A DNA stretch of 64,000 bases from positions 3,348,001 through 3,412,000 of the forward strand of contig NZ_CP028369.1 of the NCBI RefSeq assembly GCF_003032475.1. The letters are read 5' to 3'. A program made the translations under genes and the position numbers. This document shows, in pieces, positions 1 to 64,000 of this stretch (positions are counted from its first letter, which is position 1; the number at the start of each line of letters is the position of its first letter). The notes below the pieces were generated by a model. The model saw only the letters and a list, made by a program, of their open reading frames with translations, had not been told where the DNA came from and ran no database searches. This DNA is from Streptomyces sp. P3 (lineage in GTDB: Bacteria; Actinomycetota; Actinomycetes; Streptomycetales; Streptomycetaceae).

Positions 1-101
1 GGCGGAAGGCCGAGCAGGGCGACCACGGCGACCACCGGCAGGACCGGCGACAGCGTCCGGGCGCGGGGCAGCGTCAGCGGAAGGTGCGGGGCTAGGGTCA
101 T
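1..101 (-). CDS. N-terminus of a membrane protein, probable exopolysaccharide gene (partial)
   Basis: An ATG at 99-101 opens a frame that runs off the left edge, so only about 33 residues are visible. They begin MTLAPHLPLTLPRARTLSPV and turn into a Val/Leu/Ala-rich stretch that looks like a first transmembrane helix. The start lies 7 bases after the stop of the sugar transferase, so the gene is probably co-transcribed as the next member of the exopolysaccharide operon. A ligase, polymerase or flippase would fit this position, but the family cannot be read from this fragment. Confidence 0.5.
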   Translation of the reverse strand, partial: MTLAPHLPLTLPRARTLSPVLPVVAVVALLGLP

Positions 102-108
102 CGGCGGT

Positions 109-1524
109 TCAGCTCCCGGTCGGTCGCACGAGGGCGGCCGCGGTGCGCAGCAGGATGCACACGTCCTGCCACAGCGACCAGTTGTCGATGTACGCGTTGT
201 CGAAGCGGGCCCGGTCCTCGATCGAGGTGTCGCCGCGCAGCCCCTGTACCTGGGCGAGGCCGGTGATGCCGGTCCGCATCCGGTGGCGTGCCGCGTAACC
301 GGGGTAGGTCTGGCTGAACTGGCCGACGAAGAAGGGGCGTTCGGGGCGCGGTCCGACAAGGCTCATGTCGCCGCACAGGACGTTCCACAACTGGAGCAGC
401 TCGTCCAGCGAGGTCTGGCGCAGGAAGCGGCAGAAGTGGCTCATCTCGCGTTCGCCGGCCACGCTCCAGCGGGTCGCCGACTCGTGCTCGTCGACGGGAC
501 GGTGGGTGCGGAACTTCAGCAGGGTGAAGGGCCGGCCGTCCTTGCCGATGCGCTCCTGCCGGAAGACCACTCCGGGTCCGTCGGTCAGTCGCAGCACGGC
601 CGCGCACAGCAGCAGCAGCGGGCTCACCAGCAGCAGCAGCACCCCGGAGACCACGACGTCCAGCAACCGCTTGCCGAGGCTGCCCCGCCGCCGGACGCCC
701 ATGTCGAGGCGCCGGCAGGAGAACCCGGCCAACTGCTCGGGGCTCGCGTACGAAGGGGTGTCGGCGTCGACCTCCCACACCGTGCAGCCCGATTCGGCGA
801 GCGCCCGCAGCAGGGGGCCCTGCACGCTGCGCACGGCGGGGTGGACGCACAGCACGTCCCGCACGCCGTTCTGGATGAGGGCCCGCTGCACCTCCTGACC
901 GGTGGTCAGCACCGGCAGCCCCTCGTCGCCTCCGGGGCTCTCGGCCACGATCCCCACCGGCCGGACCCCGCACCGGGGATGCCGCAGCACCGCGGCGGCC
1001 ACCCGCTGCGAGGTCGTGGCGGGACCGATGACGAGCGCGGCGCGCGGCCGGCGCAGCAGCGTCCGGCGCCGGCGCAGGTGCACGACCGCGCGGGCCGTGC
1101 AGCCGACCGCGGTCTGTGCCGCGCAGCCGACGACCAGGGTGCGGGCCGAGAGCGCGTGCGCCGGGTTCCACGCCGCGGCGAGCGCGCCGAGCGAGAGCCA
1201 GGCCACCGCGATCCGGCCGCACACGGCGGGTAGTTCGTCCAGCACCCCGGCCACCGGGCGCGGGCGCTGCGGGCGCAGCAGTATCGTCGCCGCCACCAGC
1301 AGGGCCACCAGCAGCGGACGGCGCTGCACCCCGGTCAGGGCCAGCGCGACCGCGACCGCGGCGAGGCCGTCGGCGAGCAGCAGCGGCAGCGAAGACGCGG
1401 GACGCGCCGGAGGCCGACGGGCGGGGAACCGGAATCCCGCTGCGCTTCCTCGCCGCGGGATGACCGAGACGGGTGAGTATCCGGCCTGCGTGCCGGGAGA
1501 GGGGACGGTGCTTTCCGCAGTCAC
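109..1524 (-). CDS. Polyprenyl-phosphate sugar-1-phosphate transferase (exopolysaccharide priming)
   Basis: About 471 residues. The C-terminal half is a bacterial sugar transferase domain: GSLGKRLLDVVVSG followed by a membrane hairpin, then VVFRQERIGKDGRPFTLLKF and the signature MSLVGPRPE. This family moves a sugar phosphate onto undecaprenyl phosphate as the first step of exopolysaccharide assembly at the inner face of the membrane. The N-terminal half has several hydrophobic segments and a CoA-binding-like region (ALVIGPATTSQRVAAAVL), as in WbaP/CpsE-type proteins. The GTG at 1522-1524 gives VTAESTVPS and overlaps the stop of the glycosyltransferase by four bases (GTGA), which favours translational coupling. 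Longer upstream extensions would lie inside that gene. The sugar substrate cannot be told. Confidence 0.88.
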   Translation of the reverse strand: MTAESTVPSPGTQAGYSPVSVIPRRGSAAGFRFPARRPPARPASSLPLLLADGLAAVAVALALTGVQRRPLLVALLVAATILLRPQRPRPVAGVLDELPAVCGRIAVAWLSLGALAAAWNPAHALSARTLVVGCAAQTAVGCTARAVVHLRRRRTLLRRPRAALVIGPATTSQRVAAAVLRHPRCGVRPVGIVAESPGGDEGLPVLTTGQEVQRALIQNGVRDVLCVHPAVRSVQGPLLRALAESGCTVWEVDADTPSYASPEQLAGFSCRRLDMGVRRRGSLGKRLLDVVVSGVLLLLVSPLLLLCAAVLRLTDGPGVVFRQERIGKDGRPFTLLKFRTHRPVDEHESATRWSVAGEREMSHFCRFLRQTSLDELLQLWNVLCGDMSLVGPRPERPFFVGQFSQTYPGYAARHRMRTGITGLAQVQGLRGDTSIEDRARFDNAYIDNWSLWQDVCILLRTAAALVRPTGS

Positions 1525-2696
1525 GAGTGGATGGGCTCCCTGCACTCGGTGGGCGCGACCCGCGCCCCTTCGGTGGTCGTGAGCAGCTCGCGGTACACGC
1601 CCTCGACCGCCTCGGCCGTTCGCCGCACGTCGTGCGCGGCCAGGACGTGCCGACGCCCCTGGTGGCCGAGCGACTCGCGCAGCAGCGGGTCGGACAGCAG
1701 TGCGCAGACCGCCTCGGCGAGCGCCGCGGGGTTCTCGGCAGGGGCGACACAGCGCTCCGCGAGTCCGGCCGGCAGGCTCTCCCGGGCGCCGTTCACGTCG
1801 GTCACCACCACGGGTCTTCCGCAGGCCATCGCCTCCAGCGGGGCCAGCGCCATGCCCTCCCAGCGCGAGGGCAGCACCACCAGATCGGCCGCCTGGTACC
1901 AGGGGACGGCGTCGGCGACGGCCCCCGCGAACAGCACCGACTCCGGTGCGCCGGGCCGCAGGCGTGCCGCGTCGGGACCGTCGCCGACCAGCACCAGCCG
2001 GGCGGCGGGCGTCCTGGCCACGATCGTGTCCCAGGCCCGCAGCAGCACGTCCTGCCCCTTCTGCCGGCACAGCCGCCCCACGCACACCACCAGCGGGGCG
2101 GCCGGGTCGAGGCCGGGCAGGAGCGAGGCCCGCACGGTGCCGACGGGGGCGGGGTGGAAACGCCCGCAGTCGATGCCGTTGGGGACGACGCTCCATCGTC
2201 CGGAGATCCCCGCCCGGCGGCCGGCGGCGCGTTCCGCCTCGCTCACGCACATCAGCCGGTCCGCCCAACGCGCCCCGAAGCGTTCCCAGGTGCGGGCGAG
2301 CGCCGCGGTGGTGTCCCCGACGGCCTCGAAGGACCAGGCGTGCGGCTGGAACACGGTCGGGATCCGGCCGCGCACCGCGAGCCGGCCGGCCAGTCCCGCC
2401 TTCGCACTGTGCGCGTGCACGAGGTCGGGTCGTACCTCGGCGATCAGGCGTACGAGCTGCCGCACCTCGCCGGGGAGGGAGGGGCCCGGCGACCGTGTGG
2501 CCGCCCAGCGCCGGGTCCGCGCGCCCAGGGACCGCAGTTCCCCGGCGAGCCCGCCGTCCGGGCAGGCGACGGTGACGTGCAGACCCGCCGCGAGCTGGGC
2601 CCGTGCCAGGTCGGTCACGACCTGGGCGACCCCGCCTTCCACGGGCTGGGTGAGGTGCAGGACCCGGGGCCCGGCGTCGGGTTCTGGCTGGTGCAT
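1521..2696 (-). CDS. GT4-family glycosyltransferase
   Basis: About 391 residues, starting at the ATG at 2694-2696 (MHQPEPDAGPRVLHLTQPV). The acceptor half carries the glycine-rich VEGGVAQVV near the N-terminus and VHAHSAKAG. The donor half has VVCVGRLCRQKGQDVLLRAW, and the sugar-nucleotide signature LPSRWEGMALAPLEAMACG places the second E of the EX7E motif. These are standard for retaining GT4 glycosyltransferases, which extend lipid-linked oligosaccharides in the cytoplasm. It sits first in the visible operon and overlaps the sugar transferase by four bases, so a role in building the same polymer is likely. Donor and acceptor are unknown. Confidence 0.88.
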   Translation of the reverse strand: MHQPEPDAGPRVLHLTQPVEGGVAQVVTDLARAQLAAGLHVTVACPDGGLAGELRSLGARTRRWAATRSPGPSLPGEVRQLVRLIAEVRPDLVHAHSAKAGLAGRLAVRGRIPTVFQPHAWSFEAVGDTTAALARTWERFGARWADRLMCVSEAERAAGRRAGISGRWSVVPNGIDCGRFHPAPVGTVRASLLPGLDPAAPLVVCVGRLCRQKGQDVLLRAWDTIVARTPAARLVLVGDGPDAARLRPGAPESVLFAGAVADAVPWYQAADLVVLPSRWEGMALAPLEAMACGRPVVVTDVNGARESLPAGLAERCVAPAENPAALAEAVCALLSDPLLRESLGHQGRRHVLAAHDVRRTAEAVEGVYRELLTTTEGARVAPTECREPIHS

Positions 2697-2748
2697 TGCG
2701 CGGATTCCTCGCTCACGGTGGCGCTCGGGACTGCGGGAACGCGCCTGA

Positions 2749-3392
2749 TTACTTCTTCCGTGTGTCGACGGCTGCGAAGAGCGCCCCGGCCCACGCCGCG
2801 TCCCGGTGGGAAACGAGCCGCACGGCCAGCTGGTCACCGCCGTGCCGCAAACCCCTGCGGAGATCGAACACATCGGAGTCGTAGCCGAGCGTGTTGACGC
2901 ACGCCGGTACACGCGCCGCCGGAGCCTCCCCCGGCTCGCTGATCGTGGAGTTCAACACATCGTCAGATGGATTGACCGGGTCGGTGAGCGCGACGGACGG
3001 CCGGCCACCGGTCGAGAACATGAGCGAATCACCCGAACGGCCGCGGTCGCCGTCGTAGGCCACGAGCCCGGCCCGGCCGCCCGCGCGGGGCGCGGTGTCC
3101 AGATGTCGAAGCCGTTGTCGAGGCCGGCCCCGCCCCGGCGGACGGAAGGGCAGGAGTGCGCCGCGCGGACCTCCGGAGCGGCCCGGCAGCCGATGGCCGC
3201 GTTGACCGCGTTGGCCGCGCGGGCGATCCCGCCGTGCCGTGTCGCGGGGTAGCGCTGCCGAAAGGCGAGGCTCGGCGCCTGCGTGGCGGGCGGCGTCCCG
3301 CCCGCACGGGCACCGGACGGCACCCAGGGCGAGGCGAGGGCGAGGACACCGGCCGTCGTGCGGCGCGACAGCGGACCCAGGGAAGTACGCAT
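2749..3392 (-). pseudogene. Decayed DUF3344-like secreted protein (internal deletion plus frameshift)
   Basis: Two frames hold the two ends of one protein. From the ATG at 3390-3392 (MRTSLGPLSRRTTAGVLALA) the first frame gives a signal peptide, the family-like LAFRQRYPATRHGGIARAAN and LDNGFD near 3104-3122, then degenerates. A second frame picks up near 3085 with RAGLVAYDGDRGRSGDSL, VNPSDDVLNSTISE, NTLGYDSDVFDLRRGL and SHRDAAWAGALFAAVD, and stops at 2749. From memory, intact secreted actinobacterial homologues have a long middle region between these blocks. Here it is absent and the reading frames no longer match. A programmed frameshift would not explain the missing core, so I call it a pseudogene. 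It lies between the exopolysaccharide operon and a chaplin gene. Confidence 0.7.
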
Positions 3393-3466
3393 GACCGGCA
3401 GTGGCCTTTCGTGCGATTTGCTTGCTATAGGCGTGCGGCGGATGGTGCGCAACTCTAACTTCTGCC

Positions 3467-3478
3467 CGGATTAATCCG
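3467..3478. promoter_or_regulatory. Perfect 12-bp palindrome between divergent genes
   Basis: CGGATTAATCCG is a perfect inverted repeat in the 240-base gap between the decayed secreted-protein gene (minus) and the chaplin (plus). It lies in the locally AT-richest part of the gap. It could be an operator for either side. No clear -35/-10 pair was seen beside it. Confidence 0.3.
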
Positions 3479-3632
3479 CATAAAAAGGTCAAGTGTGTCG
3501 GAATGGTGAAGCGTGGCCTCCGGTGACATCACTCCTTTGGTGGCACAACCCCCGCGGTTCCCGGCGCGTTGACCTCAGCGCCGGGCATCCCCGCCCAGGT
3601 GTTTGTGTCAAAACCCCAAGGAGCACCTCTCC

Positions 3633-3872
3633 ATGTCGCGTATCGCGAAGGGCCTGGCCCTGACCTCCGTTGCCGCCGCGGCCGTCGTCGGCGCCTCCGG
3701 CATCGCCGCCGCCGACAGTGGCGCGAACGCCGTCGCCGCGCACTCCCCGGGCGTGTTGTCGGGCAACGTCGTCCAGGTTCCCGTCCACATCCCGGTCAAC
3801 GTCTGCGGCAACACCACCAACGCACCGGGCCTGCTGAACCCGGCGTTCGGCAACATCTGCGTCAACGACTGA
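3633..3872 (+). CDS. chpF: Short chaplin, ChpF-like
   Basis: A 79-residue secreted protein: signal peptide MSRIAKGLALTSV...AAAD, then a single chaplin domain with SPGVLSGNVVQVPVHIPVNV, CGN and GLLNPAFGN. The two conserved cysteines can form the chaplin disulfide. Short chaplins self-assemble into amyloid fibres at the air interface and coat aerial hyphae and spores. AAGGAG at 3618-3623 lies nine bases before the ATG at 3633, which excludes the upstream in-frame ATG. The length and position on the far side of melC from a second chaplin match my memory of S. coelicolor chpF. A strong hairpin follows the gene. Confidence 0.9.
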   Translation: MSRIAKGLALTSVAAAAVVGASGIAAADSGANAVAAHSPGVLSGNVVQVPVHIPVNVCGNTTNAPGLLNPAFGNICVND

Positions 3873-3910
3873 CGTCACCTCTCCCCGAGGTCACGACACG
3901 TCATTCACCG

Positions 3911-3943
3911 AACAGCCGCCCTCCCGCCAGGAGGGCGGCTGTT
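3911..3943 (+). terminator. Terminator after the chpF-like gene
   Basis: AACAGCCGCCCTCC (3911-3924) pairs with GGAGGGCGGCTGTT (3930-3943) around a five-base loop, a 14-bp perfect stem 38 bases after the chaplin stop. There is only a short T run, as usual for Streptomyces hairpin terminators. Confidence 0.8.
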
Positions 3944-4199
3944 CGCGTCTGCGGACAGCGTTACCCTGACCGCGGGCGGGCCGCGACGCGCTCGGTCGAT
4001 GCCGGCGCTTCCCGCAGTCCGACGGACGCCGCCCGGCAGCTCCGGGCACGTCCGCACGCCGGCTCCGAAAGGACGCCGGGGCGCGGAAATTCCCGTGCGC
4101 ACGGTTTCCGCACCGGACGGGGCTCGTTAGGCACGGCGTCAGAATTTCCCCTGGTGACGTGCTGTGCCGAGGCGCAGGGTCGCCGATGAAAGGAATCCG

Positions 4200-4487
4200 A
4201 TGAAGTCCCTGAAGGCCGCCGTCGTCGTCGCCGGATCCGTGATTCTCGCCGGTGTCGCCGCGCCCGCGTTCGCCGCACCCGCCGACCTCACGCCCACCAG
4301 CCTCAACGGCGCCGTGGACACCCTCGCGAGGGGGCCGATCGGCGTGGAGGACGCGCTGCCCCTGCAGCACCAGTCGGACGCGCTCGACACCGAGAACAAG
4401 GACTCCGTCCTGCACGCCGTCAACGGCGCCGCCGAGGCCCTCAACACCCGCAACCCGCTGCTCGGCGGGCTGCCGCTGAAGGGCTGA
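4200..4487 (+). CDS. Small secreted protein of unknown function
   Basis: A 95-residue protein with a clear signal peptide (MKSLKAAVVVAGSVILAGVA, cleavage likely after AFA) and a roughly 70-residue mature part. The mature part is rich in Asn, Leu and Asp (SLNGAVDTLARG, HAVNGAAEALNTRNPLLGG) and has no cysteine. AAAGGAA ends a few bases before the ATG at 4200, and a hairpin closes the transcript. Its position between a chaplin and melC suggests a cell-surface or developmental role, but I do not recognise a named family. It lacks the chaplin signature. Confidence 0.75.
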   Translation: MKSLKAAVVVAGSVILAGVAAPAFAAPADLTPTSLNGAVDTLARGPIGVEDALPLQHQSDALDTENKDSVLHAVNGAAEALNTRNPLLGGLPLKG

Positions 4488-4504
4488 GACGCCCGCCGCC
4501 GCAG

Positions 4505-4536
4505 GGGCCGGTACCCGTCACCGACGGTGCCGGCCC
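4505..4536 (+). terminator. Terminator after the small secreted protein gene
   Basis: GGGCCGGTACC (4505-4515) pairs with GGTGCCGGCCC (4526-4536), one G-U pair, ten-base loop, 18 bases past the stop codon. Confidence 0.7.
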
Positions 4537-4657
4537 GCGTGCTGTTCGAGGCCGCTCGAGCGGCGGGTCCCTCGTTCGTGTGGAGCAGCGCACCGGCGTC
4601 CCCCGGTCGGGTGAGAACGCGCCCGGTGGCCCTCCGGCACGCCGATAAGGTCGCGCG

Positions 4658-5155
4658 GTGACCTCAACCCCCAGCGCAACCCGGCCCTTCCGTGTGACCG
4701 ACCTGGGCACCCTCGTGGTGATGCCGTGGAGCGGAGAGGCTCCCGACGGCAGCGACATGCCCTACCTCCTCGCCTATTCACTCGGCGACACCGCGGAGGG
4801 CCCCGAGGGGACGGCCCTCGCCGTCGCGCGACTGGCCGGCGACAACGGCATGCGCGTCGGCGGCGTCGTCGACGGCACCGAGCGGCCCAGCCTGCCGTTC
4901 AGCCTGCTGGTCGAGTCCGGCGCGGCCGTCCTGAACATGCCGGGCCTCAACGCCCAGTGCCTGCCGCCGCGGGAGTGGCTCGCGGCCGTCGAGCAGCGCG
5001 GCTACGCCTACCTCGTCCTCACCTGTCGCGCCTGGCCGGAGGCCATCCCCGGACAGGCCGTCACACCCGAGGCGCTGGCCGCGTTCGCGGGCGCCGAGGA
5101 GACCCTGACGGCGGCGGCGCACGTCGTCCTGCCCGCCCGCCGCCTGCGCGGCTGA
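4658..5155 (+). CDS. DUF5949-like actinobacterial protein
   Basis: A 165-residue soluble protein starting at a GTG (MTSTPSATRPFRVTDLGTLV). It contains VVMPWSGEAPDGSDMPYLLA and FSLLVESGAAVLNMPGLNAQ. I recall this pattern as the Streptomyces family DUF5949, whose function is unknown. It has no signal peptide or membrane segment. Its TGA overlaps the ATG of the VKOR gene (TGATG), so the two are probably translated together. That is the only functional hint. The DUF number is from memory. Confidence 0.75.
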   Translation: MTSTPSATRPFRVTDLGTLVVMPWSGEAPDGSDMPYLLAYSLGDTAEGPEGTALAVARLAGDNGMRVGGVVDGTERPSLPFSLLVESGAAVLNMPGLNAQCLPPREWLAAVEQRGYAYLVLTCRAWPEAIPGQAVTPEALAAFAGAEETLTAAAHVVLPARRLRG

Positions 5156-5751
5156 TGAGGCCGCCGCAGCCGACGGCCGTGGGCGGCGGACGCGCGTTCG
5201 CCCTGCTGCTGGTCCTGACCGGCGCGGCCGGGCTGCTGGCGTCCTGGGTCATCACCCTCGACGAGTTCAAGCTGCTGGAGGACCCCGGATTCACTCCCGG
5301 GTGCAGCCTGAACCCCGTCGTCTCCTGCGGCAGTGTCATGCAGAGCGACCAGGCCTCGGTGTTCGGGTTCCCCAACCCGATGCTCGGCCTGGTGGCCTAC
5401 GGCATGGTCGTGTGCGTCGGCATGAGCCTGCTCGCCCGGGCCGCCTTCCCGCGCTGGTACTGGCTGACCTTCACCGGAGGCTGCCTGTTCGGCGTGGGGT
5501 TCGTGTCCTGGCTGCAGTTCGAGTCGCTGTACCGGATCAACGCGCTGTGTCTGTGGTGCTGTCTGGCGTGGGTCGCCACGATCCTCGTGTTCTGGTACGC
5601 CGTCTCGTTCGACGTGCGGCACGGCTTCCTGCCCGTTCCGGCCGGCGTGCGGACGTTCTTCGCCGAATTCACCTGGGTGCCGCCGCTGCTGCACATGGGG
5701 GCGATCGGGATGCTGATCCTGACCCGATGGTGGAGTTTCTGGACCGGCTGA
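5155..5751 (+). CDS. Vitamin K epoxide reductase family membrane protein
   Basis: 198 residues with about five hydrophobic segments. The VKOR features are a loop cysteine pair in TPGCSLNPVVSCGSVMQS, the FGFPNPMLGLVAYGM segment and the quinone-site motif CLWC in RINALCLWCCLAWV. Bacterial VKOR reoxidises a periplasmic or extracellular thiol oxidase and so drives disulfide formation in exported proteins. No DsbA-like partner is fused or adjacent. The start ATG overlaps the DUF5949 stop (TGATG). Chaplins and other disulfide-containing exported proteins nearby are possible clients, which is inference. Confidence 0.9.
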   Translation: MRPPQPTAVGGGRAFALLLVLTGAAGLLASWVITLDEFKLLEDPGFTPGCSLNPVVSCGSVMQSDQASVFGFPNPMLGLVAYGMVVCVGMSLLARAAFPRWYWLTFTGGCLFGVGFVSWLQFESLYRINALCLWCCLAWVATILVFWYAVSFDVRHGFLPVPAGVRTFFAEFTWVPPLLHMGAIGMLILTRWWSFWTG

Positions 5752-6132
5752 CCAGTGCGGCGGCAGCAGGGCCACGGCAGTCGGGCGCTTTGCACCGATG
5801 CCGTTCTCCAGCTCGTTGCCCGGGTACGGCGCACGGCCCCCCGCCTCCTGCCGAGAGGGACCGTACCCGAGACGAAGTCGACCACCCGAGGGAACCCCCG
5901 CCGCAGTGATCACCCGCATGGCCGCCGCCGCGGGCGCGCCGTCCGAACCGCTGACGAACCGCCACGACCACGGGCCCGGACGCCTCGTCCCGGGCCCGTC
6001 GCCGTGCCCGCCGCCACACCGCGGCGGGCCGATCGGGGGCCGGGCGGTGACCAGTCGGCCCGCCGGGCGGTTACCCCCACGAAGCAACCCAACAGACCAC
6101 GGGGACGAGCGATCCCGGACGAGGAGCACACC
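5752..6132. other. Intergenic region between VKOR and melC1
   Basis: 381 bases without a credible gene. It holds the hairpin at 5970-5999 and, at its end, GAGGAG (6121-6126) as the melC1 ribosome site. I could not identify a convincing -35/-10 pair for melC1. Confidence 0.6.
5970..5999 (+). terminator. Terminator hairpin upstream of melC1
   Basis: ACGGGCCCGG (5970-5979) pairs with CCGGGCCCGT (5990-5999) around a ten-base loop, a perfect 10-bp stem. It would end the DUF5949-VKOR transcript before melC1. Confidence 0.65.
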
Positions 6133-6615
6133 ATGGCCGTCAGCGCCGACGCAGTACCCCTGACCGCGCCGCCGGCGGGCCCGGCAAGACCCGCCACGGC
6201 GCGCGGCACACGACGACGCGATCTGCTGCGCGGGCTGCTGGCCGCGTCCGCCGCACTGGCGATCGTCCCCGCCGTCACCGCCACCCGGCCGCGCCGCCGG
6301 GCGGACGGCGGCCTCGACTCGTTCGACGAGACCTACCTGGGGCGGCGCATCCGGGGGCTCCTCACCACGGCGGGGACCGCGGGCGCGGGCCACGCCGAGT
6401 GGACGGTCACGGTCGACGGCCGTCCGCTGCACCTCATGCGTCGCGCCGACGGCACCTGGCTGAGCATGGTCGACCACTACCGCTCGTACGCCACGCCGCT
6501 GGAGGCGGCCCGGGCCGCCGTCGACGAACTCGGCCCCGGACAGCGGCTGCGCGAGGCGGGCCCGGCACACCACGACGACACGCACATCGGGGGACACCAT
6601 GGCCTACATCCGTAA
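6133..6615 (+). CDS. melC1: MelC1, tyrosinase cofactor / copper chaperone
   Basis: 160 residues. The N-terminus has a twin-arginine-type signal (TRRRDLLRGLLAASAALAIV). The mature part has the family patterns SFDETYLGRRIRGL, VTVDGRPLHLMRRADGTWLS and DHYRSYATPLEAARAAVDEL. MelC1 binds apo-tyrosinase, inserts copper and carries the complex out through the Tat pathway, because MelC2 has no signal of its own. The Tyr in MVDHYRSYATP lies in the region thought to mimic substrate in the active site. GAGGAG precedes the ATG. The 3' end overlaps melC2 by 17 bases in another frame, so translation is coupled. The His-rich tail (HHDDTHIGGHHG) is typical. Confidence 0.93.
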   Translation: MAVSADAVPLTAPPAGPARPATARGTRRRDLLRGLLAASAALAIVPAVTATRPRRRADGGLDSFDETYLGRRIRGLLTTAGTAGAGHAEWTVTVDGRPLHLMRRADGTWLSMVDHYRSYATPLEAARAAVDELGPGQRLREAGPAHHDDTHIGGHHGLHP

Positions 6616-7465
6616 GGACGTCAGCAAGCTCACCGCCGCCGAACGACGACGCTTCGTGAACGCGCTGCTCGAGATCAAACGGAAGGGGGAGTACGACGAG
6701 TTCGTGCGGGTGCACATCGACCACTACGTCTCGGACGGCGAAGGCGGCCTGCGCAGTGCCCACATGGCGCCCTCCTTCCTGCCGTGGCACCGCAGGTTCC
6801 TGCTCGACCTGGAGAAGGCGCTGCGCCGGGTCGACTCCTCGGTGACCGTGCCCTACTGGGACTGGACACGCCGGCGCACCGCGACCGCCACGCCCTGGAC
6901 GGCGGACCTGCTGGGCGGCAACGGGCGGCGCTCCGACCACCGGGTGACCACCGGGCCGTTCGCCTACGCCACCGGTGACTGGACCCTCAGGGAGAACGTC
7001 ACCGACGGGAAGTTCCTCACCCGGGACCTCGGCCGGGCCGCCGCCCCGATCGCCCTGCCCACCGCCGCCGACGTGGAGTGGGCGCTGAAGGACCCGGTCT
7101 ACGACGTCCGGCCCTACGACTCGACCGTCACCCGGGGCTTCCGCAACAAACTGGAGGGCTGGGGGACCGGCTCGGGCAGTGCCGCCTGGCGCAACCACAA
7201 CCGGGTGCACCGCTGGGTCGGCGGGGTCATGCTGAGCGGCGCATCCGTCAACGACCCCGTCTTCTGGCTGCACCACGCCTTCGTCGACCTGCTGTGGACC
7301 CGCTGGCAGAGCCGCCACCGCGACCACCGCTATCTGCCGGCCGAACCGCCGGGGCCCGCCAGCAGCCAGTACCGCCGGGTCGTCGCCCGCCGGCAGAAGC
7401 TGCCGCCGTGGGACGTGACGCCGGATCAGCTGGAGGACATGTCCCGGACCTACCGGTACGCCTGA
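6599..7465 (+). CDS. melC2: MelC2, tyrosinase
   Basis: 288 residues, usual family length is about 273. The type 3 copper ligands are visible. CuA His39, His55 and His64 lie in RVHIDHY, RSAHMAPSFLPWHRRF. CuB His residues lie in NHNRVHRWVGGVM and in DPVFWLHHAFVDLLW. The enzyme hydroxylates monophenols and oxidises o-diphenols to quinones, producing melanin outside the cell. It lacks a signal peptide and depends on MelC1 for copper and export. The 17-base overlap with melC1 fits the usual bicistronic melC operon. A tandem repeat and a shared terminator follow. Confidence 0.95.
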   Translation: MAYIRKDVSKLTAAERRRFVNALLEIKRKGEYDEFVRVHIDHYVSDGEGGLRSAHMAPSFLPWHRRFLLDLEKALRRVDSSVTVPYWDWTRRRTATATPWTADLLGGNGRRSDHRVTTGPFAYATGDWTLRENVTDGKFLTRDLGRAAAPIALPTAADVEWALKDPVYDVRPYDSTVTRGFRNKLEGWGTGSGSAAWRNHNRVHRWVGGVMLSGASVNDPVFWLHHAFVDLLWTRWQSRHRDHRYLPAEPPGPASSQYRRVVARRQKLPPWDVTPDQLEDMSRTYRYA

Positions 7466-7520
7466 CCCGAGTACGACCGACCCGGCGAGGGTCACGGGCG
7501 TACCGGGGAGCCGGTGCGCG

Positions 7521-7598
7521 GCGGACAAGACAGGGGGAGAGCCCCGGCGGACAAGACAGGGGGAGAGCCCCGGCGGACAAGAAAGGGGGAGAGCCCCG
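7521..7598. repeat. Three tandem 26-bp repeats ending in a terminator arm
   Basis: Unit GCGGACAAGACAGGGGGAGA plus GCCCCG at 7521-7546, 7547-7572 and 7573-7598. Copies 1 and 2 are identical; copy 3 differs at one base (AAGAAAG). Each unit ends in AGAGCCCCG, the left arm of the terminator completed at 7610-7620, so three alternative left arms are present. Contiguous copies with no spacers exclude CRISPR. Confidence 0.9.
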
Positions 7599-7620
7599 GC
7601 GCTCGAGGTGCCGGGGCTCT
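7590..7620. terminator. Bidirectional terminator between melC2 and chpG
   Basis: AGAGCCCCGGC (7590-7600) pairs with GCCGGGGCTCT (7610-7620) around a nine-base loop. It sits between converging melC2 and the second chaplin and would serve both. Confidence 0.8.
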
Positions 7621-7680
7621 CCTGGTGGTACGTACGGCGCGTACGACCGGGGTGTACGCGCGAGGCGTACCGACGAACGT

Positions 7681-7983
7681 TCAGCCGCCGTAGCCGCTGC
7701 CGCCGTGGCTGTGCTTGCCGCCGCCCTTGCCGTGGTGGTCGCCATCGACGTTGGCGCAGGTGTTGCCGAAGGCCGGGTTCAGCAGGCCCGGTGCGTTGAT
7801 GGTGTTGCCGCAGACGTTGACCGGGATGTGGACCGGAACCTGGACGACGTTGCCCGACAGGACACCCGGCGAGCCCACGGCCGCGCCCTGCGCACCCGCG
7901 TCCGCCATGGCCAGGCCGGCTCCGCTGACCACCACGGCGCTGGTGCCGAGGGCAACAGCGGCGACCTTCGCGATGCGAGACAT
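7681..7983 (-). CDS. chpG: Short chaplin with His/Gly-rich tail, ChpG-like
   Basis: 100 residues: signal peptide MSRIAKVAAVALGTSAVVV...AMA, one chaplin domain (SPGVLSGNVVQVPVHIPVNV, CGN, GLLNPAFGN, second Cys in NTCANV), then a tail GDHHGKGGGKHSHGGSGYGG not found in the ChpF-like copy. The His/Gly tail could bind metal or extend the fibre; that is inference. AAGGAG sits six bases before the ATG at 7981-7983. A GTG just upstream is also possible but has poor spacing. Location next to melC2 matches my memory of chpG. The domain is nearly identical to the copy at 3633. Confidence 0.9.
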   Translation of the reverse strand: MSRIAKVAAVALGTSAVVVSGAGLAMADAGAQGAAVGSPGVLSGNVVQVPVHIPVNVCGNTINAPGLLNPAFGNTCANVDGDHHGKGGGKHSHGGSGYGG

Positions 7984-8123
7984 CACGTTCTCCTTAAGTG
8001 ATTCGGTACGTGCGGCAGCAGAAGGCGCCGCCGCACGCCCCGTTCAACGCCGCCGCCCCCGACCGGTCACGGCACGGCCGTACGGATCACCCTTTTTGAA
8101 CAGGAAGCAGTACGGACGGGTGG

Positions 8124-8402
8124 CTAGGGCGACTGGAGACAGGCCGTGACGAAGTCGGCCAGGGTGGCGATGGACTGCAGGCTGTCCAGGCTCAGGTCCA
8201 GCGCGGCCACGTCGACGCCGTAGCGCCGGTCGATCGAGCCCAGCAGGGCGACGCCGGCCAGCGAGGTGAGGCCGATGCGCGGACCGAACAGGTCGGCGTC
8301 GGCGGGGAGTTCCGCGACGAGGGTCTCGTCCAGGCGGGCGGCCTCGGCGATCATCGAACGGATCTCCCGTTCCACCGCGGCCCGGTCCGGTGTGTCGCTC
8401 AC
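8124..8402 (-). CDS. Stand-alone acyl carrier protein
   Basis: 92 residues from a GTG at 8400-8402 that overlaps the stop of the FkbH-like gene (GTGA). It has the ACP four-helix pattern: AVEREIRSMIAEAARLD, then LFGPRIGLTSLAGVALLGSI with Ser47 in the place of the phosphopantetheine serine (LTSL instead of the usual DSL), then DRRYGVDV and a C-terminal helix. The Asp before the Ser is replaced by Thr, as in some discrete carriers paired with FkbH proteins. It probably carries an acyl group loaded by the adjacent FkbH-like enzyme. The PPTase at 12172 is the obvious activator. No ketosynthase or condensation domain is present in the window. Confidence 0.85.
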   Translation of the reverse strand: MSDTPDRAAVEREIRSMIAEAARLDETLVAELPADADLFGPRIGLTSLAGVALLGSIDRRYGVDVAALDLSLDSLQSIATLADFVTACLQSP

Positions 8403-9475
8403 GCCTCGGTGTCCTCTCGGTCGGATACGTGCAGCCATGCGGGCGGCTCGGGCAGGTCGCCGTGCAGGGACCTGCCGAGGACCGCGCCCGCGGCGGTGTC
8501 GGCGGTGTCGTCCGTGCGGCGCAGGCCCGCCTGGCGGAGCAGCATGCGCATCTCGAGGTTGGCGTCCGTCGGGCGCAGCGTCACCCGGAACTCCTCGGCG
8601 CCGGCCGCGCGGGAGCGCTCCATCAGCCGGAACAGGAAGGCGGCCGCCGCACCCCGCCCGGCCACCCGGCAGGAGAGGGCCAGCAGCGGCACGGACCGGA
8701 CGGCGGGAGCGGTCCCGTCGACGAGGGCGGCGCCGATGACGCCGTAGTCGCCGAAACGGTCCGTCATGGCGGCCGTGAACAGCTCGTGTCCCGCCGAGCC
8801 GGCCAGCTCGCGCAGTCGGTCGGGGGTGAGGCCGGAGGAGTTCAGCCGGTGCGTGCGGGCGGCGAGCTCCAGCGCGCGCGGGAGCTCCTCGGGCGTGGCG
8901 GCGCCGACGGTGAGGCGCATGCCGCACCAGCGCAGGAACTCCTCGCGGGTGCCCCGGAAGCGGTCGGCCTCGGCCCGGCGGGTCTCCTCGGTGCGGTAGC
9001 GCTGAACGCGCGCGCGGGACTCGGGGGTCTCCTCCCGGCCCTCGAAGGCGGCCAGCAGCGCCGGGACCTGCGCGGGGTCGAGGGTGCGCACGCCCGGCAG
9101 CAGGGCCTCGACCTCGGCGCGCTCGTAGGGGGAGTCGTCGACCAGCAGCAGGGCCTCCACCGCGATGCCGAGCTCCTTCGCGATCGCGCGCAGCGACTCG
9201 CTCTTGTCCTGCCAGGAGACCTGCGGGGCGAGGAAGCGCGCCCGCAGGCCGGGCACGTCGTCCAGCCGGCCGAGGACCGAGGGCGCGCTGCGGCTGGCGA
9301 TGCTGCTCAGCACGCCGCGGGCCGCCAGCGCGTCGATCGCGGCGAGCATCCGGGGGCGGGGCACGGGCAGCGCGTCGGTGGCCGACTCGAGGGCGATCTC
9401 GTCCCACAGTGTGCCGTCGAGGTCCCAGACGACGCACTTGACCCGGTCGGGATCGAAGCCCTCCGGGCCGCTCAT
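8399..9475 (-). CDS. FkbH-like HAD protein (possible glyceryl-ACP loading enzyme)
   Basis: 358 residues. The N-terminal HAD fold starts with VVWDLDGTLW (Asp18, Asp20), then SWQDKSESLRAIAKELGI and LLVDDSPYERAEVEALLPGV. The C-terminal part has the FkbH acyltransferase patterns RTHRLNSSG, DRFGDYGVIGAALVDG and LALSCRVAGRG, with Cys269 where glyceryl-loading FkbH enzymes hold their acyl intermediate. In that family the protein takes glycerate from 1,3-bisphosphoglycerate, removes phosphate and loads an ACP. Its ATG overlaps the bpsA stop (ATGA) and its stop overlaps the ACP start, so the three are coupled. The HAD middle motif reads ASRSAPS rather than the usual SKND, so the donor may differ. Confidence 0.8.
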   Translation of the reverse strand: MSGPEGFDPDRVKCVVWDLDGTLWDEIALESATDALPVPRPRMLAAIDALAARGVLSSIASRSAPSVLGRLDDVPGLRARFLAPQVSWQDKSESLRAIAKELGIAVEALLLVDDSPYERAEVEALLPGVRTLDPAQVPALLAAFEGREETPESRARVQRYRTEETRRAEADRFRGTREEFLRWCGMRLTVGAATPEELPRALELAARTHRLNSSGLTPDRLRELAGSAGHELFTAAMTDRFGDYGVIGAALVDGTAPAVRSVPLLALSCRVAGRGAAAAFLFRLMERSRAAGAEEFRVTLRPTDANLEMRMLLRQAGLRRTDDTADTAAGAVLGRSLHGDLPEPPAWLHVSDREDTEA

Positions 9476-11343
9476 CGGACGCCGTCCTGCTCCGGCAGGA
9501 ACAGCTTCATCGCCAGACTGGTGGGGTCGAAGCCGAACTTGCGGTAGACCGTGCGCATCGGGACGTTGCCCACGTGCACCCGGCCGACGACCTCGGTGAT
9601 GCCGTTCGCCAGGCAGAACTCCAGGCCCGCGGTGAGCAGGAGTTCCGCGACGTCGCTGCGGTTGTCGACGGGGGACACCGCGAGGGAGCGGAAGTTGGCG
9701 TAACGGTCGCCGGTCATCGCGTTCTGGTTGATGCTCACCCAGCACCAGCCGACGGGCTCCTCGCCCGGCCCCTGGGCGACGATCATGCCCTCCTTCGACT
9801 TCTCCATGGCACGGCCGAGCCGGGCCGCCCACCGCTCGGGATCGTCGATGGCGTCCTCTCCGAAGGAGACCCGGGCGATCTCGGCCTCGAACCGTCCGAT
9901 GGCCGGCAGATCGCGCTCGTCGGCCTGACGGGTGGCATACGGCTGCGCCCGGTCGACGAGGGCGGCCCGGTCGTCGTCGCTCGGGGGGCGCCAGCCGTGG
10001 ACGCGTCCGGAGGGGGAGACGGGGGCGGGTGCGGCGGCGGGCGCCGGAGCGGGGGTGGCGGCGACCGGTGCGGGCGCGGGTGCGGGCTCCGGGGCCGCGA
10101 GGGATGTCGGGACCGAGGCCGCGTCCTGCGGGGCAGCCGGGGGCGCCGGTTCCTCTGCCGGGACCAGGCGGCCGGGGCGGAAGGGCCCCTTGCCGCAGTT
10201 CGGGCAGCCGTCGGCGCGCAGGGCGGCCACCGACGTCCAGCGGGCGCCGGGGCCGACGCGGATCCGGGCGTCGCACGCCGCGCAGGTGTACTCGCGCTGC
10301 CGGGTCCGCTTGTCGCCCGTGTAGAGGGGGCCGCTGAACTCGCCCAGGTGGGAGGGGGCCGTCGAGGTGGTCGTCAGGAGGTGCTGGAAGAAGCCGACCC
10401 CGCCGAGGATGCCGCTGCCCTCGTACTCGTTGAAGTTGCGGATGTAGCCGTTGGTGACCAGGCCGAGCGCCATGATCTCCCGCTGCACCTCCAGCATCTC
10501 GTCCGGGCTCTTGCCGCCGAAGGAGAAGAAGACGCTGTGCGCCGGACCGGGCCGCAGGCCCTCCACGGCGCGGGAGAGGAAGAGCCGGGCGCCTTCCGGG
10601 GTGTACGGCGGGTCGGTCATGGCCACGTCGTGCCGCCCGTGCAGCGCGGCGGGCAGCGGCAGCCGCAGGTCGTGCCGGACGGTCTCCACGCGTGTGCCGA
10701 GACCGGCCGCCGTCTTGCGGATGTGGTCGAGGATCTCCTCCGAGATGTCCACGACGGTGACCTGCTCGACGATCGGGCCGCCGAGCACGTCGCCCACCAC
10801 GGCGACGGCGAGCGAGATCAGGTCGTCGTCCCCGATCAGCAGGAGCGAGCCGCCCGGCAGCGCGCCGGCCGTGAGCAGCGCGAGCACCCGGCGGACCTTG
10901 GTCTCGGCCGTGCAGTGCGACTGGTCGATCGCCATGTCGGCGGCGGGACCCGACTCCATCAGCGCGCGCAACCGCCGCACGGCCTCGTCCAGCACGTCGG
11001 GGACGACCAGCTCGCGCCCGTCGCAGGCGCGGCAGGTGGCGTCGAGGACGAGGTCCATGCCGAGCCGGGCGACGAGCTCCTGACCGGCCTCGGTCAGCCG
11101 CGACGGGCGTTGCGTGGTGACGATGCCCCGCCGCCGCAACTCGTTCCCCAGCGCGGCGACGATCGGGACGGGCAGCCCGGTGGCCCGGCTGAGGTCCTTG
11201 GTGGAGGCGGGAGCCAGCCGGCGCAGGGCGCGCAGGACGGACCGCACTCCCGGCGGACCCTCCTGGAGACGGACGGCGTCCGCTACTTCCGTGAGCACGG
11301 ATTCGGCGGTGCTGCTCCCAGGGTGCCGACGCGCGTTGGTCAC
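9472..11343 (-). CDS. bpsA: BpsA-type branched polyamine synthase fused to a GNAT domain
   Basis: 623 residues. Residues 1-95 form winged-helix-like segments. A zinc CxxC follows (Cys104, Cys107, then ELVVPD). The aminopropyltransferase core has LIGDDDLISLAV (171-174), VVDISEEILDHIRKTA, the catalytic-region DPP (244-246) and GYIRNFNEYEGSG (301-307). These match archaeal BpsA (family DUF43), which transfers aminopropyl groups from decarboxylated SAM to a secondary amine to make branched polyamines. A second four-Cys ribbon (354, 357, 380, 383) is followed by an Ala/Pro linker and a GNAT acetyltransferase domain from about 465. Archaeal BpsA stops near residue 350, so the rest is extra. The GTG at 11341-11343 has GGAG ten bases upstream. 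Confidence 0.85.
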   Translation of the reverse strand: MTNARRHPGSSTAESVLTEVADAVRLQEGPPGVRSVLRALRRLAPASTKDLSRATGLPVPIVAALGNELRRRGIVTTQRPSRLTEAGQELVARLGMDLVLDATCRACDGRELVVPDVLDEAVRRLRALMESGPAADMAIDQSHCTAETKVRRVLALLTAGALPGGSLLLIGDDDLISLAVAVVGDVLGGPIVEQVTVVDISEEILDHIRKTAAGLGTRVETVRHDLRLPLPAALHGRHDVAMTDPPYTPEGARLFLSRAVEGLRPGPAHSVFFSFGGKSPDEMLEVQREIMALGLVTNGYIRNFNEYEGSGILGGVGFFQHLLTTTSTAPSHLGEFSGPLYTGDKRTRQREYTCAACDARIRVGPGARWTSVAALRADGCPNCGKGPFRPGRLVPAEEPAPPAAPQDAASVPTSLAAPEPAPAPAPVAATPAPAPAAAPAPVSPSGRVHGWRPPSDDDRAALVDRAQPYATRQADERDLPAIGRFEAEIARVSFGEDAIDDPERWAARLGRAMEKSKEGMIVAQGPGEEPVGWCWVSINQNAMTGDRYANFRSLAVSPVDNRSDVAELLLTAGLEFCLANGITEVVGRVHVGNVPMRTVYRKFGFDPTSLAMKLFLPEQDGVR

Positions 11344-11386
11344 AATGCTGCTCCAGGCAAGCTGACGGTGGATTGCGGGAACATCC

Positions 11387-11392
11387 AGTATA
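11387..11392 (-). promoter_or_regulatory. Candidate -10 box for the bpsA-fkbH-acp arm
   Basis: On the minus strand this reads TATACT, a near-consensus -10, about 44 bases before the bpsA GTG. No matching -35 is seen 17-18 bases upstream, so an activator or another sigma factor may be needed. Confidence 0.4.
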
Positions 11393-11460
11393 CGGGCCGG
11401 TAGGCGGCCGACCGGACCCACTCCCGCACCGTGGAAACAGCCGGGTATCGCGGTGCGTAA

Positions 11461-11483
11461 GGGAAACTCGAGAAAAGTTTCCC
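11461..11483. promoter_or_regulatory. 8-bp inverted repeat, possible operator
   Basis: GGGAAACT (11461-11468), seven-base spacer, AGTTTCCC (11476-11483). It lies between the two divergent promoters of the polyamine cluster, where a shared regulator could act. The arms also echo partially at 11506-11528. Confidence 0.35.
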
Positions 11484-11651
11484 GGAGCGTTTCGCCAGCG
11501 GTGTCGCAGCGTTTTCGAAGAGTTTCCGGGCGGCTCGGGTAAATAATTTCCTGACGGCTTGTGCAGCGGCTTCCGTAATCGATTCCGTAATGGCTTCCAC
11601 AACGGCCCGGGCGCAGTGATGCCGGAACGCCCCGAGTGTCCCCGGGCCCCC

Positions 11652-11681
11652 TTGACAGAAGGGGCGCGCGAGCCGTAGGGC
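11652..11681 (+). promoter_or_regulatory. Candidate promoter of speD-PPTase
   Basis: TTGACA at 11652-11657, 18-base spacer, TAGGGC at 11676-11681. The -35 is a perfect consensus, unusual in Streptomyces; the -10 is weak. A start near 11688 would leave a leader of about 74 bases. Confidence 0.5.
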
Positions 11682-11721
11682 GTCCCGGATGCTACGCTGG
11701 GGGCCATCGAGCGCCTATGTG

Positions 11722-11761
11722 AAAGGAGACGGGGGAAGCAGTTCGCCACCCCCGGTTCCCC
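11722..11761 (+). promoter_or_regulatory. Displaced ribosome site and hairpin leader of speD
   Basis: AAAGGAG at 11722-11728 is the only good Shine-Dalgarno, but lies 33 bases before the ATG, too far for normal use. Between them GGGGAA (11732-11737) can pair with TTCCCC (11756-11761). Folding would bring the ribosome site close to the ATG. ATGTGA at 11717-11722, a start directly followed by a stop, lies just upstream. Confidence 0.4.
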
Positions 11762-12142
11762 ATGACCAACTCCGCCAGCCTCGCCACCGAGGGTATAAAC
11801 GTCGACGATCTGTGCTCTTATGCGGTCGACGTATGGGTGAGCGACCACAGCATCCTGACCGACGAGGAGCGCCTCCTCCAGGTGCTGCGCACGGCCGCCG
11901 AAAAGGGAAACGCCACGGTTCTCGGTGAGGCGTCGCACGTTTTCCCGAACGGTGCCGTCACCGCTATTCTGCTGCTTTCCGCATCGCATCTGAGCATTCA
12001 CACCTGGCCCGAATTCAGCCTGGCCAACGTGGACCTCCTCGCCTACGGCCGGCTGAACGGCGAGCGGATGATGCAGAGCGTGGAACTCGGCCTCTCGCCG
12101 ACGCGGATCAACGTCACGCGCATGCTGCGCGCCGTGCACTGA
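11762..12142 (+). CDS. speD: SpeD homologue (pyruvoyl-dependent decarboxylase family) with altered active site
   Basis: 126 residues, the length of prokaryotic class 1b S-adenosylmethionine decarboxylases. The core LLSASHLSIHTWPEFSLANV matches the processing region, with Ser75 as the pyruvoyl precursor and His80 conserved. Compared from memory with Thermotoga SpeD (SESHLTIHTWPE ... LFTCG), the Glu before the serine is Ala74, and the catalytic Cys83 equivalent is Tyr95 (LLAYG). That Cys takes part in processing and decarboxylation, so the enzyme may act on ornithine or arginine, or differently on SAM, as shown for some neofunctionalised SpeD proteins. No in-frame ATG/GTG/TTG exists upstream before a stop at 11720. 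Next to bpsA it should supply donor or acceptor. Confidence 0.85.
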   Translation: MTNSASLATEGINVDDLCSYAVDVWVSDHSILTDEERLLQVLRTAAEKGNATVLGEASHVFPNGAVTAILLLSASHLSIHTWPEFSLANVDLLAYGRLNGERMMQSVELGLSPTRINVTRMLRAVH

Positions 12143-12171
12143 CCCGTTCCTCTCCCTCCGGCACCGGGCCC

Positions 12172-12963
12172 GTGATCTCCGTACAGGTCGCGTGGGCGCG
12201 CCTCGGCGACGCCCGCGCGGATCTGCTGACGCTCCTCGATCCCGTGGAGCGCGGCCGCCACGACGAGACCGTCGCCCCGGCCGACCGGGCCCGCTTCCTC
12301 GTCGGCTGCGCCCTGAGCCGTCTGCTGCTGGGTGAACTGCTCGATCTCCCCCCGGCGGACGTGCCGTTGCGGCGGGTGTGTCCGCGCTGCGGTGGACCGC
12401 ACGGAAAGGTCCGGCTGGACACGCCGGGCGCCCCTGCGCCGTACGACTTCTCGGTGACCCACAGCGGCGCGCTCGTCGGCGTGGCGGTGTCCTCGGACGG
12501 AGCCGTGGGCCTCGACGTCGAGGACTGCGAGGTGCCTGTCGATGTCGAGGGTGCCGCACGGACCGCACTGTCCGGGACCGAGCTGGCCGCCCTTCACGCC
12601 CTGCCCCCCGCCGAGCGAGGCCCGGCCTTCCTGCGCGTCTGGACCAGGAAGGAAGCCGTGCTGAAGGCCCTCGGCGTGGGCCTGCGCATGCCGTTGCGCG
12701 GACTGAAGGTCTCGTCGCCCGAAGCGCCCCCGGCCGTGCTCGCCTGGCCGCCCCCGCCGTCCGTCCCTCCCGGCCGGCACCCGGCCGACCTGCGGATGGC
12801 GGACCTGCTAGTCGACGGCGTGCATCCGGCGACGGTGGCGACGGTGGCGACAGCGGTGACACCGGCGACGGGGCCCGGGACGGGTGGCGCGGTGAGCGGC
12901 CCGGGAGAGGTGCGGGTCGTCCCCCGCGACGGCTCGGCCGTACTCGCCGCCCACGACCGCTGA
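12172..12963 (+). CDS. Sfp-type 4'-phosphopantetheinyl transferase
   Basis: 263 residues. The motifs are FSVTHSGALVGVAVS (residues 93-107), VGLDVED (magnesium-binding Asp115 and Glu117) and RVWTRKEAVLKALGVGL (Trp157, Lys160, Glu161). The N-terminal half has the ARFLVGCALSRLLLGELL pattern and a CPRCGGPHGK segment normal in this family. It transfers phosphopantetheine from CoA to a carrier-protein serine. It starts at a GTG 29 bases after speD, almost certainly in the same transcript, and the nearest carrier is the ACP at 8124. The last 60 residues are an Ala/Val/Thr/Gly-rich low-complexity tail (ATVATVATAVTPATG), unusual for the family. Confidence 0.9.
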   Translation: MISVQVAWARLGDARADLLTLLDPVERGRHDETVAPADRARFLVGCALSRLLLGELLDLPPADVPLRRVCPRCGGPHGKVRLDTPGAPAPYDFSVTHSGALVGVAVSSDGAVGLDVEDCEVPVDVEGAARTALSGTELAALHALPPAERGPAFLRVWTRKEAVLKALGVGLRMPLRGLKVSSPEAPPAVLAWPPPPSVPPGRHPADLRMADLLVDGVHPATVATVATAVTPATGPGTGGAVSGPGEVRVVPRDGSAVLAAHDR

Positions 12964-13061
12964 ACGCCGGTGGCCGGGTCGGCCGACGGACAGGGCCTTT
13001 CGCCGAGAACGTCGACACGTATGCGCCACGACCACCCGCGGAAACCCGGTGACAGCCGGAC

Positions 13062-13104
13062 AGCCCCGGACCCTCCCCATGATCATCGGGGGAGTGTCCG
13101 GGGC
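13062..13104 (+). terminator. Terminator after the PPTase gene
   Basis: AGCCCCGGAC (13062-13071) pairs with GTCCGGGGCT (13095-13104); an inner CTCCCC/GGGGAG adds to the stem. It ends the speD-PPTase transcript. Confidence 0.7.
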
Positions 13105-13138
13105 TTCGTCGTGCCTAGCGAAACGTGCTCTGAACAGC

Positions 13139-13163
13139 AAAAATGCCCTCCCGGAGGGAGGGC
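13139..13163 (-). terminator. Rho-independent terminator of the tRNA gene
   Basis: GCCCTCCC (13145-13152) and GGGAGGGC (13156-13163) form an 8-bp stem with a three-base loop. On the minus strand it is followed by a run of T (13139-13143), ten bases past the tRNA 3' end. Confidence 0.85.
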
Positions 13164-13172
13164 GGAGACTTG

Positions 13173-13245
13173 CGCCCCCGGCAGGACTCGAACCTGCGGC
13201 CAAGCGCTTAGAAGGCGCCTGCTCTATCCACTGAGCTACGGGGGC
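13173..13245 (-). tRNA. tRNA-Arg (anticodon TCT)
   Basis: The 73-base cloverleaf reads on the minus strand from GCCCCCG (acceptor) through GCTC-AGTGGATA-GAGC (D arm), GGCGC-CTTCTAA-GCGCT (anticodon arm with TCT) and GCAGG-TTCGAGT-CCTGC (T arm) to CGGGGGC plus discriminator G. The next bases are CA, so CCA is not fully encoded. It reads AGA, a rare codon in this genome. Confidence 0.95.
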
Positions 13246-13565
13246 CGATGTGGTGGCCTCGTACGTGCTGCCCGTGTGTGGGCTGATCCGTGACGTTGCC
13301 GGGGACAAGGATAGGGCTCCCGGTTCCTTGTCCCGGTTGCTTCGCCTCCGTGGCTCAATGTGGAGGTTCGGTGAAGCGGTCCTGATAATCGCAGGCAGGT
13401 GCGAATCGTGCACCGCTTTTGGCGTCCCTGGCCACGGGTGTTGTGCACTCGTTATGCCTGCGCTGTGCCTCTGCCCCACTCGCACCTTCCGTCCCTTGTG
13501 TCCTATCGGCGCGCAGGCGTGCCTATATGCTTCATTAATCCCCTAAAATTGGGCATTCTTCGCGT
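13246..13565. other. Intergenic region between tRNA-Arg and dynA
   Basis: 320 bases upstream of both divergent genes. The last 80 bases before dynA are AT-rich for this genome (CTATATGCTTCATTAATCCCC), so a dynA promoter probably lies there, but I could not fix its boxes. No attachment-site duplicate of the tRNA end was seen. Confidence 0.5.
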
Positions 13566-15173
13566 GTGGTGACCTTGGACGTAAGGCCTCAGCTACTCGA
13601 CGCACTCTCCGCCCTGCGCGACCGTGTCGCCGCCGCACGCTTCCCGCTGCCCCTGACAGGGGCCCCGCGCGCGCGTGCCAACCGCGACGAACTGCTAGCC
13701 CAGCTCGACGACTACCTGGTGCCGCGACTCCGGCAGCCCGACGCGCCCTTGCTGGCGGTGGTGGGCGGCTCCACCGGCGCCGGCAAGTCGACGCTCGTCA
13801 ACTCCCTCGTGGGGCGGCGCGTCAGCGAGGCGGGCGTGTTGCGGCCGACGACACGGACCCCGGTGCTCGTGTGCCATCCGGAGGACCATCACTGGTTCAG
13901 CGGCATGCGGGTGCTGCCCGGCCTCGCCCGCACGTGGGCCTCTCGTCGGGAGTCGGCGGACGATCTGCTGCTCACCGGCGAGGACGGCAGACCCGTGCTG
14001 CGGATCGAGACCGCCGACACCCTCCCGCCCGGTCTCGCCCTTCTCGACGCGCCCGACATCGACTCGCTCGTCGCCGACAACCGCGTGCTCGCCGCCGAAC
14101 TGATCTGCGCGGCCGACATCTGGGTGATGGTGACGACGGCCTCCCGCTACGCCGACGCCGTGCCCTGGCACCTGCTGCGCACCGCCAAGGAGTACGACGT
14201 CATGCTCGTGACCGTCCTCGACCGGGTGCCGCACCAGGTCGTCTCCGAGGTGTCCCGGCAGTACGGCGCTCTGCTCACCAAGGCCGGGCTGGGCGAGGTG
14301 CCGCGCTTCACGGTGCCCGAACTGCCCGAGTCGGCCTGGGGCGGCGGGCTTCTTCCGGCCACCGCCGTGGCGCAGCTGCGCGCCTGGCTCGTCCACCACG
14401 CCCAGGACCCGGCCGCCCGCAACCACGCCCTCGCCCGCACCGCCCACGGAGTCCTCGACTCCCTCAAGGCACGGATGCCCGAACTGGCCGGCGCCGCCGC
14501 CGCGCAGTACGCGGCGGCACTGCGGCTCACCTCGGCCGTCGAGGGGGCGTACGACAGCGAGCACACGCGCGTGCGGGGTCGTCTCCAGAGCGGCGCGGTC
14601 CTCGCCGGTGACGCGCTCAAGCGCTGGCGGGCCTTCCCGCTGGACTGCACCGCCGGTGAACTCCTCGACGCCCTGGTGGAGAGTTTCGCCGCGCTGCTGC
14701 TGTGCGCGGTCACCGCCGCCGACGAACGCGTCGACGAGGCCTGGCGCCGCGAACCGGCGTCACAGGCCGCGGCGCCAGCGGACCAAGACGCCTTCCCGGA
14801 GAGTGCCGAGCACCGCATCGGCCTCGCCGTCCGACGGTGGCGGCGCGAGCTGGAGGAGTACGCCGAGGACGAGGTACGCGGCCTGGAGCGGGGTGCCACG
14901 CCCGACCCGGAGTCGGTCGCCGCTCTCGTCGCCACGGCGCTGCTGGGCGGCCGCAGGGCGCGTTCCGCGGGCGAGGGGCTCGCCGAGCGGATCGGCGCGC
15001 ACGGGGCGCTGCGGTTGCGCGACCGGGGCGGGCGGCTGCTCGCCGACCATCTCGACCGGGTCATGCACGCCGAACGCGAACGCCGGCTCGCCCCCCTCGA
15101 CGGACTCGAAGTCCACCCCGAACCCCAGGCCGAACTCATTGCCGCGCTGTCCGTACTGCAGAAGGAGAGGTGA
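13566..15173 (+). CDS. dynA: DynA, bacterial dynamin-like GTPase
   Basis: 535 residues starting at GTG GTG. The GTPase domain has a P-loop [10 protein letters not shown] (67-76), the switch TTRTPV, the G3-like LLDAPDIDS and G4-like [10 protein letters not shown]. The rest is mostly helical, with charged segments and no obvious transmembrane helix. In Streptomyces DynA and DynB assemble at sporulation septa, stabilise FtsZ ladders and help septum closure. It is followed after three bases by the dynB start, so the two form an operon. Naming rests on the pair structure and on ssbB lying next door. Confidence 0.85.
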
Positions 15174-15176
15174 CCG

Positions 15177-17288
15177 GTGACCGCCGTCACTGACCAGGAC
15201 CACACGGACCACACGGACCGGACAGGCAACGCGGACCAGGAGGGGAAGGAGAATCCGGGGCACGAGAGCCACCAAACCCCCCAGAGCCACCGGGAGCACC
15301 AGGAGCACCAGGAGCGCGAGGACCGGCAGCGACACCAGGACGAGCGCGAAGTCCAGGAGTGCACCGAGAGCGCGGGGCCGGAGGGGAAGAGGCCGGAGGA
15401 CGAGGGCGGCCTGTCCGACGAGGCGGACGCCTCGCCGCAGGAGCCGACCGGCCACGCGCGCGCGGCCGACAGCACCAAGGACGCCCTGCCGCGCCCGGAC
15501 GCCGACCCGGCCCCGGATCCGTCCACCCGGGCTGCGTTCGCGCGGATGTCCCGTGCGGACGCCGAGGAGGGCTCGGCCGATGCCTGGGACGACGGTCTCA
15601 TCGCCCGCCGTGTCGACGAGGCCGCCGCCGAGCAGGCGGCGGCCGACAAGGCGGCCCGGACCGGCGGAGGCGGCAGCGCCCTGCCCTCGACCCCGCTCGT
15701 CTACGACGCGCCGCTGCGCTCACGGTTGGAGGCGCTGCGCGAACTCGTGGGACTCTCCCGCACGCGTCTCGACAGCAGGACACTCGCCCAGGCCGGCCGG
15801 GTCCTGGACGAGGCTGCCGCCCGGCGCCGGCACTCCGGGCAGCACACCGTGGTCGCCCTCGCGGGCGCCACCGGCAGCGGCAAGTCACAGCTGTTCAACG
15901 CCCTCGCCGGCGTCACGATCTCGGAGACGGGCGTTCGGCGGCCGACCACGTCGTCGCCCATCGTGTGCAGCTGGAGCGACGGCGCGTCGTCCCTCATCGA
16001 CCGGCTCGGCATCCCGGGCCGGCTGCGCAGACGGCCGGTGCAGAGCGCGGAGGCGGAGGCCCAGTTGCGCGGGCTCGTCCTGATCGACCTCCCCGACCAC
16101 GACTCGGCCGCCGTGCAGCACCGTGAGCAGGTCGACCGGGTGCTGGCGCTGGTGGACGCCGTCATCTGGGTCGTCGACCCGGAGAAGTACGCCGACGCCG
16201 TCCTGCACGAACGGTATCTGCGGCCCATGGCCGGACACGCGGAGGTCATGTTCGTCGTCCTCAACCAGGTCGACCGGCTGCCCGGCGAGGCCGCCGAGCT
16301 GGTCCTCGACGACCTGCGGCGGCTGCTCGACGAGGACGGTGTCGCCCTCGGCGAGTACGGCGAACCGGGCGCCACCGTGCTCGCGCTGTCCGCGCTGACC
16401 GGTGACGGCGTCGGTGAACTGCGCGAAGCACTGGGCCAGTTCGTCGCGGAGCGTGGTGCCGCCGCCCGGCGCATCGGGGCCGACGTGGACGCCGCGGCCC
16501 GACGGCTGCGGTCCGTCTACGCCACCGGACGACGCATCGGGCTCAGCGAGCAGGCGCGGGACGAGTTCGCCGACCGGCTGGCGGACGCGGTGGGCGCCAC
16601 AGCGGCGGGCGAGGCCGCCGAGCGCGCCTGGCTGCGCAACGCCAACCGCGCCTGCGGTACGCCCTGGCTGCGGTTGTGGCGGTGGCACCAGGACCGGCGC
16701 GAGCCTCCCACCGGGCGGTTGCCGGTCCGCGCCCAGGCCGACGAGGAGGCCACGGCACGGCAACGCGTCGAGCAGGCGGTGCGCACCGTGTCCGAACGGG
16801 CCTCGGCCGGGCTGCCGGTGCCCTGGGCGCAGGCCGTCCGGGAGGCGGCGGTACGCGGCGCGCAGGGACTGCCCGAGGCGCTGGACGACCTGGCGGCGCG
16901 GGCCGGGCTGCCGCCGGGACGACCGCCCCGGCCGGGCTGGTGGCCGGTCGCCGTCCTGGCGCAGGCGTCCATGACGCTCCTGCAGGTCGTCGGCGGACTG
17001 TGGCTGGTCGGGCAGATCGTCGGCGTGATGGCCCCCAACCTGGGGGTCCCGGTACTGCTGATGGTGTCCGGCATCATCGGCGGCCCGCTGGTCGAGTGGA
17101 GCTGCCGCATGGCGGCCCGGGGACCGGCCCGGCGGTACGGGCACGACGCGGAACGCCGACTGCGGGAGGCGGCGGCCGGCTGCGGACGGGCCCGGGTGCT
17201 GGATCCCGTGGCCGCGGAGCTGCTGCGCTACCGGGAGGTGCGGGAGCAGTACGCCAGGGTCACGGGGGCGGCGGCCGGCGCGGGGTGA
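15177..17288 (+). CDS. dynB: DynB, membrane-anchored dynamin-like GTPase
   Basis: 703 residues. The first 180 or so are low-complexity and highly polar, with His/Asp/Glu/Gln runs (HTDHTDRTGN, REHQEHQERED). The GTPase domain has P-loop AGATGSGKSQLFNAL (about 226-240), TTSSP, G3 LIDLPDHDS and G4 LNQVD. Near the C-terminus a hydrophobic hairpin (VAVLAQASMTLLQVVGGLWL, then GVPVLLMVSGIIGGPLVEW) gives two transmembrane helices, as expected for DynB, which recruits DynA to the septal membrane. GTG start three bases after dynA. The stop codon lies inside a 29-bp tandem duplication. Confidence 0.85.
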   Translation: MTAVTDQDHTDHTDRTGNADQEGKENPGHESHQTPQSHREHQEHQEREDRQRHQDEREVQECTESAGPEGKRPEDEGGLSDEADASPQEPTGHARAADSTKDALPRPDADPAPDPSTRAAFARMSRADAEEGSADAWDDGLIARRVDEAAAEQAAADKAARTGGGGSALPSTPLVYDAPLRSRLEALRELVGLSRTRLDSRTLAQAGRVLDEAAARRRHSGQHTVVALAGATGSGKSQLFNALAGVTISETGVRRPTTSSPIVCSWSDGASSLIDRLGIPGRLRRRPVQSAEAEAQLRGLVLIDLPDHDSAAVQHREQVDRVLALVDAVIWVVDPEKYADAVLHERYLRPMAGHAEVMFVVLNQVDRLPGEAAELVLDDLRRLLDEDGVALGEYGEPGATVLALSALTGDGVGELREALGQFVAERGAAARRIGADVDAAARRLRSVYATGRRIGLSEQARDEFADRLADAVGATAAGEAAERAWLRNANRACGTPWLRLWRWHQDRREPPTGRLPVRAQADEEATARQRVEQAVRTVSERASAGLPVPWAQAVREAAVRGAQGLPEALDDLAARAGLPPGRPPRPGWWPVAVLAQASMTLLQVVGGLWLVGQIVGVMAPNLGVPVLLMVSGIIGGPLVEWSCRMAARGPARRYGHDAERRLREAAAGCGRARVLDPVAAELLRYREVREQYARVTGAAAGAG

Positions 17289-17330
17289 AGAGGTGGGCGG
17301 TGGCCGGCGCGAGGTGAAGAGGCGCGCGGC
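17273..17330. repeat. 29-bp tandem duplication over the dynB stop codon
   Basis: Two diverged copies, 17273-17301 and 17302-17330, both beginning GGCCGGCGCG and containing GGTGAAGAGG. The dynB TGA lies in the first copy, and the second repeats it outside the gene. Confidence 0.75.
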
Positions 17331-17700
17331 GAGCGGGCTGTCGGCGAACGGGCCCGCGGTGGAGCGGTGGTGATGAACAGGGGGCGACAGGAGGTCGGGG
17401 GCCCTGATGCCCGCGCGACGGAGCGCATCCGCTGGGGGATCACGGGGCGCGCGCGGGTGCTGATCGCTCGTCCGGGCGGTGGAGTTTTCCACTGGCGGGC
17501 GGTCGTCCACAGTGCCCGGCGGGCCCGGCCCGACGGAGGCAGTCTGGCTTCGCGGCGGCCGCGACGGACGCGGTCGCCGCGAACGGCGCTGACGGCACAC
17601 GGTGAAGACCACCGCGGCCGTCGCGGCGGACGCAGCCGTACGGGAGGGGCTCGTACGCGTGACCGGGCGGCGGGACCGTCCGGGCGAGGGAGGGGTTCGC
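17289..17700. other. Intergenic region between dynB and ssbB
   Basis: 412 bases. It begins with the second copy of the 29-bp duplication and ends with GGGAGGGG near 17687 as the ssbB ribosome site. I see no gene and no convincing promoter boxes in between. Confidence 0.5.
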
Positions 17701-18183
17701 ATGAACGAGACGATGGTCTGCGCAGTGGGCAACGTGGCGACGCAGCCGGTCTACCGGGACCTGGCGGCGGGCGCGTCGGTGAGGTTCCGGCTGGCGGTGA
17801 CCTCGCGCTACTGGGACCGGGAGAAGAGTGCCTGGACCGACGGCCACACCAACTTCTTCACCGTCTGGGCCAACCGGCAGCTGGCCCAGAACGCGATGGC
17901 CTCGCTGAACGTCGGGGACCCGGTGATCGTCCAGGGCAGGCTCAAGGTGCGCGCGGAGTCGTGCGAGGGGCAGCAGGGCCGGACCTCGGCGGACATCGAC
18001 GCCGTGGCGATCGGCCACGACCTCGCACGGGGCACGTCGGCCTTCCGGCGGCAGGGCCGTGCCGAGCCCGCGACGGCGGGCCAGTCGTCACAGCCCGAGC
18101 CCGACTGGGAGACCCCGGTCGCCGGTGCGGCGGACGCGAAGTCGGACGGCGCCCGGCGTCGCGAGCCGGCGGCGGTGACCTGA
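17701..18183 (+). CDS. ssbB: SsbB, second single-stranded DNA-binding protein
   Basis: 160 residues. The OB-fold spans roughly 1-115: MNETMVCAVGNVATQPVYRD, VRFRLAVTSRYWDREKSAWT, TNFFTVWANRQLAQNAMASL and GDPVIVQGRLKVR. The tail is short and Glu/Ala/Ser-rich, and it ends EPAAVT rather than the acidic DDDIPF tip of the main SSB. SsbB paralogues in Streptomyces bind single-stranded DNA and act in chromosome segregation during sporulation, which fits the neighbouring dynAB. A strong GGGAGGGG precedes the ATG; an upstream in-frame extension to 17602 has no family similarity. Confidence 0.88.
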   Translation: MNETMVCAVGNVATQPVYRDLAAGASVRFRLAVTSRYWDREKSAWTDGHTNFFTVWANRQLAQNAMASLNVGDPVIVQGRLKVRAESCEGQQGRTSADIDAVAIGHDLARGTSAFRRQGRAEPATAGQSSQPEPDWETPVAGAADAKSDGARRREPAAVT

Positions 18184-18468
18184 GCGGGCCCCACGATCCG
18201 CAGTGCGGTGCGACGGTGACGGTCGGTCAACGGTGAGCTGTGGCATATCGACGCATCCGCACGGCGTAGCGAAGTGGACAGGTCGACATGGCGCGCTCGT
18301 GGTCGATCTTGGGGATAACGATTCCGAGTCGGATCGGTGATCCGACGAGATGACCGGTAAGCGCGGTGCGCGGCGTCTCTAGGATGCCGGACGTAGCTCA
18401 CTGGGGCTTCTGATTCTGCTGGTGGGACCTGCCCCCACATCAACGGGTCCCGCTCGAAGGGGAATTGT

Positions 18469-19890
18469 GTGATTTCTTCGATCTCCGCGTTGTTCGCGCG
18501 CGGGCGGGGCCCGGTCCGTCTCGCGGCGGCGGCCATGGCGTCCGGCCTCGTCGCCGTCGGCCTGCTCGCCACTGCGGGCACTGCCGCCGCGGCAGAGGTG
18601 ACGCAGAGTCAGGGCGGGGCCACTGCGACGATCGGCGGTCTCAAGACCTACGGCGCTGCCCTGGTCCACGCCAAGGGCGGGGACCAGGAGGTGTCGGCCG
18701 GCCTGTTCGAGATGTCCGTCGAAGGCGGCGGCACCCTGCAGACGTACTGCGTCGACCTCTACAACCCCACGCAGAGGGACGCCAAGTACCACGAGACGCC
18801 CTGGAGCGGCACGCTGTTGGCCGCCAACCCGAACGCGGGCCGCATCCGTTGGATCCTGCAGAACTCCTACCCCCAGGTGAACGATCTCGCCTCGCTCGCC
18901 GAGAAGGCCGGCATCGGCGGGGGCGGCCTCACCGAGCAGGACGCGGCCGCCGGCACCCAGGTGGCCATCTGGCGCTACTCGGACGGCGCGGCTGTCGACG
19001 CCGTCGACCCCCAGGCCGAGCGGCTCGCGGACTACCTGCAGAAGGCCGCACGGGTCGTCGCGGAGCCCACGGCGTCCCTCACCCTCGACGCGCCCGCCAT
19101 TTCCGGCCGCCCGGGCGAGCTGCTCGGCCCGGTGACGGTCCACACCAACGCAACGAGCGCGACGGTGACGCCGCCGGTGGACGCCGCGACCAGCGGGGTG
19201 CGCGTCGTCGGCAAGGACGGCAGGCCGCTCACGGCCGTGTCGGACGGCAGCCAGTTGTTCTTCGACGTGCCCGCCGACACGGCCGCGGGCTCGGCAGAGT
19301 TGACCGTGCAGGCCTCCACCACCGTCCCGGTCGGCCGTGCCTTCACCTCCGACAGCCGCAGCCAGACCCAGATCCTGGCCGGCTCCAGTGAGTCCACGGT
19401 GTCGGCGACGGCGAGTGCCACCTGGGCCCGGAAGGGCGCCGTACCGGCACTGTCCGCGGCGAAGAACTGCGCGAAGGCCGGCGTGGACATCGCCGCCGCC
19501 AACCGGGGCGACGAGGCCTTCACCTTCGCGTTGATGGGTTTGCAGCACACCATCCCCGCCGGCGGGTCCCGAACGGTGACCATCCCGCTGCAGGAGGACC
19601 AGGCCTACGACTTCTCGATCGTCGGCCCCCGGGGCGACCAGAACAGATTCACCGGCGTTCTGGACTGCCGGACCCAGGCCGACGAGATCGCCGGCCTGAC
19701 CACCCAGACCCTGAGCGAACCGAGCCCGGCCACGGTGGGCGGTGTCTCCGCCGCGAGCGACACCGACCTCGCCGCCACCGGTGGCAGCAGTGCCACCCCG
19801 CTCATCGCGGGTACGGCCATCGGCCTGGTGGTCATCGGCGGAGCGGCGCTCGTGTTCGTGGGGAGGAAGGAGAACGGCGCGCAGCGCTGA
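18469..19890 (+). CDS. Sortase-anchored thioester-domain surface protein
   Basis: 473 residues. A signal peptide (about 1-41, ending TAAAA) is followed by a thioester domain with LQTYCVDLYNP (Cys94) and AAGTQVAIWRYSDG (Gln164), the pair that forms an internal Cys-Gln thioester able to bond covalently to a target. A beta-sandwich stalk follows, then a sorting signal LAATGGSS, a hydrophobic helix and a positively charged end (GRKENGAQR). The LAxTG form is the usual substrate of class E sortases. Thioester domains in Gram-positives attach cells to surfaces or hosts. GTG start with AAGGGG upstream. No sortase lies in the window. Confidence 0.88.
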   Translation: MISSISALFARGRGPVRLAAAAMASGLVAVGLLATAGTAAAAEVTQSQGGATATIGGLKTYGAALVHAKGGDQEVSAGLFEMSVEGGGTLQTYCVDLYNPTQRDAKYHETPWSGTLLAANPNAGRIRWILQNSYPQVNDLASLAEKAGIGGGGLTEQDAAAGTQVAIWRYSDGAAVDAVDPQAERLADYLQKAARVVAEPTASLTLDAPAISGRPGELLGPVTVHTNATSATVTPPVDAATSGVRVVGKDGRPLTAVSDGSQLFFDVPADTAAGSAELTVQASTTVPVGRAFTSDSRSQTQILAGSSESTVSATASATWARKGAVPALSAAKNCAKAGVDIAAANRGDEAFTFALMGLQHTIPAGGSRTVTIPLQEDQAYDFSIVGPRGDQNRFTGVLDCRTQADEIAGLTTQTLSEPSPATVGGVSAASDTDLAATGGSSATPLIAGTAIGLVVIGGAALVFVGRKENGAQR

Positions 19891-19931
19891 CAGGACCGCC
19901 AGTACTGACGGAGCTGACGCCGGGCCTCATC

Positions 19932-19985
19932 GACTCGACCCACTCGACGGACTCGACAGAGCCGACGGACCCGACAGGGCCGGCC
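19932..19985. repeat. Degenerate 9-bp tandem repeat
   Basis: Six units of nine bases: GACTCGACC, CACTCGACG, GACTCGACA, GAGCCGACG, GACCCGACA, GGGCCGGCC. They begin 41 bases after the surface-protein stop and end just before the broken methyltransferase gene. Confidence 0.7.
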
Positions 19986-20003
19986 GGGTCGGCGGCCCCG
20001 GCA

Positions 20004-20659
20004 TCAGGTCGGCGGGCGCAGCCTGTCGTACCCGAGGAAGGTGAGGACGCGTTCGCCCGGCCGCAACGGCCGGGACCGCCCGCGGAAGCGGTGCACGCCC
20101 ACGGACCGGAACAGCTCCTCCTCGGTGATCCACTCGCCCTCGAAGCCCCGTTCCCCGAACCACCCGCGGATCAGCGGCACCCGGCCCGGGGCCTTGCGAC
20201 TCCTGGTCCGGATCACCCGGCCTGCGGTCGCGCACAGCCGTGTGCACGCGTCGACGGTCCGTTCGATGTCCGGATCCGTGATGTTTCCGAATACCGCGCA
20301 GGGCAGCACGATGTCGGCGGGGGCCATCCCGGCGTAGTGATCGAGGAGCGAGGCGTCGGCGGGCGAGACCTGGACCTGTGCGAGACCGGCCGACCGGCCG
20401 AACGGACGGCCTCGCGGGCCGCGTCGACGTTGTTCCGATCAAGCTCCACCAGCCGCGTCCGCGCGGCTGCACGGCGCGGATGACCAGGCAGAACGTCCAG
20501 CGGATCGCGTCCCTGTCCCGCGCGGGCGCTCACCACCCGGGGCGGGCCGGGGGGAGAGCCGTCCAGCGCCGGCCGCACCCGTTCCCGCACCGTCCACAGC
20601 CGCCGGGCAGGCGGCGAATCCGGGGCGTCGTACCGGTCGTGCCACCTGTTCCGGTCCAT
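20004..20659 (-). pseudogene. Class I SAM-dependent methyltransferase, frameshifted by an 8-bp duplication
   Basis: From ATG at 20657-20659 the frame reads MDRNRWHDRYDAPDSPPARR, a motif I region RVVSARAGQGRDPLDVLPGH and VELDRNNVDAAREAVRSAG, then shifts. Removing one copy of the 8-bp repeat at 20385-20400 restores a single frame that continues LAQVQVSPADASLLDHYAG, MAPADIVLPCAVFGNITDPD and ends at 20004. The repaired length is exactly 216 codons including stop. The family is a Streptomyces methyltransferase of unknown substrate. Either the gene is dead or the repeat makes it switchable by slippage. The downstream ATG at 20327 could express only the C-terminal 107 residues, which lack the SAM-binding motif. 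Confidence 0.8.
20385..20400. repeat. 8-bp tandem duplication in the methyltransferase gene
   Basis: ACCGGCCG occurs twice in direct succession (20385-20392, 20393-20400). The extra 8 bases cause the frameshift in the gene at 20004-20659. Confidence 0.9.
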
Positions 20660-20734
20660 CCGCGAGACCCTGGAAGACCCCCGACCGAGGACTCCAGCCG
20701 ATTTCCACCCCGATCCAGGCGCATACTGAAGGCA

Positions 20735-20956
20735 ATGACAAAACCTTCTGCACCGAAGCGTCACTTGCCCACCAGCCCCTTCAAGGCGCCGGCCACCCTC
20801 GTGCCCAAGCACTTTGCCGTGGGTGACCAGGTGACACACGACATGTACGGCCTCGGCCGAGTGATCGGCATCGAGGACGGGATCGCCGCGCTCGTGGATT
20901 TCGGCTCGGCACAAGAGCGGATCCTGAGCCCCTACGCCAAGATGACCAAGCTCTGA
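20735..20956 (+). CDS. Small CarD-like protein
   Basis: 73 residues. A basic N-terminus (MTKPSAPKRHLPTSPFKAPA) precedes FAVGDQVTHDMYGLGRVIGI and ALVDFGSAQERILSPYAKMT, resembling the Tudor-like RNA-polymerase-interacting domain of CarD/CdnL/TRCF proteins. It lacks the C-terminal DNA-binding helices of true CarD. GAAGG lies a few bases before the ATG. Conserved and probably real, but whether it binds RNA polymerase is untested; it could be a stand-alone SH3-like fold. Confidence 0.75.
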   Translation: MTKPSAPKRHLPTSPFKAPATLVPKHFAVGDQVTHDMYGLGRVIGIEDGIAALVDFGSAQERILSPYAKMTKL

Positions 20957-21211
20957 CACCACACAAAACCGCACAGCACCACACGGCACCACGGGCGGCG
21001 TGCCGCGACAGAGCACTGCCGCGGCCGCCCGCCGACCACTGGCACCCGCTTGCCGATCAACGGCACCGCCGGCGCCCCGCTCCCGGGACCTCCCGGCGAA
21101 AACCCCAGATCAAAGCCCCCTGCCCGGACGGGTTTCCCCCGAGGGGTAGCCGTCCGGCAAGATGGGGTGTATCTGCCCACTGCCAGATTTCAAGCTGCCG
21201 GACGGTTTCTC

Positions 21212-22876
<1,665 letters not shown>

Positions 22877-22882
22877 TCGATC

Positions 22883-23296
22883 TTGCGGCACATCTACCGC
22901 TGCCCGCTGCGCTGGGCGGACATGGACGCGTACGGCCACGTCAACAACGTGGTCTTCCTCCGCTACCTGGAGGAAGCCCGTATCGACTTCCTGTTCCGCC
23001 CGGACAAGGACTTCCAGCAGGGGTCCGTGGTGGCGCGCCACGAGATCGACTACAAGCGGCAGCTCGTCCACCGGCACATGCCCGTGGACATCGAGCTGTG
23101 GGTCACGGCCATCAGGGCGGCGTCCTTCACCATCTCCTACGAGGTGAAGGACGACGACGTGGTCTACGTGAGGGCCTCCACCGTCATCGTGCCGTTCGAC
23201 TTCTCGACGCAACGGCCGCGCCGGATCACCGCCGAGGAGCGCCTCTTCCTCGAGGAGTACCAGGACGACGACGCCGATAAGGCCGTCGCCGCATGA
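22883..23296 (+). CDS. Hotdog-fold acyl-CoA thioesterase (4HBT family)
   Basis: 137 residues from a TTG at 22883, six bases after ettA. The hotdog signature is RWADMDAYGHVNNVVFLRYL, with Asp and the HVNN segment of 4-hydroxybenzoyl-CoA-type thioesterases, followed by DYKRQLVHRHMPVDIELWV. The enzyme should hydrolyse an acyl-CoA or acyl-ACP thioester in the cytoplasm; substrate unknown. The stop overlaps the next gene (ATGA), so it is the middle member of an ettA operon. Confidence 0.88.
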   Translation: MRHIYRCPLRWADMDAYGHVNNVVFLRYLEEARIDFLFRPDKDFQQGSVVARHEIDYKRQLVHRHMPVDIELWVTAIRAASFTISYEVKDDDVVYVRASTVIVPFDFSTQRPRRITAEERLFLEEYQDDDADKAVAA

Positions 23297-23973
23297 CGGT
23301 GCTCCACCTCGCCGACGAGGGGGAGGCCGCGGATCTCGCGGCCTTCCTCTCCCGCCTGCTCCACTACGACCGCGGAGCCGCGGTGCGGCTGCAGGCGGCC
23401 GGCACCGCGCTCGCCGTCTTCGGACGGCCGCCGTCCTTCGAGGTGCTCGCGATCCGTGCGGTCCGGCTCGCCAAGCCGTACGAGGACGGCCTCGACGTCA
23501 CCCTGGACGTGACGGTGTCGGCGGGCGAACTGCTGGAGTCCGTGGCCGAGAGCGCCGCCACGGCCGGTGTCCCCGCCGCGGTCACCGGGCCGCCGTGGGC
23601 CGGCGTGCTGCCGCCGCGCGGCGGGTGGCGGCCGGAGGCGGGCCTGCCCGCGCCGGACGCGCTGCGGGCGGCGGTCGGTTCGGCCGTCGCCGAATTCCGG
23701 TCCCGCACCGAGGAGCTGGCGGCCGAACTGCGGACCCGGGCCGAACTCGACCGGATCGGACGGGAGATCTGGTCCCGGACGATCGGGGACACCGGGCTTC
23801 CCGTGCGAGCCGTACACGCGGCCCAGTCGCTCGGTTTCCTCCGGCCCGCGGCCGGACCGGAGGACCTGGCGCTGCTCTCGCTCGGCGCGTGGCTGCGGCT
23901 GCGCACCCCGTACGGGTCCGTCGCGGTACGGCGCGCGGGACGGCTGGGAACGCTCGACGTCAGCGTGCGCTGA
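23293..23973 (+). CDS. Conserved actinobacterial protein of unknown function
   Basis: 226 residues, overlapping the thioesterase by four bases. It begins MTVLHLADEGEAADLAAFLS and is acidic and helical. It contains FEVLAIRAVRLAKPYEDGLD and a later EFRSRTEELAAELRTRAELD coiled stretch, then SLGAWLRLRTPYGSVAVRRA. No signal peptide or membrane segment. I do not recognise a family. Its conserved-looking place behind ettA and the thioesterase suggests a housekeeping role. A 16-bp tandem repeat begins at its stop codon. Confidence 0.75.
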   Translation: MTVLHLADEGEAADLAAFLSRLLHYDRGAAVRLQAAGTALAVFGRPPSFEVLAIRAVRLAKPYEDGLDVTLDVTVSAGELLESVAESAATAGVPAAVTGPPWAGVLPPRGGWRPEAGLPAPDALRAAVGSAVAEFRSRTEELAAELRTRAELDRIGREIWSRTIGDTGLPVRAVHAAQSLGFLRPAAGPEDLALLSLGAWLRLRTPYGSVAVRRAGRLGTLDVSVR

Positions 23974-24069
23974 CGCCGTCGCGTTCCGACGCCGTCGTGT
24001 TCCGGCGTCGGCGTGTTCTCGTGTCGTCGTTCTCCGACGCCGTCGTGCGCTGATGTCGGCGTGTGCGCT
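23972..24069. repeat. Degenerate 16-bp tandem repeat, six units
   Basis: Units start at 23972, 23988, 24004, 24020, 24036 and 24052. The best match is GACGCCGTCGCGTTCC followed by GACGCCGTCGTGTTCC; later units diverge. It begins inside the stop codon of the upstream gene and fills most of the gap to glbO. Confidence 0.75.
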
Positions 24070-24141
24070 GAGGCCTTCGCGTCCTTCGCGCTGGTGGCCT
24101 CGTGTGCTGTGCCGCAGTCGTGCCGTGCGACGCGTCGGCGT

Positions 24142-24555
24142 CTACTCCGGGGTGTTCACCATCGACGCCGCCGCGTACGTCAGGTACTTCCACAGTGTGT
24201 GCTCGTGCTCCTCCGACAGGCCGAGTTCGTCCACCGCGTCCCGCATGTGCTTCAGCCACGCGTCGTGCGCCGCCCGGTCCACGGCGAAGGGGGCGTGCCG
24301 CATGCGCAGCCGCGGGTGACCGCGCTGCTCGCTGTACGTCGTCGGGCCGCCCCAGTACTGCATGAGGAACAGCGCGAAGCGCTCCTCGGCCGGACCCAGG
24401 TCCTCCTCCGGATACATGGGCCGCAGCAGTGGGTCCTCGGCGACCCCCTGGTAGAAACGGTGGACCAGCCGGCGGAAGGTCTCCTCCCCGCCGACCTGCT
24501 CGTAGAAGGTCTGCTCCTGAAGCGTGCCGCGCCGAATCTCTGTCACGCCTCCCAT
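24142..24555 (-). CDS. glbO: Group II truncated haemoglobin
   Basis: 137 residues. The 2-on-2 globin landmarks are FYEQVGGEETFRRLVHRFYQ, the heme-pocket region RFALFLMQYWGGPTTYSEQR, the proximal His in RLRMRHAPFAVDRAAHDAWL and a Trp near the end (HTLWKYLTYAAASM). Group II proteins bind oxygen or NO and are linked to oxidative or nitrosative stress. I chose ATG at 24553-24555. A GTG nine bases inside has GGGAGG but only one base of spacing. Divergent from the methyltransferase at 24641. Confidence 0.92.
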   Translation of the reverse strand: MGGVTEIRRGTLQEQTFYEQVGGEETFRRLVHRFYQGVAEDPLLRPMYPEEDLGPAEERFALFLMQYWGGPTTYSEQRGHPRLRMRHAPFAVDRAAHDAWLKHMRDAVDELGLSEEHEHTLWKYLTYAAASMVNTPE

Positions 24556-24640
24556 GGTCTCAGACGGCGCGACGGAGGACTCGAGGCGTAGGACCACCCC
24601 GATGCTCGCTTCCGGGGGCCGCGCACCGCACAGTGGAGTC

Positions 24641-25666
24641 ATGGGCGCCAACGATCCCGACCCCGCCGGTGTGGCCGGCCTCGCCGCCTCCGCGCGGGCG
24701 CTGCTGGTGCGGGAGATCGAGGCGAGCGGTGCGTTCGCCGCAGACCCGCGATGGCGGGAGGCCTTCGCGACGGTGCCGCGCCATCTCTTCGTGCCCTACT
24801 ACTACGTCGCCGGCGCCGGCGGCTATGAGAGGCGCTGGGGCGAGAGTCCCGACCCGCGCACCAGGGAGCGCTGGATGCGCGGCGCGTACGAGGACGTCCC
24901 GCTGGCCACCCGGCTGCGCGACGGCGTGCTGCTCACGTCCAGCAGCCAGCCCTCGCTGATGGCGCTGATGCTGGCCGAGCTGGGGGTCGAGGACGGCGAC
25001 CGGGTCCTGGAGATCGGCGCGGGCACGGGGTACAACGCCGCGCTGCTGTCGTACCGGCTCGGCGAGGAGAACGTCACCACTGTCGACCTGGATCCGGAGA
25101 TCACCGAGTCTGCCCGCCGGCATCTCGCGGACGCCGGGTACCGGCCCGCCGTCGTCACCGGGGACGGGGCGCGGGGGGTCCCCGAACGCGCCCCCTTCGA
25201 CCGGGTCATCGCGACCTGCACGCTGGCGTCGGTCCCGCGCGCCTGGCTCGCCCAGTGCGCCCCCGGGGCCCTGATCCTCGCGCCGCTCGCCACCGGGCTG
25301 ATCGCCCTGACGGTCCGGGACGCCGGACACGCGGAGGGACGGTTCCTGCACACCCCGGCGTACTTCGTGCCGCTGCGCGGGACGGACCGGCCCGACCCGG
25401 AGCCGGTGAACCTCGCGGGGGTGCCGAGCCGGGCCAGGGAGAGCGACCGGTTCCGCTTCCTGCTGACCCTGACCCGGGAGGCCCTCGACCCGCAGGAGGC
25501 GTGCTCCCTCTGGGAGCGCGAGGGAATGCCGGGACGGGAGCGCTACGGAGTCACGGTCGGCGACGGACACGTGTGGGCGTGGCTCGACGATCCGGAGGGA
25601 CCGTACGCATGGCCGCTGCCGGGTTCGTCGGGGCCCGACCCGGTCGAGCGCCGGCCCGGCCTCTAG
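24641..25666 (+). CDS. PCMT-like (protein-isoaspartate-type) methyltransferase
   Basis: 341 residues, longer than the 210-230 of a plain isoaspartyl methyltransferase. PCMT-fold motifs: FATVPRHLFVPYYYV, LTSSSQPSLMALMLAEL, motif I VLEIGAGTGYNAALLSYRLG and post-I VTTVDLDPEI, then RVIATCTLASVPRAWLAQ. The extra C-terminal third (RERYGVTVGDGHVWAWLDDP) is shared, as I recall, with actinobacterial proteins of unknown target. GGAG before the ATG at 24641 favours this start over ATG 24602. No ribosomal peptide precursor was found beside it. Confidence 0.85.
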   Translation: MGANDPDPAGVAGLAASARALLVREIEASGAFAADPRWREAFATVPRHLFVPYYYVAGAGGYERRWGESPDPRTRERWMRGAYEDVPLATRLRDGVLLTSSSQPSLMALMLAELGVEDGDRVLEIGAGTGYNAALLSYRLGEENVTTVDLDPEITESARRHLADAGYRPAVVTGDGARGVPERAPFDRVIATCTLASVPRAWLAQCAPGALILAPLATGLIALTVRDAGHAEGRFLHTPAYFVPLRGTDRPDPEPVNLAGVPSRARESDRFRFLLTLTREALDPQEACSLWEREGMPGRERYGVTVGDGHVWAWLDDPEGPYAWPLPGSSGPDPVERRPGL

Positions 25667-25800
25667 AACGGGCGGAACGGCACGACGACAGGACCCGCAG
25701 AACGGCCCGCGGGACCTGCGGGAGGAGCCAGGACAGGACCAGCAGGACCTACGACAGGGCCGGCGGGACGTCCCGGACCACCGAGCCGTCCGGGACCTGC

Positions 25801-25854
25801 AGAACCGCCAGGACCTGCAGAGCTGCCAAGATCCGCAGAGCTGTCAAGATCCGC
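25801..25854. repeat. Three 18-bp tandem units
   Basis: AGAACCGCCAGGACCTGC (25801), AGAGCTGCCAAGATCCGC (25819), AGAGCTGTCAAGATCCGC (25837). Weaker copies extend to both sides across the 285-base gap between the PCMT-like gene and the FHA gene. Confidence 0.7.
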
Positions 25855-25951
25855 AGGACGTCCGGGGTCTTCAGGGCGTCCGGGACGGCCGAGCCGACCG
25901 GGGCCGGCCGGCCTGTGGTCATCCGGCCCGGCCGGCCGCTGGGAGCCGCTG

Positions 25952-27685
25952 TCAGCCGCGGCGGACGGTGATCGTCGTCCAGGCGCCCACGTGGACCTGG
26001 TCGCCGTCCTGCAGAGGCACCGGGACGAACGGCTGGATCGGCTCCTCCGAGCCGTTGACCGTCGTACCGTTCGTCGAGTTCTGGTCGACGACGGCCCAGC
26101 TGCCGTCGGGCTGCTGGACCAGCACCGCGTGCTGGTGCGAGACGCCCGGGTCCTCCGGCGGCACCGACAGGTCTATGTCGGGGGTCTCGCCGGTGGAATG
26201 GCGGCGGCGGCCGATGGTGATCTGGTTGCCGGTGAGCGTGCGCTGCTGCTCGGGCGAGTACGCGGGCAGGTTCAGGCCCGCGGCCTCGGGACCCGAGCGG
26301 TGCATCATCGCCATGAAGTACGAGCGGTCCGGGCCGATGGTCGCCGTCCAGGTCGCCGGCTGCTGTGGGAACGCGGGGTTGGGCGGGGGCGGGGCCTGGG
26401 TGGCGCCCGTCTGCGGGTAGCCGTAGCCGCCCTGGGGCGCGCCCTGCCTGGGGTCCCCCTGACCGGGGCCCGTGTGCGACGGCGGGGAGATCACCCAGTC
26501 GTCGTCACCGCCGCCGAAGGGCCGGCCGACGGGCTGCTGCCGGCCGGTCTCCTGCGGGTAGCCGGGCGGGGACGGCGGGCCGGACGGCTGGTAGGCCTGC
26601 TGAACCCCGGGGCCTCCGGGGCCGCCCTGGCCGCCGTGACCTTGGGGGCCGCCCTGGCCCGGGAAGCCGGGACCTGCCGTGGGCGTGGGCCCGGGAGAGC
26701 CCGGCCGCGAGGGCTCGCCGCCGAAGCCCGAGGGACCGCCCTCACCAGGGCGGCCCGGGCCGGGCGGACGGCCGCCGGGTCCGGACGGCTCGCGTCCGAA
26801 GGGGTCGCCGGACGGACCGGACGGCTCACGTCCGAAGGGATCGGCGGACTGCCCGCCCTGCTCACGCCGGTAGGGGTCCGAGGGCGGGCCCGAAGGCTGC
26901 CCGAAGGGATCGCCGGCCGGGCCGGGAGGGCGGCCGCCGGGTCCGGAGGGCTCACGACCGAAGGGGTCGCCGCCCGGAGCGGTGGGGGGGCCTCCGAAGG
27001 CACCCGCCGGGGGACCGCCGGCCGGACCGGAGGCACCACCGGGTCTGCCCGGAGCACCGGGGCCGCCGGGGCCGCCCGGCTCGCGTCCGAAGGGTCCGCC
27101 GGCCTGTCCCGCGGGACCGCCCACGCCGCCGGGACCGCTCTGCCGCCCCGACGGGTCGCCGCCGAACGGCGGGCCCGGCGGAATCGGTTCGGCGGGACGG
27201 TTCACCTGCGACGGACGGGAACCCTGGTACTCGAAGGAATCACTGCCTCCGTAGGACGGCGGCGGTGGCTGGAACCGCCCGTCCGGACCCGGGCCACCCG
27301 GACCCGGCCCGCCGGGACCCATGTGACCGGGGCCGCCGGGGCCGCCCGGGCCGGGGGCCGGCGTGCGCGGGGCGGCCGGGGTGTACGAGGTCGCCGTGTT
27401 GGTGAGGAAGTTCCACCGGCACTCCTCGCAGAACGGCGCGCCGCCCTCCCGGGGCGTGCGGCACTGCGGGCAGAGCTCGGGTTCGTGGCCGGGCCCCGAG
27501 GCATGGGGGCGCCCGCCGGGCCGCCCGCCGCCCTGGCCGGGCGGGGGCGGCGGGAAGCCGTAGCCGCCGCCTGCGGCGGGGGGCGGTGGGGGCGGGGGCG
27601 GAGGTACGGCACCGGCCATGCGGTGACCGCAGACCTCGCACCAGTCGTCGGAACCCGACTGGTGTCCGTTCGGGCAGGTCGGCAT
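25952..27685 (-). CDS. FHA-domain protein with zinc ribbon and Gly/Pro-rich linker
   Basis: 577 residues. The N-terminus is a zinc ribbon (MPTCPNGHQSGSDDWCEVCG), with a second CxxC pair in LCPQCRTPREGGAPFCEECR. A 300-residue Gly/Pro-rich linker with repeated FGREPSGPGG-type units follows. The C-terminal FHA domain has ITIGRRRHSTGETPDIDLSV, GVSHQHAVLV and STNGTTVNG, which bind phosphothreonine peptides. Last gene of a seven-gene operon that also encodes a PknG-like kinase and PP2C phosphatase, so it is the likely phospho-reader of that system. The ATG is at 27683-27685. Confidence 0.9.
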   Translation of the reverse strand: MPTCPNGHQSGSDDWCEVCGHRMAGAVPPPPPPPPPAAGGGYGFPPPPPGQGGGRPGGRPHASGPGHEPELCPQCRTPREGGAPFCEECRWNFLTNTATSYTPAAPRTPAPGPGGPGGPGHMGPGGPGPGGPGPDGRFQPPPPSYGGSDSFEYQGSRPSQVNRPAEPIPPGPPFGGDPSGRQSGPGGVGGPAGQAGGPFGREPGGPGGPGAPGRPGGASGPAGGPPAGAFGGPPTAPGGDPFGREPSGPGGRPPGPAGDPFGQPSGPPSDPYRREQGGQSADPFGREPSGPSGDPFGREPSGPGGRPPGPGRPGEGGPSGFGGEPSRPGSPGPTPTAGPGFPGQGGPQGHGGQGGPGGPGVQQAYQPSGPPSPPGYPQETGRQQPVGRPFGGGDDDWVISPPSHTGPGQGDPRQGAPQGGYGYPQTGATQAPPPPNPAFPQQPATWTATIGPDRSYFMAMMHRSGPEAAGLNLPAYSPEQQRTLTGNQITIGRRRHSTGETPDIDLSVPPEDPGVSHQHAVLVQQPDGSWAVVDQNSTNGTTVNGSEEPIQPFVPVPLQDGDQVHVGAWTTITVRRG

Positions 27686-27751
27686 GTCGGCGCGTCCCCC
27701 TCTCTTCTTCGGTGTCCCGGAAGCCTTCGGTGTCCCAGAAGCTCGTTCAGG

Positions 27752-29098
27752 TCACTTCTTTACACGAACAGTCTTTGTGGACCGGGTCTCGAGCGTCATC
27801 TCGTCGGCGTCCGCGACCTTGGCCTTCAGTCGCACAGTACCCGTCGTGGCATCGACCACGTCCACCACCTTCGCAAGCAGTTTCGCAGTATCCGCGTTCC
27901 CCGAGACGCTGGCGAGCTGGACCGCGCGACCCAGTTTGGCCGTCGCTCCGTCCATGTCTCCCGATTTGCGGAGGTCGAGCCCCTGTTGGATGACCTGTGC
28001 CAGTTCGGCCTGGCCGGTGTAGTGGGCGACCTGAGGGTTGATCGACGTGGAGGCGGCCATGTCGTCGGTCCAGACGGCCTTCACGAGCCCCTGTGCGCCC
28101 AGGTTCCGGACACTGCCCCCGGGCTCCGGGATCACCAGCGAGACCCGTGCGGCGAGCATCTCCTGGCCGACGTTCGCCGCCGGGACCTCGACGCACACGT
28201 GGTAGTCACGGGACTCGTCGCCCCAGGAACCGGTGGGGTAGTCGCCCGCGCGCGGGCCCGCCTCCGTGCGGCGTCCGGTCAGCTCCTCGACCGTCGGGGC
28301 GACCTGCTTGACGAACTTGACGGCGGTGCCGACCGGGGTCCAGAGCCGCAGCGCGACGTCCGCGACCTCCTTGCCCATCGCCGTCTCCATCATCTGCGTG
28401 AAGTCGGCGGCGAGGCCGGCCGGGTCGGCGACGATGTCGGCGGTGCCGAGCAGGGCCGACGCGATCCCTGTGACTTCTTTCACTTCCCAGTCGGTGCCCA
28501 CGCCGCGCGCGTCACAGGTGAAACGTCCGGCGCAGTCGTCGAGGGCGGCTTTGAGGTCCTGCGGCGACTCGTGCTCGTTGCGGCCGTCGGTCAGCAGGAT
28601 GCCGTGCCGGATGGCGACGTCCGCCGTGGACAGCAGCCGGTCGGCCAGCCGCAGCCAGGTGCCGATCGCGGTGCCGCCGCCCGCGCTGAGCCGGCGCAGC
28701 GCCTGCTTCGCCTGCGCGCGGGTGGTCGCGTCGGCGACCGCGAGCCGGCCCCCGCCGGGGTAGACCTCCCTGGCGACGTGCGTGCCGTCGATCACCGAGA
28801 AGTGCACCCCGTCGCGCAGGGTGTCGACGGCGGCGGCGGTGGCGTCGCGGGCGTTGCGCATCTTGGTCGGCGGGTAGTCCATCGAGCCGGAGCAGTCCAC
28901 CATGATCGCCACCGCGGCCGACGGGCCCTGGCCCGGCGAGTAGAGGTGCGGCGCGGCCGCCGCGCCGCCCACCGTGCCGCCGCCGGTGGCGGTGACCGTC
29001 ACGATCGCGTTGACCTCGCGGCCGCCCTCCGGCAGGTACTCGTTCTGGTAGACGTCCACCGAGAACTGCGGCACGTTCGACTTCGAGAAATTGGCCAT
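27752..29098 (-). CDS. VWA-domain protein of the PknG operon
   Basis: 448 residues without a signal peptide. The von Willebrand A domain has the MIDAS motif AIMVDCSGSMDYPPTK, then LSAGGGTAIGTWLRLADRLL (the conserved Thr) and HGILLTDGRNEHE. After the VWA domain comes a beta-rich region and a C-terminal helical part with GQAELAQVIQQGLDLRKSGD. VWA proteins with an intact MIDAS bind partners through a metal ion. Its position between phosphatase and FHA gene suggests a cytoplasmic scaffold or kinase substrate. Thr/Ser targets cannot be predicted reliably here. Confidence 0.88.
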   Translation of the reverse strand: MANFSKSNVPQFSVDVYQNEYLPEGGREVNAIVTVTATGGGTVGGAAAAPHLYSPGQGPSAAVAIMVDCSGSMDYPPTKMRNARDATAAAVDTLRDGVHFSVIDGTHVAREVYPGGGRLAVADATTRAQAKQALRRLSAGGGTAIGTWLRLADRLLSTADVAIRHGILLTDGRNEHESPQDLKAALDDCAGRFTCDARGVGTDWEVKEVTGIASALLGTADIVADPAGLAADFTQMMETAMGKEVADVALRLWTPVGTAVKFVKQVAPTVEELTGRRTEAGPRAGDYPTGSWGDESRDYHVCVEVPAANVGQEMLAARVSLVIPEPGGSVRNLGAQGLVKAVWTDDMAASTSINPQVAHYTGQAELAQVIQQGLDLRKSGDMDGATAKLGRAVQLASVSGNADTAKLLAKVVDVVDATTGTVRLKAKVADADEMTLETRSTKTVRVKK

Positions 29099-29269
29099 GT
29101 CTACTCAAATCCCCCTAGGAAACCCCACGTCGGCAGGGCGATGTCTGGGCGCGGACCGGTCCCCTCCGGTCCGCAGGCGTGCTTCCCCGTGGTTGCCGTG
29201 ATCACCGTGAATCCCGGGGTTCGCGTGATGCCCGTGATTCCCGGGTTTTCCGTAGTTCGTTCTGCGGCC

Positions 29270-30670
29270 TCAGGCCGATCCTGCCCCCTGCGCGGGGGCG
29301 GGGAACGGCACGACGGCCACTGTTACGTTGTCGTGGCCCCCGCCGTCCAGGGCGTGGCCGACCAGTACGCGTGCGCTGTGCAGCGGCCGGGCCGAGGCGT
29401 CCGGCGGAACGACGCCCGCCATCTCCTGAGCGGCCTCCGCGTAGTTCCACAGGCCGTCCGTGCACACCACCACCACACCGGGGCGGTCCGGCTTGAAGGA
29501 AGCCGTGTGCGGCTCCAGTTCGTAGGCGTCGGCGCCGAGCCAGCCGGTGATCGCGTGGGCACGCTCGTCGGCGTAGGCCTCGGCCTCGTTCATCAGGCCC
29601 GCGGCGACCATCTGCGCGGCCCACGAGTCGTCCTCGGTGAGGCGGGCCGGCGGTGAACTGCGGTCCGCCGGGACCCAGTAGGCACGGCTGTCGCCGACCC
29701 ACCCGACGACCAGCAGCCCGGCGGTGACCACCGAGCCCACCAGGGTGCAGGCGGGGGCGTTCTGGTGGGGGGCGTGCTCGCGGGCCGTGGCGGGCTCCTC
29801 GGCCAGCGCGTTGACCGCGTGCGAGGCGGCGACGATCGCCTCGTGCATGGCCTGCTGGGGGTGCGTGCCCCGCGGCAGGACGGCCAGCAGTGTCTCCCTC
29901 GCCGCCTTCGACGCGGCGAGGGAGGCGTCGTCCGGGCGGGTGGCGGAGGACACGCCGTCGCAGACGATGGCCACGAGCGCCGGCGAGCCGTCGGGCAGAG
30001 CGGTGCAGCCGAGACCGAAGGCGTCCTCGTTGCGGTGGTGGCGCAGACCGCGGTCGCTGACGGCGGCGATCGGGCCCGACTCCAGTTCCATGTGGTCGCG
30101 TTCGCGCGGCTGGGCATGGCCGCAGTTCTCGCAGTACCCGTCGTCGTCGACCCGGCCCGCACGACAGGCCACGCACACCTTCGCGCTCTCCGCCACCACG
30201 GCGGCCTCGGCCGCGACCCGCGGGTCCGGCGCCTGCAAGGCGTACTCGTCAGGCTCCGCCGCGGGACGGTCGAACCGGACACCGCAGACGTCACCGACCC
30301 CGGGGGCGCCGGAAACACCGGAGCCGGCGAAAGCACCGGAGCCGGCAGAAACACCGGAAACGCCGGGAGCGGTCAGGGTACCCGGAACGCCGGGCGCACC
30401 GGGCGCACCGGGAACGCCCGGAGCCGTAGCGGTCCCGGGGGGCGGTTCCTGGGCCCGCCGGGCCTCCCGTGCCTCATGGACTGCGCCGCCGGTCTCCGGG
30501 GGAGCCGGCAGGGCCGAGCCGTTCATCGTCAGGGTCGGGTGGTCGTCCGGGCTCGGCGGTACGACGGACAGGTCGTATCCGCACGCACCGCAGAAACGGT
30601 CACCCGCGTCGAGCGGCTCCGCGCAGCTCGGACACGTCGGCAGGGCGGCCTGCCGGGGCATCTGCGACAT
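29270..30670 (-). CDS. PP2C-family serine/threonine phosphatase with zinc ribbons
   Basis: 466 residues. The N-terminus has CPSCAEPLDAGDRFCGACG, then a Pro/Gly/Ala-rich linker and a second zinc ribbon (CVACRAGRVDDDGYCENCG). The catalytic domain has SDRGLRHHRNEDAF, VAIVCDGVSSATRP, VGWVGDSRAYWV and VVVCTDGLWNYAE, the metal-binding Asp motifs of PP2C/PPM phosphatases. It needs Mn/Mg and reverses Ser/Thr phosphorylation. It starts three bases beyond the PknG-like stop, so kinase and phosphatase are made together. Confidence 0.92.
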   Translation of the reverse strand: MSQMPRQAALPTCPSCAEPLDAGDRFCGACGYDLSVVPPSPDDHPTLTMNGSALPAPPETGGAVHEAREARRAQEPPPGTATAPGVPGAPGAPGVPGTLTAPGVSGVSAGSGAFAGSGVSGAPGVGDVCGVRFDRPAAEPDEYALQAPDPRVAAEAAVVAESAKVCVACRAGRVDDDGYCENCGHAQPRERDHMELESGPIAAVSDRGLRHHRNEDAFGLGCTALPDGSPALVAIVCDGVSSATRPDDASLAASKAARETLLAVLPRGTHPQQAMHEAIVAASHAVNALAEEPATAREHAPHQNAPACTLVGSVVTAGLLVVGWVGDSRAYWVPADRSSPPARLTEDDSWAAQMVAAGLMNEAEAYADERAHAITGWLGADAYELEPHTASFKPDRPGVVVVCTDGLWNYAEAAQEMAGVVPPDASARPLHSARVLVGHALDGGGHDNVTVAVVPFPAPAQGAGSA

Positions 30671-30673
30671 CAA

Positions 30674-33370
30674 CTACACCCACGTCCGGGGGCGGTAACG
30701 ATTGGCACGTTCCACCAGGTCGACTCTCTCCTCACCGCCGGTCGCCAGCCGGGCCAGCGTGCGGTACGAGCGCTCCAGTCCGAAGCGCAGCCCCCGTTCG
30801 TCCAGTTGACTGCCGAGCAGCACCCGGGCGGCCGGTCCCGCGCCCTGGCCACCGGAGAGTATCCAGTCGAGGGCGCAGCCGAGGACTTCGGCGGACAGTT
30901 GCTCGCGCCGTGTCGGGTCCAGACCGTACGCGTCCAGCGCCTCGACCTGGGCCGCGGCGGCGGTGAGATCCTCCAGGAAGGGTACGTCGGCGGCGGTTGC
31001 GGTCCGCTGCCGGAGCCTCGCGCGCACGGCGGCCACCCGGGCCGCGGTGTAGTGGATGGAGGACTCGGGCACCGACTCCAGCGTCCGTACGGCGCCGGCG
31101 CGGTCGCCGGCCGCGAGTTGCACGCGGGCCAGGCCGAAGGCGGAGCTCACATAGCTCGGGTCGGTCGACCACACCAGCCGGTAGTACTCGGCGGCGTTGT
31201 CCAGCTGCCCCAGCACCTCCGCGCACAGGCCGAGCGCCAGCTTCGGCGTGGTCTCGCCGGGGAAGGCGTCGTAGATCGCGTCGAAGGCCAGCGCGGCGCC
31301 CTCGTGGTCACCGGTGACCAGCGAGGCCATGCCCCGGTACCAGACCACCCGCCAGTCGTCGGGCCGTTCGCCCTCCAGTTTCGACAGTGCCATGAGGGCC
31401 GCCTGGTGGTCGCCGTTCTCCAGCCAGGCGCGGATCTGGCGCAGCCGGGTCTCCACCGACGGCGCCGGCGCGGCCGCGAGAGCCGTGATCAGTTCGGCCG
31501 GCGCGGACGCCAGCAGACCCGCAAGGAAACCCGCGTTGGGGTCGGTGGGGTCGACATGGGGAGCGGGCAGCGCGAGGGCCGCGGCGGGCGCGGGAACGGC
31601 CCGGACGAGACCTGGGGCGACCGGCGTGGCCAGAACGGCGGGCGCGGTCGCACCGCCGGCGCCCGGCAGTGCGCCGCCGGCCGCGACGGGGGACGTGGTG
31701 CCCGCGAGAGCGAGAGCGAGAGCGGGTGCGGGTGCGGCGCCGCCCGGCAGCGCGGAGGGCGAACCGGCCGTCGCGGCGGGAGCGGCGGCGAGGGCGGCCG
31801 TGCGGCCGGCGCCGCCGGCCGGCGCCGTCGCTGAGCGTGCACCTCCGAACAGCCCCCGGGACGTGACGGCGACGCGCGCGCCCAGCCGCGACACCTCCCC
31901 GTCCAGTTTCGGGAACAGCTCGGTGTCCGTGACCTTGACCTCCGGGCCGAACAGCGTCGACAGCGCGGGCCGCGCCCGGCCGCTCTGCAGGGAGACGACC
32001 TCGCGCAGCACGCCCGTCAGCTGCTCCGCCATCTCCTGGGCGGAGGCGAACCTGCGGTCCGGATCGGGGTCGGTGGCGCGGACCAGGAACCGGTAGAAGG
32101 ACTCGTACTGCCGGAAGACCTCGATGTTGTCGGGGTCGGGCAGCGAGTCCACGAAGACGGTCGTGTAGCCCTGGAAGTCGAAGGTCAGGACGGCGAGCGT
32201 GCGGCCCACCGTGTACAGGTCGGAAGCGACCGAGGGGCCGACCTCGGCGACCTCCGGCGCCTGGTAGCCGATGGTGCCGTAGATGGCCGACTCGTCGTCG
32301 TCCATACGTCTGACCGCGCCCATGTCGATCAGCTTGAGCTCGTCCTGGCTCTGGATCGCGTTGTCGACCTTGAAGTCGCAGTACAGCAGGTTGCGGCTGT
32401 GCAGATGACCGAGCGCCTCGAGCGCCTCGATGCCGTACGCGCAGGCCTGCTCGACGGGGAGCGGATCCCGCTTGCCCTGGGGGGTGCGGCGGTCGTTGGC
32501 GATCTCCTTGAGGGACTTGCCGCCGATGTACTCCATGACGATGTAGCCGTCGAGGGAGCCGGTGCGCTGGTCGAGGTGCTCGACGAAGCTGTAGATCCGC
32601 ACGATGCTGGCGTGCTCGATCTCGGCGAGGAAGCGCCGCTCGGAGATCGCCGCGGCCATCGCGTCCTGGTCGCCGGTGTCCAGCAGGCCCTTCAGGACGA
32701 CCCACCGGTCGCCCACCGGGCGGTCGATGGCCAGGTAGATCCAGCCGAGCCCGCCGTGTGCGAGGCAGCCGACGACCTCGTACTGGCCGTGCACGACGTC
32801 GCCGGCCTTCAGCTTCGGCGCGAAGGAGTACGGGTGGCCGCACTTGGTGCAGAAGCCCTCCGTGCGCCCCTCCCGCTCGCCGCGTGAACGGCCCACCGGG
32901 GCACCGCAGTCGGAGCGCGAGCAGAACCGCTTGCGCTCGGGCACCTCGGGGTTGTCCAGCACCATCGAGCGCGGGTCCGGCTTCGGCACCTGCGGCACCA
33001 TGACCAGACCGGCGCCCAGCCGGGCCCGCCCGGAGGAGCTCGACGTCGAGCCGGAACTGCGCACCGACACCGACCGGCCCGTCGACGTGCCGGAGAGCGA
33101 GCGCGACAGCCGCCCGGACACCGAGCGGCGGGACTTCGCCGACTGCGACGTCGTACGCGCGCTGGTACGTGAACTGGAGCTGCCCGAAGAGCCCTTGCCG
33201 CCGGTCACCCCGGTCGGCGGCGAGCCCACCAGGCCTCCCTCGGCGGCGGGGCCCCCGACCGACACGACGGGGGCCAGACCGCAGGTGTCGCAGTACAGCT
33301 CGCCGCCGCCCACGTCCTCGTACGACCCCTCGCAGCCCGGCCGCTGACACGCCTGCCCTGCCTGACTCAT
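30674..33370 (-). CDS. pknG: PknG-like soluble serine/threonine kinase with TPR domain
   Basis: 898 residues. Zinc-binding CxxC groups lie at the N-terminus (CQRPGCEG, LYCDTCG) and again before the kinase (RFCSRSDCGAPVG, GFCTKCGHPYSF), the rubredoxin-like feature of PknG. The kinase domain has CLAHGGLGWIYLAID, lysine in WVVLKGLL, LLYCDFKVDN in the catalytic loop and LIDMGAVRRM in place of DFG. An Ala/Pro linker leads to a C-terminal TPR part (AALMALSKLEGERPDDWRVV). Mycobacterial PknG controls glutamate/TCA flux through GarA-type FHA proteins. The glnX and glnH homologues upstream strengthen the assignment. ATG at 33368-33370. Confidence 0.9.
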   Translation of the reverse strand: MSQAGQACQRPGCEGSYEDVGGGELYCDTCGLAPVVSVGGPAAEGGLVGSPPTGVTGGKGSSGSSSSRTSARTTSQSAKSRRSVSGRLSRSLSGTSTGRSVSVRSSGSTSSSSGRARLGAGLVMVPQVPKPDPRSMVLDNPEVPERKRFCSRSDCGAPVGRSRGEREGRTEGFCTKCGHPYSFAPKLKAGDVVHGQYEVVGCLAHGGLGWIYLAIDRPVGDRWVVLKGLLDTGDQDAMAAAISERRFLAEIEHASIVRIYSFVEHLDQRTGSLDGYIVMEYIGGKSLKEIANDRRTPQGKRDPLPVEQACAYGIEALEALGHLHSRNLLYCDFKVDNAIQSQDELKLIDMGAVRRMDDDESAIYGTIGYQAPEVAEVGPSVASDLYTVGRTLAVLTFDFQGYTTVFVDSLPDPDNIEVFRQYESFYRFLVRATDPDPDRRFASAQEMAEQLTGVLREVVSLQSGRARPALSTLFGPEVKVTDTELFPKLDGEVSRLGARVAVTSRGLFGGARSATAPAGGAGRTAALAAAPAATAGSPSALPGGAAPAPALALALAGTTSPVAAGGALPGAGGATAPAVLATPVAPGLVRAVPAPAAALALPAPHVDPTDPNAGFLAGLLASAPAELITALAAAPAPSVETRLRQIRAWLENGDHQAALMALSKLEGERPDDWRVVWYRGMASLVTGDHEGAALAFDAIYDAFPGETTPKLALGLCAEVLGQLDNAAEYYRLVWSTDPSYVSSAFGLARVQLAAGDRAGAVRTLESVPESSIHYTAARVAAVRARLRQRTATAADVPFLEDLTAAAAQVEALDAYGLDPTRREQLSAEVLGCALDWILSGGQGAGPAARVLLGSQLDERGLRFGLERSYRTLARLATGGEERVDLVERANRYRPRTWV

Positions 33371-33372
33371 GG

Positions 33373-34710
33373 CTACTGCTCCCCCCTGTGGTCCTGAGGT
33401 CCGCCCTGCTCCGGCACGCGTGGCGCGGTGAGCAGTTCGGCGGCCGCCTGCTGGAATCGCAGGACGGCCTGTTCGGCGACGCGCAGATCGCAGGGTGCGC
33501 TCCACAGCATGCGGCGCGCCGCGTCGTAGCGCTCGATGAGGAACGGGTCCTCGGCGAGCCCGTGACGGGCGACCTTCGCCTTGTACGCGTCGAGACGGCC
33601 GCGCAGCTCCGCGCGGACCGCCAGCGGCTGGGTGACCGCGCCCAACGACTCGCGGGCGCGCAGCAGTTCGTCCTCCGCCTTCTGCTCCAGGGACTCCAGG
33701 AGCGGGGACAGGCGGTGCCACTGGGCGTGCCGGCGGTACTCGGCGGCCGTCGCGAGCTGCTCCTGCAGCGCGGTGGGCGGGCCGCTGACCACCGGCACCT
33801 CGGTGGCGGCGATCTTCGCCAGCACCTCGCCGCGCGCGGCACGCGCCTCGGCGAGGGTGCGGTCGGCGCGGCTGAGGACGTCCCGCAGCCGTACCAGCCG
33901 CTGCTCGGCGTCCTGCCGGACCGTCAGCACGGCGTCGATCTCCCGGCGCACGTCGTCCAGGGCGCGTGCCTCGCGGTCGTACACCGTGGTGTCGGGACGG
34001 CCGCCGCCCGGCGCCGAACTGCCCTGCGCCGGCGTCCAGTAGGCGAGCGGGTCCGACACCACCTGCTCGCGCAGGTCGGTCAGCGTGCGGGTGATGCGCT
34101 CCAGGTCGTCGCCCGCCGGGTGTTCGCCCGGGCGGACGCCGACGGAGTGCGCCAGCCGGCGGGTGCGCTGCAGCTCCGCGGCCAGTAAATCTATCCGGGC
34201 GGGAAGCGCCGACCACACCGCGTCGGCGGCCACGACCATGTCCAGCGACGACGCGTACAGCTCGTTCATCCGGTCGACGAGCGTCGTCAGGGAGAAGGTC
34301 TGGCTGAGCTTGCCCGTGCCGTGCAGCGTCGGCGCGTTGGCCGTCGAGGCCGTCGGACCCGCTAGCGATCCGGCGACGGTGACGGACTCGCCGCGCAGCA
34401 GTTCCGTCAGCTCCGCCAGGTCCTCGCGGCTGGACCAGCGGCGGCGCGAGCGGATCTCGCGGGCGCCGCGCAGGGCGGCCGTGTACGCGTCGAAGTACGC
34501 CCACAGCAGGGTGATCGACGTCTCCGCGGACGCCCAGCGCTCCTTGGTGACGCCGGTGAGCTCGGCGCCCTCGAGGAGTCTGCGGCCCGCGTGGTCCTGC
34601 AGGGCGAGAAGCGAGGTCTCGATCGCCTCGTGTTCCGCGCCGAGCCGCGCCAGCGCACGGTCGACCTCGTCCCGGTCCATGACCGGCCCGGGGGGTCCCG
34701 TGACGCCCAT
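33373..34710 (-). CDS. Coiled-coil protein of the PknG operon
   Basis: 445 residues, almost entirely helical and charged, for example RALARLGAEHEAIETSLLAL, DVRREIDAVLTVRQDAEQRL and LRDVLSRADRTLAEARAARG. No signal peptide, membrane segment or known domain was recognised. GAGAGG seven bases before the ATG supports the start. It ends two bases before the kinase start, so it is coupled to pknG. It could be a scaffold between the membrane sensor and the kinase; that is inference from position only. The mycobacterial pknG-glnH-glnX set has no such gene that I recall. Confidence 0.8.
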   Translation of the reverse strand: MGVTGPPGPVMDRDEVDRALARLGAEHEAIETSLLALQDHAGRRLLEGAELTGVTKERWASAETSITLLWAYFDAYTAALRGAREIRSRRRWSSREDLAELTELLRGESVTVAGSLAGPTASTANAPTLHGTGKLSQTFSLTTLVDRMNELYASSLDMVVAADAVWSALPARIDLLAAELQRTRRLAHSVGVRPGEHPAGDDLERITRTLTDLREQVVSDPLAYWTPAQGSSAPGGGRPDTTVYDREARALDDVRREIDAVLTVRQDAEQRLVRLRDVLSRADRTLAEARAARGEVLAKIAATEVPVVSGPPTALQEQLATAAEYRRHAQWHRLSPLLESLEQKAEDELLRARESLGAVTQPLAVRAELRGRLDAYKAKVARHGLAEDPFLIERYDAARRMLWSAPCDLRVAEQAVLRFQQAAAELLTAPRVPEQGGPQDHRGEQ

Positions 34711-34846
34711 CGATCACCTCTCGCTGTCGTGTCGGTCCGCTGCTCTGTCCGCTGCCCGTCCTGCCCCGCCGGCCCCCGCCCGTCCTGCTCGTTCTGCCCG
34801 GTGCGTCCGCCGGCGGCCGCACCGGTGTGCCCCCCGAGGGCGGCCG

Positions 34847-35896
34847 TCAGCTCGTGCGCAGATACTGCGGCGGTGCGGGCGGCCTCGACGTGGCCGCGTC
34901 ACTGCCCAGTGTGGCCGACAGCCACTTGTCGTACGACGTCTGCCAGCCGCTCGCGCTGTACGCCACCAGGATCTGGTTGACCCGGCGTACCAGATCGCTC
35001 GCGGTGCTCTTCATCGCCACGCCGTAGTACTCGGTGGTGAACGGGGCGCCCTTGAGTTCCACCGTCGGGTCCTGCGCGGCCTGACTGGCCGCGAGCGCAC
35101 CGTCGGTGACCACCGCGTCGGCCTCGCCGAGCTGCAACCGCACCAGACAGTCGAGCTGGTTGGGGACGGTGGCGATGGTGGCGCCTGCGGCGAGCCTGCC
35201 GGCCTTCTGGTCGTCCGCCAGCCTGGTGTAGGCCGTCGAACCGGCCGCCGCGCAGATCTTCTTCTTCGCCAGTGTGGCGTCGTAGCCGGCCACGGACGAG
35301 GACTTGGGGGCGAGGACCTGCTGGCCGGTCTTGAAGTACGGGGCGGAGAACGCGACCTCGCCGAGCCGGCTGCAGGAGATCGTCATGGTGCGCACGATCA
35401 TGTCGACCCGGCCCTCCTGGATGGCCGGGATGCGCTGGTTGGTCGGGATGGCCTTGAACTGGACCGCCTTCGGGTCGCCGAGGATGTCCTGTGCGATCCG
35501 GTGGACCAGGTCGATGTCGAAGCCCTCGAGTTCCGCGACGGAGTTGTTGGGATCGCGGTAGCCCCAGCGGTAGCTGTTCTGGTCGACGCCGACGATCAGC
35601 TTGCGCTTCTCGCCCTGCCTGGCCTTGATCGCGGCGATCGTCGGACCGTCCGCGCTCGACGGCGTCAGCGTCTGCTTCTCGGGGTCCTTGCAGGTGGCGT
35701 CGGCCGCCGGGGTGGCCGCGGCGACGCCCCGGCCGCCCCGGCCGGCTCCCGCGCCGGCGGCCGGTCCTGAGCCGGTCCACGGCAGCAGCAGCACGAAGGC
35801 CAGCGCGAGGGCGCACAGGCCCGCCATCGCGCCGACTCCGCCCCAGCCCCTCAGGCCCGCCCGCACACGTCGCACACGCATCGTCACGCCCCCCAT
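34847..35896 (-). CDS. glnH: GlnH-like amino-acid-binding protein
   Basis: 349 residues. An N-terminal signal or anchor (VGAMAGLCALALAFVLLLPW) precedes a type 2 periplasmic binding fold with KLIVGVDQNSYRWGYRDPNN, ELEGFDIDLVHRIAQDILGD and RVDMIVRTMTISCSRLGEVA. No lipobox cysteine is clear. In mycobacteria GlnH binds aspartate/glutamate outside the membrane and signals through GlnX to PknG. There is no ABC ATPase or permease here, so it is a sensor rather than an importer. Its ATG overlaps the glnX stop (TGATG), with GGAG eight bases upstream. Confidence 0.88.
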   Translation of the reverse strand: MGGVTMRVRRVRAGLRGWGGVGAMAGLCALALAFVLLLPWTGSGPAAGAGAGRGGRGVAAATPAADATCKDPEKQTLTPSSADGPTIAAIKARQGEKRKLIVGVDQNSYRWGYRDPNNSVAELEGFDIDLVHRIAQDILGDPKAVQFKAIPTNQRIPAIQEGRVDMIVRTMTISCSRLGEVAFSAPYFKTGQQVLAPKSSSVAGYDATLAKKKICAAAGSTAYTRLADDQKAGRLAAGATIATVPNQLDCLVRLQLGEADAVVTDGALAASQAAQDPTVELKGAPFTTEYYGVAMKSTASDLVRRVNQILVAYSASGWQTSYDKWLSATLGSDAATSRPPAPPQYLRTS

Positions 35897-37290
35897 CACC
35901 GGTACTCCGACAGCCTGCGGCCGATGCCGAGGACCGCGCCCGCCGCGCCGAGCACGGCGAGTGCCGCGGCACCGACCGGCAGCCCCGTCATCGCGTCCAG
36001 ACCGCCGCTCGCCGCCTTGCGGAACTCGAGCCGCTCGTGCTCCAGTGCCGTGGCGAGATTGTCGTCGACGCTGTCGAAGCACGCGCCTGTCGCGTCCTTC
36101 CCGCCGATCACGAGGGCCAGCGCCTGCTCGTAGTTGCCGTGGTCGTCCTGCTCACGGGCGGCGGTGTGGCGCTCCTTCCACTCCGCCATGTTGCTCTCGG
36201 CCGATGTGACCGGCTTCTCGCCGGCCTCGTCGTCGGCGAGCTTCGCCGCCTGGGCGAGACCCTTGCCGAGGTCGGCCATGTCGGTGGTGAAGTCGTGGTC
36301 GTACTTGTCGAGCGTCACGTCCTTGCCGTCGGCCGTCACCTTCACCGTCTCGGCGCCGCGCGCCACCAGGGTCAGGTTCTCGTTCCCACGCGCCTTGAGG
36401 GAGGCGATCCGCGCGTCGTGCAGTACGTTCAGCGAGCGGACGCCGTGGTCGTAGGAGTCGTCGAGCCCGGCGCGGGCCACACTGTGACCGACCACCAGCC
36501 AGAGCAGCACGACCGTCGTCGTGGCCGTCGCGGCGACCAGCCCGTGGTTCAGAACGCGGTTCGTACGGCGGTAGTTGCGGTGCTGCGCCCAGGCCAGGCC
36601 GGCCAGCGCGACCACGCCGAGCGCGATCGCCGCCCACGGGTAGGGGGTGGCGTCCCCGTAGTCGTCCTGCAGCCGCCGGTTCTCGCTGTCGTAGAGTTCC
36701 TGGGCCGCCGGGAGCATCTCGTCCTGCATCTTCTGGTTGGCGTAGCGCAGATAGGCGCCGCCGACCGGGAAGCCCTGCCGGTTGTACGTCCGCGCGCGCT
36801 CCACCAGGCCCTTGTACTCGGGCAGCATCGTGTTCAGCTTGACGATGTACATCGTGGAGGCGGAGTCGGGGTCGGCGCTGTTGGCGGCGTTGACGAGCTT
36901 CTCGGCCGCGTTGTCGATGTTCTCCTCGTAGCGCTGCCGGGACGTAGCCGTCTCCTGGCCGCCCGCCAGGAAGCCGTCGGAGGCGGCCGTGTTGGCGCCG
37001 GCCAGCGAACGGTAGATGTCCGCCGCGGCCGAACTCAGCGGCTGGCTCTTGTTCAGCACGTCGTCGGCGGCGGCCGCGCGGTCGGTGGTCTGCCACGCGG
37101 TCACCGCGCCGAAGGCGAGGACGAGCAGGGCGAGGACGGCGCCGATGACACGCAGCCGCCCGGGCTCGGTGGTCGCCGCGGCTTGGACCCTGTCGACGCC
37201 CTCGGCGAACGCCGTCCGGCGCGGGCCGGACGGCGTCGGCACAGGCGCCTTGACCGGCGGTGGTGCCGTGCTGGTTGCCGGATCTGCCAC
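35896..37290 (-). CDS. glnX: GlnX-like transmembrane sensor
   Basis: 464 residues. A cytoplasmic Pro-rich N-terminus leads to four hydrophobic segments (VIGAVLALLVLAFGAVTAW, AAIALGVVALAGLAWAQ, TATTTVVLLWLVVGHSVARA and GAAALAVLGAAGAVLGIG). These frame two helical extracellular regions of about 150 residues (DIYRSLAGANTAASDGFLAG; GVRSLNVLHDARIASLKARG). This matches the plan of GlnX, which relays GlnH ligand binding to PknG. GTG start with GGGGGAGG nine bases upstream; first gene of the operon. The two sensor regions look like four-helix bundles as in chemoreceptors. Confidence 0.87.
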   Translation of the reverse strand: MADPATSTAPPPVKAPVPTPSGPRRTAFAEGVDRVQAAATTEPGRLRVIGAVLALLVLAFGAVTAWQTTDRAAAADDVLNKSQPLSSAAADIYRSLAGANTAASDGFLAGGQETATSRQRYEENIDNAAEKLVNAANSADPDSASTMYIVKLNTMLPEYKGLVERARTYNRQGFPVGGAYLRYANQKMQDEMLPAAQELYDSENRRLQDDYGDATPYPWAAIALGVVALAGLAWAQHRNYRRTNRVLNHGLVAATATTTVVLLWLVVGHSVARAGLDDSYDHGVRSLNVLHDARIASLKARGNENLTLVARGAETVKVTADGKDVTLDKYDHDFTTDMADLGKGLAQAAKLADDEAGEKPVTSAESNMAEWKERHTAAREQDDHGNYEQALALVIGGKDATGACFDSVDDNLATALEHERLEFRKAASGGLDAMTGLPVGAAALAVLGAAGAVLGIGRRLSEYR

Positions 37291-37638
37291 TGTTCGACCT
37301 CCCCCATGGTCATCTCCCGCCGGTCAGTATCCCTGGCGGGAGCGGTACTGCGCACCGGCCTTCACTGGATCTTGATCAGATCGCAGTCACCCCTGTCCAT
37401 GAATACGCCTGGGGCGAGTGTTCGGTTCCTTCCCGGGGGCGTGCGTCGGTTTCGGCGCGCGGGGCGTCGTGGCTGGTCGCGCGCCCGGCTTCCGCGCCGG
37501 AGCCGCGCCGCCCGCGACGCCTTCCGCGCCCTCGGCGGAAGGCTCGGCCTTCGAGGCGGGGGTGCCCGACTCCGCGGGGCGGGGGCGTCGAGGATGCCGA
37601 GGACGGGGGCGTCGAGGTCTGCCGAGGACGGGGGCGGC
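37291..37638. other. Intergenic region upstream of the glnX-pknG operon
   Basis: 348 bases. The half next to glnX should contain its promoter and includes GATCTTGATCAGATC (37368-37382), a partial palindrome. The half next to csnK holds 24-25 bp tandem repeats. No gene is evident. Confidence 0.5.
37581..37637. repeat. 24/25-bp tandem repeat after csnK
   Basis: Units at 37581-37604 and 37605-37629, each GGGGGCGTCGAGG...GCCGAGGAC, plus a partial third at 37630-37637. It abuts the csnK stop. Confidence 0.75.
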
Positions 37639-38610
37639 TCACCCTTCGAAGAAGGCGCGCGTTCGGTCCTGCGCCGCCGCCTCCGCTCCCGTCCGGTCCA
37701 GGCCCAGCAGCGCCGCCCCCAGTACGGGCCGCGCCCGCACCACGTGCGCGACCGCCTTCGGGGCGCGCGCGGCGAGGAGTTCCCGGACCCGGTCGTCCAA
37801 CTGTCCGTGGCCCGCGGTCAGGACGCCGCCGCCGAGCAGCACCGGCGTCTCCTCCTCCAGCAGGTCCAGTCGGGACAGGGCCACCGCGGCCATCGTCACC
37901 ACCTCCTGGGCCAGCCGGTCGACGATCGTGCGCGCCACCGGGTCTCCCTCCGCGGCCGTCGCGAAGAGGACCGGGGTCAGTTCGTGGCGGCGGGCCGGCG
38001 GGACGCGTTCCAGGTGCAGGGCCTCGATCAGCGCGTACATGGACGGGAGTCCGAAGTGGGCCGGAAGCGCCCGCGCCAGGTCCGTCGGTCCGCCCCTGCC
38101 GTCCGCCGCCCGCGCCGCGTGCCAGAGGGCCTCCTCGGCCAGGCCCCAGCCGCCGCCCCAGTCGCCGGACATGCGGCCCAGGGCCGGGAAGCGGGCGGTG
38201 CGGCCGTCGGGGCGCATGCCCACGCAGTTGATGCCGGCGCCGCAGACCACGGCCACGCCCCGGGGCTCGGCCACGCCCGCCCGCAGGATCGCGAACGTGT
38301 CGTTGCGGACGTCCACCGACGCGCCCCACGCGCGCGCGTGCAGCGCCGCCGCCAGGTGCTCCTCCTCCACGGGCAGGTCCGCGTTGGCCAGACAGGCCGA
38401 GACGTGCGACGCCGCCGTCACCCCGGCCGCCCCGTACGCGCGCGTGACGGTGTCGGCGAGGGCGTCCATCGCCGCCGTCACGCCCACCGCGGGAGGACGG
38501 AAGCCCTCGCCGCGGGCCGTGGCGAGGACCTCCCCGTCGGCCGCGACCACCGCGACGTCCGTCTTGCTGTTGCCCGCGTCGATCGCGAGGACTCTTGCCG
38601 TCAGGCCCAC
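37639..38610 (-). CDS. csnK: CsnK, BadF/BcrA-type amino-sugar kinase
   Basis: 323 residues. ATPase fold motifs are VLAIDAGNSKTDVAVVAADG (phosphate 1), GVAVVCGAGINCVGM (phosphate 2), LGRMSGDWGGGWGLAEEALW and VLLGGGVLTAGHG. This family includes N-acetylglucosamine and glucosamine kinases, so it should phosphorylate the amino sugar released by the neighbouring GH4 enzyme. GTG at 38608-38610 overlaps the csnH stop by ten bases. Last gene of the csn operon. Confidence 0.85.
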   Translation of the reverse strand: MGLTARVLAIDAGNSKTDVAVVAADGEVLATARGEGFRPPAVGVTAAMDALADTVTRAYGAAGVTAASHVSACLANADLPVEEEHLAAALHARAWGASVDVRNDTFAILRAGVAEPRGVAVVCGAGINCVGMRPDGRTARFPALGRMSGDWGGGWGLAEEALWHAARAADGRGGPTDLARALPAHFGLPSMYALIEALHLERVPPARRHELTPVLFATAAEGDPVARTIVDRLAQEVVTMAAVALSRLDLLEEETPVLLGGGVLTAGHGQLDDRVRELLAARAPKAVAHVVRARPVLGAALLGLDRTGAEAAAQDRTRAFFEG

Positions 38611-39866
38611 GCGAGGTGCTCCCGGTTGTGTGCGATCAGCCGGTCGGTCAACTGCTCGGCGTACGCGAACTGGCCGATCAGGGGGTGTGCGAGGAGCGCC
38701 TTGAACACCCGGTCGCGACCGCCGTGCAGGGCCGCCCGCAGGGCCAGGTCCTCGTAGGCCGTCACCTGCGCCGTCAGACCCGCGCAGAGCGGATCGAGCG
38801 GCGTCACGGGGAGCGGGGTCGGGCCCTTCCGGCTCACGGCCGCCTGGACCTCGATCACCGCGTCGTCCGGGAGGAAGGGCAGCGTGCCGTCGTTGCGCGT
38901 GTTCACCGCCTGGTAAGGGCTGCCCGTCCCGGTCAGCAGCGCCGCGGCCAGGTCCACCGCGGCCTCCGAGTAGTAGGCGCCGCCGCGCTTCGCGAGGAGC
39001 TCCGGCTTCTCGTCCAGCGCGGGATCGGCGTACAGCGACAGCAGCCGGTGTTCCATCTCCGCCACTTCGGAGGCCCGCGAGGGCTTGGCGCGCAGTTCGC
39101 GGACGACCTCGTCGTGCGCGTAGAAGTAGCGCAGGTAGTAGGACGGGACCAGGCCGAGACGGTCCAGGAGCGGGCGGGGCAGCCGCAGGTCGGCGGCGAT
39201 CGTGTCGCCGTGACCGGCCAGCAGGCGGGGCAGGACGTCCTCGCCCTCGGGGCCGTGCAGCCGCACCCCGGTCTCCCAGGTGAGGTGGTTGAGGCCCACG
39301 TGGTCCAGGTGGACGTCCGCGGGTGCGACGTCGAGCAGCGCGGCGAACCTGCGCTGGAGGCCGATCGCCACGTTGCACAGGCCGACGGCCTTGTGGCCGG
39401 CCTGGAGCAGCGCGCGGGTGACGATGCCGACCGGGTTGGTGAAGTCGATGATCCAGGCGTCCGGGTTGGCCCGGCGGACCCGCTCGGCGATGTCCAGGAC
39501 CACCGGGACCGTGCGCAGCGCCTTCGCCAGGCCGCCCGCGCCGGTCGTCTCCTGGCCGACGCAGCCGCATTCCAGGGGCCAGGTCTCGTCCTGCTCGCGG
39601 GCCGCCTGGCCGCCGACGCGGAGCTGGAGCAGCACGGCGTCGGCGCCCTCGACGGCCCGGTCGAGGTCGTTCGTCGTCACGATCGTGCCGGGGTGGCCCT
39701 GGCGGGCGAGGATGCGCCGCGCCAACCCGCCCACCAGCTCGAGGCGTTCGGCCGACGGGTCGACGAGGACCAGCTCCTCGACGGGCAGCGTGTCGCGCAA
39801 CCGGGCGAAGCCGTCGATCAGTTCGGGGGTGTAGGTCGAGCCGCCGCCGACCACGGTGAGTTTCAC
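38601..39866 (-). CDS. csnH: CsnH, family 4 glycoside hydrolase
   Basis: 421 residues. GH4 features: an NAD-binding VVGGGSTYTPELIDGFARL, DAVLLQLRVGGQAAREQDE, the Mn ligand region VGLCNVAIGLQRRFA (Cys-Asn) and LDHVGLNHLTWETGV with the second ligand His. GH4 enzymes use NAD and Mn and a redox elimination mechanism on glycosides, often phosphorylated ones. In this operon it should cleave imported glucosamine oligosaccharides or their phosphates. GAGGCGG lies seven bases before the GTG start. Confidence 0.88.
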   Translation of the reverse strand: MKLTVVGGGSTYTPELIDGFARLRDTLPVEELVLVDPSAERLELVGGLARRILARQGHPGTIVTTNDLDRAVEGADAVLLQLRVGGQAAREQDETWPLECGCVGQETTGAGGLAKALRTVPVVLDIAERVRRANPDAWIIDFTNPVGIVTRALLQAGHKAVGLCNVAIGLQRRFAALLDVAPADVHLDHVGLNHLTWETGVRLHGPEGEDVLPRLLAGHGDTIAADLRLPRPLLDRLGLVPSYYLRYFYAHDEVVRELRAKPSRASEVAEMEHRLLSLYADPALDEKPELLAKRGGAYYSEAAVDLAAALLTGTGSPYQAVNTRNDGTLPFLPDDAVIEVQAAVSRKGPTPLPVTPLDPLCAGLTAQVTAYEDLALRAALHGGRDRVFKALLAHPLIGQFAYAEQLTDRLIAHNREHLAWA

Positions 39867-39955
39867 TTCGAGCCGCCTCGCTTCGCTGTGCCGGGGTCGG
39901 CGATCATCGGCCGGGGGTACGGGGGTTGTTCCCCGTGAGGACTGCGCATGCCTTG

Positions 39956-40861
39956 TTAACCCTTCACTCCGGTGAGGGTGACACCTTCGACGAACGCCTT
40001 CTGCGCGAAGAAGAACACGAGGATCACGGGGGCCATGACCAGCACGGTGGCCGCCATGGTGAGGTTCCAGTCGGTGTGGTGCGCTCCCTTGAAGGACTCC
40101 AGGGCGTAGGAGAGGGTCCACGCGTCCGGGTTCTCGGAGGCGTAGATCTGCGGGCCGAAGTAGTCGTTCCAGGCGGCGAAGAACTGGAAGAGGGCCACGG
40201 CGGCGATGCCGGGCTTGGCCATCGGCAGGACGACCTTCAGCAGGGTGCGCAGGTCGCCGCAGCCGTCCACCTTCGCCGCGTCCAGGTACTCGCCCGGGAT
40301 GGTCAGCAGGAACTGGCGCAGCAGGAAGATCGAGAAGGCGTCGCCGAACGCCAGCGGGATGATCAACGGCCACAGGGTGCCGGACAGGTCGAGCTGCTTG
40401 GCCCAGAACAGGTACATCGGGATGACGACCACCTGCGGGGGCAGCATCATCATCGAGATCACCAGCATGAGCGTCAGGTTCCGGCCCCGGAAGCGGAACT
40501 TGGCCAGCGCGTAGGCGACCGGGATCGACGACACCACGGTGAGGACGGTCCCGAGGCCGGCGTAGATCAGCGTGTTGCGCCACCAGGTGAGGAAGCCCGG
40601 GGTGTCGAAGACCTTCCGGTAGTTGGCCCATTCCCAGGTGTGCGGGATCAGGTCCCGGCTGAGCGCCTGCGAGTCGCTCATCAGGGAGGTCAGGAACACG
40701 AACACGAACGGGAGGGTGAAGAAGAGCGCGGCGGCGACGCCGAGGGAGTGCACCGCGATCCATTCCAGCAGCGCCCTGCGGCGGGCGGTGCGCTCGGCGG
40801 GCGTGGCGCGTGCCGTCAACTCCGCCGGACGGTCGAGTACTTGCGTCATGGGGTCAGTCAC
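39956..40861 (-). CDS. csnG: CsnG, MalG-type ABC sugar permease
   Basis: 301 residues with six transmembrane helices (for example LGVAAALFFTLPFVFVFLTS, LMLVISMMMLPPQVVVIPMY) and the EAA loop EYLDAAKVDGCGDLRTLLKV, which contacts the ATPase. It forms the channel with CsnF. The GTG at 40859-40861 overlaps the csnF stop by eight bases; an ATG 12 bases inside is an alternative. No ATPase gene is present, so, as in other Streptomyces CUT1 systems, a shared MsiK-type ATPase elsewhere probably powers uptake. Confidence 0.9.
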   Translation of the reverse strand: MTDPMTQVLDRPAELTARATPAERTARRRALLEWIAVHSLGVAAALFFTLPFVFVFLTSLMSDSQALSRDLIPHTWEWANYRKVFDTPGFLTWWRNTLIYAGLGTVLTVVSSIPVAYALAKFRFRGRNLTLMLVISMMMLPPQVVVIPMYLFWAKQLDLSGTLWPLIIPLAFGDAFSIFLLRQFLLTIPGEYLDAAKVDGCGDLRTLLKVVLPMAKPGIAAVALFQFFAAWNDYFGPQIYASENPDAWTLSYALESFKGAHHTDWNLTMAATVLVMAPVILVFFFAQKAFVEGVTLTGVKG

Positions 40862-41798
40862 CTGCCTGGAGGAGCCCGCCCCGGCGCCGCATCAGCAGCG
40901 CGGTGAACGCCATCGACAGGGCGAACAGGACCAGGGCCACGACGCACGCCGAGCCGTAGTCGAAGCGCTGGAAGCCGAGGTTGTAGACGAGCTGGGGGAG
41001 GGTGAGGGTGGAGTGCTCCGGGTAACCGGGCTCGAACATGGTGCCCGCGCCCTGGATCACGCCCGAGGCGACCTTTCCGGCGACCAGGGGCTGGGTGTAG
41101 CACTGCATCGCCGCGATCACGCCGGTCACGACCGCGAACATGATGATCGGCGAGATGTTGGGGAGGGTGACGAACCGGAACCGCTGCCACGCCGAGGCGC
41201 CGTCCAGTTCGGCTGCCTCGTACTGCTCCTTCGGCACGTCGAGCAGGGCGGCCATGAAGATGACCATCAGGTCGCCGACCCCCCACAGGAACATCAGGGT
41301 GAGCGCGGGCTTGGACCAGTCCGGGTCGTTGAACCAGCCCGGTGCCGGGATGCCGACGTTCTCCAGCAGCGAGTTGACGGGGCCGGTGCCGGGGTTGAGC
41401 AGGAACGCGAAGGCCATGGTCGCCGCCACCGGCGGGGCGAGGTAGGGCAGGTAGAACAGGGTGCGGAAGACTCCGGTGCCGGTCTTGATCTTCGTGATCA
41501 GCATGCCGATCCCGAGCCCGAACAGCACTCGCAGGGTCACCATGATCACGACCAGCCACAGGGTGTTGCGCAGCGCCGGCCAGAAGAAGGGGTAGTGCTC
41601 GAAGACGTACGTCCAGTTCTTCGTGCCGCTCCAGGTCGGCGGCCGGAAGCCGTCGTAGTGCATGAACGAGAAGTAGACGGTGGAGATCATCGGGTACGCG
41701 AAGAAGACCGCGAAGCCGATCAGCCAGGGCGAGAGGAAGGCGAGCGTGCGCAGGGCCGAGCGCCGGTGCTTCGCCCTCAGCGTATGGGTCGTCGCCAT
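40854..41798 (-). CDS. csnF: CsnF, MalF-type ABC sugar permease
   Basis: 314 residues, six transmembrane helices (TLAFLSPWLIGFAVFFAYPM; LVVIMVTLRVLFGLGIGMLI). The EAA loop is EQYEAAELDGASAWQRFRFV. It pairs with CsnG to move sugars delivered by CsnE. The ATG at 41796-41798 lies two bases after the csnE stop. Confidence 0.9.
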   Translation of the reverse strand: MATTHTLRAKHRRSALRTLAFLSPWLIGFAVFFAYPMISTVYFSFMHYDGFRPPTWSGTKNWTYVFEHYPFFWPALRNTLWLVVIMVTLRVLFGLGIGMLITKIKTGTGVFRTLFYLPYLAPPVAATMAFAFLLNPGTGPVNSLLENVGIPAPGWFNDPDWSKPALTLMFLWGVGDLMVIFMAALLDVPKEQYEAAELDGASAWQRFRFVTLPNISPIIMFAVVTGVIAAMQCYTQPLVAGKVASGVIQGAGTMFEPGYPEHSTLTLPQLVYNLGFQRFDYGSACVVALVLFALSMAFTALLMRRRGGLLQAGD

Positions 41799-41800
41799 CG

Positions 41801-43150
41801 CTACTTCGCCTGCGCGATGTCCGTGTCGATCTGCGCGGCGGCCTTCTTCAGCCCGGCCGCCAGGTCGGTGACCTTGCCGCTCTCGTAGTCGTAGCCGAGC
41901 TGCTGGACGGTCGTCAGGTAGACGCCGCCGTTGACCGAGGCGGGGGAGGTGGTGGAGTTCGGGTTCGCGGCGATGTCCAGGAACGTCTTGAACCGCGGGT
42001 CGTACTTCAGGTCGGGGGACTTCAGGGCGTCCAGGGTGGAGGGCACGTTGTGGATGGCGTTGGAGAAGGCGACGACCGCGTCCGTGTCGGTGGTCATGTA
42101 CTTCACCAGTTCCCAGGCCGCGTTCTGCTTCTTGCTGGTGGCGGCGATGCCGGCGATGGTTCCGGTGATGTAGCCCTTGCCGTACCGGGCCGCCTGGTCG
42201 TCCGGGACGGGCAGCGGGGCGACGCCGATCTCGAAGGCGGGCTTGGCCTCCAGGGCCATGCCCAGGCGCCACTCGCCGTCCAGCTGCATGGCCACCTGGC
42301 CGGTGTGGAAGGGGTGCTTGGGGCCCCACTCGTCGCCGAGGCCGGCGCGGAAGGTCTCCAGCTTCCTGAACCCGCCGAGCTCGTCGACCAGCTTCTTCTG
42401 GGTGGTGAAGGCCGCCGCGACCGCCGGGTCCGTGCCGATGGTCGACTTGCCGGACGCGTCGAAGTAGGTCGGCCCGAACTGGCCCATGTAGTGCTCGGTG
42501 GTCGTCTCCCAGCCGTGGTAGTTCGGCATGAAGCCGAGCTGCTTGTAGGTGGCGCCCTGGGTGATCGTCAGCTTCTTGGCGTCGGCCTCGAACTCGGACC
42601 AGGTCTTCGGGGGAGCGGTGATGCCGGCCTTCTCGAACGCCGTCCGGTTGTAGTAGAGGCCGTAGGCGTCGCCCAGCAGCGGGACGGCGCACCGGTCGCC
42701 CTCGAACTGGGTGTACTCGTTCATCGCCTTCGGGAACGTCGTCGCCGGGTCGATGTTCGCCTTCTTGAAGAAGGGGTTGAGGTCGACCAGGGCGCCCGAC
42801 GAGCAGAACTTGCCGACGTTGTTGGTGGTGAAGGACGAGATCACGTCGGGCGCCGTGCTGCCGCCGGCCCGCAACGCCTGGTTGATCTTGTCGTCGGTCA
42901 TGTTGCCGACGACCTTCACATGGACGTCGGGGTGCGTCTTCTCGAAGCCGGCGACCAGCGCCTGCACGGCCTTCACCTCGTTCGGCGCGCTCCAGGCGTG
43001 CCAGAAGGTGAGGGTCGTCTCCTTCGACGCGTCGTCGCTCGCGTCGGAGGCGGACTGGCCGGTGCAGGCGGTCGTGCTCAGCAGCAGAGCGGTGGAAACG
43101 GTGAGGGCGAAAGCCGCTTTTCGGACTACCTGGGGTATGCGTGTGGGCAT
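41801..43150 (-). CDS. csnE: CsnE, sugar-binding lipoprotein
   Basis: 449 residues. A lipoprotein signal ends in LLSTTAC (Cys29), followed by a Ser/Asp linker and a type 1 (MalE-like) solute-binding fold: LTFWHAWSAPNEVKAVQALV, GGSTAPDVISSFTTNNVGKF and GEWRLGMALEAKPAFEIGVA. As the binding protein of the csn operon it should capture glucosamine oligosaccharides from chitosan. Exact ligand is inferred from the operon. Confidence 0.9.
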   Translation of the reverse strand: MPTRIPQVVRKAAFALTVSTALLLSTTACTGQSASDASDDASKETTLTFWHAWSAPNEVKAVQALVAGFEKTHPDVHVKVVGNMTDDKINQALRAGGSTAPDVISSFTTNNVGKFCSSGALVDLNPFFKKANIDPATTFPKAMNEYTQFEGDRCAVPLLGDAYGLYYNRTAFEKAGITAPPKTWSEFEADAKKLTITQGATYKQLGFMPNYHGWETTTEHYMGQFGPTYFDASGKSTIGTDPAVAAAFTTQKKLVDELGGFRKLETFRAGLGDEWGPKHPFHTGQVAMQLDGEWRLGMALEAKPAFEIGVAPLPVPDDQAARYGKGYITGTIAGIAATSKKQNAAWELVKYMTTDTDAVVAFSNAIHNVPSTLDALKSPDLKYDPRFKTFLDIAANPNSTTSPASVNGGVYLTTVQQLGYDYESGKVTDLAAGLKKAAAQIDTDIAQAK

Positions 43151-43199
43151 GGCGGAGCCTTCCAGGGACAGGACATGACGGGGTGAGGTGAGGTGAAGA

Positions 43200-43218
43200 G
43201 GCGGAGGAGGACTCCGCC
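43200..43218 (-). promoter_or_regulatory. Hairpin between csnR and csnE
   Basis: GGCGGAG (43200-43206) pairs with CTCCGCC (43212-43218), loop GAGGA. In the 123-base gap it could weaken read-through or protect the message, setting csnR and csnE-K at different levels. No T run. Confidence 0.45.
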
Positions 43219-43273
43219 GCGGGTCACGGGGTCACGGAATGACGGGTGAGGGGTGCGGGGTGCGGGGTGTGGC

Positions 43274-44485
43274 TCAGCGCGAGGTGTCGAAGACCTCGTC
43301 GCGGGTGGCGGCCAGCGCGCTCTCCAACGCGCCGCGCAGCACGGGCCGTTCGGTGACGTCGCCCATGACCAGCTTCGGCCTGGAGGCGGCCAGCTCCTCC
43401 AGTTCGTCCTGGACGAGGGCGCGCAGCAGTTCGCCGCCGGCGGTCAGGGAGGCGCCGCTGAGGACGACGAGTTCGGGGTCGAGCACGGAGACCAGCGAGG
43501 CGAGACCGGTCGCGAGCCGGGTCGCGTAGGTCTGCAGCAGCAGCCGGTGCAGGGCGGTGTCCTCGGCGGCGGCCCGCCGTACGAGCGCGGCGGCGACCTC
43601 GGCGTACGGCCCCTCGGGGACGTCGTCGATGCCGAGCTCCCGGGCCAGCCGGGGGATGGCCTGCGAGCCCGCGAGCTCCTGGTAGCCGCCGCTGTTGGCC
43701 TTGGTCACCTGACGGACCAGGGGCGCGCCCGGAACCGGCAGGAAGCCGACCTCGCCCGCGCCGCCGGTCCACCCGCGGTGCAGCCGGCCGCCGAGGACCA
43801 GGGCGGCGCCGAGCCCGCCCTCGTTCCACAGCAGGACGAAGTCCTCGTGGCCGCGGGCCGCGCCGAGCCGCTGTTCGGCGACGGCGGCGAGGTTGACGTC
43901 GTTCTCGTACTCGACCGGCATCGGCAGGGCTGCGGCGAGGTCGTCGAGCAGCGCGGGGGAGTGCCAGCCGGGCAGGTGGGAGGCGTAGCGCAGGCGACCG
44001 GTGGTGGGGTCGAAGGCGCCGGGGGTGGCGACGACGAGCCGGCGCACGTCGTCCCGGGTGAGGCCGGCGGCCTTGACGGCGCCGTCGAGGGCGTCGGTGA
44101 CCTGCCGTACGACGGCTCCGGCGGTGTTCCTGCCGGGTGTGGGCACCTCGTGCGCGCCCACGGTCCGGCCGGTGACGTCGGCGACCGAGGCGAGGACGCG
44201 TTCGGGGGTGACGTCGAGCCCCGCGGCGTACCCGGCGGCCGGGTTGACCGCGTAGAGCTGGGCGTTGGGGCCGGGCCGCCCCGCGGTGGTGCCGGTCGCG
44301 AGGACCAGTCCCGCCGCCTCCAGCCGGGCCAGGAGCTGTGAGGCGGTGGGCTTCGACAGGCCGGTGAGCTTGCCGATGCGGGTGCGCGACAACGGGCCGT
44401 GCGTCAACAGGAGGTCGAGCGCGGCGCGGTCGTTCATGGCGCGCAGGACGCGCGGGGTGCCCGGCGTGCCGGCGGTTCCTGCCAT
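43274..44485 (-). CDS. csnR: CsnR, ROK-family repressor
   Basis: 403 residues. A winged-helix DNA-binding domain (RAALDLLLTHGPLSRTRIGK, LTGLSKPTASQLLARLEAAG) is joined to a ROK sugar-sensing domain (AAGLDVTPERVLASVADVTG; ENDVNLAAVAEQRLGAARGH; WTGGAGEVGFLPVPG). The HxGxH/CxCGxxGC zinc motif of typical ROK proteins is missing. From memory, CsnR represses the Streptomyces csn operon and the chitosanase gene through AGGAAAGTTTCCT boxes, and exactly such a box lies just upstream. ATG at 44483-44485; a GTG 12 bases upstream is an alternative with tight Shine-Dalgarno spacing. Confidence 0.87.
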   Translation of the reverse strand: MAGTAGTPGTPRVLRAMNDRAALDLLLTHGPLSRTRIGKLTGLSKPTASQLLARLEAAGLVLATGTTAGRPGPNAQLYAVNPAAGYAAGLDVTPERVLASVADVTGRTVGAHEVPTPGRNTAGAVVRQVTDALDGAVKAAGLTRDDVRRLVVATPGAFDPTTGRLRYASHLPGWHSPALLDDLAAALPMPVEYENDVNLAAVAEQRLGAARGHEDFVLLWNEGGLGAALVLGGRLHRGWTGGAGEVGFLPVPGAPLVRQVTKANSGGYQELAGSQAIPRLARELGIDDVPEGPYAEVAAALVRRAAAEDTALHRLLLQTYATRLATGLASLVSVLDPELVVLSGASLTAGGELLRALVQDELEELAASRPKLVMGDVTERPVLRGALESALAATRDEVFDTSR

Positions 44486-44560
44486 GGGGATCGACACCTG
44501 CCTCTCTGAACTGCCCAGCTTCTCAAGTCCGCCGGACACACGTCCACATCCGGTCATTGT

Positions 44561-44575
44561 TAGGAAAGTTTCCTA
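44561..44575. promoter_or_regulatory. CsnR-type ROK operator
   Basis: TAGGAAAGTTTCCTA is a perfect 15-base palindrome centred on 44568, 76 bases upstream of the csnR ATG. It agrees with the CsnR box as I recall it and should give autoregulation of csnR-K by glucosamine oligosaccharides. Confidence 0.85.
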
Positions 44576-44634
44576 TCGACTGGCAGGAACGTAGACCCGC
44601 CGGGAAGGGGACGTCAAGGACTGAAACGGCGAAA

Positions 44635-44667
44635 GCTCCCGGGTCGACGAAGTCGTTACCCGGGAGC
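44635..44667 (-). terminator. Terminator of the mscS-type gene
   Basis: GCTCCCGGGT (44635-44644) pairs with ACCCGGGAGC (44658-44667), a perfect 10-bp stem 35 bases past the channel stop, followed on the minus strand by TTTC. Confidence 0.8.
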
Positions 44668-44701
44668 GCCCTGCCTCGAACGTGTGTGCCGAACCGTTCC
44701 G

Positions 44702-45814
44702 CTACATCGGCGAGGGGGTGGTCGTCCCCGCGCGGGGCTGGGCGATCGGCGTCGCCGCCGACGACTGCGGGGACTCCGTGTTGGCGAACGCGGAGGGCGC
44801 CGCGACCGCCGCCGAGGAGTCCGCCGGGTCCTCCGTCGCGGGGGCGGTCGCGCCCCCCACGATGCGGATGTCGGCCGCGTCGAAGGCGCGCTTGACCCGC
44901 CAGCGCAGTTCCCGCTCGACCGTCAGGGACTTGCCCGGCATCGTCTTCGCGGAGACGCGGACCACCATCGAGTCGAGCAGGACGCTGTCCAGGCCGAGGA
45001 CCTCGATCGGGCTCCACAGGAGCTCGTTCCAGGGCTCTTCCTTGCTCATCTTCTCGGCGACCTCGTCCAGGGTGGATTTCACCCGGTCGAGGTCCTCGGA
45101 CGCCTTGACGGTCACGTCGACGCCGGCCGTCGCCCAGCCCTGGGAGAGGTTGCCGATCCGCTTGACCTCGCCGTTGCGGACGTACCAGATCTCCCCGTTG
45201 TCGCCGCGCAGCTTGGTCACCCGCAGCCCCACCTCGATGACCTCGCCGGAGGCCACGCCCGCGTCGATCTGGTCGCCGACGCCGTACTGGTCCTCGAGGA
45301 TCATGAACACGCCGGAGAGGAAGTCGGTGACCAGGTTGCGCGCGCCGAAACCGATGGCGACACCCGCGACACCCGCCGAGGCCAGCAGCGGGGCCAGGTT
45401 GATCTCGAAGGTGCCCAGCACCATCAGCGCGGCCGTGCCCAGGATCAGGAAGCTCGCCACCGAGCGCAGCACCGAGCCGATCGCCTGCGAGCGCTGACGC
45501 CGCCGCTCGTTGTTGACCAGCAGCCCGCCCAGCGCCGTGCCGTCGACCGAGGCGACGGTGCGGTTCATCCGGTCGATCAGCTTGGTGATCGCCCGCTGCA
45601 CCACCACTCTCAGCACCACCGCGATCACCAGGATCAGCAGCACCCGCAGACCGATCGCCAGCCAGGTCGACCAGTTCTGCTCGACCCAGCTGGCCGCGTT
45701 CGTCGCGCTCTCCTGGGCATCCTGGAGGGACGGGACGGTCACCGCGGTCGGCGACTCCGAGGGAGTCGGCGACGGCGACGCGTCGGCGGCCAGCAGGACG
45801 GCGGGCAAGGACAC
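44702..45814 (-). CDS. MscS-type mechanosensitive channel
   Basis: 370 residues. Hydrophobic segments (WLAIGLRVLLILVIAVVLRV; SFLILGTAALMVLGTFEINL) precede the pore-lining helix PLLASAGVAGVAIGFGARNL. The beta domain has LVTDFLSGVFMILEDQYGVG and ISYVRNGEV-like WYVRNGEVKRIGNLS. MscS channels open on osmotic downshock and release solutes. The GTG at 45812-45814 has GGAGG nine bases upstream and was preferred to an ATG at 45919. The C-terminal 60 residues are a Ser/Ala/Thr-rich disordered tail. Confidence 0.9.
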   Translation of the reverse strand: MSLPAVLLAADASPSPTPSESPTAVTVPSLQDAQESATNAASWVEQNWSTWLAIGLRVLLILVIAVVLRVVVQRAITKLIDRMNRTVASVDGTALGGLLVNNERRRQRSQAIGSVLRSVASFLILGTAALMVLGTFEINLAPLLASAGVAGVAIGFGARNLVTDFLSGVFMILEDQYGVGDQIDAGVASGEVIEVGLRVTKLRGDNGEIWYVRNGEVKRIGNLSQGWATAGVDVTVKASEDLDRVKSTLDEVAEKMSKEEPWNELLWSPIEVLGLDSVLLDSMVVRVSAKTMPGKSLTVERELRWRVKRAFDAADIRIVGGATAPATEDPADSSAAVAAPSAFANTESPQSSAATPIAQPRAGTTTPSPM

Positions 45815-46138
45815 GGCAGGTACCTCCAGGTGCTGCACTGCTCCGTCCGGCGCGGCGGTCGAGGTCGACGCGCCCGGCCAGGTCACGGAAAGGTCACCGG
45901 ACAGACAGAACCACCACACTAACGGGGCATCGTGCGTGGTTCGGCGCGATCGGTGAAGGAGAGACGGTCCTCACCCGTGCTTGAACAGGCCGTGATCCTG
46001 GGGAGACAACAGGGTGTGGTCGAAAACACTCCCAGCCCGTTACCGGGACATGGTGGCGCGGTCAGCGGGCGAGAGGGGAGACTGACCACAGATCGTCCCG
46101 GCGCGAGCCACGCGCCGCCGACGCCCAAGGAGGCATCC
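45815..46138. other. Divergent region between the MscS channel and HNH genes
   Basis: 324 bases serving two divergent genes. AAGGAGG (46127-46133) is the HNH ribosome site. I see no clear promoter boxes or repeats. Confidence 0.5.
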
Positions 46139-46675
46139 GTGCCGCACGTCCTGGTCCTCAACGCGTCGTACGAACCACTCGGCGTCGTACCGCTCCGCCG
46201 CGCGCTCGTCCTCGTCCTGGAGAACAAAGCGGTCTCCCTCGAGGAATCCGGCGCCTTCCTGCACAGCGCGACCGTCACAGTCCCCGCACCCAGCGTGGTC
46301 CGGCTCAAGCGATTCGTCCGGGTTCCCTATCGTGGGCCCGTCCCGCTGACCCGTCGGGCGCTGTTCGCCCGGGACGGGGGCCGGTGCATGTACTGCGGTG
46401 GCGTCGCAACCAGCGTCGACCACGTCGTCCCGCGCAGCCGCGGGGGCAAGCACGTGTGGGACAACGTCGTGGCGTCCTGCCGCCGCTGCAACCACACCAA
46501 GGCCGACCGGCACCTCGTCGAGATCGGCTGGCGGCTGCGGCACAAGCCTGCCCCGCCCTCCGGCCTCGCCTGGCGCATCATCGGCACGGGCCATCGGGAT
46601 CCGCGCTGGCTGCCGTACCTGCAGCCGTACGGCGCGGACGACGCCCTGGCCAGGATCGACGGCATCTCCGCCTAG
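46139..46675 (+). CDS. HNH endonuclease-domain protein
   Basis: 178 residues from a GTG with AAGGAGG five bases upstream. After a conserved VLVLNASYEPLGVVPLRRAL the HNH motif reads CMYCGG, SVDHVVPRSRGGKHVWDN, SCRRCNHTKADR, so both zinc CxxC pairs and the catalytic His are intact. This stand-alone type is widespread in Actinobacteria and is probably a nicking or repair nuclease rather than a homing element. No intron, inverted repeats or restriction methylase lie nearby. Confidence 0.9.
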   Translation: MPHVLVLNASYEPLGVVPLRRALVLVLENKAVSLEESGAFLHSATVTVPAPSVVRLKRFVRVPYRGPVPLTRRALFARDGGRCMYCGGVATSVDHVVPRSRGGKHVWDNVVASCRRCNHTKADRHLVEIGWRLRHKPAPPSGLAWRIIGTGHRDPRWLPYLQPYGADDALARIDGISA

Positions 46676-46773
46676 GGTCTGTCAGGCGTCCCGTGCGGCT
46701 GTGAGTGCTGCCGGGGCCGCCCGCGGAGCCCGCCCGGGGCTCCGGCGGTCGGCCCACCGGTCGGCCCCGGGCG

Positions 46774-47517
46774 TCAGGCGGCGACGTTGTGGCTTCTCAG
46801 CAGCGCGGTGTACGCCCCTTCGGCGGCGCGTCCCTCGACGGTTCCGGGCGGAGTGTGGGCCAGGAACGTGTGGGTGTCGCCGTGGTGCAGGACGGACCCT
46901 CCGTACATGACCGTGACGTGGTCGGCCTCCTCCGCGAGGTCGGCGACGTCGTGCGTGGACAGCAGGACGCGCACGTCACCGGTGAGCCCGCGCAGGATGT
47001 CGCGGAACACGCGGCGCTGGTAGGGGTCCATGCCGGCGGTCGGCTCGTCCAGCAGCAGGACCCGGGCGCCGTGCACCAGCGCCCCGGCCACGCCGACGCG
47101 CCTCAACTGGCCGCCGGAGAGCTGACTCGTGCGGGCGTCGATCTTGTCGGTCAGCTCCACACGGGCGAGGGCCTTGCGGGCCTGCTTCCAGGCGTCCGTG
47201 CGGTTCATGCCCTTGAGCCAGCCGATGTAGGCGACGTACTCGCGGGCGGTCAGCGTCGGCATGGGCACGATGTCCTGCGGCATCCAGGCCACGGCCTGCC
47301 GGTACGCCGCGGTCCCCGCCGGCGCGCCGTCCAGGGCGACGCGTCCCTTCTGGGGGGTGGTCACCGAGGCCGCGAGCTTCAGCAGCGTCGACTTGCCGGC
47401 CCCGTTGGGACCGAGCAACACGGTGAGGCCTTCCGGCAGGCTGTAGGAGAAGTCCTGGAGGACGGGCTGCTTCCAGCGCCGGTAGCCGTAGGTGCAGTTG
47501 CGGAGTTCGAGTGTCAC
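46774..47517 (-). CDS. ABC exporter ATP-binding protein
   Basis: 247 residues: Walker A LLGPNGAGKSTLLKL, Q-loop region AVAWMPQDIVPMPTLTAREY, signature LSGGQLRRVGVAGAL, Walker B VLLLDEPTAGMD and H-loop LLSTHDVADLAEE. The form resembles drug or peptide exporters. The GTG at 47515-47517 overlaps the stop of the membrane protein by four bases. With the two membrane proteins upstream it makes a three-gene transporter. The cargo is unknown. Confidence 0.9.
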   Translation of the reverse strand: MTLELRNCTYGYRRWKQPVLQDFSYSLPEGLTVLLGPNGAGKSTLLKLAASVTTPQKGRVALDGAPAGTAAYRQAVAWMPQDIVPMPTLTAREYVAYIGWLKGMNRTDAWKQARKALARVELTDKIDARTSQLSGGQLRRVGVAGALVHGARVLLLDEPTAGMDPYQRRVFRDILRGLTGDVRVLLSTHDVADLAEEADHVTVMYGGSVLHHGDTHTFLAHTPPGTVEGRAAEGAYTALLRSHNVAA

Positions 47518-48092
47518 GCTGTTTTCCTCGACGAGCGGATCTGGGCGGCGAGTCCGAGGGCGAACACCACCAGGGAGGCGGCTGCTGCGAACAGGTCGTC
47601 CGCAGGGAGCGCGATGACGGTCCACGAGCGCGGGACGTTCCCGCGGAACCCGATGACGGCGACGGTGACCAACCATCCCACGGGGAGCATCACGGCTCCC
47701 TGGCCGACCCAGGCGCGTCCGAGCAGCATGAGGCCGGTCAGGAACAGGGCGTTGCGCCCTCCGGTCGTGGCCGTCCCGGTTCCCTGGAGGGCGGCGACGA
47801 CGACGCTGCACAGTACGGCGGTCGCCACGACCGCGGTGACGAGCAGGTTGTCGAGCCGGGTGACGGACCGTACGCCGGAGACCTCGGCCGCGGGCAGCCG
47901 GGACTCCAGCATCGCCATCAGGATGGCGAACAGGGGCACCGGGACGAACAGGGCGAGCGCGACCCTGGGGCTGCCGGTGATGGCCGGCAGCAGCACCGTG
48001 GTGTCCTGGACGGCGTAGAGGGCGGCGGTGAAGACGACCAGGGCGAGCGGCAGCAGCGTGTGCCCCCGCCGCGCCTTGAACCACCATCTCAC
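47514..48092 (-). CDS. ABC-transporter-associated membrane protein
   Basis: 192 residues, about six hydrophobic segments (LLPLALVVFTAALYAVQDTT; VALALFVPVPLFAILMAMLE; LLVTAVVATAVLCSVVVAAL). It overlaps its neighbours by four bases on both sides (GTGA at each end). It is the likely second membrane subunit of the exporter. No family recognised. Confidence 0.8.
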   Translation of the reverse strand: MRWWFKARRGHTLLPLALVVFTAALYAVQDTTVLLPAITGSPRVALALFVPVPLFAILMAMLESRLPAAEVSGVRSVTRLDNLLVTAVVATAVLCSVVVAALQGTGTATTGGRNALFLTGLMLLGRAWVGQGAVMLPVGWLVTVAVIGFRGNVPRSWTVIALPADDLFAAAASLVVFALGLAAQIRSSRKTA

Positions 48093-49369
48093 GACGCGTT
48101 CGCCTGACAGGTGTCGAGCTTCTGCTTGATCCACTTGGTCTGCGCGGCCGCGGGTTCGGCCAGCACACGCGTGACGTCGGCCTTGATCTGCTTCTCCAAC
48201 TGCCGGTCCTCGGGGTTCATGCCCTCCTGCTCCCGGCGCATCTGGTAGGCCTCCGCCTGCCCGGTCTTCGTGGCGGCCCACAGCCAGGCCGAGTGCGCGG
48301 TGCGGACGTCGACCTCCTTGCAGCGGAACTTCAGCGAGCGCACCACGACCTGGTACACCGCGTCGCCCCGCTGCACGGGCACGGTCAGCATCATGCGCCA
48401 TTCGGTGTCCGTGGACGCCTTCTGGTGGCGGCCGTCGACGTAGCCGTCGGTGATCAGCCGAGGCCGGGCCGAGGTCGCTCCGGCGTCCCGCAGCACGCTG
48501 AGCGCCTTGGCGCTGGCGCTCTGCACCTCGGGCAGATAGCGCTCGTTGAAGTCGGGCACGCACATGCGCGGCGCGCTGCCGGTGCACGCCATCGCCACGT
48601 TCCCGGTGGTGATCGGCGGAGTGGCCGACCAGTCGGCGGTCAGCCGGTAGGCCCCGACGGCGCCGGCCACGGCGACCGCGGCGGCGAGGGCGACCCGGAG
48701 CAGGCGCCACCCGTAGGGCAGCCAGAGGAGGAGCAGTCCGACGGCGATACCGCCGGCCAGCAGCATCGGGGCAGCCGCCGTGACGAACCGGGGCACCTCG
48801 CCGAAGCCGATCGTGCCGAACTGCCCTGACACATGGCGGGGCCAGTACGGCAGCATCGCCCGGGTGAAGGCGACGAGGAGCCAGTCGGCCACGGCCAGGA
48901 TCGGCGTGGCGATGATGCGGGGAACCCGGCAGCCCACGGCGAATCCCACGATCGCGTGTGCGACGCATATCACCATTGCCGCGAGCGGCAGGCGCAGGCT
49001 GTCGAGGCTGGGCATGGTCGTCGACCGTGCGAGTGAGACCGCGGGGGGAAGGAGCAGAACCAACCACGAGAGCGCGATCACCGGGGCCAGGATATTGGCC
49101 GCGATCCGGTAGCGCGAACGGGCCGGAGCCAAGGCCCATATCCGTGCGCTTTTCAGGCGGCCACTCTCCCAGCAGGAAAGTCCTGCGGCTGTCGCATAAG
49201 CCAGCGCGTACAGCGTCATCAGCGGCTCTGCGACAATGCTCGGCGCGTAATGGAAATAACTCGAGAGAGGGGCTGTCTGGCCTACGACATAGTAAAGGAA
49301 TGTCAGTAGGAGAATAATGGGTGCAGCCCATCGCACACTACCGCTGCGCAGAGTGGTGCTGAATTTCAT
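48089..49369 (-). CDS. ABC-transporter-associated membrane protein with extracytoplasmic tail
   Basis: 426 residues. Six hydrophobic helices occupy the first 240 residues (WAAPIILLLTFLYYVVGQTA; MLLAGGIAVGLLLLWLPYGW). A polar C-terminal domain of about 180 residues has four cysteines (AMACTGSAPRMCVPDFNERY; SLKFRCKEVDVR; KLDTCQANAS), probably outside the membrane in two disulfides. It starts the exporter operon. The combination looks like an ABC-2-type permease with an accessory domain; I recall similar Streptomyces DUF7224-type proteins but am not sure. Confidence 0.8.
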   Translation of the reverse strand: MKFSTTLRSGSVRWAAPIILLLTFLYYVVGQTAPLSSYFHYAPSIVAEPLMTLYALAYATAAGLSCWESGRLKSARIWALAPARSRYRIAANILAPVIALSWLVLLLPPAVSLARSTTMPSLDSLRLPLAAMVICVAHAIVGFAVGCRVPRIIATPILAVADWLLVAFTRAMLPYWPRHVSGQFGTIGFGEVPRFVTAAAPMLLAGGIAVGLLLLWLPYGWRLLRVALAAAVAVAGAVGAYRLTADWSATPPITTGNVAMACTGSAPRMCVPDFNERYLPEVQSASAKALSVLRDAGATSARPRLITDGYVDGRHQKASTDTEWRMMLTVPVQRGDAVYQVVVRSLKFRCKEVDVRTAHSAWLWAATKTGQAEAYQMRREQEGMNPEDRQLEKQIKADVTRVLAEPAAAQTKWIKQKLDTCQANAS

Positions 49370-49399
49370 GCAGTCTCACCGAACCACTTGTCGGCCGGA

Positions 49400-49427
49400 G
49401 AGGGGCGCCCCGTGCGGGACGCCCCTC
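49400..49427 (-). terminator. Hairpin between the secreted protein and exporter genes
   Basis: GAGGGGCG (49400-49407) pairs with CGCCCCTC (49420-49427), with an inner CCC/GGG. It lies in the 78-base gap and probably limits read-through from the secreted protein gene into the exporter operon. Confidence 0.6.
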
Positions 49428-49447
49428 AGGGCTGGTCTGTCAGCCGT

Positions 49448-49867
49448 CTAGTCGGCCTTGGTGGTGTCCACCGACACCGTGCGCACGCTCAGCTGGGGGC
49501 CGAAGGTGGAGCCCCCGATCTTCATGAGCTTGAAGTAGTAGTCCCGCATGCCGGAGGGCAGGTCGGTCCACTCGCCGTTGCTCGTACCGCCGTTGAAGCA
49601 GGCGGTGAACGTCTTGTTGTCGTAGGCCTCGTCGGGCTGGAACGAGATGTCGTTCCAGATCTGCACGTCGGTGCTCTTCGAGCCGTCGGTGGTGCACCCG
49701 GTGAACTTCACCTGCGAGTACAGCTCGTCCGACCAGCGGCGGGACTCGAAGCTGGCGCTGGCGCCGGTTATGGAGCTGCTCCAGTTGGCCTCGGCGATGG
49801 GAGCCATCGCCAGAGTGATCACGGCGGCCGTGCCGACGATCGTGGAAATGCGCGTACCGCGCTTCAT
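49448..49867 (-). CDS. Small secreted protein with two cysteines
   Basis: 139 residues. Signal peptide MKRGTRISTIVGTAAVITLA...AEA, then a beta-rich mature part of about 112 residues: NWSSSITGASASFESRRWSD, KFTGCTTDGSKSTDVQIW, KTFTACFNGGTSNGEWTDLP. The two Cys probably form one disulfide. GGGGAAAG precedes the ATG at 49865-49867, and a good promoter lies 118 bases upstream. No family recognised; the fold could be a jelly-roll as in secreted inhibitors or lectins. It precedes an ABC exporter operon but has its own Sec signal, so it need not be cargo. Confidence 0.82.
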   Translation of the reverse strand: MKRGTRISTIVGTAAVITLAMAPIAEANWSSSITGASASFESRRWSDELYSQVKFTGCTTDGSKSTDVQIWNDISFQPDEAYDNKTFTACFNGGTSNGEWTDLPSGMRDYYFKLMKIGGSTFGPQLSVRTVSVDTTKAD

Positions 49868-49984
49868 GCTTTCCCCTGTTCCTTGCGCGTAAAGCACGGG
49901 GTCAGGCACTTGTGAAGTTGAGAACACACTTCCCCCACATCCCCCGTCCCCCGTGTGGCTGAGGGTTCTTCAGCCTGTGTCTGG

Positions 49985-50014
49985 AAAGTATCAGTCCACT
50001 TCGTGAAAGGTCAA
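49985..50014 (-). promoter_or_regulatory. Promoter of the small secreted protein gene
   Basis: On the minus strand TTGACC (50009-50014), 18-base spacer, TACTTT (49985-49990). The predicted start near 49978 gives a leader of about 110 bases. Confidence 0.6.
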
Positions 50015-50129
50015 CTTCTTTCAAAGTGTGCGCTGTTGGCCTCATCGCCCTCGTCGAGTTGTCTAAAGTGGGGCGATTTTTCACCGTCTGGATTGTGGCG
50101 GGGTGTTCCGAATTCACCCATTGATCTTG

Positions 50130-50153
50130 TCGGTGTCGGTGTCGGTGTCGGTG
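50130..50153. repeat. Four-copy TCGGTG microsatellite
   Basis: TCGGTG repeated four times without interruption at 50130-50153, in the non-coding region upstream of malQ. A 6-bp unit is slippage-prone. Confidence 0.9.
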
Positions 50154-50357
50154 GCGCGGCCGCGTTGCTCGGCACCGGTTCGCCGCGTCGCAGGTGTGAA
50201 CCCGACGCGTCCGCCGCCATGGCACCCGGATGCGGCACGGGGATGTGGCAGCGTGTGACGCGGTGCGTCGGCAGCGGGACGTTCGAGGGGACGTCTGGCC
50301 CGGCGTTCGCTGGGTAGGGCTGCGGTAACCGATGTCGTATCCGATGAGGAGGCCACC

Positions 50358-50552
50358 GTGATCGCGCCGCCCCGGTCCAAACGCCCGGCGGAGCTCTCCG
50401 CCGCCACCGAAGACGTCCGTCTGTGCGCCTTCAGCGCCGAAGGCACCTGCGCCGAACCCCCGCTGACCAGCGAACCCCCGTTGCCCGACGCCGAGCCCCT
50501 GACCAGCGAGCCGCCGCTCGCCGCCGCGGACTCCGACTCCACGAGGCCGTAG
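50358..50552 (+). CDS. Possible small protein coupled to malQ
   Basis: 64 codons from a GTG preceded by GAGGAGG at good spacing. The product starts MIAPPRSKRPAELSAATEDV and contains the repeat EPPLTSEPPL and EPLTSEPPL. It has no signal peptide and one or two Cys. Its TAG is directly followed by the malQ ATG. The ribosome site and abutment support translation. The low-complexity sequence and lack of any family argue for caution; it may be a leader whose translation sets malQ level. Confidence 0.45.
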   Translation: MIAPPRSKRPAELSAATEDVRLCAFSAEGTCAEPPLTSEPPLPDAEPLTSEPPLAAADSDSTRP

Positions 50553-52736
50553 ATGACCGCACCCCCCGGGGAAGAGCTCGCCCGGCTCGCAGCGCTGCAC
50601 GGCGTGGCCACCTCCTACCAGCCCTCCGTGGACCGCACGGTCACGGCCTCCGCCGGCGCCGTCACCCGCGTCCTGACCGCCCTCGGCGTCGACGTGGCCG
50701 GACCGCAGGCCGTGCGCGCCGCGCTCGCGGCCCGGGAGGCGGAGCTGCGCGAGCGGCTGCTGCCACCGACCGTGGTGTCCTGGAGCGGCAGCCCGCCCGA
50801 GGCGCTCGCGGCTCTCCCCGAGGGCAGTCGGCTGCACGTCGAGACGGAGCAGGGCGAGAGCCGTGACGGCGTCGGGGAACTCCCGCTCGGGGTGCACCGG
50901 TTGACGGTCACCGCACCCGACGGGCGCAGGGGCACGTCCCATCTCGTCGTCGCCCCGGCCCGCCTGCCCACGCCCGCGGGACGGTCGTACGGGCTCCTCG
51001 TCCAGCTGTACTCGCTGCTCTCGCGCCACTCCTGGGGCATGGGGGACCTGGGCGATCTCGGAGAACTCGCCGGCTGGGCGGGACGGACGCTCGGCGCCGG
51101 ATTCGTGCAGGTCAACCCCCTGCACGCGGCCGTGCCCGGCTCCCCGACCGATCCCTCCCCCTACCGGCCCTCCTCCCGGCGCTTTCCCGACCCGGTGCAC
51201 CTGCGCGTCGAGGACGTCCCCGAATACGCGTACGTCCCGGACGACGCCCTGCGCGCCGCGCTGCTCGAGCGGGCGGGCCGACTGCGCGAGGCCGTCCTCG
51301 ACGGGGGCGAGCTGATCGACCGGGACGCGGTGTGGCAGCTCAAGCGGGAGGCCCTGGAACTCGTCGGCCGCGTGCCGCTCGGCCCCGGCCGGCGCGCCGC
51401 CTACTGCGACTTCCTCGCCGAGCAGGGCCGGGCGTTGGAGGACCACGCCACCTGGTGCGCCCTCGCCGAGGTGCACGGTTCGCAGTGGCGGCGATGGCCG
51501 GCGGCGCTGCGCGACCCCCGCTCGGCCGAGACCGCCCGCGCGCGGGGCGAGTTGATGGACCGCGTCGACTTCCACTCGCGGCTCGCCTGGCTCACCGACG
51601 AGCAGCTCACCGCAGCCCAGCGCGCCGCGCGTGAGGCCGGCATGCCCGTCGGGATCGTGCACGACCTGGCGGTCGGCGTGCATCCCGAGGGCGCCGACGC
51701 GTGGGCGCAGCAGGAGTACTTCGCCGCAGGCATGTCGGTGGGCGCCCCACCGGACGCCTTCAACGCCCGCGGCCAGGACTGGGGCCTGCCGCCCTGGCGC
51801 CCCGATCGGCTGGCCGCGTCCGGGTACGCCCCCTACCGGCTGCTGCTGCGGGCGCTGTTCCGGTACGCCGGCGCGCTGCGCATCGATCACGTCATGGGCC
51901 TGTTCCGCCTGTGGTGGGTCCCGCAGGGCGAGCCGCCGACCGAGGGCGCCTACGTCCGCTACGACGCCGAGGCCATGCTCGCCGTCCTGGTGCTGGAGGC
52001 GTCCCGGGCCGGTGCGGCGGTGATCGGCGAGGACCTCGGCACCGTCGAGCCGGGGGTGCGGGAGGCGCTGCGCGAGCGCGGGGTGCTCGGCACGTCCGTC
52101 CTGTGGTTCGAACGGGACTGGGAGGGCGACGGACGTCCGCTGTCCCCCGACCGCTGGCGGGCCGACTGCCTGGCCACCGCGACCACCCACGACCTGCCGT
52201 CCACGGCGGCCCGGCTCACCGGCGAGCACGTCGAACTCCGCGACCGGCTGGGCCTGCTGACCCGGCCGCTGGAGGAGGAGCGCGCGGCGGCCGCCAACGA
52301 CACCGCCGAATGGCTGGCCGAGCTCAGCCGGCTCGGACTGCTGGCCGGCACCGGCGGCGGCGACGCCTCCTCGGAGGAGGCCGAGGTCCAGGCCGTCCAC
52401 CGCTTCCTGGTGCGCAGCCCGGCCCGCATGATCGGCGTCTGGTTGCCGGACGGCGTCGGCGACCGCCGCCCGCAGAACCTTCCCGGCACCTGGGACCAGT
52501 ACCCGAACTGGCGACTGCCGATCGCGGACGCCGAGGGCCGCCCGGTCACCCTGGAACAACTGGCGGCCTCCCCGCGACTGCACGCGCTGATGGACGTCCT
52601 GCGGGAGCGGCATCGGGAACGCCCGTCCGGTGGTCCGTCGGGTGGCCCGGATGGCGGGCCGCCCGGCGACACGGTGGAGCAGCCGTCCGGCGGCCTGCGG
52701 GGCGAACCGTTCGGCGACGCCCGGGAGGAGGCGTGA
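50553..52736 (+). CDS. malQ: 4-alpha-glucanotransferase (amylomaltase, GH77)
   Basis: 727 residues, with the N-terminal extension seen in actinobacterial MalQ. GH77 landmarks: YGLLVQLYSLLSRHSWGMGD, FVQVNPLHAAVPGSPTDPSP, the nucleophile region ALRIDHVMGLFRLWWVP, the acid/base GEDLGTVEPGVREALRERG and TTHDLPSTAARLTGEH. It moves maltodextrin segments between glucan chains in the cytoplasm. ATG at 50553 with GAGG eight bases upstream. The last 40 residues are Gly/Pro-rich repeats (GGPSGGPDGGPPGD), not part of the enzyme. Confidence 0.95.
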   Translation: MTAPPGEELARLAALHGVATSYQPSVDRTVTASAGAVTRVLTALGVDVAGPQAVRAALAAREAELRERLLPPTVVSWSGSPPEALAALPEGSRLHVETEQGESRDGVGELPLGVHRLTVTAPDGRRGTSHLVVAPARLPTPAGRSYGLLVQLYSLLSRHSWGMGDLGDLGELAGWAGRTLGAGFVQVNPLHAAVPGSPTDPSPYRPSSRRFPDPVHLRVEDVPEYAYVPDDALRAALLERAGRLREAVLDGGELIDRDAVWQLKREALELVGRVPLGPGRRAAYCDFLAEQGRALEDHATWCALAEVHGSQWRRWPAALRDPRSAETARARGELMDRVDFHSRLAWLTDEQLTAAQRAAREAGMPVGIVHDLAVGVHPEGADAWAQQEYFAAGMSVGAPPDAFNARGQDWGLPPWRPDRLAASGYAPYRLLLRALFRYAGALRIDHVMGLFRLWWVPQGEPPTEGAYVRYDAEAMLAVLVLEASRAGAAVIGEDLGTVEPGVREALRERGVLGTSVLWFERDWEGDGRPLSPDRWRADCLATATTHDLPSTAARLTGEHVELRDRLGLLTRPLEEERAAAANDTAEWLAELSRLGLLAGTGGGDASSEEAEVQAVHRFLVRSPARMIGVWLPDGVGDRRPQNLPGTWDQYPNWRLPIADAEGRPVTLEQLAASPRLHALMDVLRERHRERPSGGPSGGPDGGPPGDTVEQPSGGLRGEPFGDAREEA

Positions 52737-52805
52737 CGGCTGTTCCGCGTCCCGGACGGCACCCCGGACGCGCGCGCCCCGACGCCGTTCGCTAACTTGG
52801 GCACC

Positions 52806-53090
52806 GTGGACAAGAAGAACGCCCTGCGCGCCGGCGCCCTGGCTGCCGGTACGACGCTGATGATGCTGCTCATGTCGTCCCCCGCGCTCGCGGCGACCCG
52901 CGACGACGGCGACGACCCCGGCCCGGGTCTCAGTGTCGTCGAGACGCTGGGCCTCTACGTCGTGGCCCCTCTCGCACTGTTCGCGCTGATCGCCGGACTG
53001 GTGTGGGTCCTGGACAGGTCGAAGGACCGGGGCGACGACACCAGCTCCAACATCTCCGTCCGGGCGAAGGCCGACGCCGCCAAGGCCTAG
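52806..53090 (+). CDS. Small membrane protein with signal-like N-terminus
   Basis: 94 residues from a GTG at 52806 (VDKKNALRAGALAAGTTLMM). A signal-like hydrophobic stretch ends SPALA, then an acidic loop (TRDDGDDPGPGL), a transmembrane helix (YVVAPLALFALIAGLVWVLD) and a short basic/polar cytoplasmic tail. TAACTT lies 13 bases before the GTG and there is no Shine-Dalgarno, so the message may be leaderless. Function unknown; conserved in layout among Streptomyces as I recall. Confidence 0.75.
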   Translation: MDKKNALRAGALAAGTTLMMLLMSSPALAATRDDGDDPGPGLSVVETLGLYVVAPLALFALIAGLVWVLDRSKDRGDDTSSNISVRAKADAAKA

Positions 53091-53114
53091 GCTCCCGTTC
53101 TCGGCACGCTTCCC

Positions 53115-53173
53115 GAGGGCGCCGGTCCCACCGCGCGTACGTACAGACCGTACGCAGCGGGACCGGCGCCCTC
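53115..53173 (+). terminator. Large bipartite terminator hairpin
   Basis: GAGGGCGCCGGTCCC (53115-53129) pairs perfectly with GGGACCGGCGCCCTC (53159-53173). Inside, GCGTACG and CGTACGC form a second stem. The 15-bp outer stem follows the small membrane protein gene. Confidence 0.85.
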
Positions 53174-53356
53174 GCTGTGCCGGATGCGTGTCCGCTCGCG
53201 GCCCGGGTCGGCGACAGGTGTCGGCAGGCGGCCCGAGCCGTGGGCCCGGTCGGGACGCGAAATCCCTCGACGGCCCGGGAAAATGCGTCGACAGGCCGGG
53301 AATCCGGCGGGCAGGCTGGTGCGCATGACCCACGGAATCGAGTTCCCCACCGTCCG

Positions 53357-55243
53357 GTGAGCGCCCCGGACGATCTCCCGCCCGCGCTGTACGAACAGGC
53401 GCTGGGCCTGCGACGGCAGTCCCCGGAGGGCCTCCCGCCGGGCCGCGGTTTCGACCTCCCCGGCTCCCCGGCCGAAGCGCGTGCGGGGGAGGCCACGCTG
53501 TCCCACAAGGAGGCGGCGGCCGTCGTCCCGGGAGCACTGGACCCGCTGCCGGCGGACGCGGCGGCCCTGCACCGCCGGTTCGCCGAACTCGGCGTCCGGG
53601 CCTGCCACCGCAGGGCGGTCCTGCACGCCGTCGCGGCGCTGCCGCTGCCGGCCGAGCAGCGCCCGGCGGCCCGCTCGCTGGCCCGGCAGCTGACCCGGAC
53701 CGGCACCACCGTGCCCGCCGTCACCGTCGGCCTCGCCCTGCTCGCCCGCGTGGGCGAACCCGAGGACGTCCCGCACGTCTTCGTGCTCGGTCTGGTGCGT
53801 TCCCTCGCCGGCCCGGCTCTGCAGGCCCTGGACGTCCTCGACCGCCGGGCCGGCGCCGTCGTCACTCTGGTGTCGTCGGTCGGCCGCGGCGAACTCCGGC
53901 CGCTGGTGAGGGCGTTGGCGACGGCGGACGAGGCCGCCGTCCGCCGGGAGCTGACGGCTTTCCCCGCCGGTCCGCACCTCCTCGGTGCCGGGACCGCCCG
54001 GCGCATCGCGGAGGCCGCCCGGCTGCACGACCTGCTCGCCGCGCATCCCGCCGACCCGGAACTGCTCGCGCGGGCGGGTCTGCTGCTCGTCCGGATCGCG
54101 TGCGCGGGCGACGCGCCGGGCGAACTCCTCGCCTACCGGGACGCGCCCGGCGTGTACGAGACCGTCGTCGGCCGGGCCGGTCTGCTGGCCCCGACCCTCG
54201 GACACCACGCCATGCTGCTTTCGCTCGCGCTGAGCCTGAGCAGCGGGACCGCAGTGCTGCTGGACTGGCCGCCCGGCCGCCGCGAGACCCTGCTGGCAGC
54301 CCTCGACAGTCTGTTGGCCCGACCGGCGTGGACCTCCCTGACGGACCCCGTCAGCGTGTTCGACCCGGCCGGCGGATCTCCCGAGGCCGCCACGGCGGGC
54401 GTTGCCGAGGTGGATCCGGACACCGCTGCTGCCTGGCGGCGGCGGGCCGGCTGGATCCGGCGTACCGGACGGCGGCCGTTCACCGGCGCGGCCACGGCCG
54501 GCGGCAGGCTGCGCATCGAGATCGTCGCCGGCGACCCGGAGGGCGAGCGGGCGCCCCTGGAGACCCGCATCCTCGTGGACGGTCGGCCCCTCGTCCCGGC
54601 GCTGTTCCCGTTCGGTCCGGCGCACAGTCCGGAGATCCTGCTGGACGAGGGGATGCTCCGGGCGGACACCGAGCCTCGCCGGGTGCGGCTCGCGGAGGCC
54701 TGGTGCACCGAGGGGTGCTGCGGTGCGCTGCACGTCACCGTCCGCCGCGACGGCGACGAGGTGGTGTGGGAGGACTGGCGGCGCCCGGCCCTCCCCGGCA
54801 GCCGTGGGCCCGCGCCCGCGGTCCCCGCCCTCCGCTTCGACGCGGCCGCCTACGACGCCGAGATCACCCGGGCGCTGACCGACGGCGACTGGTCCTGGCG
54901 GGCTCGCCGGACGGCCTGTCTGCTCAAGGCCGGGCTGACGGCACGCCCGGAGCTGCTCGCCCGGTGGGACGCGCGCCGGGGCTGGATCGGCACGGGCTTC
55001 GACGACCCGGACACGGTCAAGGTGAACTTCTGGTACCGGCCGGGCCTCGCCGCCGGGCACCCGGAAGGGGACGCCCTGGTGTTCCAGTGGGCCGTTCCGG
55101 ACGACGGCGCGCCACCGGAGGAGCAGGCGGCGGCCGCCCTGCGCCGGCTGGCCGAGGAGGACCCGAAGCACTACAGCCGGGTCAACGGCGGCACCCGCGA
55201 GCGAGCCGAGGAACTCGGCTTCGCCTGGCCCTTCGACACCTGA
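53357..55243 (+). CDS. Large soluble protein of unknown function
   Basis: 628 residues from a GTG at 53357 (VSAPDDLPPALYEQALGLRR). The first half is Leu/Ala/Arg-rich and helical with HEAT-like spacing (LGVRACHRRAVLHAVAALPL; VGEPEDVPHVFVLGLVRSLA). The second half is mixed, with RLRIEIVAGDPEGERAPLET, EAWCTEGCCGALHVTVRRDG and a C-terminal GFDDPDTVKVNFWYRPGLAA. No signal peptide, membrane segment or nucleotide motif. The weak ribosome site leaves the start uncertain. I do not recognise the family; the CTEGCC cluster could bind metal. Confidence 0.75.
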   Translation: MSAPDDLPPALYEQALGLRRQSPEGLPPGRGFDLPGSPAEARAGEATLSHKEAAAVVPGALDPLPADAAALHRRFAELGVRACHRRAVLHAVAALPLPAEQRPAARSLARQLTRTGTTVPAVTVGLALLARVGEPEDVPHVFVLGLVRSLAGPALQALDVLDRRAGAVVTLVSSVGRGELRPLVRALATADEAAVRRELTAFPAGPHLLGAGTARRIAEAARLHDLLAAHPADPELLARAGLLLVRIACAGDAPGELLAYRDAPGVYETVVGRAGLLAPTLGHHAMLLSLALSLSSGTAVLLDWPPGRRETLLAALDSLLARPAWTSLTDPVSVFDPAGGSPEAATAGVAEVDPDTAAAWRRRAGWIRRTGRRPFTGAATAGGRLRIEIVAGDPEGERAPLETRILVDGRPLVPALFPFGPAHSPEILLDEGMLRADTEPRRVRLAEAWCTEGCCGALHVTVRRDGDEVVWEDWRRPALPGSRGPAPAVPALRFDAAAYDAEITRALTDGDWSWRARRTACLLKAGLTARPELLARWDARRGWIGTGFDDPDTVKVNFWYRPGLAAGHPEGDALVFQWAVPDDGAPPEEQAAAALRRLAEEDPKHYSRVNGGTRERAEELGFAWPFDT

Positions 55244-55258
55244 GCGGAGCGGGCGTCG

Positions 55259-55795
55259 TCAGCTTCGGGGCGTTTCCGTGGACAACAGCAACTCCCGTAG
55301 CAGGTCGGCCAGTCGGCCGGCCTGTTCGGCGTTCAGGGCTGCGGCGAGGGCGTCCGTCTGGACGGCGAGGCCCGCGCCCACGGCACGGTCGACGAGCTCC
55401 AGGCCGCGGTCGGTCAGCGTCACCTGGAGGCCGCGGCGGTCGTGCGGGTCGGGGGAGCGGCGCAGCAGCCCGGCCCGTTCCAGCTTGTCGAGGCGGCCGG
55501 TCATGCCGCCGGTGGTGAGCATCAGCGTCGCCGAGAGCTGGCGCGGCGAGAGGGTGTAGGGCTCGCCGGAGCGGCGCAGGGTGGCGAGGACGTCGAACTC
55601 GCCGCGGGCGATGCCGAATGCCGCGTACGCCTGCTCCGTGCGGTCGCCCATCGCGCGGGCGATCCGGCCGATGCGGCCGAACACCTGCATGGCGGCCGTG
55701 TCGAGGTCCGGCCGCACCGTCGCCCACTGCTCGGCGATCGCGTCGACGGGGTCCTTACGCGAAGGGGCCGCGGGCGTGGGGCGCTGGCTGCTCAT
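55259..55795 (-). CDS. MarR-family transcriptional regulator
   Basis: 178 residues. The winged-helix region has RGEFDVLATLRRSGEPYTLS, PRQLSATLMLTTGGMTGRLD (recognition helix), KLERAGLLRRSPDPHDRRGL and VTLTDRGLELVDRAV, the MarR pattern with the DxRG wing. Such proteins bind a palindrome as dimers and release it with small phenolic or lipophilic ligands. It is divergent from an EamA exporter with a perfect palindrome between them, so it probably represses that exporter and itself. Confidence 0.92.
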   Translation of the reverse strand: MSSQRPTPAAPSRKDPVDAIAEQWATVRPDLDTAAMQVFGRIGRIARAMGDRTEQAYAAFGIARGEFDVLATLRRSGEPYTLSPRQLSATLMLTTGGMTGRLDKLERAGLLRRSPDPHDRRGLQVTLTDRGLELVDRAVGAGLAVQTDALAAALNAEQAGRLADLLRELLLSTETPRS

Positions 55796-55883
55796 GGGGT
55801 GAGTATCCGCCCGTCTTCGGTGACCCGCAAGAAAGTGGATCACGAACTAGCGGATGAACAGTAAGTGGCTTGCAAGTAAGTAG

Positions 55884-55895
55884 CTTAGCGCTAAG
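55884..55895. promoter_or_regulatory. Likely MarR operator
   Basis: CTTAGCGCTAAG, a perfect 12-bp palindrome, ends eight bases before the EamA ATG. A second short palindrome CTTGCAAG lies at 55869-55876. Binding would directly block EamA initiation. Confidence 0.7.
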
Positions 55896-55903
55896 TTATC
55901 TGT

Positions 55904-56854
55904 ATGAAGAGGTCAGCGAACGTCCTGCTCACCGCCCTCGCCCCGGTCTCCTGGGGCACCACCTACGCCGTCACGTCCGAGTTCCTCCCGGCCGACCGGC
56001 CCCTGTTCACCGGCCTGATGCGGGCGCTGCCCGCCGGGCTGCTGCTGCTCGCGCTCGGCCGGGTGCTGCCGCGCGGAGTCTGGTGGGGCAAGGCCGCGGC
56101 GCTCGGCGCGCTGAACATCGGCGCCTTCTTCCCCCTCCTCTTCCTCGCCGCATACCGGCTGCCCGGCGGCATGGCGGCCATCGTCGGCTCCGTCGGCCCC
56201 CTGTTCGTCGTCGGTCTCTCGGCGGTGCTGCTGAGACAGCGGCCCACCGGGCGGACCCTGCTCACCGGGGTGGCGGCCGTGTTCGGCGTCAGCCTCGTCG
56301 TGCTGAAGGCGGCCGGGGCGCCGGATGCCCTCGGGGTGGTCGCCGCCCTCGCCTCCACGGCCTCGATGTCGGCCGGGACGGTCCTGACGAAGAAGTGGGG
56401 CCGTCCGCAGGGCGTCGGCCCGCTCGCCCTGACCGGCTGGCAGCTGACCGCGGGCGGTCTGCTCATCGCCCCGCTCGCCCTGCTCGTCGAGGGCGCCCCG
56501 CCCGCGCTGGACGGCCGCGCCCTCGGCGGCTACCTCTACCTCGCCCTGGCGAACACGGCCGTCTCGTACTGGCTCTGGTTCCGCGGCATCGGCCGCCTCA
56601 GCGCCACCCAGGTCACCTTCCTCGCGCCGCTCTCGCCGCTGACCGCGGCCGTCGTCGGCTGGGCCGCGCTCGGGGAGTCGCTGACCCCCGTGCAACTGAC
56701 GGGCATGGCGCTGGCGTTCGCCGCGACGGTGGCGGGACAGCTGGCGCCGCGGCGGCCGGCCGTGCCGACCGCGTCCCGCCCCCGCGAGGACCTCGGGGCC
56801 GCCGCCGACCGTCCTCCCGCCCGGACGGCCGCTGGGACGGCCGCGGGGAGGTGA
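55904..56854 (+). CDS. EamA/DMT-family transporter
   Basis: 316 residues with ten hydrophobic helices in two EamA repeats: VLLTALAPVSWGTTYAVTSE, MAAIVGSVGPLFVVGLSAVL and, in the second half, LYLALANTAVSYWLWFRGIG, ATQVTFLAPLSPLTAAVVGW. The family exports amino acids, purines or drugs. No Shine-Dalgarno lies before ATG 55904, and the MarR palindrome lies only 8 bases away, so the message may be leaderless. The cargo is unknown. Confidence 0.9.
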   Translation: MKRSANVLLTALAPVSWGTTYAVTSEFLPADRPLFTGLMRALPAGLLLLALGRVLPRGVWWGKAAALGALNIGAFFPLLFLAAYRLPGGMAAIVGSVGPLFVVGLSAVLLRQRPTGRTLLTGVAAVFGVSLVVLKAAGAPDALGVVAALASTASMSAGTVLTKKWGRPQGVGPLALTGWQLTAGGLLIAPLALLVEGAPPALDGRALGGYLYLALANTAVSYWLWFRGIGRLSATQVTFLAPLSPLTAAVVGWAALGESLTPVQLTGMALAFAATVAGQLAPRRPAVPTASRPREDLGAAADRPPARTAAGTAAGR

Positions 56855-56861
56855 GCATGCG

Positions 56862-56899
56862 GCGAGGGCGCCCGGTGTGAGATCACCGGACGCCCTCGC
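56862..56899. terminator. Bidirectional terminator between EamA and pepN
   Basis: GCGAGGGCGCCCGGTG pairs with CACCGGACGCCCTCGC with one mismatch, six-base loop, between two converging genes. Confidence 0.8.
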
Positions 56900-56981
56900 C
56901 GTCGTCCGCGCGCCGACGCACGCGCCGCGTTCCGCACGCGCTCCGGCCCGTGCGCGCCGCGTTCCGCCGTACCGTTGCCGG

Positions 56982-59549
56982 CTACCGCGCGTCGGCCGCC
57001 TGGGCCTTCAGCGCGCGCTCCACGCCGGAGCGGGACTCGGAGACGAGGCGGCGCAGGGCCGCGTTCGGCTCGGCCGAGGCCAGCCAGGCGTCCGTGCTGT
57101 CCAGGGTCTCCCGGGAGACCTGGACCGCCGGGTAGAGGCCGACCGCGATCTGCTGGGCGATCTCGTGCGAACGGGACTCCCAGATGTCCTTGACGACCTC
57201 GAAGTAGCGGTCGGTGTACGGCGCGAGCAGCTCACGCTGGTCGGTCTGGACGAAGCCGCCGATGACCGCCTCCTGCAGGGCGTTGGGCAGCTTGTCGTCC
57301 TCGACGACCTGTGCCCACGCCTCCGCCTTGGCCTCCGGCGTCGGACGCGCGGCCCGCGCGCTCGCCGCGTGCCGCTCGCCGGCCGCCGTGCGGTCGCGCT
57401 CGTACTCGGCGGCGATCTCCGCCTCGTCGAACCGGCCGACCGCCGCGAGCCGCTGCACGAAGGCCCAGCGCAGCTCGGTGTCGACGGCGAGGCCCTCGAT
57501 CGTCTGTGAACCGTCCAGCAGGGAATCCAGCAGGTCCAGCTGCTCGGGCGTGCGGGCGGTGGCCGCGAACGCGCGCGCCCAGGCCAGCTGGTGGTCGCTG
57601 CCCGCGGCGGCGGACCGCAGGTGGGCGAGCGTGGCGTCCGTCCAGCGGGTCAGCAGGGCCTCACGGGCCGTCGGGTCGGCGTACAGGTCGACGGCGAGCT
57701 TGACCTGACGGTGCAGCGACTGGACCACGCCGATGTCCGACTCCTTGCCGATGCCGGACAGCACCAGGGACAGGTAGTCACGGGCGGGCAGTTCGGCGTC
57801 CCGGGTCATGTCCCAGGCCGACGCCCAGCACAGCGCGCGCGGCAGGGACGCCTCGAAGTCGCCGAGGTGCTCGGTGACGAAGGCGAGCGACTGCTCGTCG
57901 AGGCGGACCTTGGCGTACGACAGGTCGTCGTCGTTGAGCAGGACGACGTCCGGACGGCGCTTGCCGACCAGCTGCGGAACGGCCGTCAACTCGCCGTCGA
58001 TGTCCAGTTCCACGCGCTCGTCGCGCAGCAGCTTGCCGCTGTCGCCGTCGAGGCCGTACAGGCCGACGGCGATCCGGTGCGGGCGCAGGACCGGCTCGCC
58101 CTTCGCGCCGGCCGGGAGCGCCGGGGCCTCCTGCCGGACGGCGAACGAGGTGATGACGCCCTCGGCGTCCGTCTCGATCTCGGGCCGCAGGACGTTGATG
58201 CCGGCCGTCTGCAGCCACTTCTGCGACCAGGTGGCGAGGTCGCGGCCGGAGGTCTCCTCCAGTGCGCCGAGCAGGTCGGACAGCCGCGTGTTGCCGAAGG
58301 CGTGCCGCTTGAAGTACGCCTGCACGCCCGCGAAGAACTCGTCCATGCCGACGTACGCCACGAGCTGTTTCAGGACGGAGGCGCCCTTGGCGTAGGTGAT
58401 GCCGTCGAAGTTGACCAGGACGTCGTCCAGGTCGCCGATCTCGGCCATGATCGGGTGGGTCGAGGGCAGCTGGTCCTGCCGGTAGGCCCAGGTCTTCATG
58501 GAGTTGGCGAACGTGGTCCACGAGTGCGGCCAGCGCGAGTTGGGCGCGTACGCCTGGCAGGCGATCGAGGTGTAGGTGGCGAACGACTCGTTCAGCCACA
58601 GGTCGTTCCACCACTCCATGGTGACCAGGTCGCCGAACCACATGTGGGCCAGCTCGTGCAGGATCGTCTCGGCGCGCAGCTCGTACGCGGCGTCGGTCAC
58701 CTTGGACCGGAACACGTACTGGTCGCGGATGGTGACCGCGCCCGCGTTCTCCATCGCGCCCGCGTTGAACTCCGGCACGAACAGCTGGTCGTACTTCTTG
58801 AACGGGTACGCGTAGTCGAACTTCTCCTGGAACCAGTCGAAGCCCTGCCGGGTGACCTCGAAGATCGCGTCCGAGTCGAGGAACTCGGCGAGCGAGGGCC
58901 GGCAGTAGATGCCGAGCGGCACCGACTGCCCGTCCTTCTCGTACACGCTGTGGACGCTGTGGTACGGGCCGACGATGAGCGCGGTGATGTAACTGGAGAT
59001 CCGCGGCGTCGGCTCGAAGACCCAGACGTCGTCCTTGGGCTCCGGCGTCGGGGAGTTGGAGACGACGGTCCAGCCGGTCGGCGCCTTCACGGTGAACTGG
59101 AAGGTCGCCTTGAGGTCGGGCTGCTCGAAGGACGCGAACACCCGACGGGCGTCCGGCACCTCGAACTGGGTGTAGAGATAGGTCTGTTCGTCGACCGGGT
59201 CGACGAACCGGTGCAGACCCTCACCGGTGTTGGTGTACGCGCAGTCCGCCACGACCCGCAGGACGTTGCGGCCCTCCAGCAGGCCCGGCAGGGCGATCCG
59301 GGAGTCCTGGAACACCTCTTTTGGGGCCAGTTCCTCCCCGTTGAGCGTCACCTCGTGGACGGTCGGGGCCACCAGGTCGATGAAGGACGCGGCACCGTTT
59401 TCGGCCACGTCGAAGCGCACCGTGGTCACGGACCGGTAGGTTCCGCCCTCCCGCGCGCCGGAGAGGTCGAGATCGACCTCGTACGAGTCAACGGTGAGCA
59501 GCTTCGCCCGCTGCTGCGCCTCTTCGCGAGTCAGGTTTGTGCCAGGCAC
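56982..59549 (-). CDS. pepN: Aminopeptidase N (M1 family)
   Basis: 855 residues, the usual length for Streptomyces PepN. The exopeptidase motif reads FNAGAMENAGAVTI, and the zinc site is LHELAHMWFGDLVTMEWWND with the downstream Glu in LWLNESFATY. The N-terminal saddle and the long helical C-terminal half are both present. It trims N-terminal residues, preferring Ala and Lys, in the cytoplasm. GAGGAG lies about nine bases before the GTG at 59547-59549, which fixes the start. Confidence 0.95.
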   Translation of the reverse strand: MPGTNLTREEAQQRAKLLTVDSYEVDLDLSGAREGGTYRSVTTVRFDVAENGAASFIDLVAPTVHEVTLNGEELAPKEVFQDSRIALPGLLEGRNVLRVVADCAYTNTGEGLHRFVDPVDEQTYLYTQFEVPDARRVFASFEQPDLKATFQFTVKAPTGWTVVSNSPTPEPKDDVWVFEPTPRISSYITALIVGPYHSVHSVYEKDGQSVPLGIYCRPSLAEFLDSDAIFEVTRQGFDWFQEKFDYAYPFKKYDQLFVPEFNAGAMENAGAVTIRDQYVFRSKVTDAAYELRAETILHELAHMWFGDLVTMEWWNDLWLNESFATYTSIACQAYAPNSRWPHSWTTFANSMKTWAYRQDQLPSTHPIMAEIGDLDDVLVNFDGITYAKGASVLKQLVAYVGMDEFFAGVQAYFKRHAFGNTRLSDLLGALEETSGRDLATWSQKWLQTAGINVLRPEIETDAEGVITSFAVRQEAPALPAGAKGEPVLRPHRIAVGLYGLDGDSGKLLRDERVELDIDGELTAVPQLVGKRRPDVVLLNDDDLSYAKVRLDEQSLAFVTEHLGDFEASLPRALCWASAWDMTRDAELPARDYLSLVLSGIGKESDIGVVQSLHRQVKLAVDLYADPTAREALLTRWTDATLAHLRSAAAGSDHQLAWARAFAATARTPEQLDLLDSLLDGSQTIEGLAVDTELRWAFVQRLAAVGRFDEAEIAAEYERDRTAAGERHAASARAARPTPEAKAEAWAQVVEDDKLPNALQEAVIGGFVQTDQRELLAPYTDRYFEVVKDIWESRSHEIAQQIAVGLYPAVQVSRETLDSTDAWLASAEPNAALRRLVSESRSGVERALKAQAADAR

Positions 59550-59649
59550 GCGGTCATCTCCTCGATATGTGTCGGTTGCGCCATCCTTCCACGAAGTCTG
59601 GCCACTGCGCGGTGGCAACAGATTGCCTACCGTTGGTAGCATCGGGAGT

Positions 59650-59880
59650 ATGAAGATCAGTGTGAGCCTGCCGCAGGAGGACGTCGCCTTCGTCGACGAG
59701 TACGCGTCCAGAACCGAGGCCGATTCGCGGTCCGCCGTGATACACGCTGCCATCGAACTGCTGCGTGCCGATCAGCTGGAGGCCGAGTACGCCGAGGCAT
59801 TCCAGGAATGGGACGGGAGCGAGGACGCCGGGTTCTGGGACAGGTTCGCGGGCGACGGGCTGGCTGATGAGACGCGGTGA
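59650..59880 (+). CDS. MazE-type (ribbon-helix-helix) antitoxin
   Basis: 76 residues: MKISVSLPQEDVAFVDEYAS is a ribbon-helix-helix strand and helix, and the acidic C-terminus (FQEWDGSEDAGFWDRFAGDG) is the likely toxin-wrapping tail. The last 14 bases overlap the toxin gene. It should neutralise the MazF-like partner and repress the shared promoter. Confidence 0.85.
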   Translation: MKISVSLPQEDVAFVDEYASRTEADSRSAVIHAAIELLRADQLEAEYAEAFQEWDGSEDAGFWDRFAGDGLADETR

Positions 59881-60214
59881 CATCTATCTGGTCGACTACG
59901 AGCCGACGCGAGGCAGCGAAGGGAACAAGGCGCGCCCCTCGGTGATCGTCTCCAACGACGCCGCCAACCGGTCGGTCGAGCGCCACGGCCGAGGGGTGAT
60001 CACCGTGGTGCCCCTCACGTCGAACACGACGCGCGTCCTGACGTTCCAGGTGTTCCTCGGCGCGGACGAGTGCCACTTGCCCAAGGACTCGAAGGCTCAG
60101 TGCGAGCAGGTTCGAGCCGTGACTCCGGAGCGGATCCTTGCGCGGATCGGTGCGGTGCCACGACCGCGCATGGCGGAGATCGACGGCGCACTCAGGCGGC
60201 ACCTCGCTCTCTGA
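59867..60214 (+). CDS. MazF/PemK-type toxin ribonuclease
   Basis: 115 residues. MazF features: MRRGDIYLVDYEPTRGSEGN, KARPSVIVSNDAANRS, ITVVPLTSNT and KAQCEQVRAVTPERILARIG. The catalytic Arg (in KARPSV) and Thr (VPLTS) are present, so it should be active. Such toxins cut mRNA at short motifs and stop growth. ATG overlaps the antitoxin by 14 bases. A shared strong terminator separates it from asd. Confidence 0.88.
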   Translation: MRRGDIYLVDYEPTRGSEGNKARPSVIVSNDAANRSVERHGRGVITVVPLTSNTTRVLTFQVFLGADECHLPKDSKAQCEQVRAVTPERILARIGAVPRPRMAEIDGALRRHLAL

Positions 60215-60220
60215 GCGCAC

Positions 60221-60259
60221 CTGAGGGGTGACCGCCGAACACGGGCGGTCACCCCTCAG
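60221..60259. terminator. Bidirectional terminator between mazF-like and asd
   Basis: CTGAGGGGTGACCGCC (60221-60236) pairs perfectly with GGCGGTCACCCCTCAG (60244-60259), a 16-bp stem. Confidence 0.9.
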
Positions 60260-60274
60260 CAAGTGCGCGAGGCG

Positions 60275-61612
<1,338 letters not shown>

Positions 61613-62149
61613 GTGCTGCGCAGAAGAGCCCATCGCGCCCAGGGGGACGGGACCGTGTCCGGCGACGATCCCCTGGACGCGGCGCAGGAACGCCGGGTTC
61701 GGGCGGTGCTCGCGCTGGGCGGGGTGCCGCAGGCGGACCTGCCGGACGGGGTGCAGCAGGTCCGCCTGCGGTTGCTGGAACGCGCGGCGAACGGCTACGA
61801 GGCGCCGCGCGACGTCTCCGCGTGGGCTGCGGTCGTGGCCTCAAACCTGGCCATGGACTGGCATCGCGCCAAGCGCCGTCAGGAGCGGCTGGGGGAGCGG
61901 CTCGCCTCGCTGCGCCAGCACGAGCCCGCCTCGGGCGAGGACACCAGCGTGCTCTCCCTCGCCGTCGCCCAGGGCCTGGACGAGCTGCCCGACGCCCAGC
62001 GGCAGGTCCTCGTCCTGCGGTTCTACGCCGACCTGCCGGTGCGCTCGATAGCCCGGGAGCTGGGCGTGCCGGAAGGCACCGTGAAGAGCCGTCTGCACAC
62101 GGCGGTCCGGGCCCTGCGCGCCCGCCTGCACGAGGACGAGGTGGTGTGA
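61613..62149 (+). CDS. ECF-family RNA polymerase sigma factor
   Basis: 178 residues. Region 2 is DLPDGVQQVRLRLLERAANG, SAWAAVVASNLAMDWHRAKR; region 4 is LPDAQRQVLVLRFYADLPVR, SIARELGVPEGTVKSRLHTA. This two-region plan is the ECF group. The GTG at 61613 has GGGAGG at good spacing; a GTG six bases upstream is too close to it. The next gene starts two bases after the stop and encodes a membrane protein, a probable anti-sigma partner. Confidence 0.9.
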   Translation: MLRRRAHRAQGDGTVSGDDPLDAAQERRVRAVLALGGVPQADLPDGVQQVRLRLLERAANGYEAPRDVSAWAAVVASNLAMDWHRAKRRQERLGERLASLRQHEPASGEDTSVLSLAVAQGLDELPDAQRQVLVLRFYADLPVRSIARELGVPEGTVKSRLHTAVRALRARLHEDEVV

Positions 62150-62150
62150 G

Positions 62151-62996
62151 GTGACCGCGGAACACGACGGCCGCGCGGGCCTGGACGCGCTGATGGCGGC
62201 GATCGTCGACGAGCCGCTGCCGCAGGAGAGCCGCGCGGACGACGCCTTCATGGCGGAGCACCGCTCGGCGACGGCCGACCTCGCGCTGTTGCGCGAACAG
62301 CTCGGCGTCCTCGCGGACGCCCTCACGGCGGAGCCGGCGGTCCAGGCGGAGCCGGCGGAGCAGCGGGCCGCCCCGGCACACCGGCCCGGGCGACTCCGGC
62401 GCTCCCGGCCGCCCCGCGCGTCCCGGTTCTCCTCGCCGTCCCGGCCCTCGCCGGGGGCCCGGCTGCGGCCTCTCGTGCTGCGCGCCGCGGGCGTCGCCGC
62501 CGCCGGCGCGATGGTTTTCGGGGCCGGGTGGGCGGTCGTCCAGGTGGGACACGGGGCGTCCGACGACGCCGACGCGAAGGCGAGCGCCGCGAGCGACGCG
62601 GGCGCGCGCGCCGACGGGCCGGGGGCCAAGGGCACCGAGGACGCCGGCAGCCCCCTCGGCGACCCCGGGTACCTCGTCTGCACGCGGCTCGTGGTGGAGG
62701 GCGAGGTGACGGACGTCCGCCCGCTGTCCGGTACGACCCGAGAACGGGTCACGCTGCGCGTCACGCACGCGTACCGGCCGGCCGAGAGCACGCGGGAGGC
62801 GGGCTTCGAGATGGAGCGCGACATGGACCCGCTGTTGGCGGCGGGTGACCACGTGCTGGTCGCGCTGGGGCGGGGGTCGGTCACGCCCGACGTCTGGGCG
62901 GTCGGCGAGGCCGACATCGCGCCCATGCGGACCGCGCTCGCCCGGGCACTGCCCGAGACGGCCGACCTCACCTGCACAGGAAGCCCGTCCGGCTGA
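62151..62996 (+). CDS. Single-pass membrane protein, probable anti-sigma partner
   Basis: 281 residues. A cytoplasmic N-terminal 100 residues (HDGRAGLDALMAAIVDEPLP, FMAEHRSATADLALLREQLG) precede an Arg/Pro linker, one transmembrane helix (VLRAAGVAAAGAMVFGAGWA) and an extracellular domain with two Cys (GYLVCTRLVVEGEVTDV; ADLTCTGSPSG). No zinc-binding HxxxCxxC is visible, so it is not a ZAS anti-sigma factor. The pairing with a sigma gene and the topology suggest signal-controlled sequestration, but this is inference. Confidence 0.75.
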   Translation: MTAEHDGRAGLDALMAAIVDEPLPQESRADDAFMAEHRSATADLALLREQLGVLADALTAEPAVQAEPAEQRAAPAHRPGRLRRSRPPRASRFSSPSRPSPGARLRPLVLRAAGVAAAGAMVFGAGWAVVQVGHGASDDADAKASAASDAGARADGPGAKGTEDAGSPLGDPGYLVCTRLVVEGEVTDVRPLSGTTRERVTLRVTHAYRPAESTREAGFEMERDMDPLLAAGDHVLVALGRGSVTPDVWAVGEADIAPMRTALARALPETADLTCTGSPSG

Positions 62997-63201
62997 CCAC
63001 GACCGGCTGACCGGGGCCGGGACGGGGTCGGTCGCGGGGCGCGGGCTCCCACGGGGGTCGGTCAAGCCGGGCGGCGCCGGACGGACGCCGGTGAGACGGT
63101 GGGAGGGTCGGCCCGCGGGCGGGTACCGGGGCATGGCGCGTGCCCCGGCTGGAGCCGGTCGACGGCGCGGGGAGGGGAAGGGCACGGGGCGGGAACGGCG
63201 A

Positions 63202-63231
63202 GGGGCGGGCGCCCTTTCGGACGCCCGCCCC
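63202..63231. terminator. Bidirectional terminator before the protease gene
   Basis: GGGGCGGGCG (63202-63211) pairs with CGCCCGCCCC (63222-63231), ten-base loop, between converging genes. Confidence 0.8.
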
Positions 63232-63264
63232 CACTGCCGTGCACGGTGTCACGGGGTGACCTTG

Positions 63265-64000
63265 TTACGGGGTGACCTTCTCGATCGCCACGCTGCCGGA
63301 GCCCGCGACGGTGCCCCGCGCGTTCACCAGCTGGACCTGGCCGAAGAAGGCCCGGCCCTCGGGCGCGGCGGCCGCGGCGGTGACGGTCGCCTTGACCGAC
63401 GTCGAGGCGCCCGTGCCGAGCTTCACCGGCGTCGACGCGTCGACGGAGACGGTGCCCAGGGTGGACGAGAAGAACACGTCCAGGTAGTCGTACGCCGTCG
63501 TGCCGGCCGGGACGGAGTACCCGGCGACCTCGATGGTGTACGTGCCGGCGGCCGGCGACGGGATGGAGACCGCCTCCTCCGAGTCACCGTCGGCCTGCTG
63601 CGCGACCTGCTTGCCGGCCGCGTCGAAGACCGTGAGGTCCAGGTCGGCGGAGGCGTCCGAGACGTTGCCGATGGAGACGTCGAGCGACTTGGCGCCGGCC
63701 GGGACCTCGACCGTGGTGGTCTGGGTCGTGCCGTTCGCGATGGTCGGGCGGGTCGCCTTGGACGAGCCGAGCGGGCCGCCGGCCAGCTTGCCGTCGATCG
63801 CGGCGAAGTTGTTCGTGACCTTCCAGGAGACGGCGGCCGGGGTGCCGACCTTCGCCTCGGGCACGGTCACGGTCGCCGGGTCGAAGACGGCGCCGTAGAC
63901 GGTCGCGTCCAGCTTGTACGGGTTGTCCAGCAGCGGCGACGTGCGGCGCGACTCGACCTCGATCTCCCAGACCCCGGCCTGCGGGTTCTGGTACGAGCGC
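63265..64000 (-). CDS. C-terminal part of a probable secreted S8 protease (partial)
   Basis: The frame is open to the right edge; about 244 codons are visible. It reads SYQNPQAGVWEIEVESRRTS, DATVYGAVFDPATVTVPEAK, then two beta-sandwich repeats: VPAGAKSLDVSIGNVSDASA, LDLTVFDAAGKQ (a PPC-like domain) and PAAGTYTIEVAGYSVPAGTT, ending SGSVAIEKVTP. Domains of this kind cap large extracellular subtilisin-like proteases of Streptomyces, but the catalytic part is outside the window, so the assignment is by analogy. Confidence 0.65.
   Translation of the reverse strand, partial: RSYQNPQAGVWEIEVESRRTSPLLDNPYKLDATVYGAVFDPATVTVPEAKVGTPAAVSWKVTNNFAAIDGKLAGGPLGSSKATRPTIANGTTQTTTVEVPAGAKSLDVSIGNVSDASADLDLTVFDAAGKQVAQQADGDSEEAVSIPSPAAGTYTIEVAGYSVPAGTTAYDYLDVFFSSTLGTVSVDASTPVKLGTGASTSVKATVTAAAAAPEGRAFFGQVQLVNARGTVAGSGSVAIEKVTP

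Follow-up and report, generated by a model that had tools for sequence, protein, structure and literature searches.

The genes described here may encode an undescribed BpsA pathway of mesophiles that would cap an amine with a carrier-bound, probably glyceryl, group. We advance this reading tentatively, at a little below an even chance, on the strength of the protein families encoded and the residues that they keep. The genes were found in 64,000 nucleotides of Streptomyces sp. P3 (the window), in which 59 genes were called, and they have the following features:

8124..8402, minus strand: stand-alone acyl carrier protein (ACP), 92 aa, GTG start; PF00550, phosphopantetheine Ser within GLTSL
8399..9475, minus strand: FkbH-domain protein, 358 aa; HAD-IIIC phosphatase and a C-terminal part with an SCR motif
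9472..11343, minus strand: BpsA-family aminopropyltransferase homologue with a CxxC...CxxC ribbon, a Pro/Ala linker and a C-terminal GNAT domain (BpsA-GNAT), 623 aa, GTG start
10150..10290 (approximate bounds), minus strand: CxxC...CxxC ribbon in the BpsA part, residues ~352-398
9472..9948, minus strand: GNAT domain, residues 466-623 of BpsA-GNAT; V and E at the P-loop glycine sites
11387..11397, minus strand: GCCCGTATACT block, 44-54 nt upstream of the BpsA-GNAT start
11762..12142, plus strand: SpeD (AdoMetDC-family) homologue, 126 aa; PF02675
12172..12963, plus strand: Sfp-type 4'-phosphopantetheinyl transferase (PPTase), 263 aa, GTG start; PF01648

All five genes lie where the sequence-only reading had placed them, with the ACP, FkbH-like and BpsA-GNAT genes overlapping and the SpeD and PPTase genes divergent. 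The two minus-strand junctions (ACP/FkbH and FkbH/BpsA-GNAT) are overlaps of 4 bases each, and the gap between SpeD and PPTase is 29 bases. The GCCCGTATACT block is kept in most of 18 aligned loci, and the TATACT within it resembles a -10 element. In profile searches every protein exceeded the cut-off of its family: the ACP with PF00550 (30.1 bits, cut-off 20.8), the FkbH protein with TIGR01686 (182.7, cut-off 146.65), the BpsA part with PF01861 BpsA_C (131.2 bits, cut-off 27), the GNAT domain with PF00583 (24.6 bits, cut-off 20.7), SpeD with PF02675 (81.8 bits, cut-off 25) and the PPTase with PF01648 (52.0 bits, cut-off 25). The attachment serine of the ACP is aligned in 23/23 sequences. A pathway without a PKS or NRPS had been proposed for these genes, and neither was found, nor a ketosynthase or an acyl-CoA dehydrogenase, among the 20 other window proteins that were scanned (most of the called genes up to 30.2 kb and two near 60 kb). 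The sole methyltransferase among these scanned neighbours is PCMT-type and lies 12 kb away.

The gene set is no chance neighbourhood, because all 22 loci with enough downstream flank, out of 26 fetched, have BpsA, GNAT, FkbH and ACP side by side in one order. These loci belong to genera that are generally counted as mesophilic (Streptomyces, Goodfellowiella, Crossiella and Allokutzneria), and their surroundings differ. The four loci outside this count (L016, L018, L020 and L027) are on contigs that stop at or shortly past BpsA, and SpeD adjoins BpsA in all four. In L014 and L019 some genes are matched in two parts or shift frame; these were scored as present and left unmended. SpeD adjoins the four-gene set in 19 of the 22 loci, and the genomes of the other three carry the same SpeD type elsewhere. 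The fusion of BpsA with GNAT, which is present in the window as first read, proved not to be essential: two Crossiella and two Allokutzneria loci encode GNAT on its own, so something beyond the fusion keeps the four genes together.

Co-occurrence extends to whole genomes. Among 199 genomes of the same genus, 6 have BpsA and 8 have SpeD, every BpsA genome being one of these 8 (hypergeometric probability 3.5e-10, uncorrected for relatedness). FkbH matches at E values up to 1e-20 occur in 85 of the 199, and orthologues with 82-100% identity in 5, all of which have BpsA; the sixth BpsA genome holds an FkbH fragment with 53% identity, and the best match beyond the orthologues and this fragment reaches 46%. 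All six genes, PPTase included, are also retained at locus L079 of a genome from another family of the same class (G649), with 40-58% identity to the queries used. SpeD, BpsA-GNAT, FkbH and ACP thus travel together, which is the check that the sequence-only reading had proposed. The polyamine and carrier arms can nevertheless separate, because in one of the six BpsA genomes (G157), where SpeD and BpsA-GNAT persist, FkbH is reduced to a remnant and the search found no ACP.

Such a separation would be expected if the genes were unrelated neighbours, with polyamine synthesis or acetylation lying beside a stray glyceryl-ACP feeder of a distant PKS. A PPTase match is likewise absent from the fetched flank of 7 of the 26 loci, some of these flanks being short, and excerpts of PMC7489565 describe FkbH-ACP pairs that feed PKSs in other systems. 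Against this, the four genes hold one order across four genera with different surroundings, L079 retains the whole set at considerable divergence, and no acyl-CoA dehydrogenase accompanies FkbH among the scanned neighbours. We consider an association of unrelated genes very improbable.

The FkbH protein fits the proposed acyl arm in its active-site residues. D18, D20, T22, S61, K91, D113, D114 and S268-C269-R270 are invariant in 22 diverse homologues, and the L079 homologue scores 146.0 with TIGR01686, just under the cut-off. The only PDB match of the window protein is 3slr, to its HAD part. Methoxymalonyl-ACP sets are expected to include an acyl-CoA dehydrogenase (PMC7489565, in part), and one adjoins FkbH in 10/10 of the next-closest FkbH loci scanned. 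Eleven such loci were fetched, in a set without G081 (the second-best match after the orthologues), and neither the dehydrogenase scan nor the alignment includes L103, whose gene calls were unclear. The HAD and SCR residues of the window protein are common to these 10 dehydrogenase-linked FkbHs, two of which have Asn at the second motif-IV Asp. The window thus shares with known methoxymalonyl-ACP and tetronate systems (such as tetromadurin, in the portion of PMC7489565 that treats them) the same catalytic and SCR residues and an adjoining stand-alone ACP; it differs in having BpsA and GNAT and, within the 20 neighbours scanned, no acyl-CoA dehydrogenase, ketosynthase or NRPS domain. Feeding of methoxymalonyl or tetronate synthesis was rejected because the scanned neighbours include neither such a dehydrogenase nor a ketosynthase. 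FkbH-ACP fusion proteins also exist (P0320 and P0331); P0303 was not counted as one, as its middle reads like a frameshift. A further idea, that the window FkbH is unusual in having no catalytic Cys in the motif-II region, was dropped, since most comparison FkbHs are alike in this and the SCR Cys is shared.

The acyl-CoA P-loop of GNATs has the form [QR]xxGx[GA]. At the aligned site of the GNAT domain this pattern occurs in 0/109 sequences, comprising the window protein and 108 of the 109 homologues of at least 500 aa among the 120 matches listed (one was gapped). All 109 have V or I at position 4 and Glu at position 6, and a string of the P-loop type is found elsewhere in the last 160 residues of 10. 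The L079 GNAT, which is outside this set, has V and R at positions 4 and 6. A profile of the GNAT searched against the PDB hit three entries, all weakly: one putative acetyltransferase and a pair of proteins with only locus names. LuxI-type acyl-homoserine lactone (AHL) synthases are a precedent for a GNAT fold that takes its acyl group from acyl-ACP, according to excerpts of PMC1282579, a likeness that concerns the proposed mechanism only. FkbH, ACP and a loop-less GNAT together fit the passing of an ACP-bound, probably glyceryl, group to an amine. Of the transfer first proposed, of an ACP-bound and perhaps glyceryl unit to an amine through the GNAT domain, this acyl half has been strengthened and the polyamine half is less secure.

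A missing P-loop could also mean that the GNAT is non-catalytic. The genes might also form a carrier pathway that uses another acyl phosphate, or one with an aminopropylated product other than a polyamine, such as an amino sugar. In the two Crossiella genomes, the SpeD of the cluster type lies apart from the other genes, behind those for a GT2 glycosyltransferase and a Gfo/Idh/MocA oxidoreductase, and Glu259, the acceptor residue of BpsA, is missing (below), both of which would suit such a product. However, the FkbH residues are those of the dehydrogenase-linked sets, and the GNAT domain has 39 invariant columns in 10 sequences and a median dN/dS of 0.27, a constraint above that expected of a dead domain. 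We regard this alternative as rather unlikely, and retain glyceryl transfer by an ACP-using GNAT as the preferred reading of the acyl arm.

The BpsA domain combines kept and lost features. Its residues were matched by alignment to 5xnc, with a chain-numbering offset of 20 inferred from GDDD, and residue roles were taken from PMC12979288. D173 and D174 of GDDD (Asp159 and Asp160), D244 (Asp225) and Y307 (Tyr290) are invariant in 22 sequences. The Glu259 site, which adjoins a gap in the 5xnc alignment, is aligned with G277 and is non-acidic in 22/22 rows. The C-terminal part does not align with 5xnc and, in place of an acidic run like that of the T. kodakarensis aminopropyl carriers, bears the CxxC...CxxC ribbon, whose cysteines (C354, C357, C380 and C383) are invariant in 22 sequences and would be expected to bind zinc. 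Compared with BpsA of Thermococcus kodakarensis and Thermus thermophilus, the window protein has PF01861, GDDD, the Asp225 and Tyr290 equivalents and a nearby SpeD gene in common, but has DPPY rather than DPPE, the ribbon rather than an acidic C-terminal carrier, and a GNAT fused or adjacent. Aminopropyl transfer, which the sequence-only reading took as the function of the family, is not assured, because Glu259 and the acidic C-terminal carriers are missing.

The proposed donor-forming enzyme, SpeD, scores 74.0 with TIGR03330, short of the equivalog cut-off of 75.65, whereas its L079 homologue passes with 80.7 and keeps Cys83. The window protein keeps the pyruvoyl Ser75 and His80, and has Ala at the Glu62 position and Tyr at the Cys83 position. 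In an alignment of 121 cluster-type sequences (the window and the best 120 of 665 matches), the Ser63 equivalent is present in 121/121, the His68 equivalent in 118/121 and Pro71 and Glu72 of HTWPE in 121/121; Glu62 is replaced by Ala or Gln in 121/121, and the Cys83 position is Tyr in 92 and Cys in 29. The T. maritima enzyme requires Ser63, His68 and Cys83 to process itself (PMC10407285, in part). As far as the described part of PMC10407285 extends, PF02675, the pyruvoyl Ser, the His68 equivalent and HTWPE are shared with the class 1b AdoMet decarboxylases and their ornithine and arginine decarboxylase (ODC and ADC) derivatives; the cluster type differs at the Glu62 position and mostly at the Cys83 position. 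Non-cluster SpeDs from 20 of 22 loci (L076 and L077 were left out) all have Glu62 and Cys83, 15 of them caught by pattern reading and 5 by alignment; three of the aligned five (L036, L074 and L075) have no His68 equivalent. The view of SpeD as a dead gene was rejected, as its median dN/dS among Streptomyces, 0.06, is the lowest of the six genes. The window SpeD had no match among phage records; a canonical SpeD matched 58.

The SpeD homologue may not make decarboxylated SAM, because the Glu62 and Cys83 positions are changed and because in both Crossiella genomes the cluster type is an extra paralogue. These genomes also have a canonical SpeD (Glu62, Cys83), in an operon between ODC-like and SpeE-like genes (L119 was Pfam-scanned, L120 read from gene calls). 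The role of SpeD as maker of the donor, as first proposed, is less secure on this evidence. It could instead be neofunctionalised, acting on ornithine, arginine or another amino acid to make the amine acceptor; BpsA would take its donor from elsewhere or use SAM, and ACP, FkbH and GNAT would acylate that amine. Two SpeD homologues per genome served as a search criterion for changed function in excerpts of PMC10407285, which also count Gln among four residues diagnostic of SpeD-derived ODCs; the position of that Gln may differ from the Glu62 position, where the cluster type has Ala or Gln throughout. On the other hand, the same excerpts report a Pro kept in true AdoMetDCs and unconserved in ADCs, in text that does not give its position, and Pro71 and Glu72 are invariant here. 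SpeD is next to an aminopropyltransferase-family gene in 23 of the 26 fetched loci. Decarboxylated SAM would have no other source in the window's genome, because SpeD is the sole PF02675 match there, and two PF01564 (spermidine-synthase family) matches are present. The homologue of L079, with its Cys83 and TIGR03330 score, also argues against a changed function. A role for SpeD in serving BpsA fits locus L083, where the two are paired with no FkbH or ACP in view. We judge an amine-making SpeD unlikely, and continue to favour one that supplies BpsA.

The favoured pathway would begin with the arming of the ACP by the PPTase. FkbH would dephosphorylate 1,3-bisphosphoglycerate and load D-glyceryl onto the ACP, a substrate that we infer from its family and residues, as we do the donor and acceptor of the GNAT. 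The SpeD homologue, as a pyruvoyl decarboxylase, would provide an alkyl donor, most likely decarboxylated SAM, from which the BpsA domain would add an aminopropyl group to an amine. The GNAT without a CoA-binding loop would then use the ACP-borne acyl group to cap the amine as an amide, and if both arms lead to a single product it should be a small N-glyceroyl polyamine. No described pathway combining these enzymes was found in the open-licence PMC literature, and the genes may make a molecule of a new kind. In its fullest form, this proposal has a polyamine made by a ribbon-bearing BpsA of non-thermophiles, a D-glycerate cap added by an ACP-using GNAT and a Tyr-type SpeD as a dedicated pyruvoyl decarboxylase, giving a new actinobacterial natural-product class from six genes without PKS, NRPS or acyl-CoA; we hold this complete version to be doubtful at present.

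A 2026 review describes bpsA, in the portion available, as restricted to thermophilic lineages (PMC12979288). The genes studied here represent a well-conserved BpsA branch that occurs in Streptomyces and in relatives from the Pseudonocardiales; its C-terminus is remodelled, and the SpeD that accompanies it has an altered active site. Replacement of Cys by Tyr in a pyruvoyl decarboxylase, set against the orthologous cluster L079 that keeps Cys, is a natural experiment on this enzyme family. Two questions are now testable, namely the role of such BpsA proteins and the use of glyceryl-ACP by a GNAT. If the two arms do meet, they would constitute an amine-capping pathway that operates without a PKS, an NRPS or acyl-CoA.

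The gene set of this locus is real and conserved, and the literature searched gave nothing of such make-up, in line with the sequence-only reading, which knew of no described pathway. Gene calls and family matches confirmed the five genes of that reading, with 4-base overlaps at the junctions of the minus-strand BpsA-GNAT, FkbH and ACP genes and a divergent SpeD/PPTase pair:

7681-7986, chaplin gene, one border of the five-gene interval
8124-8402, minus strand, ACP
8399-9475, minus strand, FkbH-domain protein
9472-11343, minus strand, BpsA-GNAT fusion
11387-11397, minus strand, conserved block GCCCGTATACT upstream of BpsA, in most of 18 aligned loci
11688-11694, minus strand, conserved block TAGCATC, in most of 18 aligned loci
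11762-12142, plus strand, SpeD homologue
12172-12963, plus strand, Sfp-type PPTase
13172-13245, tRNA-Arg, other border of the interval

The intergenic region around the two blocks is otherwise variable in the 18 aligned loci. The cluster proteins exceed curated family cut-offs, except SpeD against TIGR03330 (74.0; cut-off 75.65). No PKS, NRPS or acyl-CoA dehydrogenase was seen among 20 other window proteins scanned (59 genes were called). The host genome is one contig of 9.85 Mb; a toxin-antitoxin pair (ribbon-helix-helix and PemK/MazF-like) lies at 59650-60214.

The named organisms among the best BpsA homologues are Streptomyces. Scanning GTDB species genomes with the BpsA alignment yielded 26 loci, from Streptomyces (including a record under the title Actinobacteria bacterium OV320), Goodfellowiella (one), Crossiella (two) and Allokutzneria (two). 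Four, on contigs that stop at or shortly past BpsA, were left out of the adjacency count. The co-occurrence proposed from sequence alone was borne out: BpsA, GNAT, FkbH and ACP are adjacent in all 22 loci with enough flank, and SpeD adjoins BpsA in 19 of these 22 and in all four short contigs. The three genomes without an adjoining SpeD (L021, L022, L025) each carry a cluster-type SpeD at another site, which in Goodfellowiella is about 9 kb past the ACP on the same contig. A PPTase match falls within the fetched flank of 19/26 loci. GNAT is a separate gene in Crossiella and Allokutzneria, which shows that the neighbourhood persists in the absence of the fusion. The cluster is a unit. A locus from another family of the class (L079, genome G649) carries the complete six-gene set, 40-58% identical to the query proteins, with ACP (20.1 vs 20.8 bits) and FkbH (146.0 vs 146.65) slightly under the curated cut-offs.

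PF01861 occurs in 6 of 199 same-genus genomes, all among the 8 with PF02675 (hypergeometric 3.5e-10, ignoring kinship of genomes). FkbH orthologues (82-100% identity) occur in five, each a BpsA genome; the sixth BpsA genome, G157, has an FkbH fragment (53% identity), and the best match in non-BpsA genomes of the genus reaches 46%. In the phylum sample, PF01861 exceeds the cut-off in 14/396 genomes; seven of these score 293-322 bits, far higher than the 134 of the window protein, and perhaps represent the archaeal and thermophile kind. Two loci from one other family (L048/L049, genomes G289/G381) encode a longer protein, with a BpsA_C-family domain and then an extra C-terminal part. PF02675 was found in 19/394 genomes of the class sample; in the regions read around these matches, uneven in length, BpsA was near only in same-genus genomes and G649.

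The mechanism that we infer as most likely, in its chemistry, acceptor and product, would have two steps: aminopropylation of an amine, followed by its ACP-dependent capping, probably with glycerate. For the first step, BpsA residues D173, D174, D244 and Y307 (T. kodakarensis Asp159, Asp160, Asp225 and Tyr290) are invariant in 22 sequences, and the Glu259 position is a non-acidic column. Aminopropyl transfer is likely. In the T. kodakarensis enzyme, the acidic C-terminus carries the aminopropyl group, according to an excerpt of PMC12979288; in the window protein it has no counterpart, and a CxxC...CxxC ribbon stands in its place.

The active site of the SpeD homologues is altered (T. maritima numbering). 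In the window protein and the best 120 of 665 hits, Ser63 is kept in 121/121 and His68 in 118/121, while all 121 have Ala or Gln in place of Glu62, and at the Cys83 position 92 have Tyr and 29 have Cys. L079 keeps the Cys with Gln62. Both Glu62 and Cys83 are kept in all 20 readable non-cluster-type SpeDs (22 loci fetched), among them the SpeDs beside high-scoring BpsA genes (L040, L041, L043). Cluster-type SpeD is most likely functional, because its median dN/dS in Streptomyces, 0.06, is the lowest of the six genes (BpsA 0.21, GNAT 0.27, FkbH 0.33, ACP 0.36, PPTase 0.41). In the window's genome, PF02675 matches once and PF01564 twice. Both Crossiella genomes encode a second, canonical SpeD between ODC-like and SpeE-like genes (L119, Pfam-scanned; L120, from gene calls); one study used the presence of two SpeDs in a genome as a sign that function had changed (PMC10407285). 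Cluster-type SpeD may therefore not make decarboxylated SAM. Separately, three SpeD-family proteins (L036, L074, L075) have STWPE for HTWPE at the His68 site, with no BpsA linkage in the stretch seen.

For the capping step, the GNAT P-loop motif [QR]xxGx[GA] is found at the aligned site in none of 109 sequences (the window and 108 homologues; one further sequence, gapped at the site, was omitted); all 109 have V or I at position 4 and Glu at position 6, and L079, outside this set, has V and R. These residues argue against CoA as donor. It is possible that the domain is non-catalytic. The missing motif and the presence of an ACP gene in its operon jointly suggest acyl-ACP as the donor, and AHL synthases offer a precedent for acyl-ACP use in a GNAT fold (PMC1282579, in part).

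FkbH residues D18, D20, T22, S61, K91, D113, D114 and S268-C269-R270 are invariant across 22 diverse homologues. Eleven next-closest FkbH loci were fetched from the genus sample and 10 scanned (L103 left out). In all 10 an acyl-CoA dehydrogenase adjoins FkbH, as in methoxymalonyl-ACP sets described in part of PMC7489565; they share the catalytic residues with the window FkbH, except that the second motif-IV Asp is Asn in 2/10. Among the 20 other window proteins scanned, no dehydrogenase turned up near the cluster, so this arm could stop at glyceryl-ACP. FkbH is inferred to load glyceryl in this cluster. Two proteins, P0320 and P0331, are FkbH-ACP fusions. At L079:2587-14348, the six-gene set sits amid genes reading like acyl-CoA dehydrogenase, manA, thiolase and a FadB-like protein; the dehydrogenase-like gene (read from sequence) is two genes upstream, with the manA-like gene between. 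This fatty-acid-degradation-like setting is probably chance.

Some loci speak against one pathway. In G157 (L095:10953-14849, L110:1768-5589), SpeD and an intact BpsA-GNAT are kept, FkbH is a remnant with genes for a ketoacyl synthase, an AMP-binding ligase and a thioesterase behind it, and a search for the ACP found none. Another acyl arm may have replaced the glyceryl arm, or the remnant may reflect simple decay. In genome G330 (L083:7948-9422), a Tyr-type SpeD and a CxxC-ribbon BpsA form an operon of two genes; neither FkbH nor ACP gave a match within the 10.9-kb stretch, whose contig stops 1.5 kb past BpsA. In both Crossiella genomes, genes for a GT2 glycosyltransferase and for a Gfo/Idh/MocA oxidoreductase precede the cluster-type SpeD, in identical order (L117:4805-7041, L118:4370-6619). 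Given these three cases, the product of the cluster may be other than a simple polyamine amide.

The genera that host the ribbon-bearing BpsA branch are usually mesophiles. If these hosts are mesophiles, the branch contradicts the restriction of bpsA to thermophilic lineages stated in a passage of the review PMC12979288.
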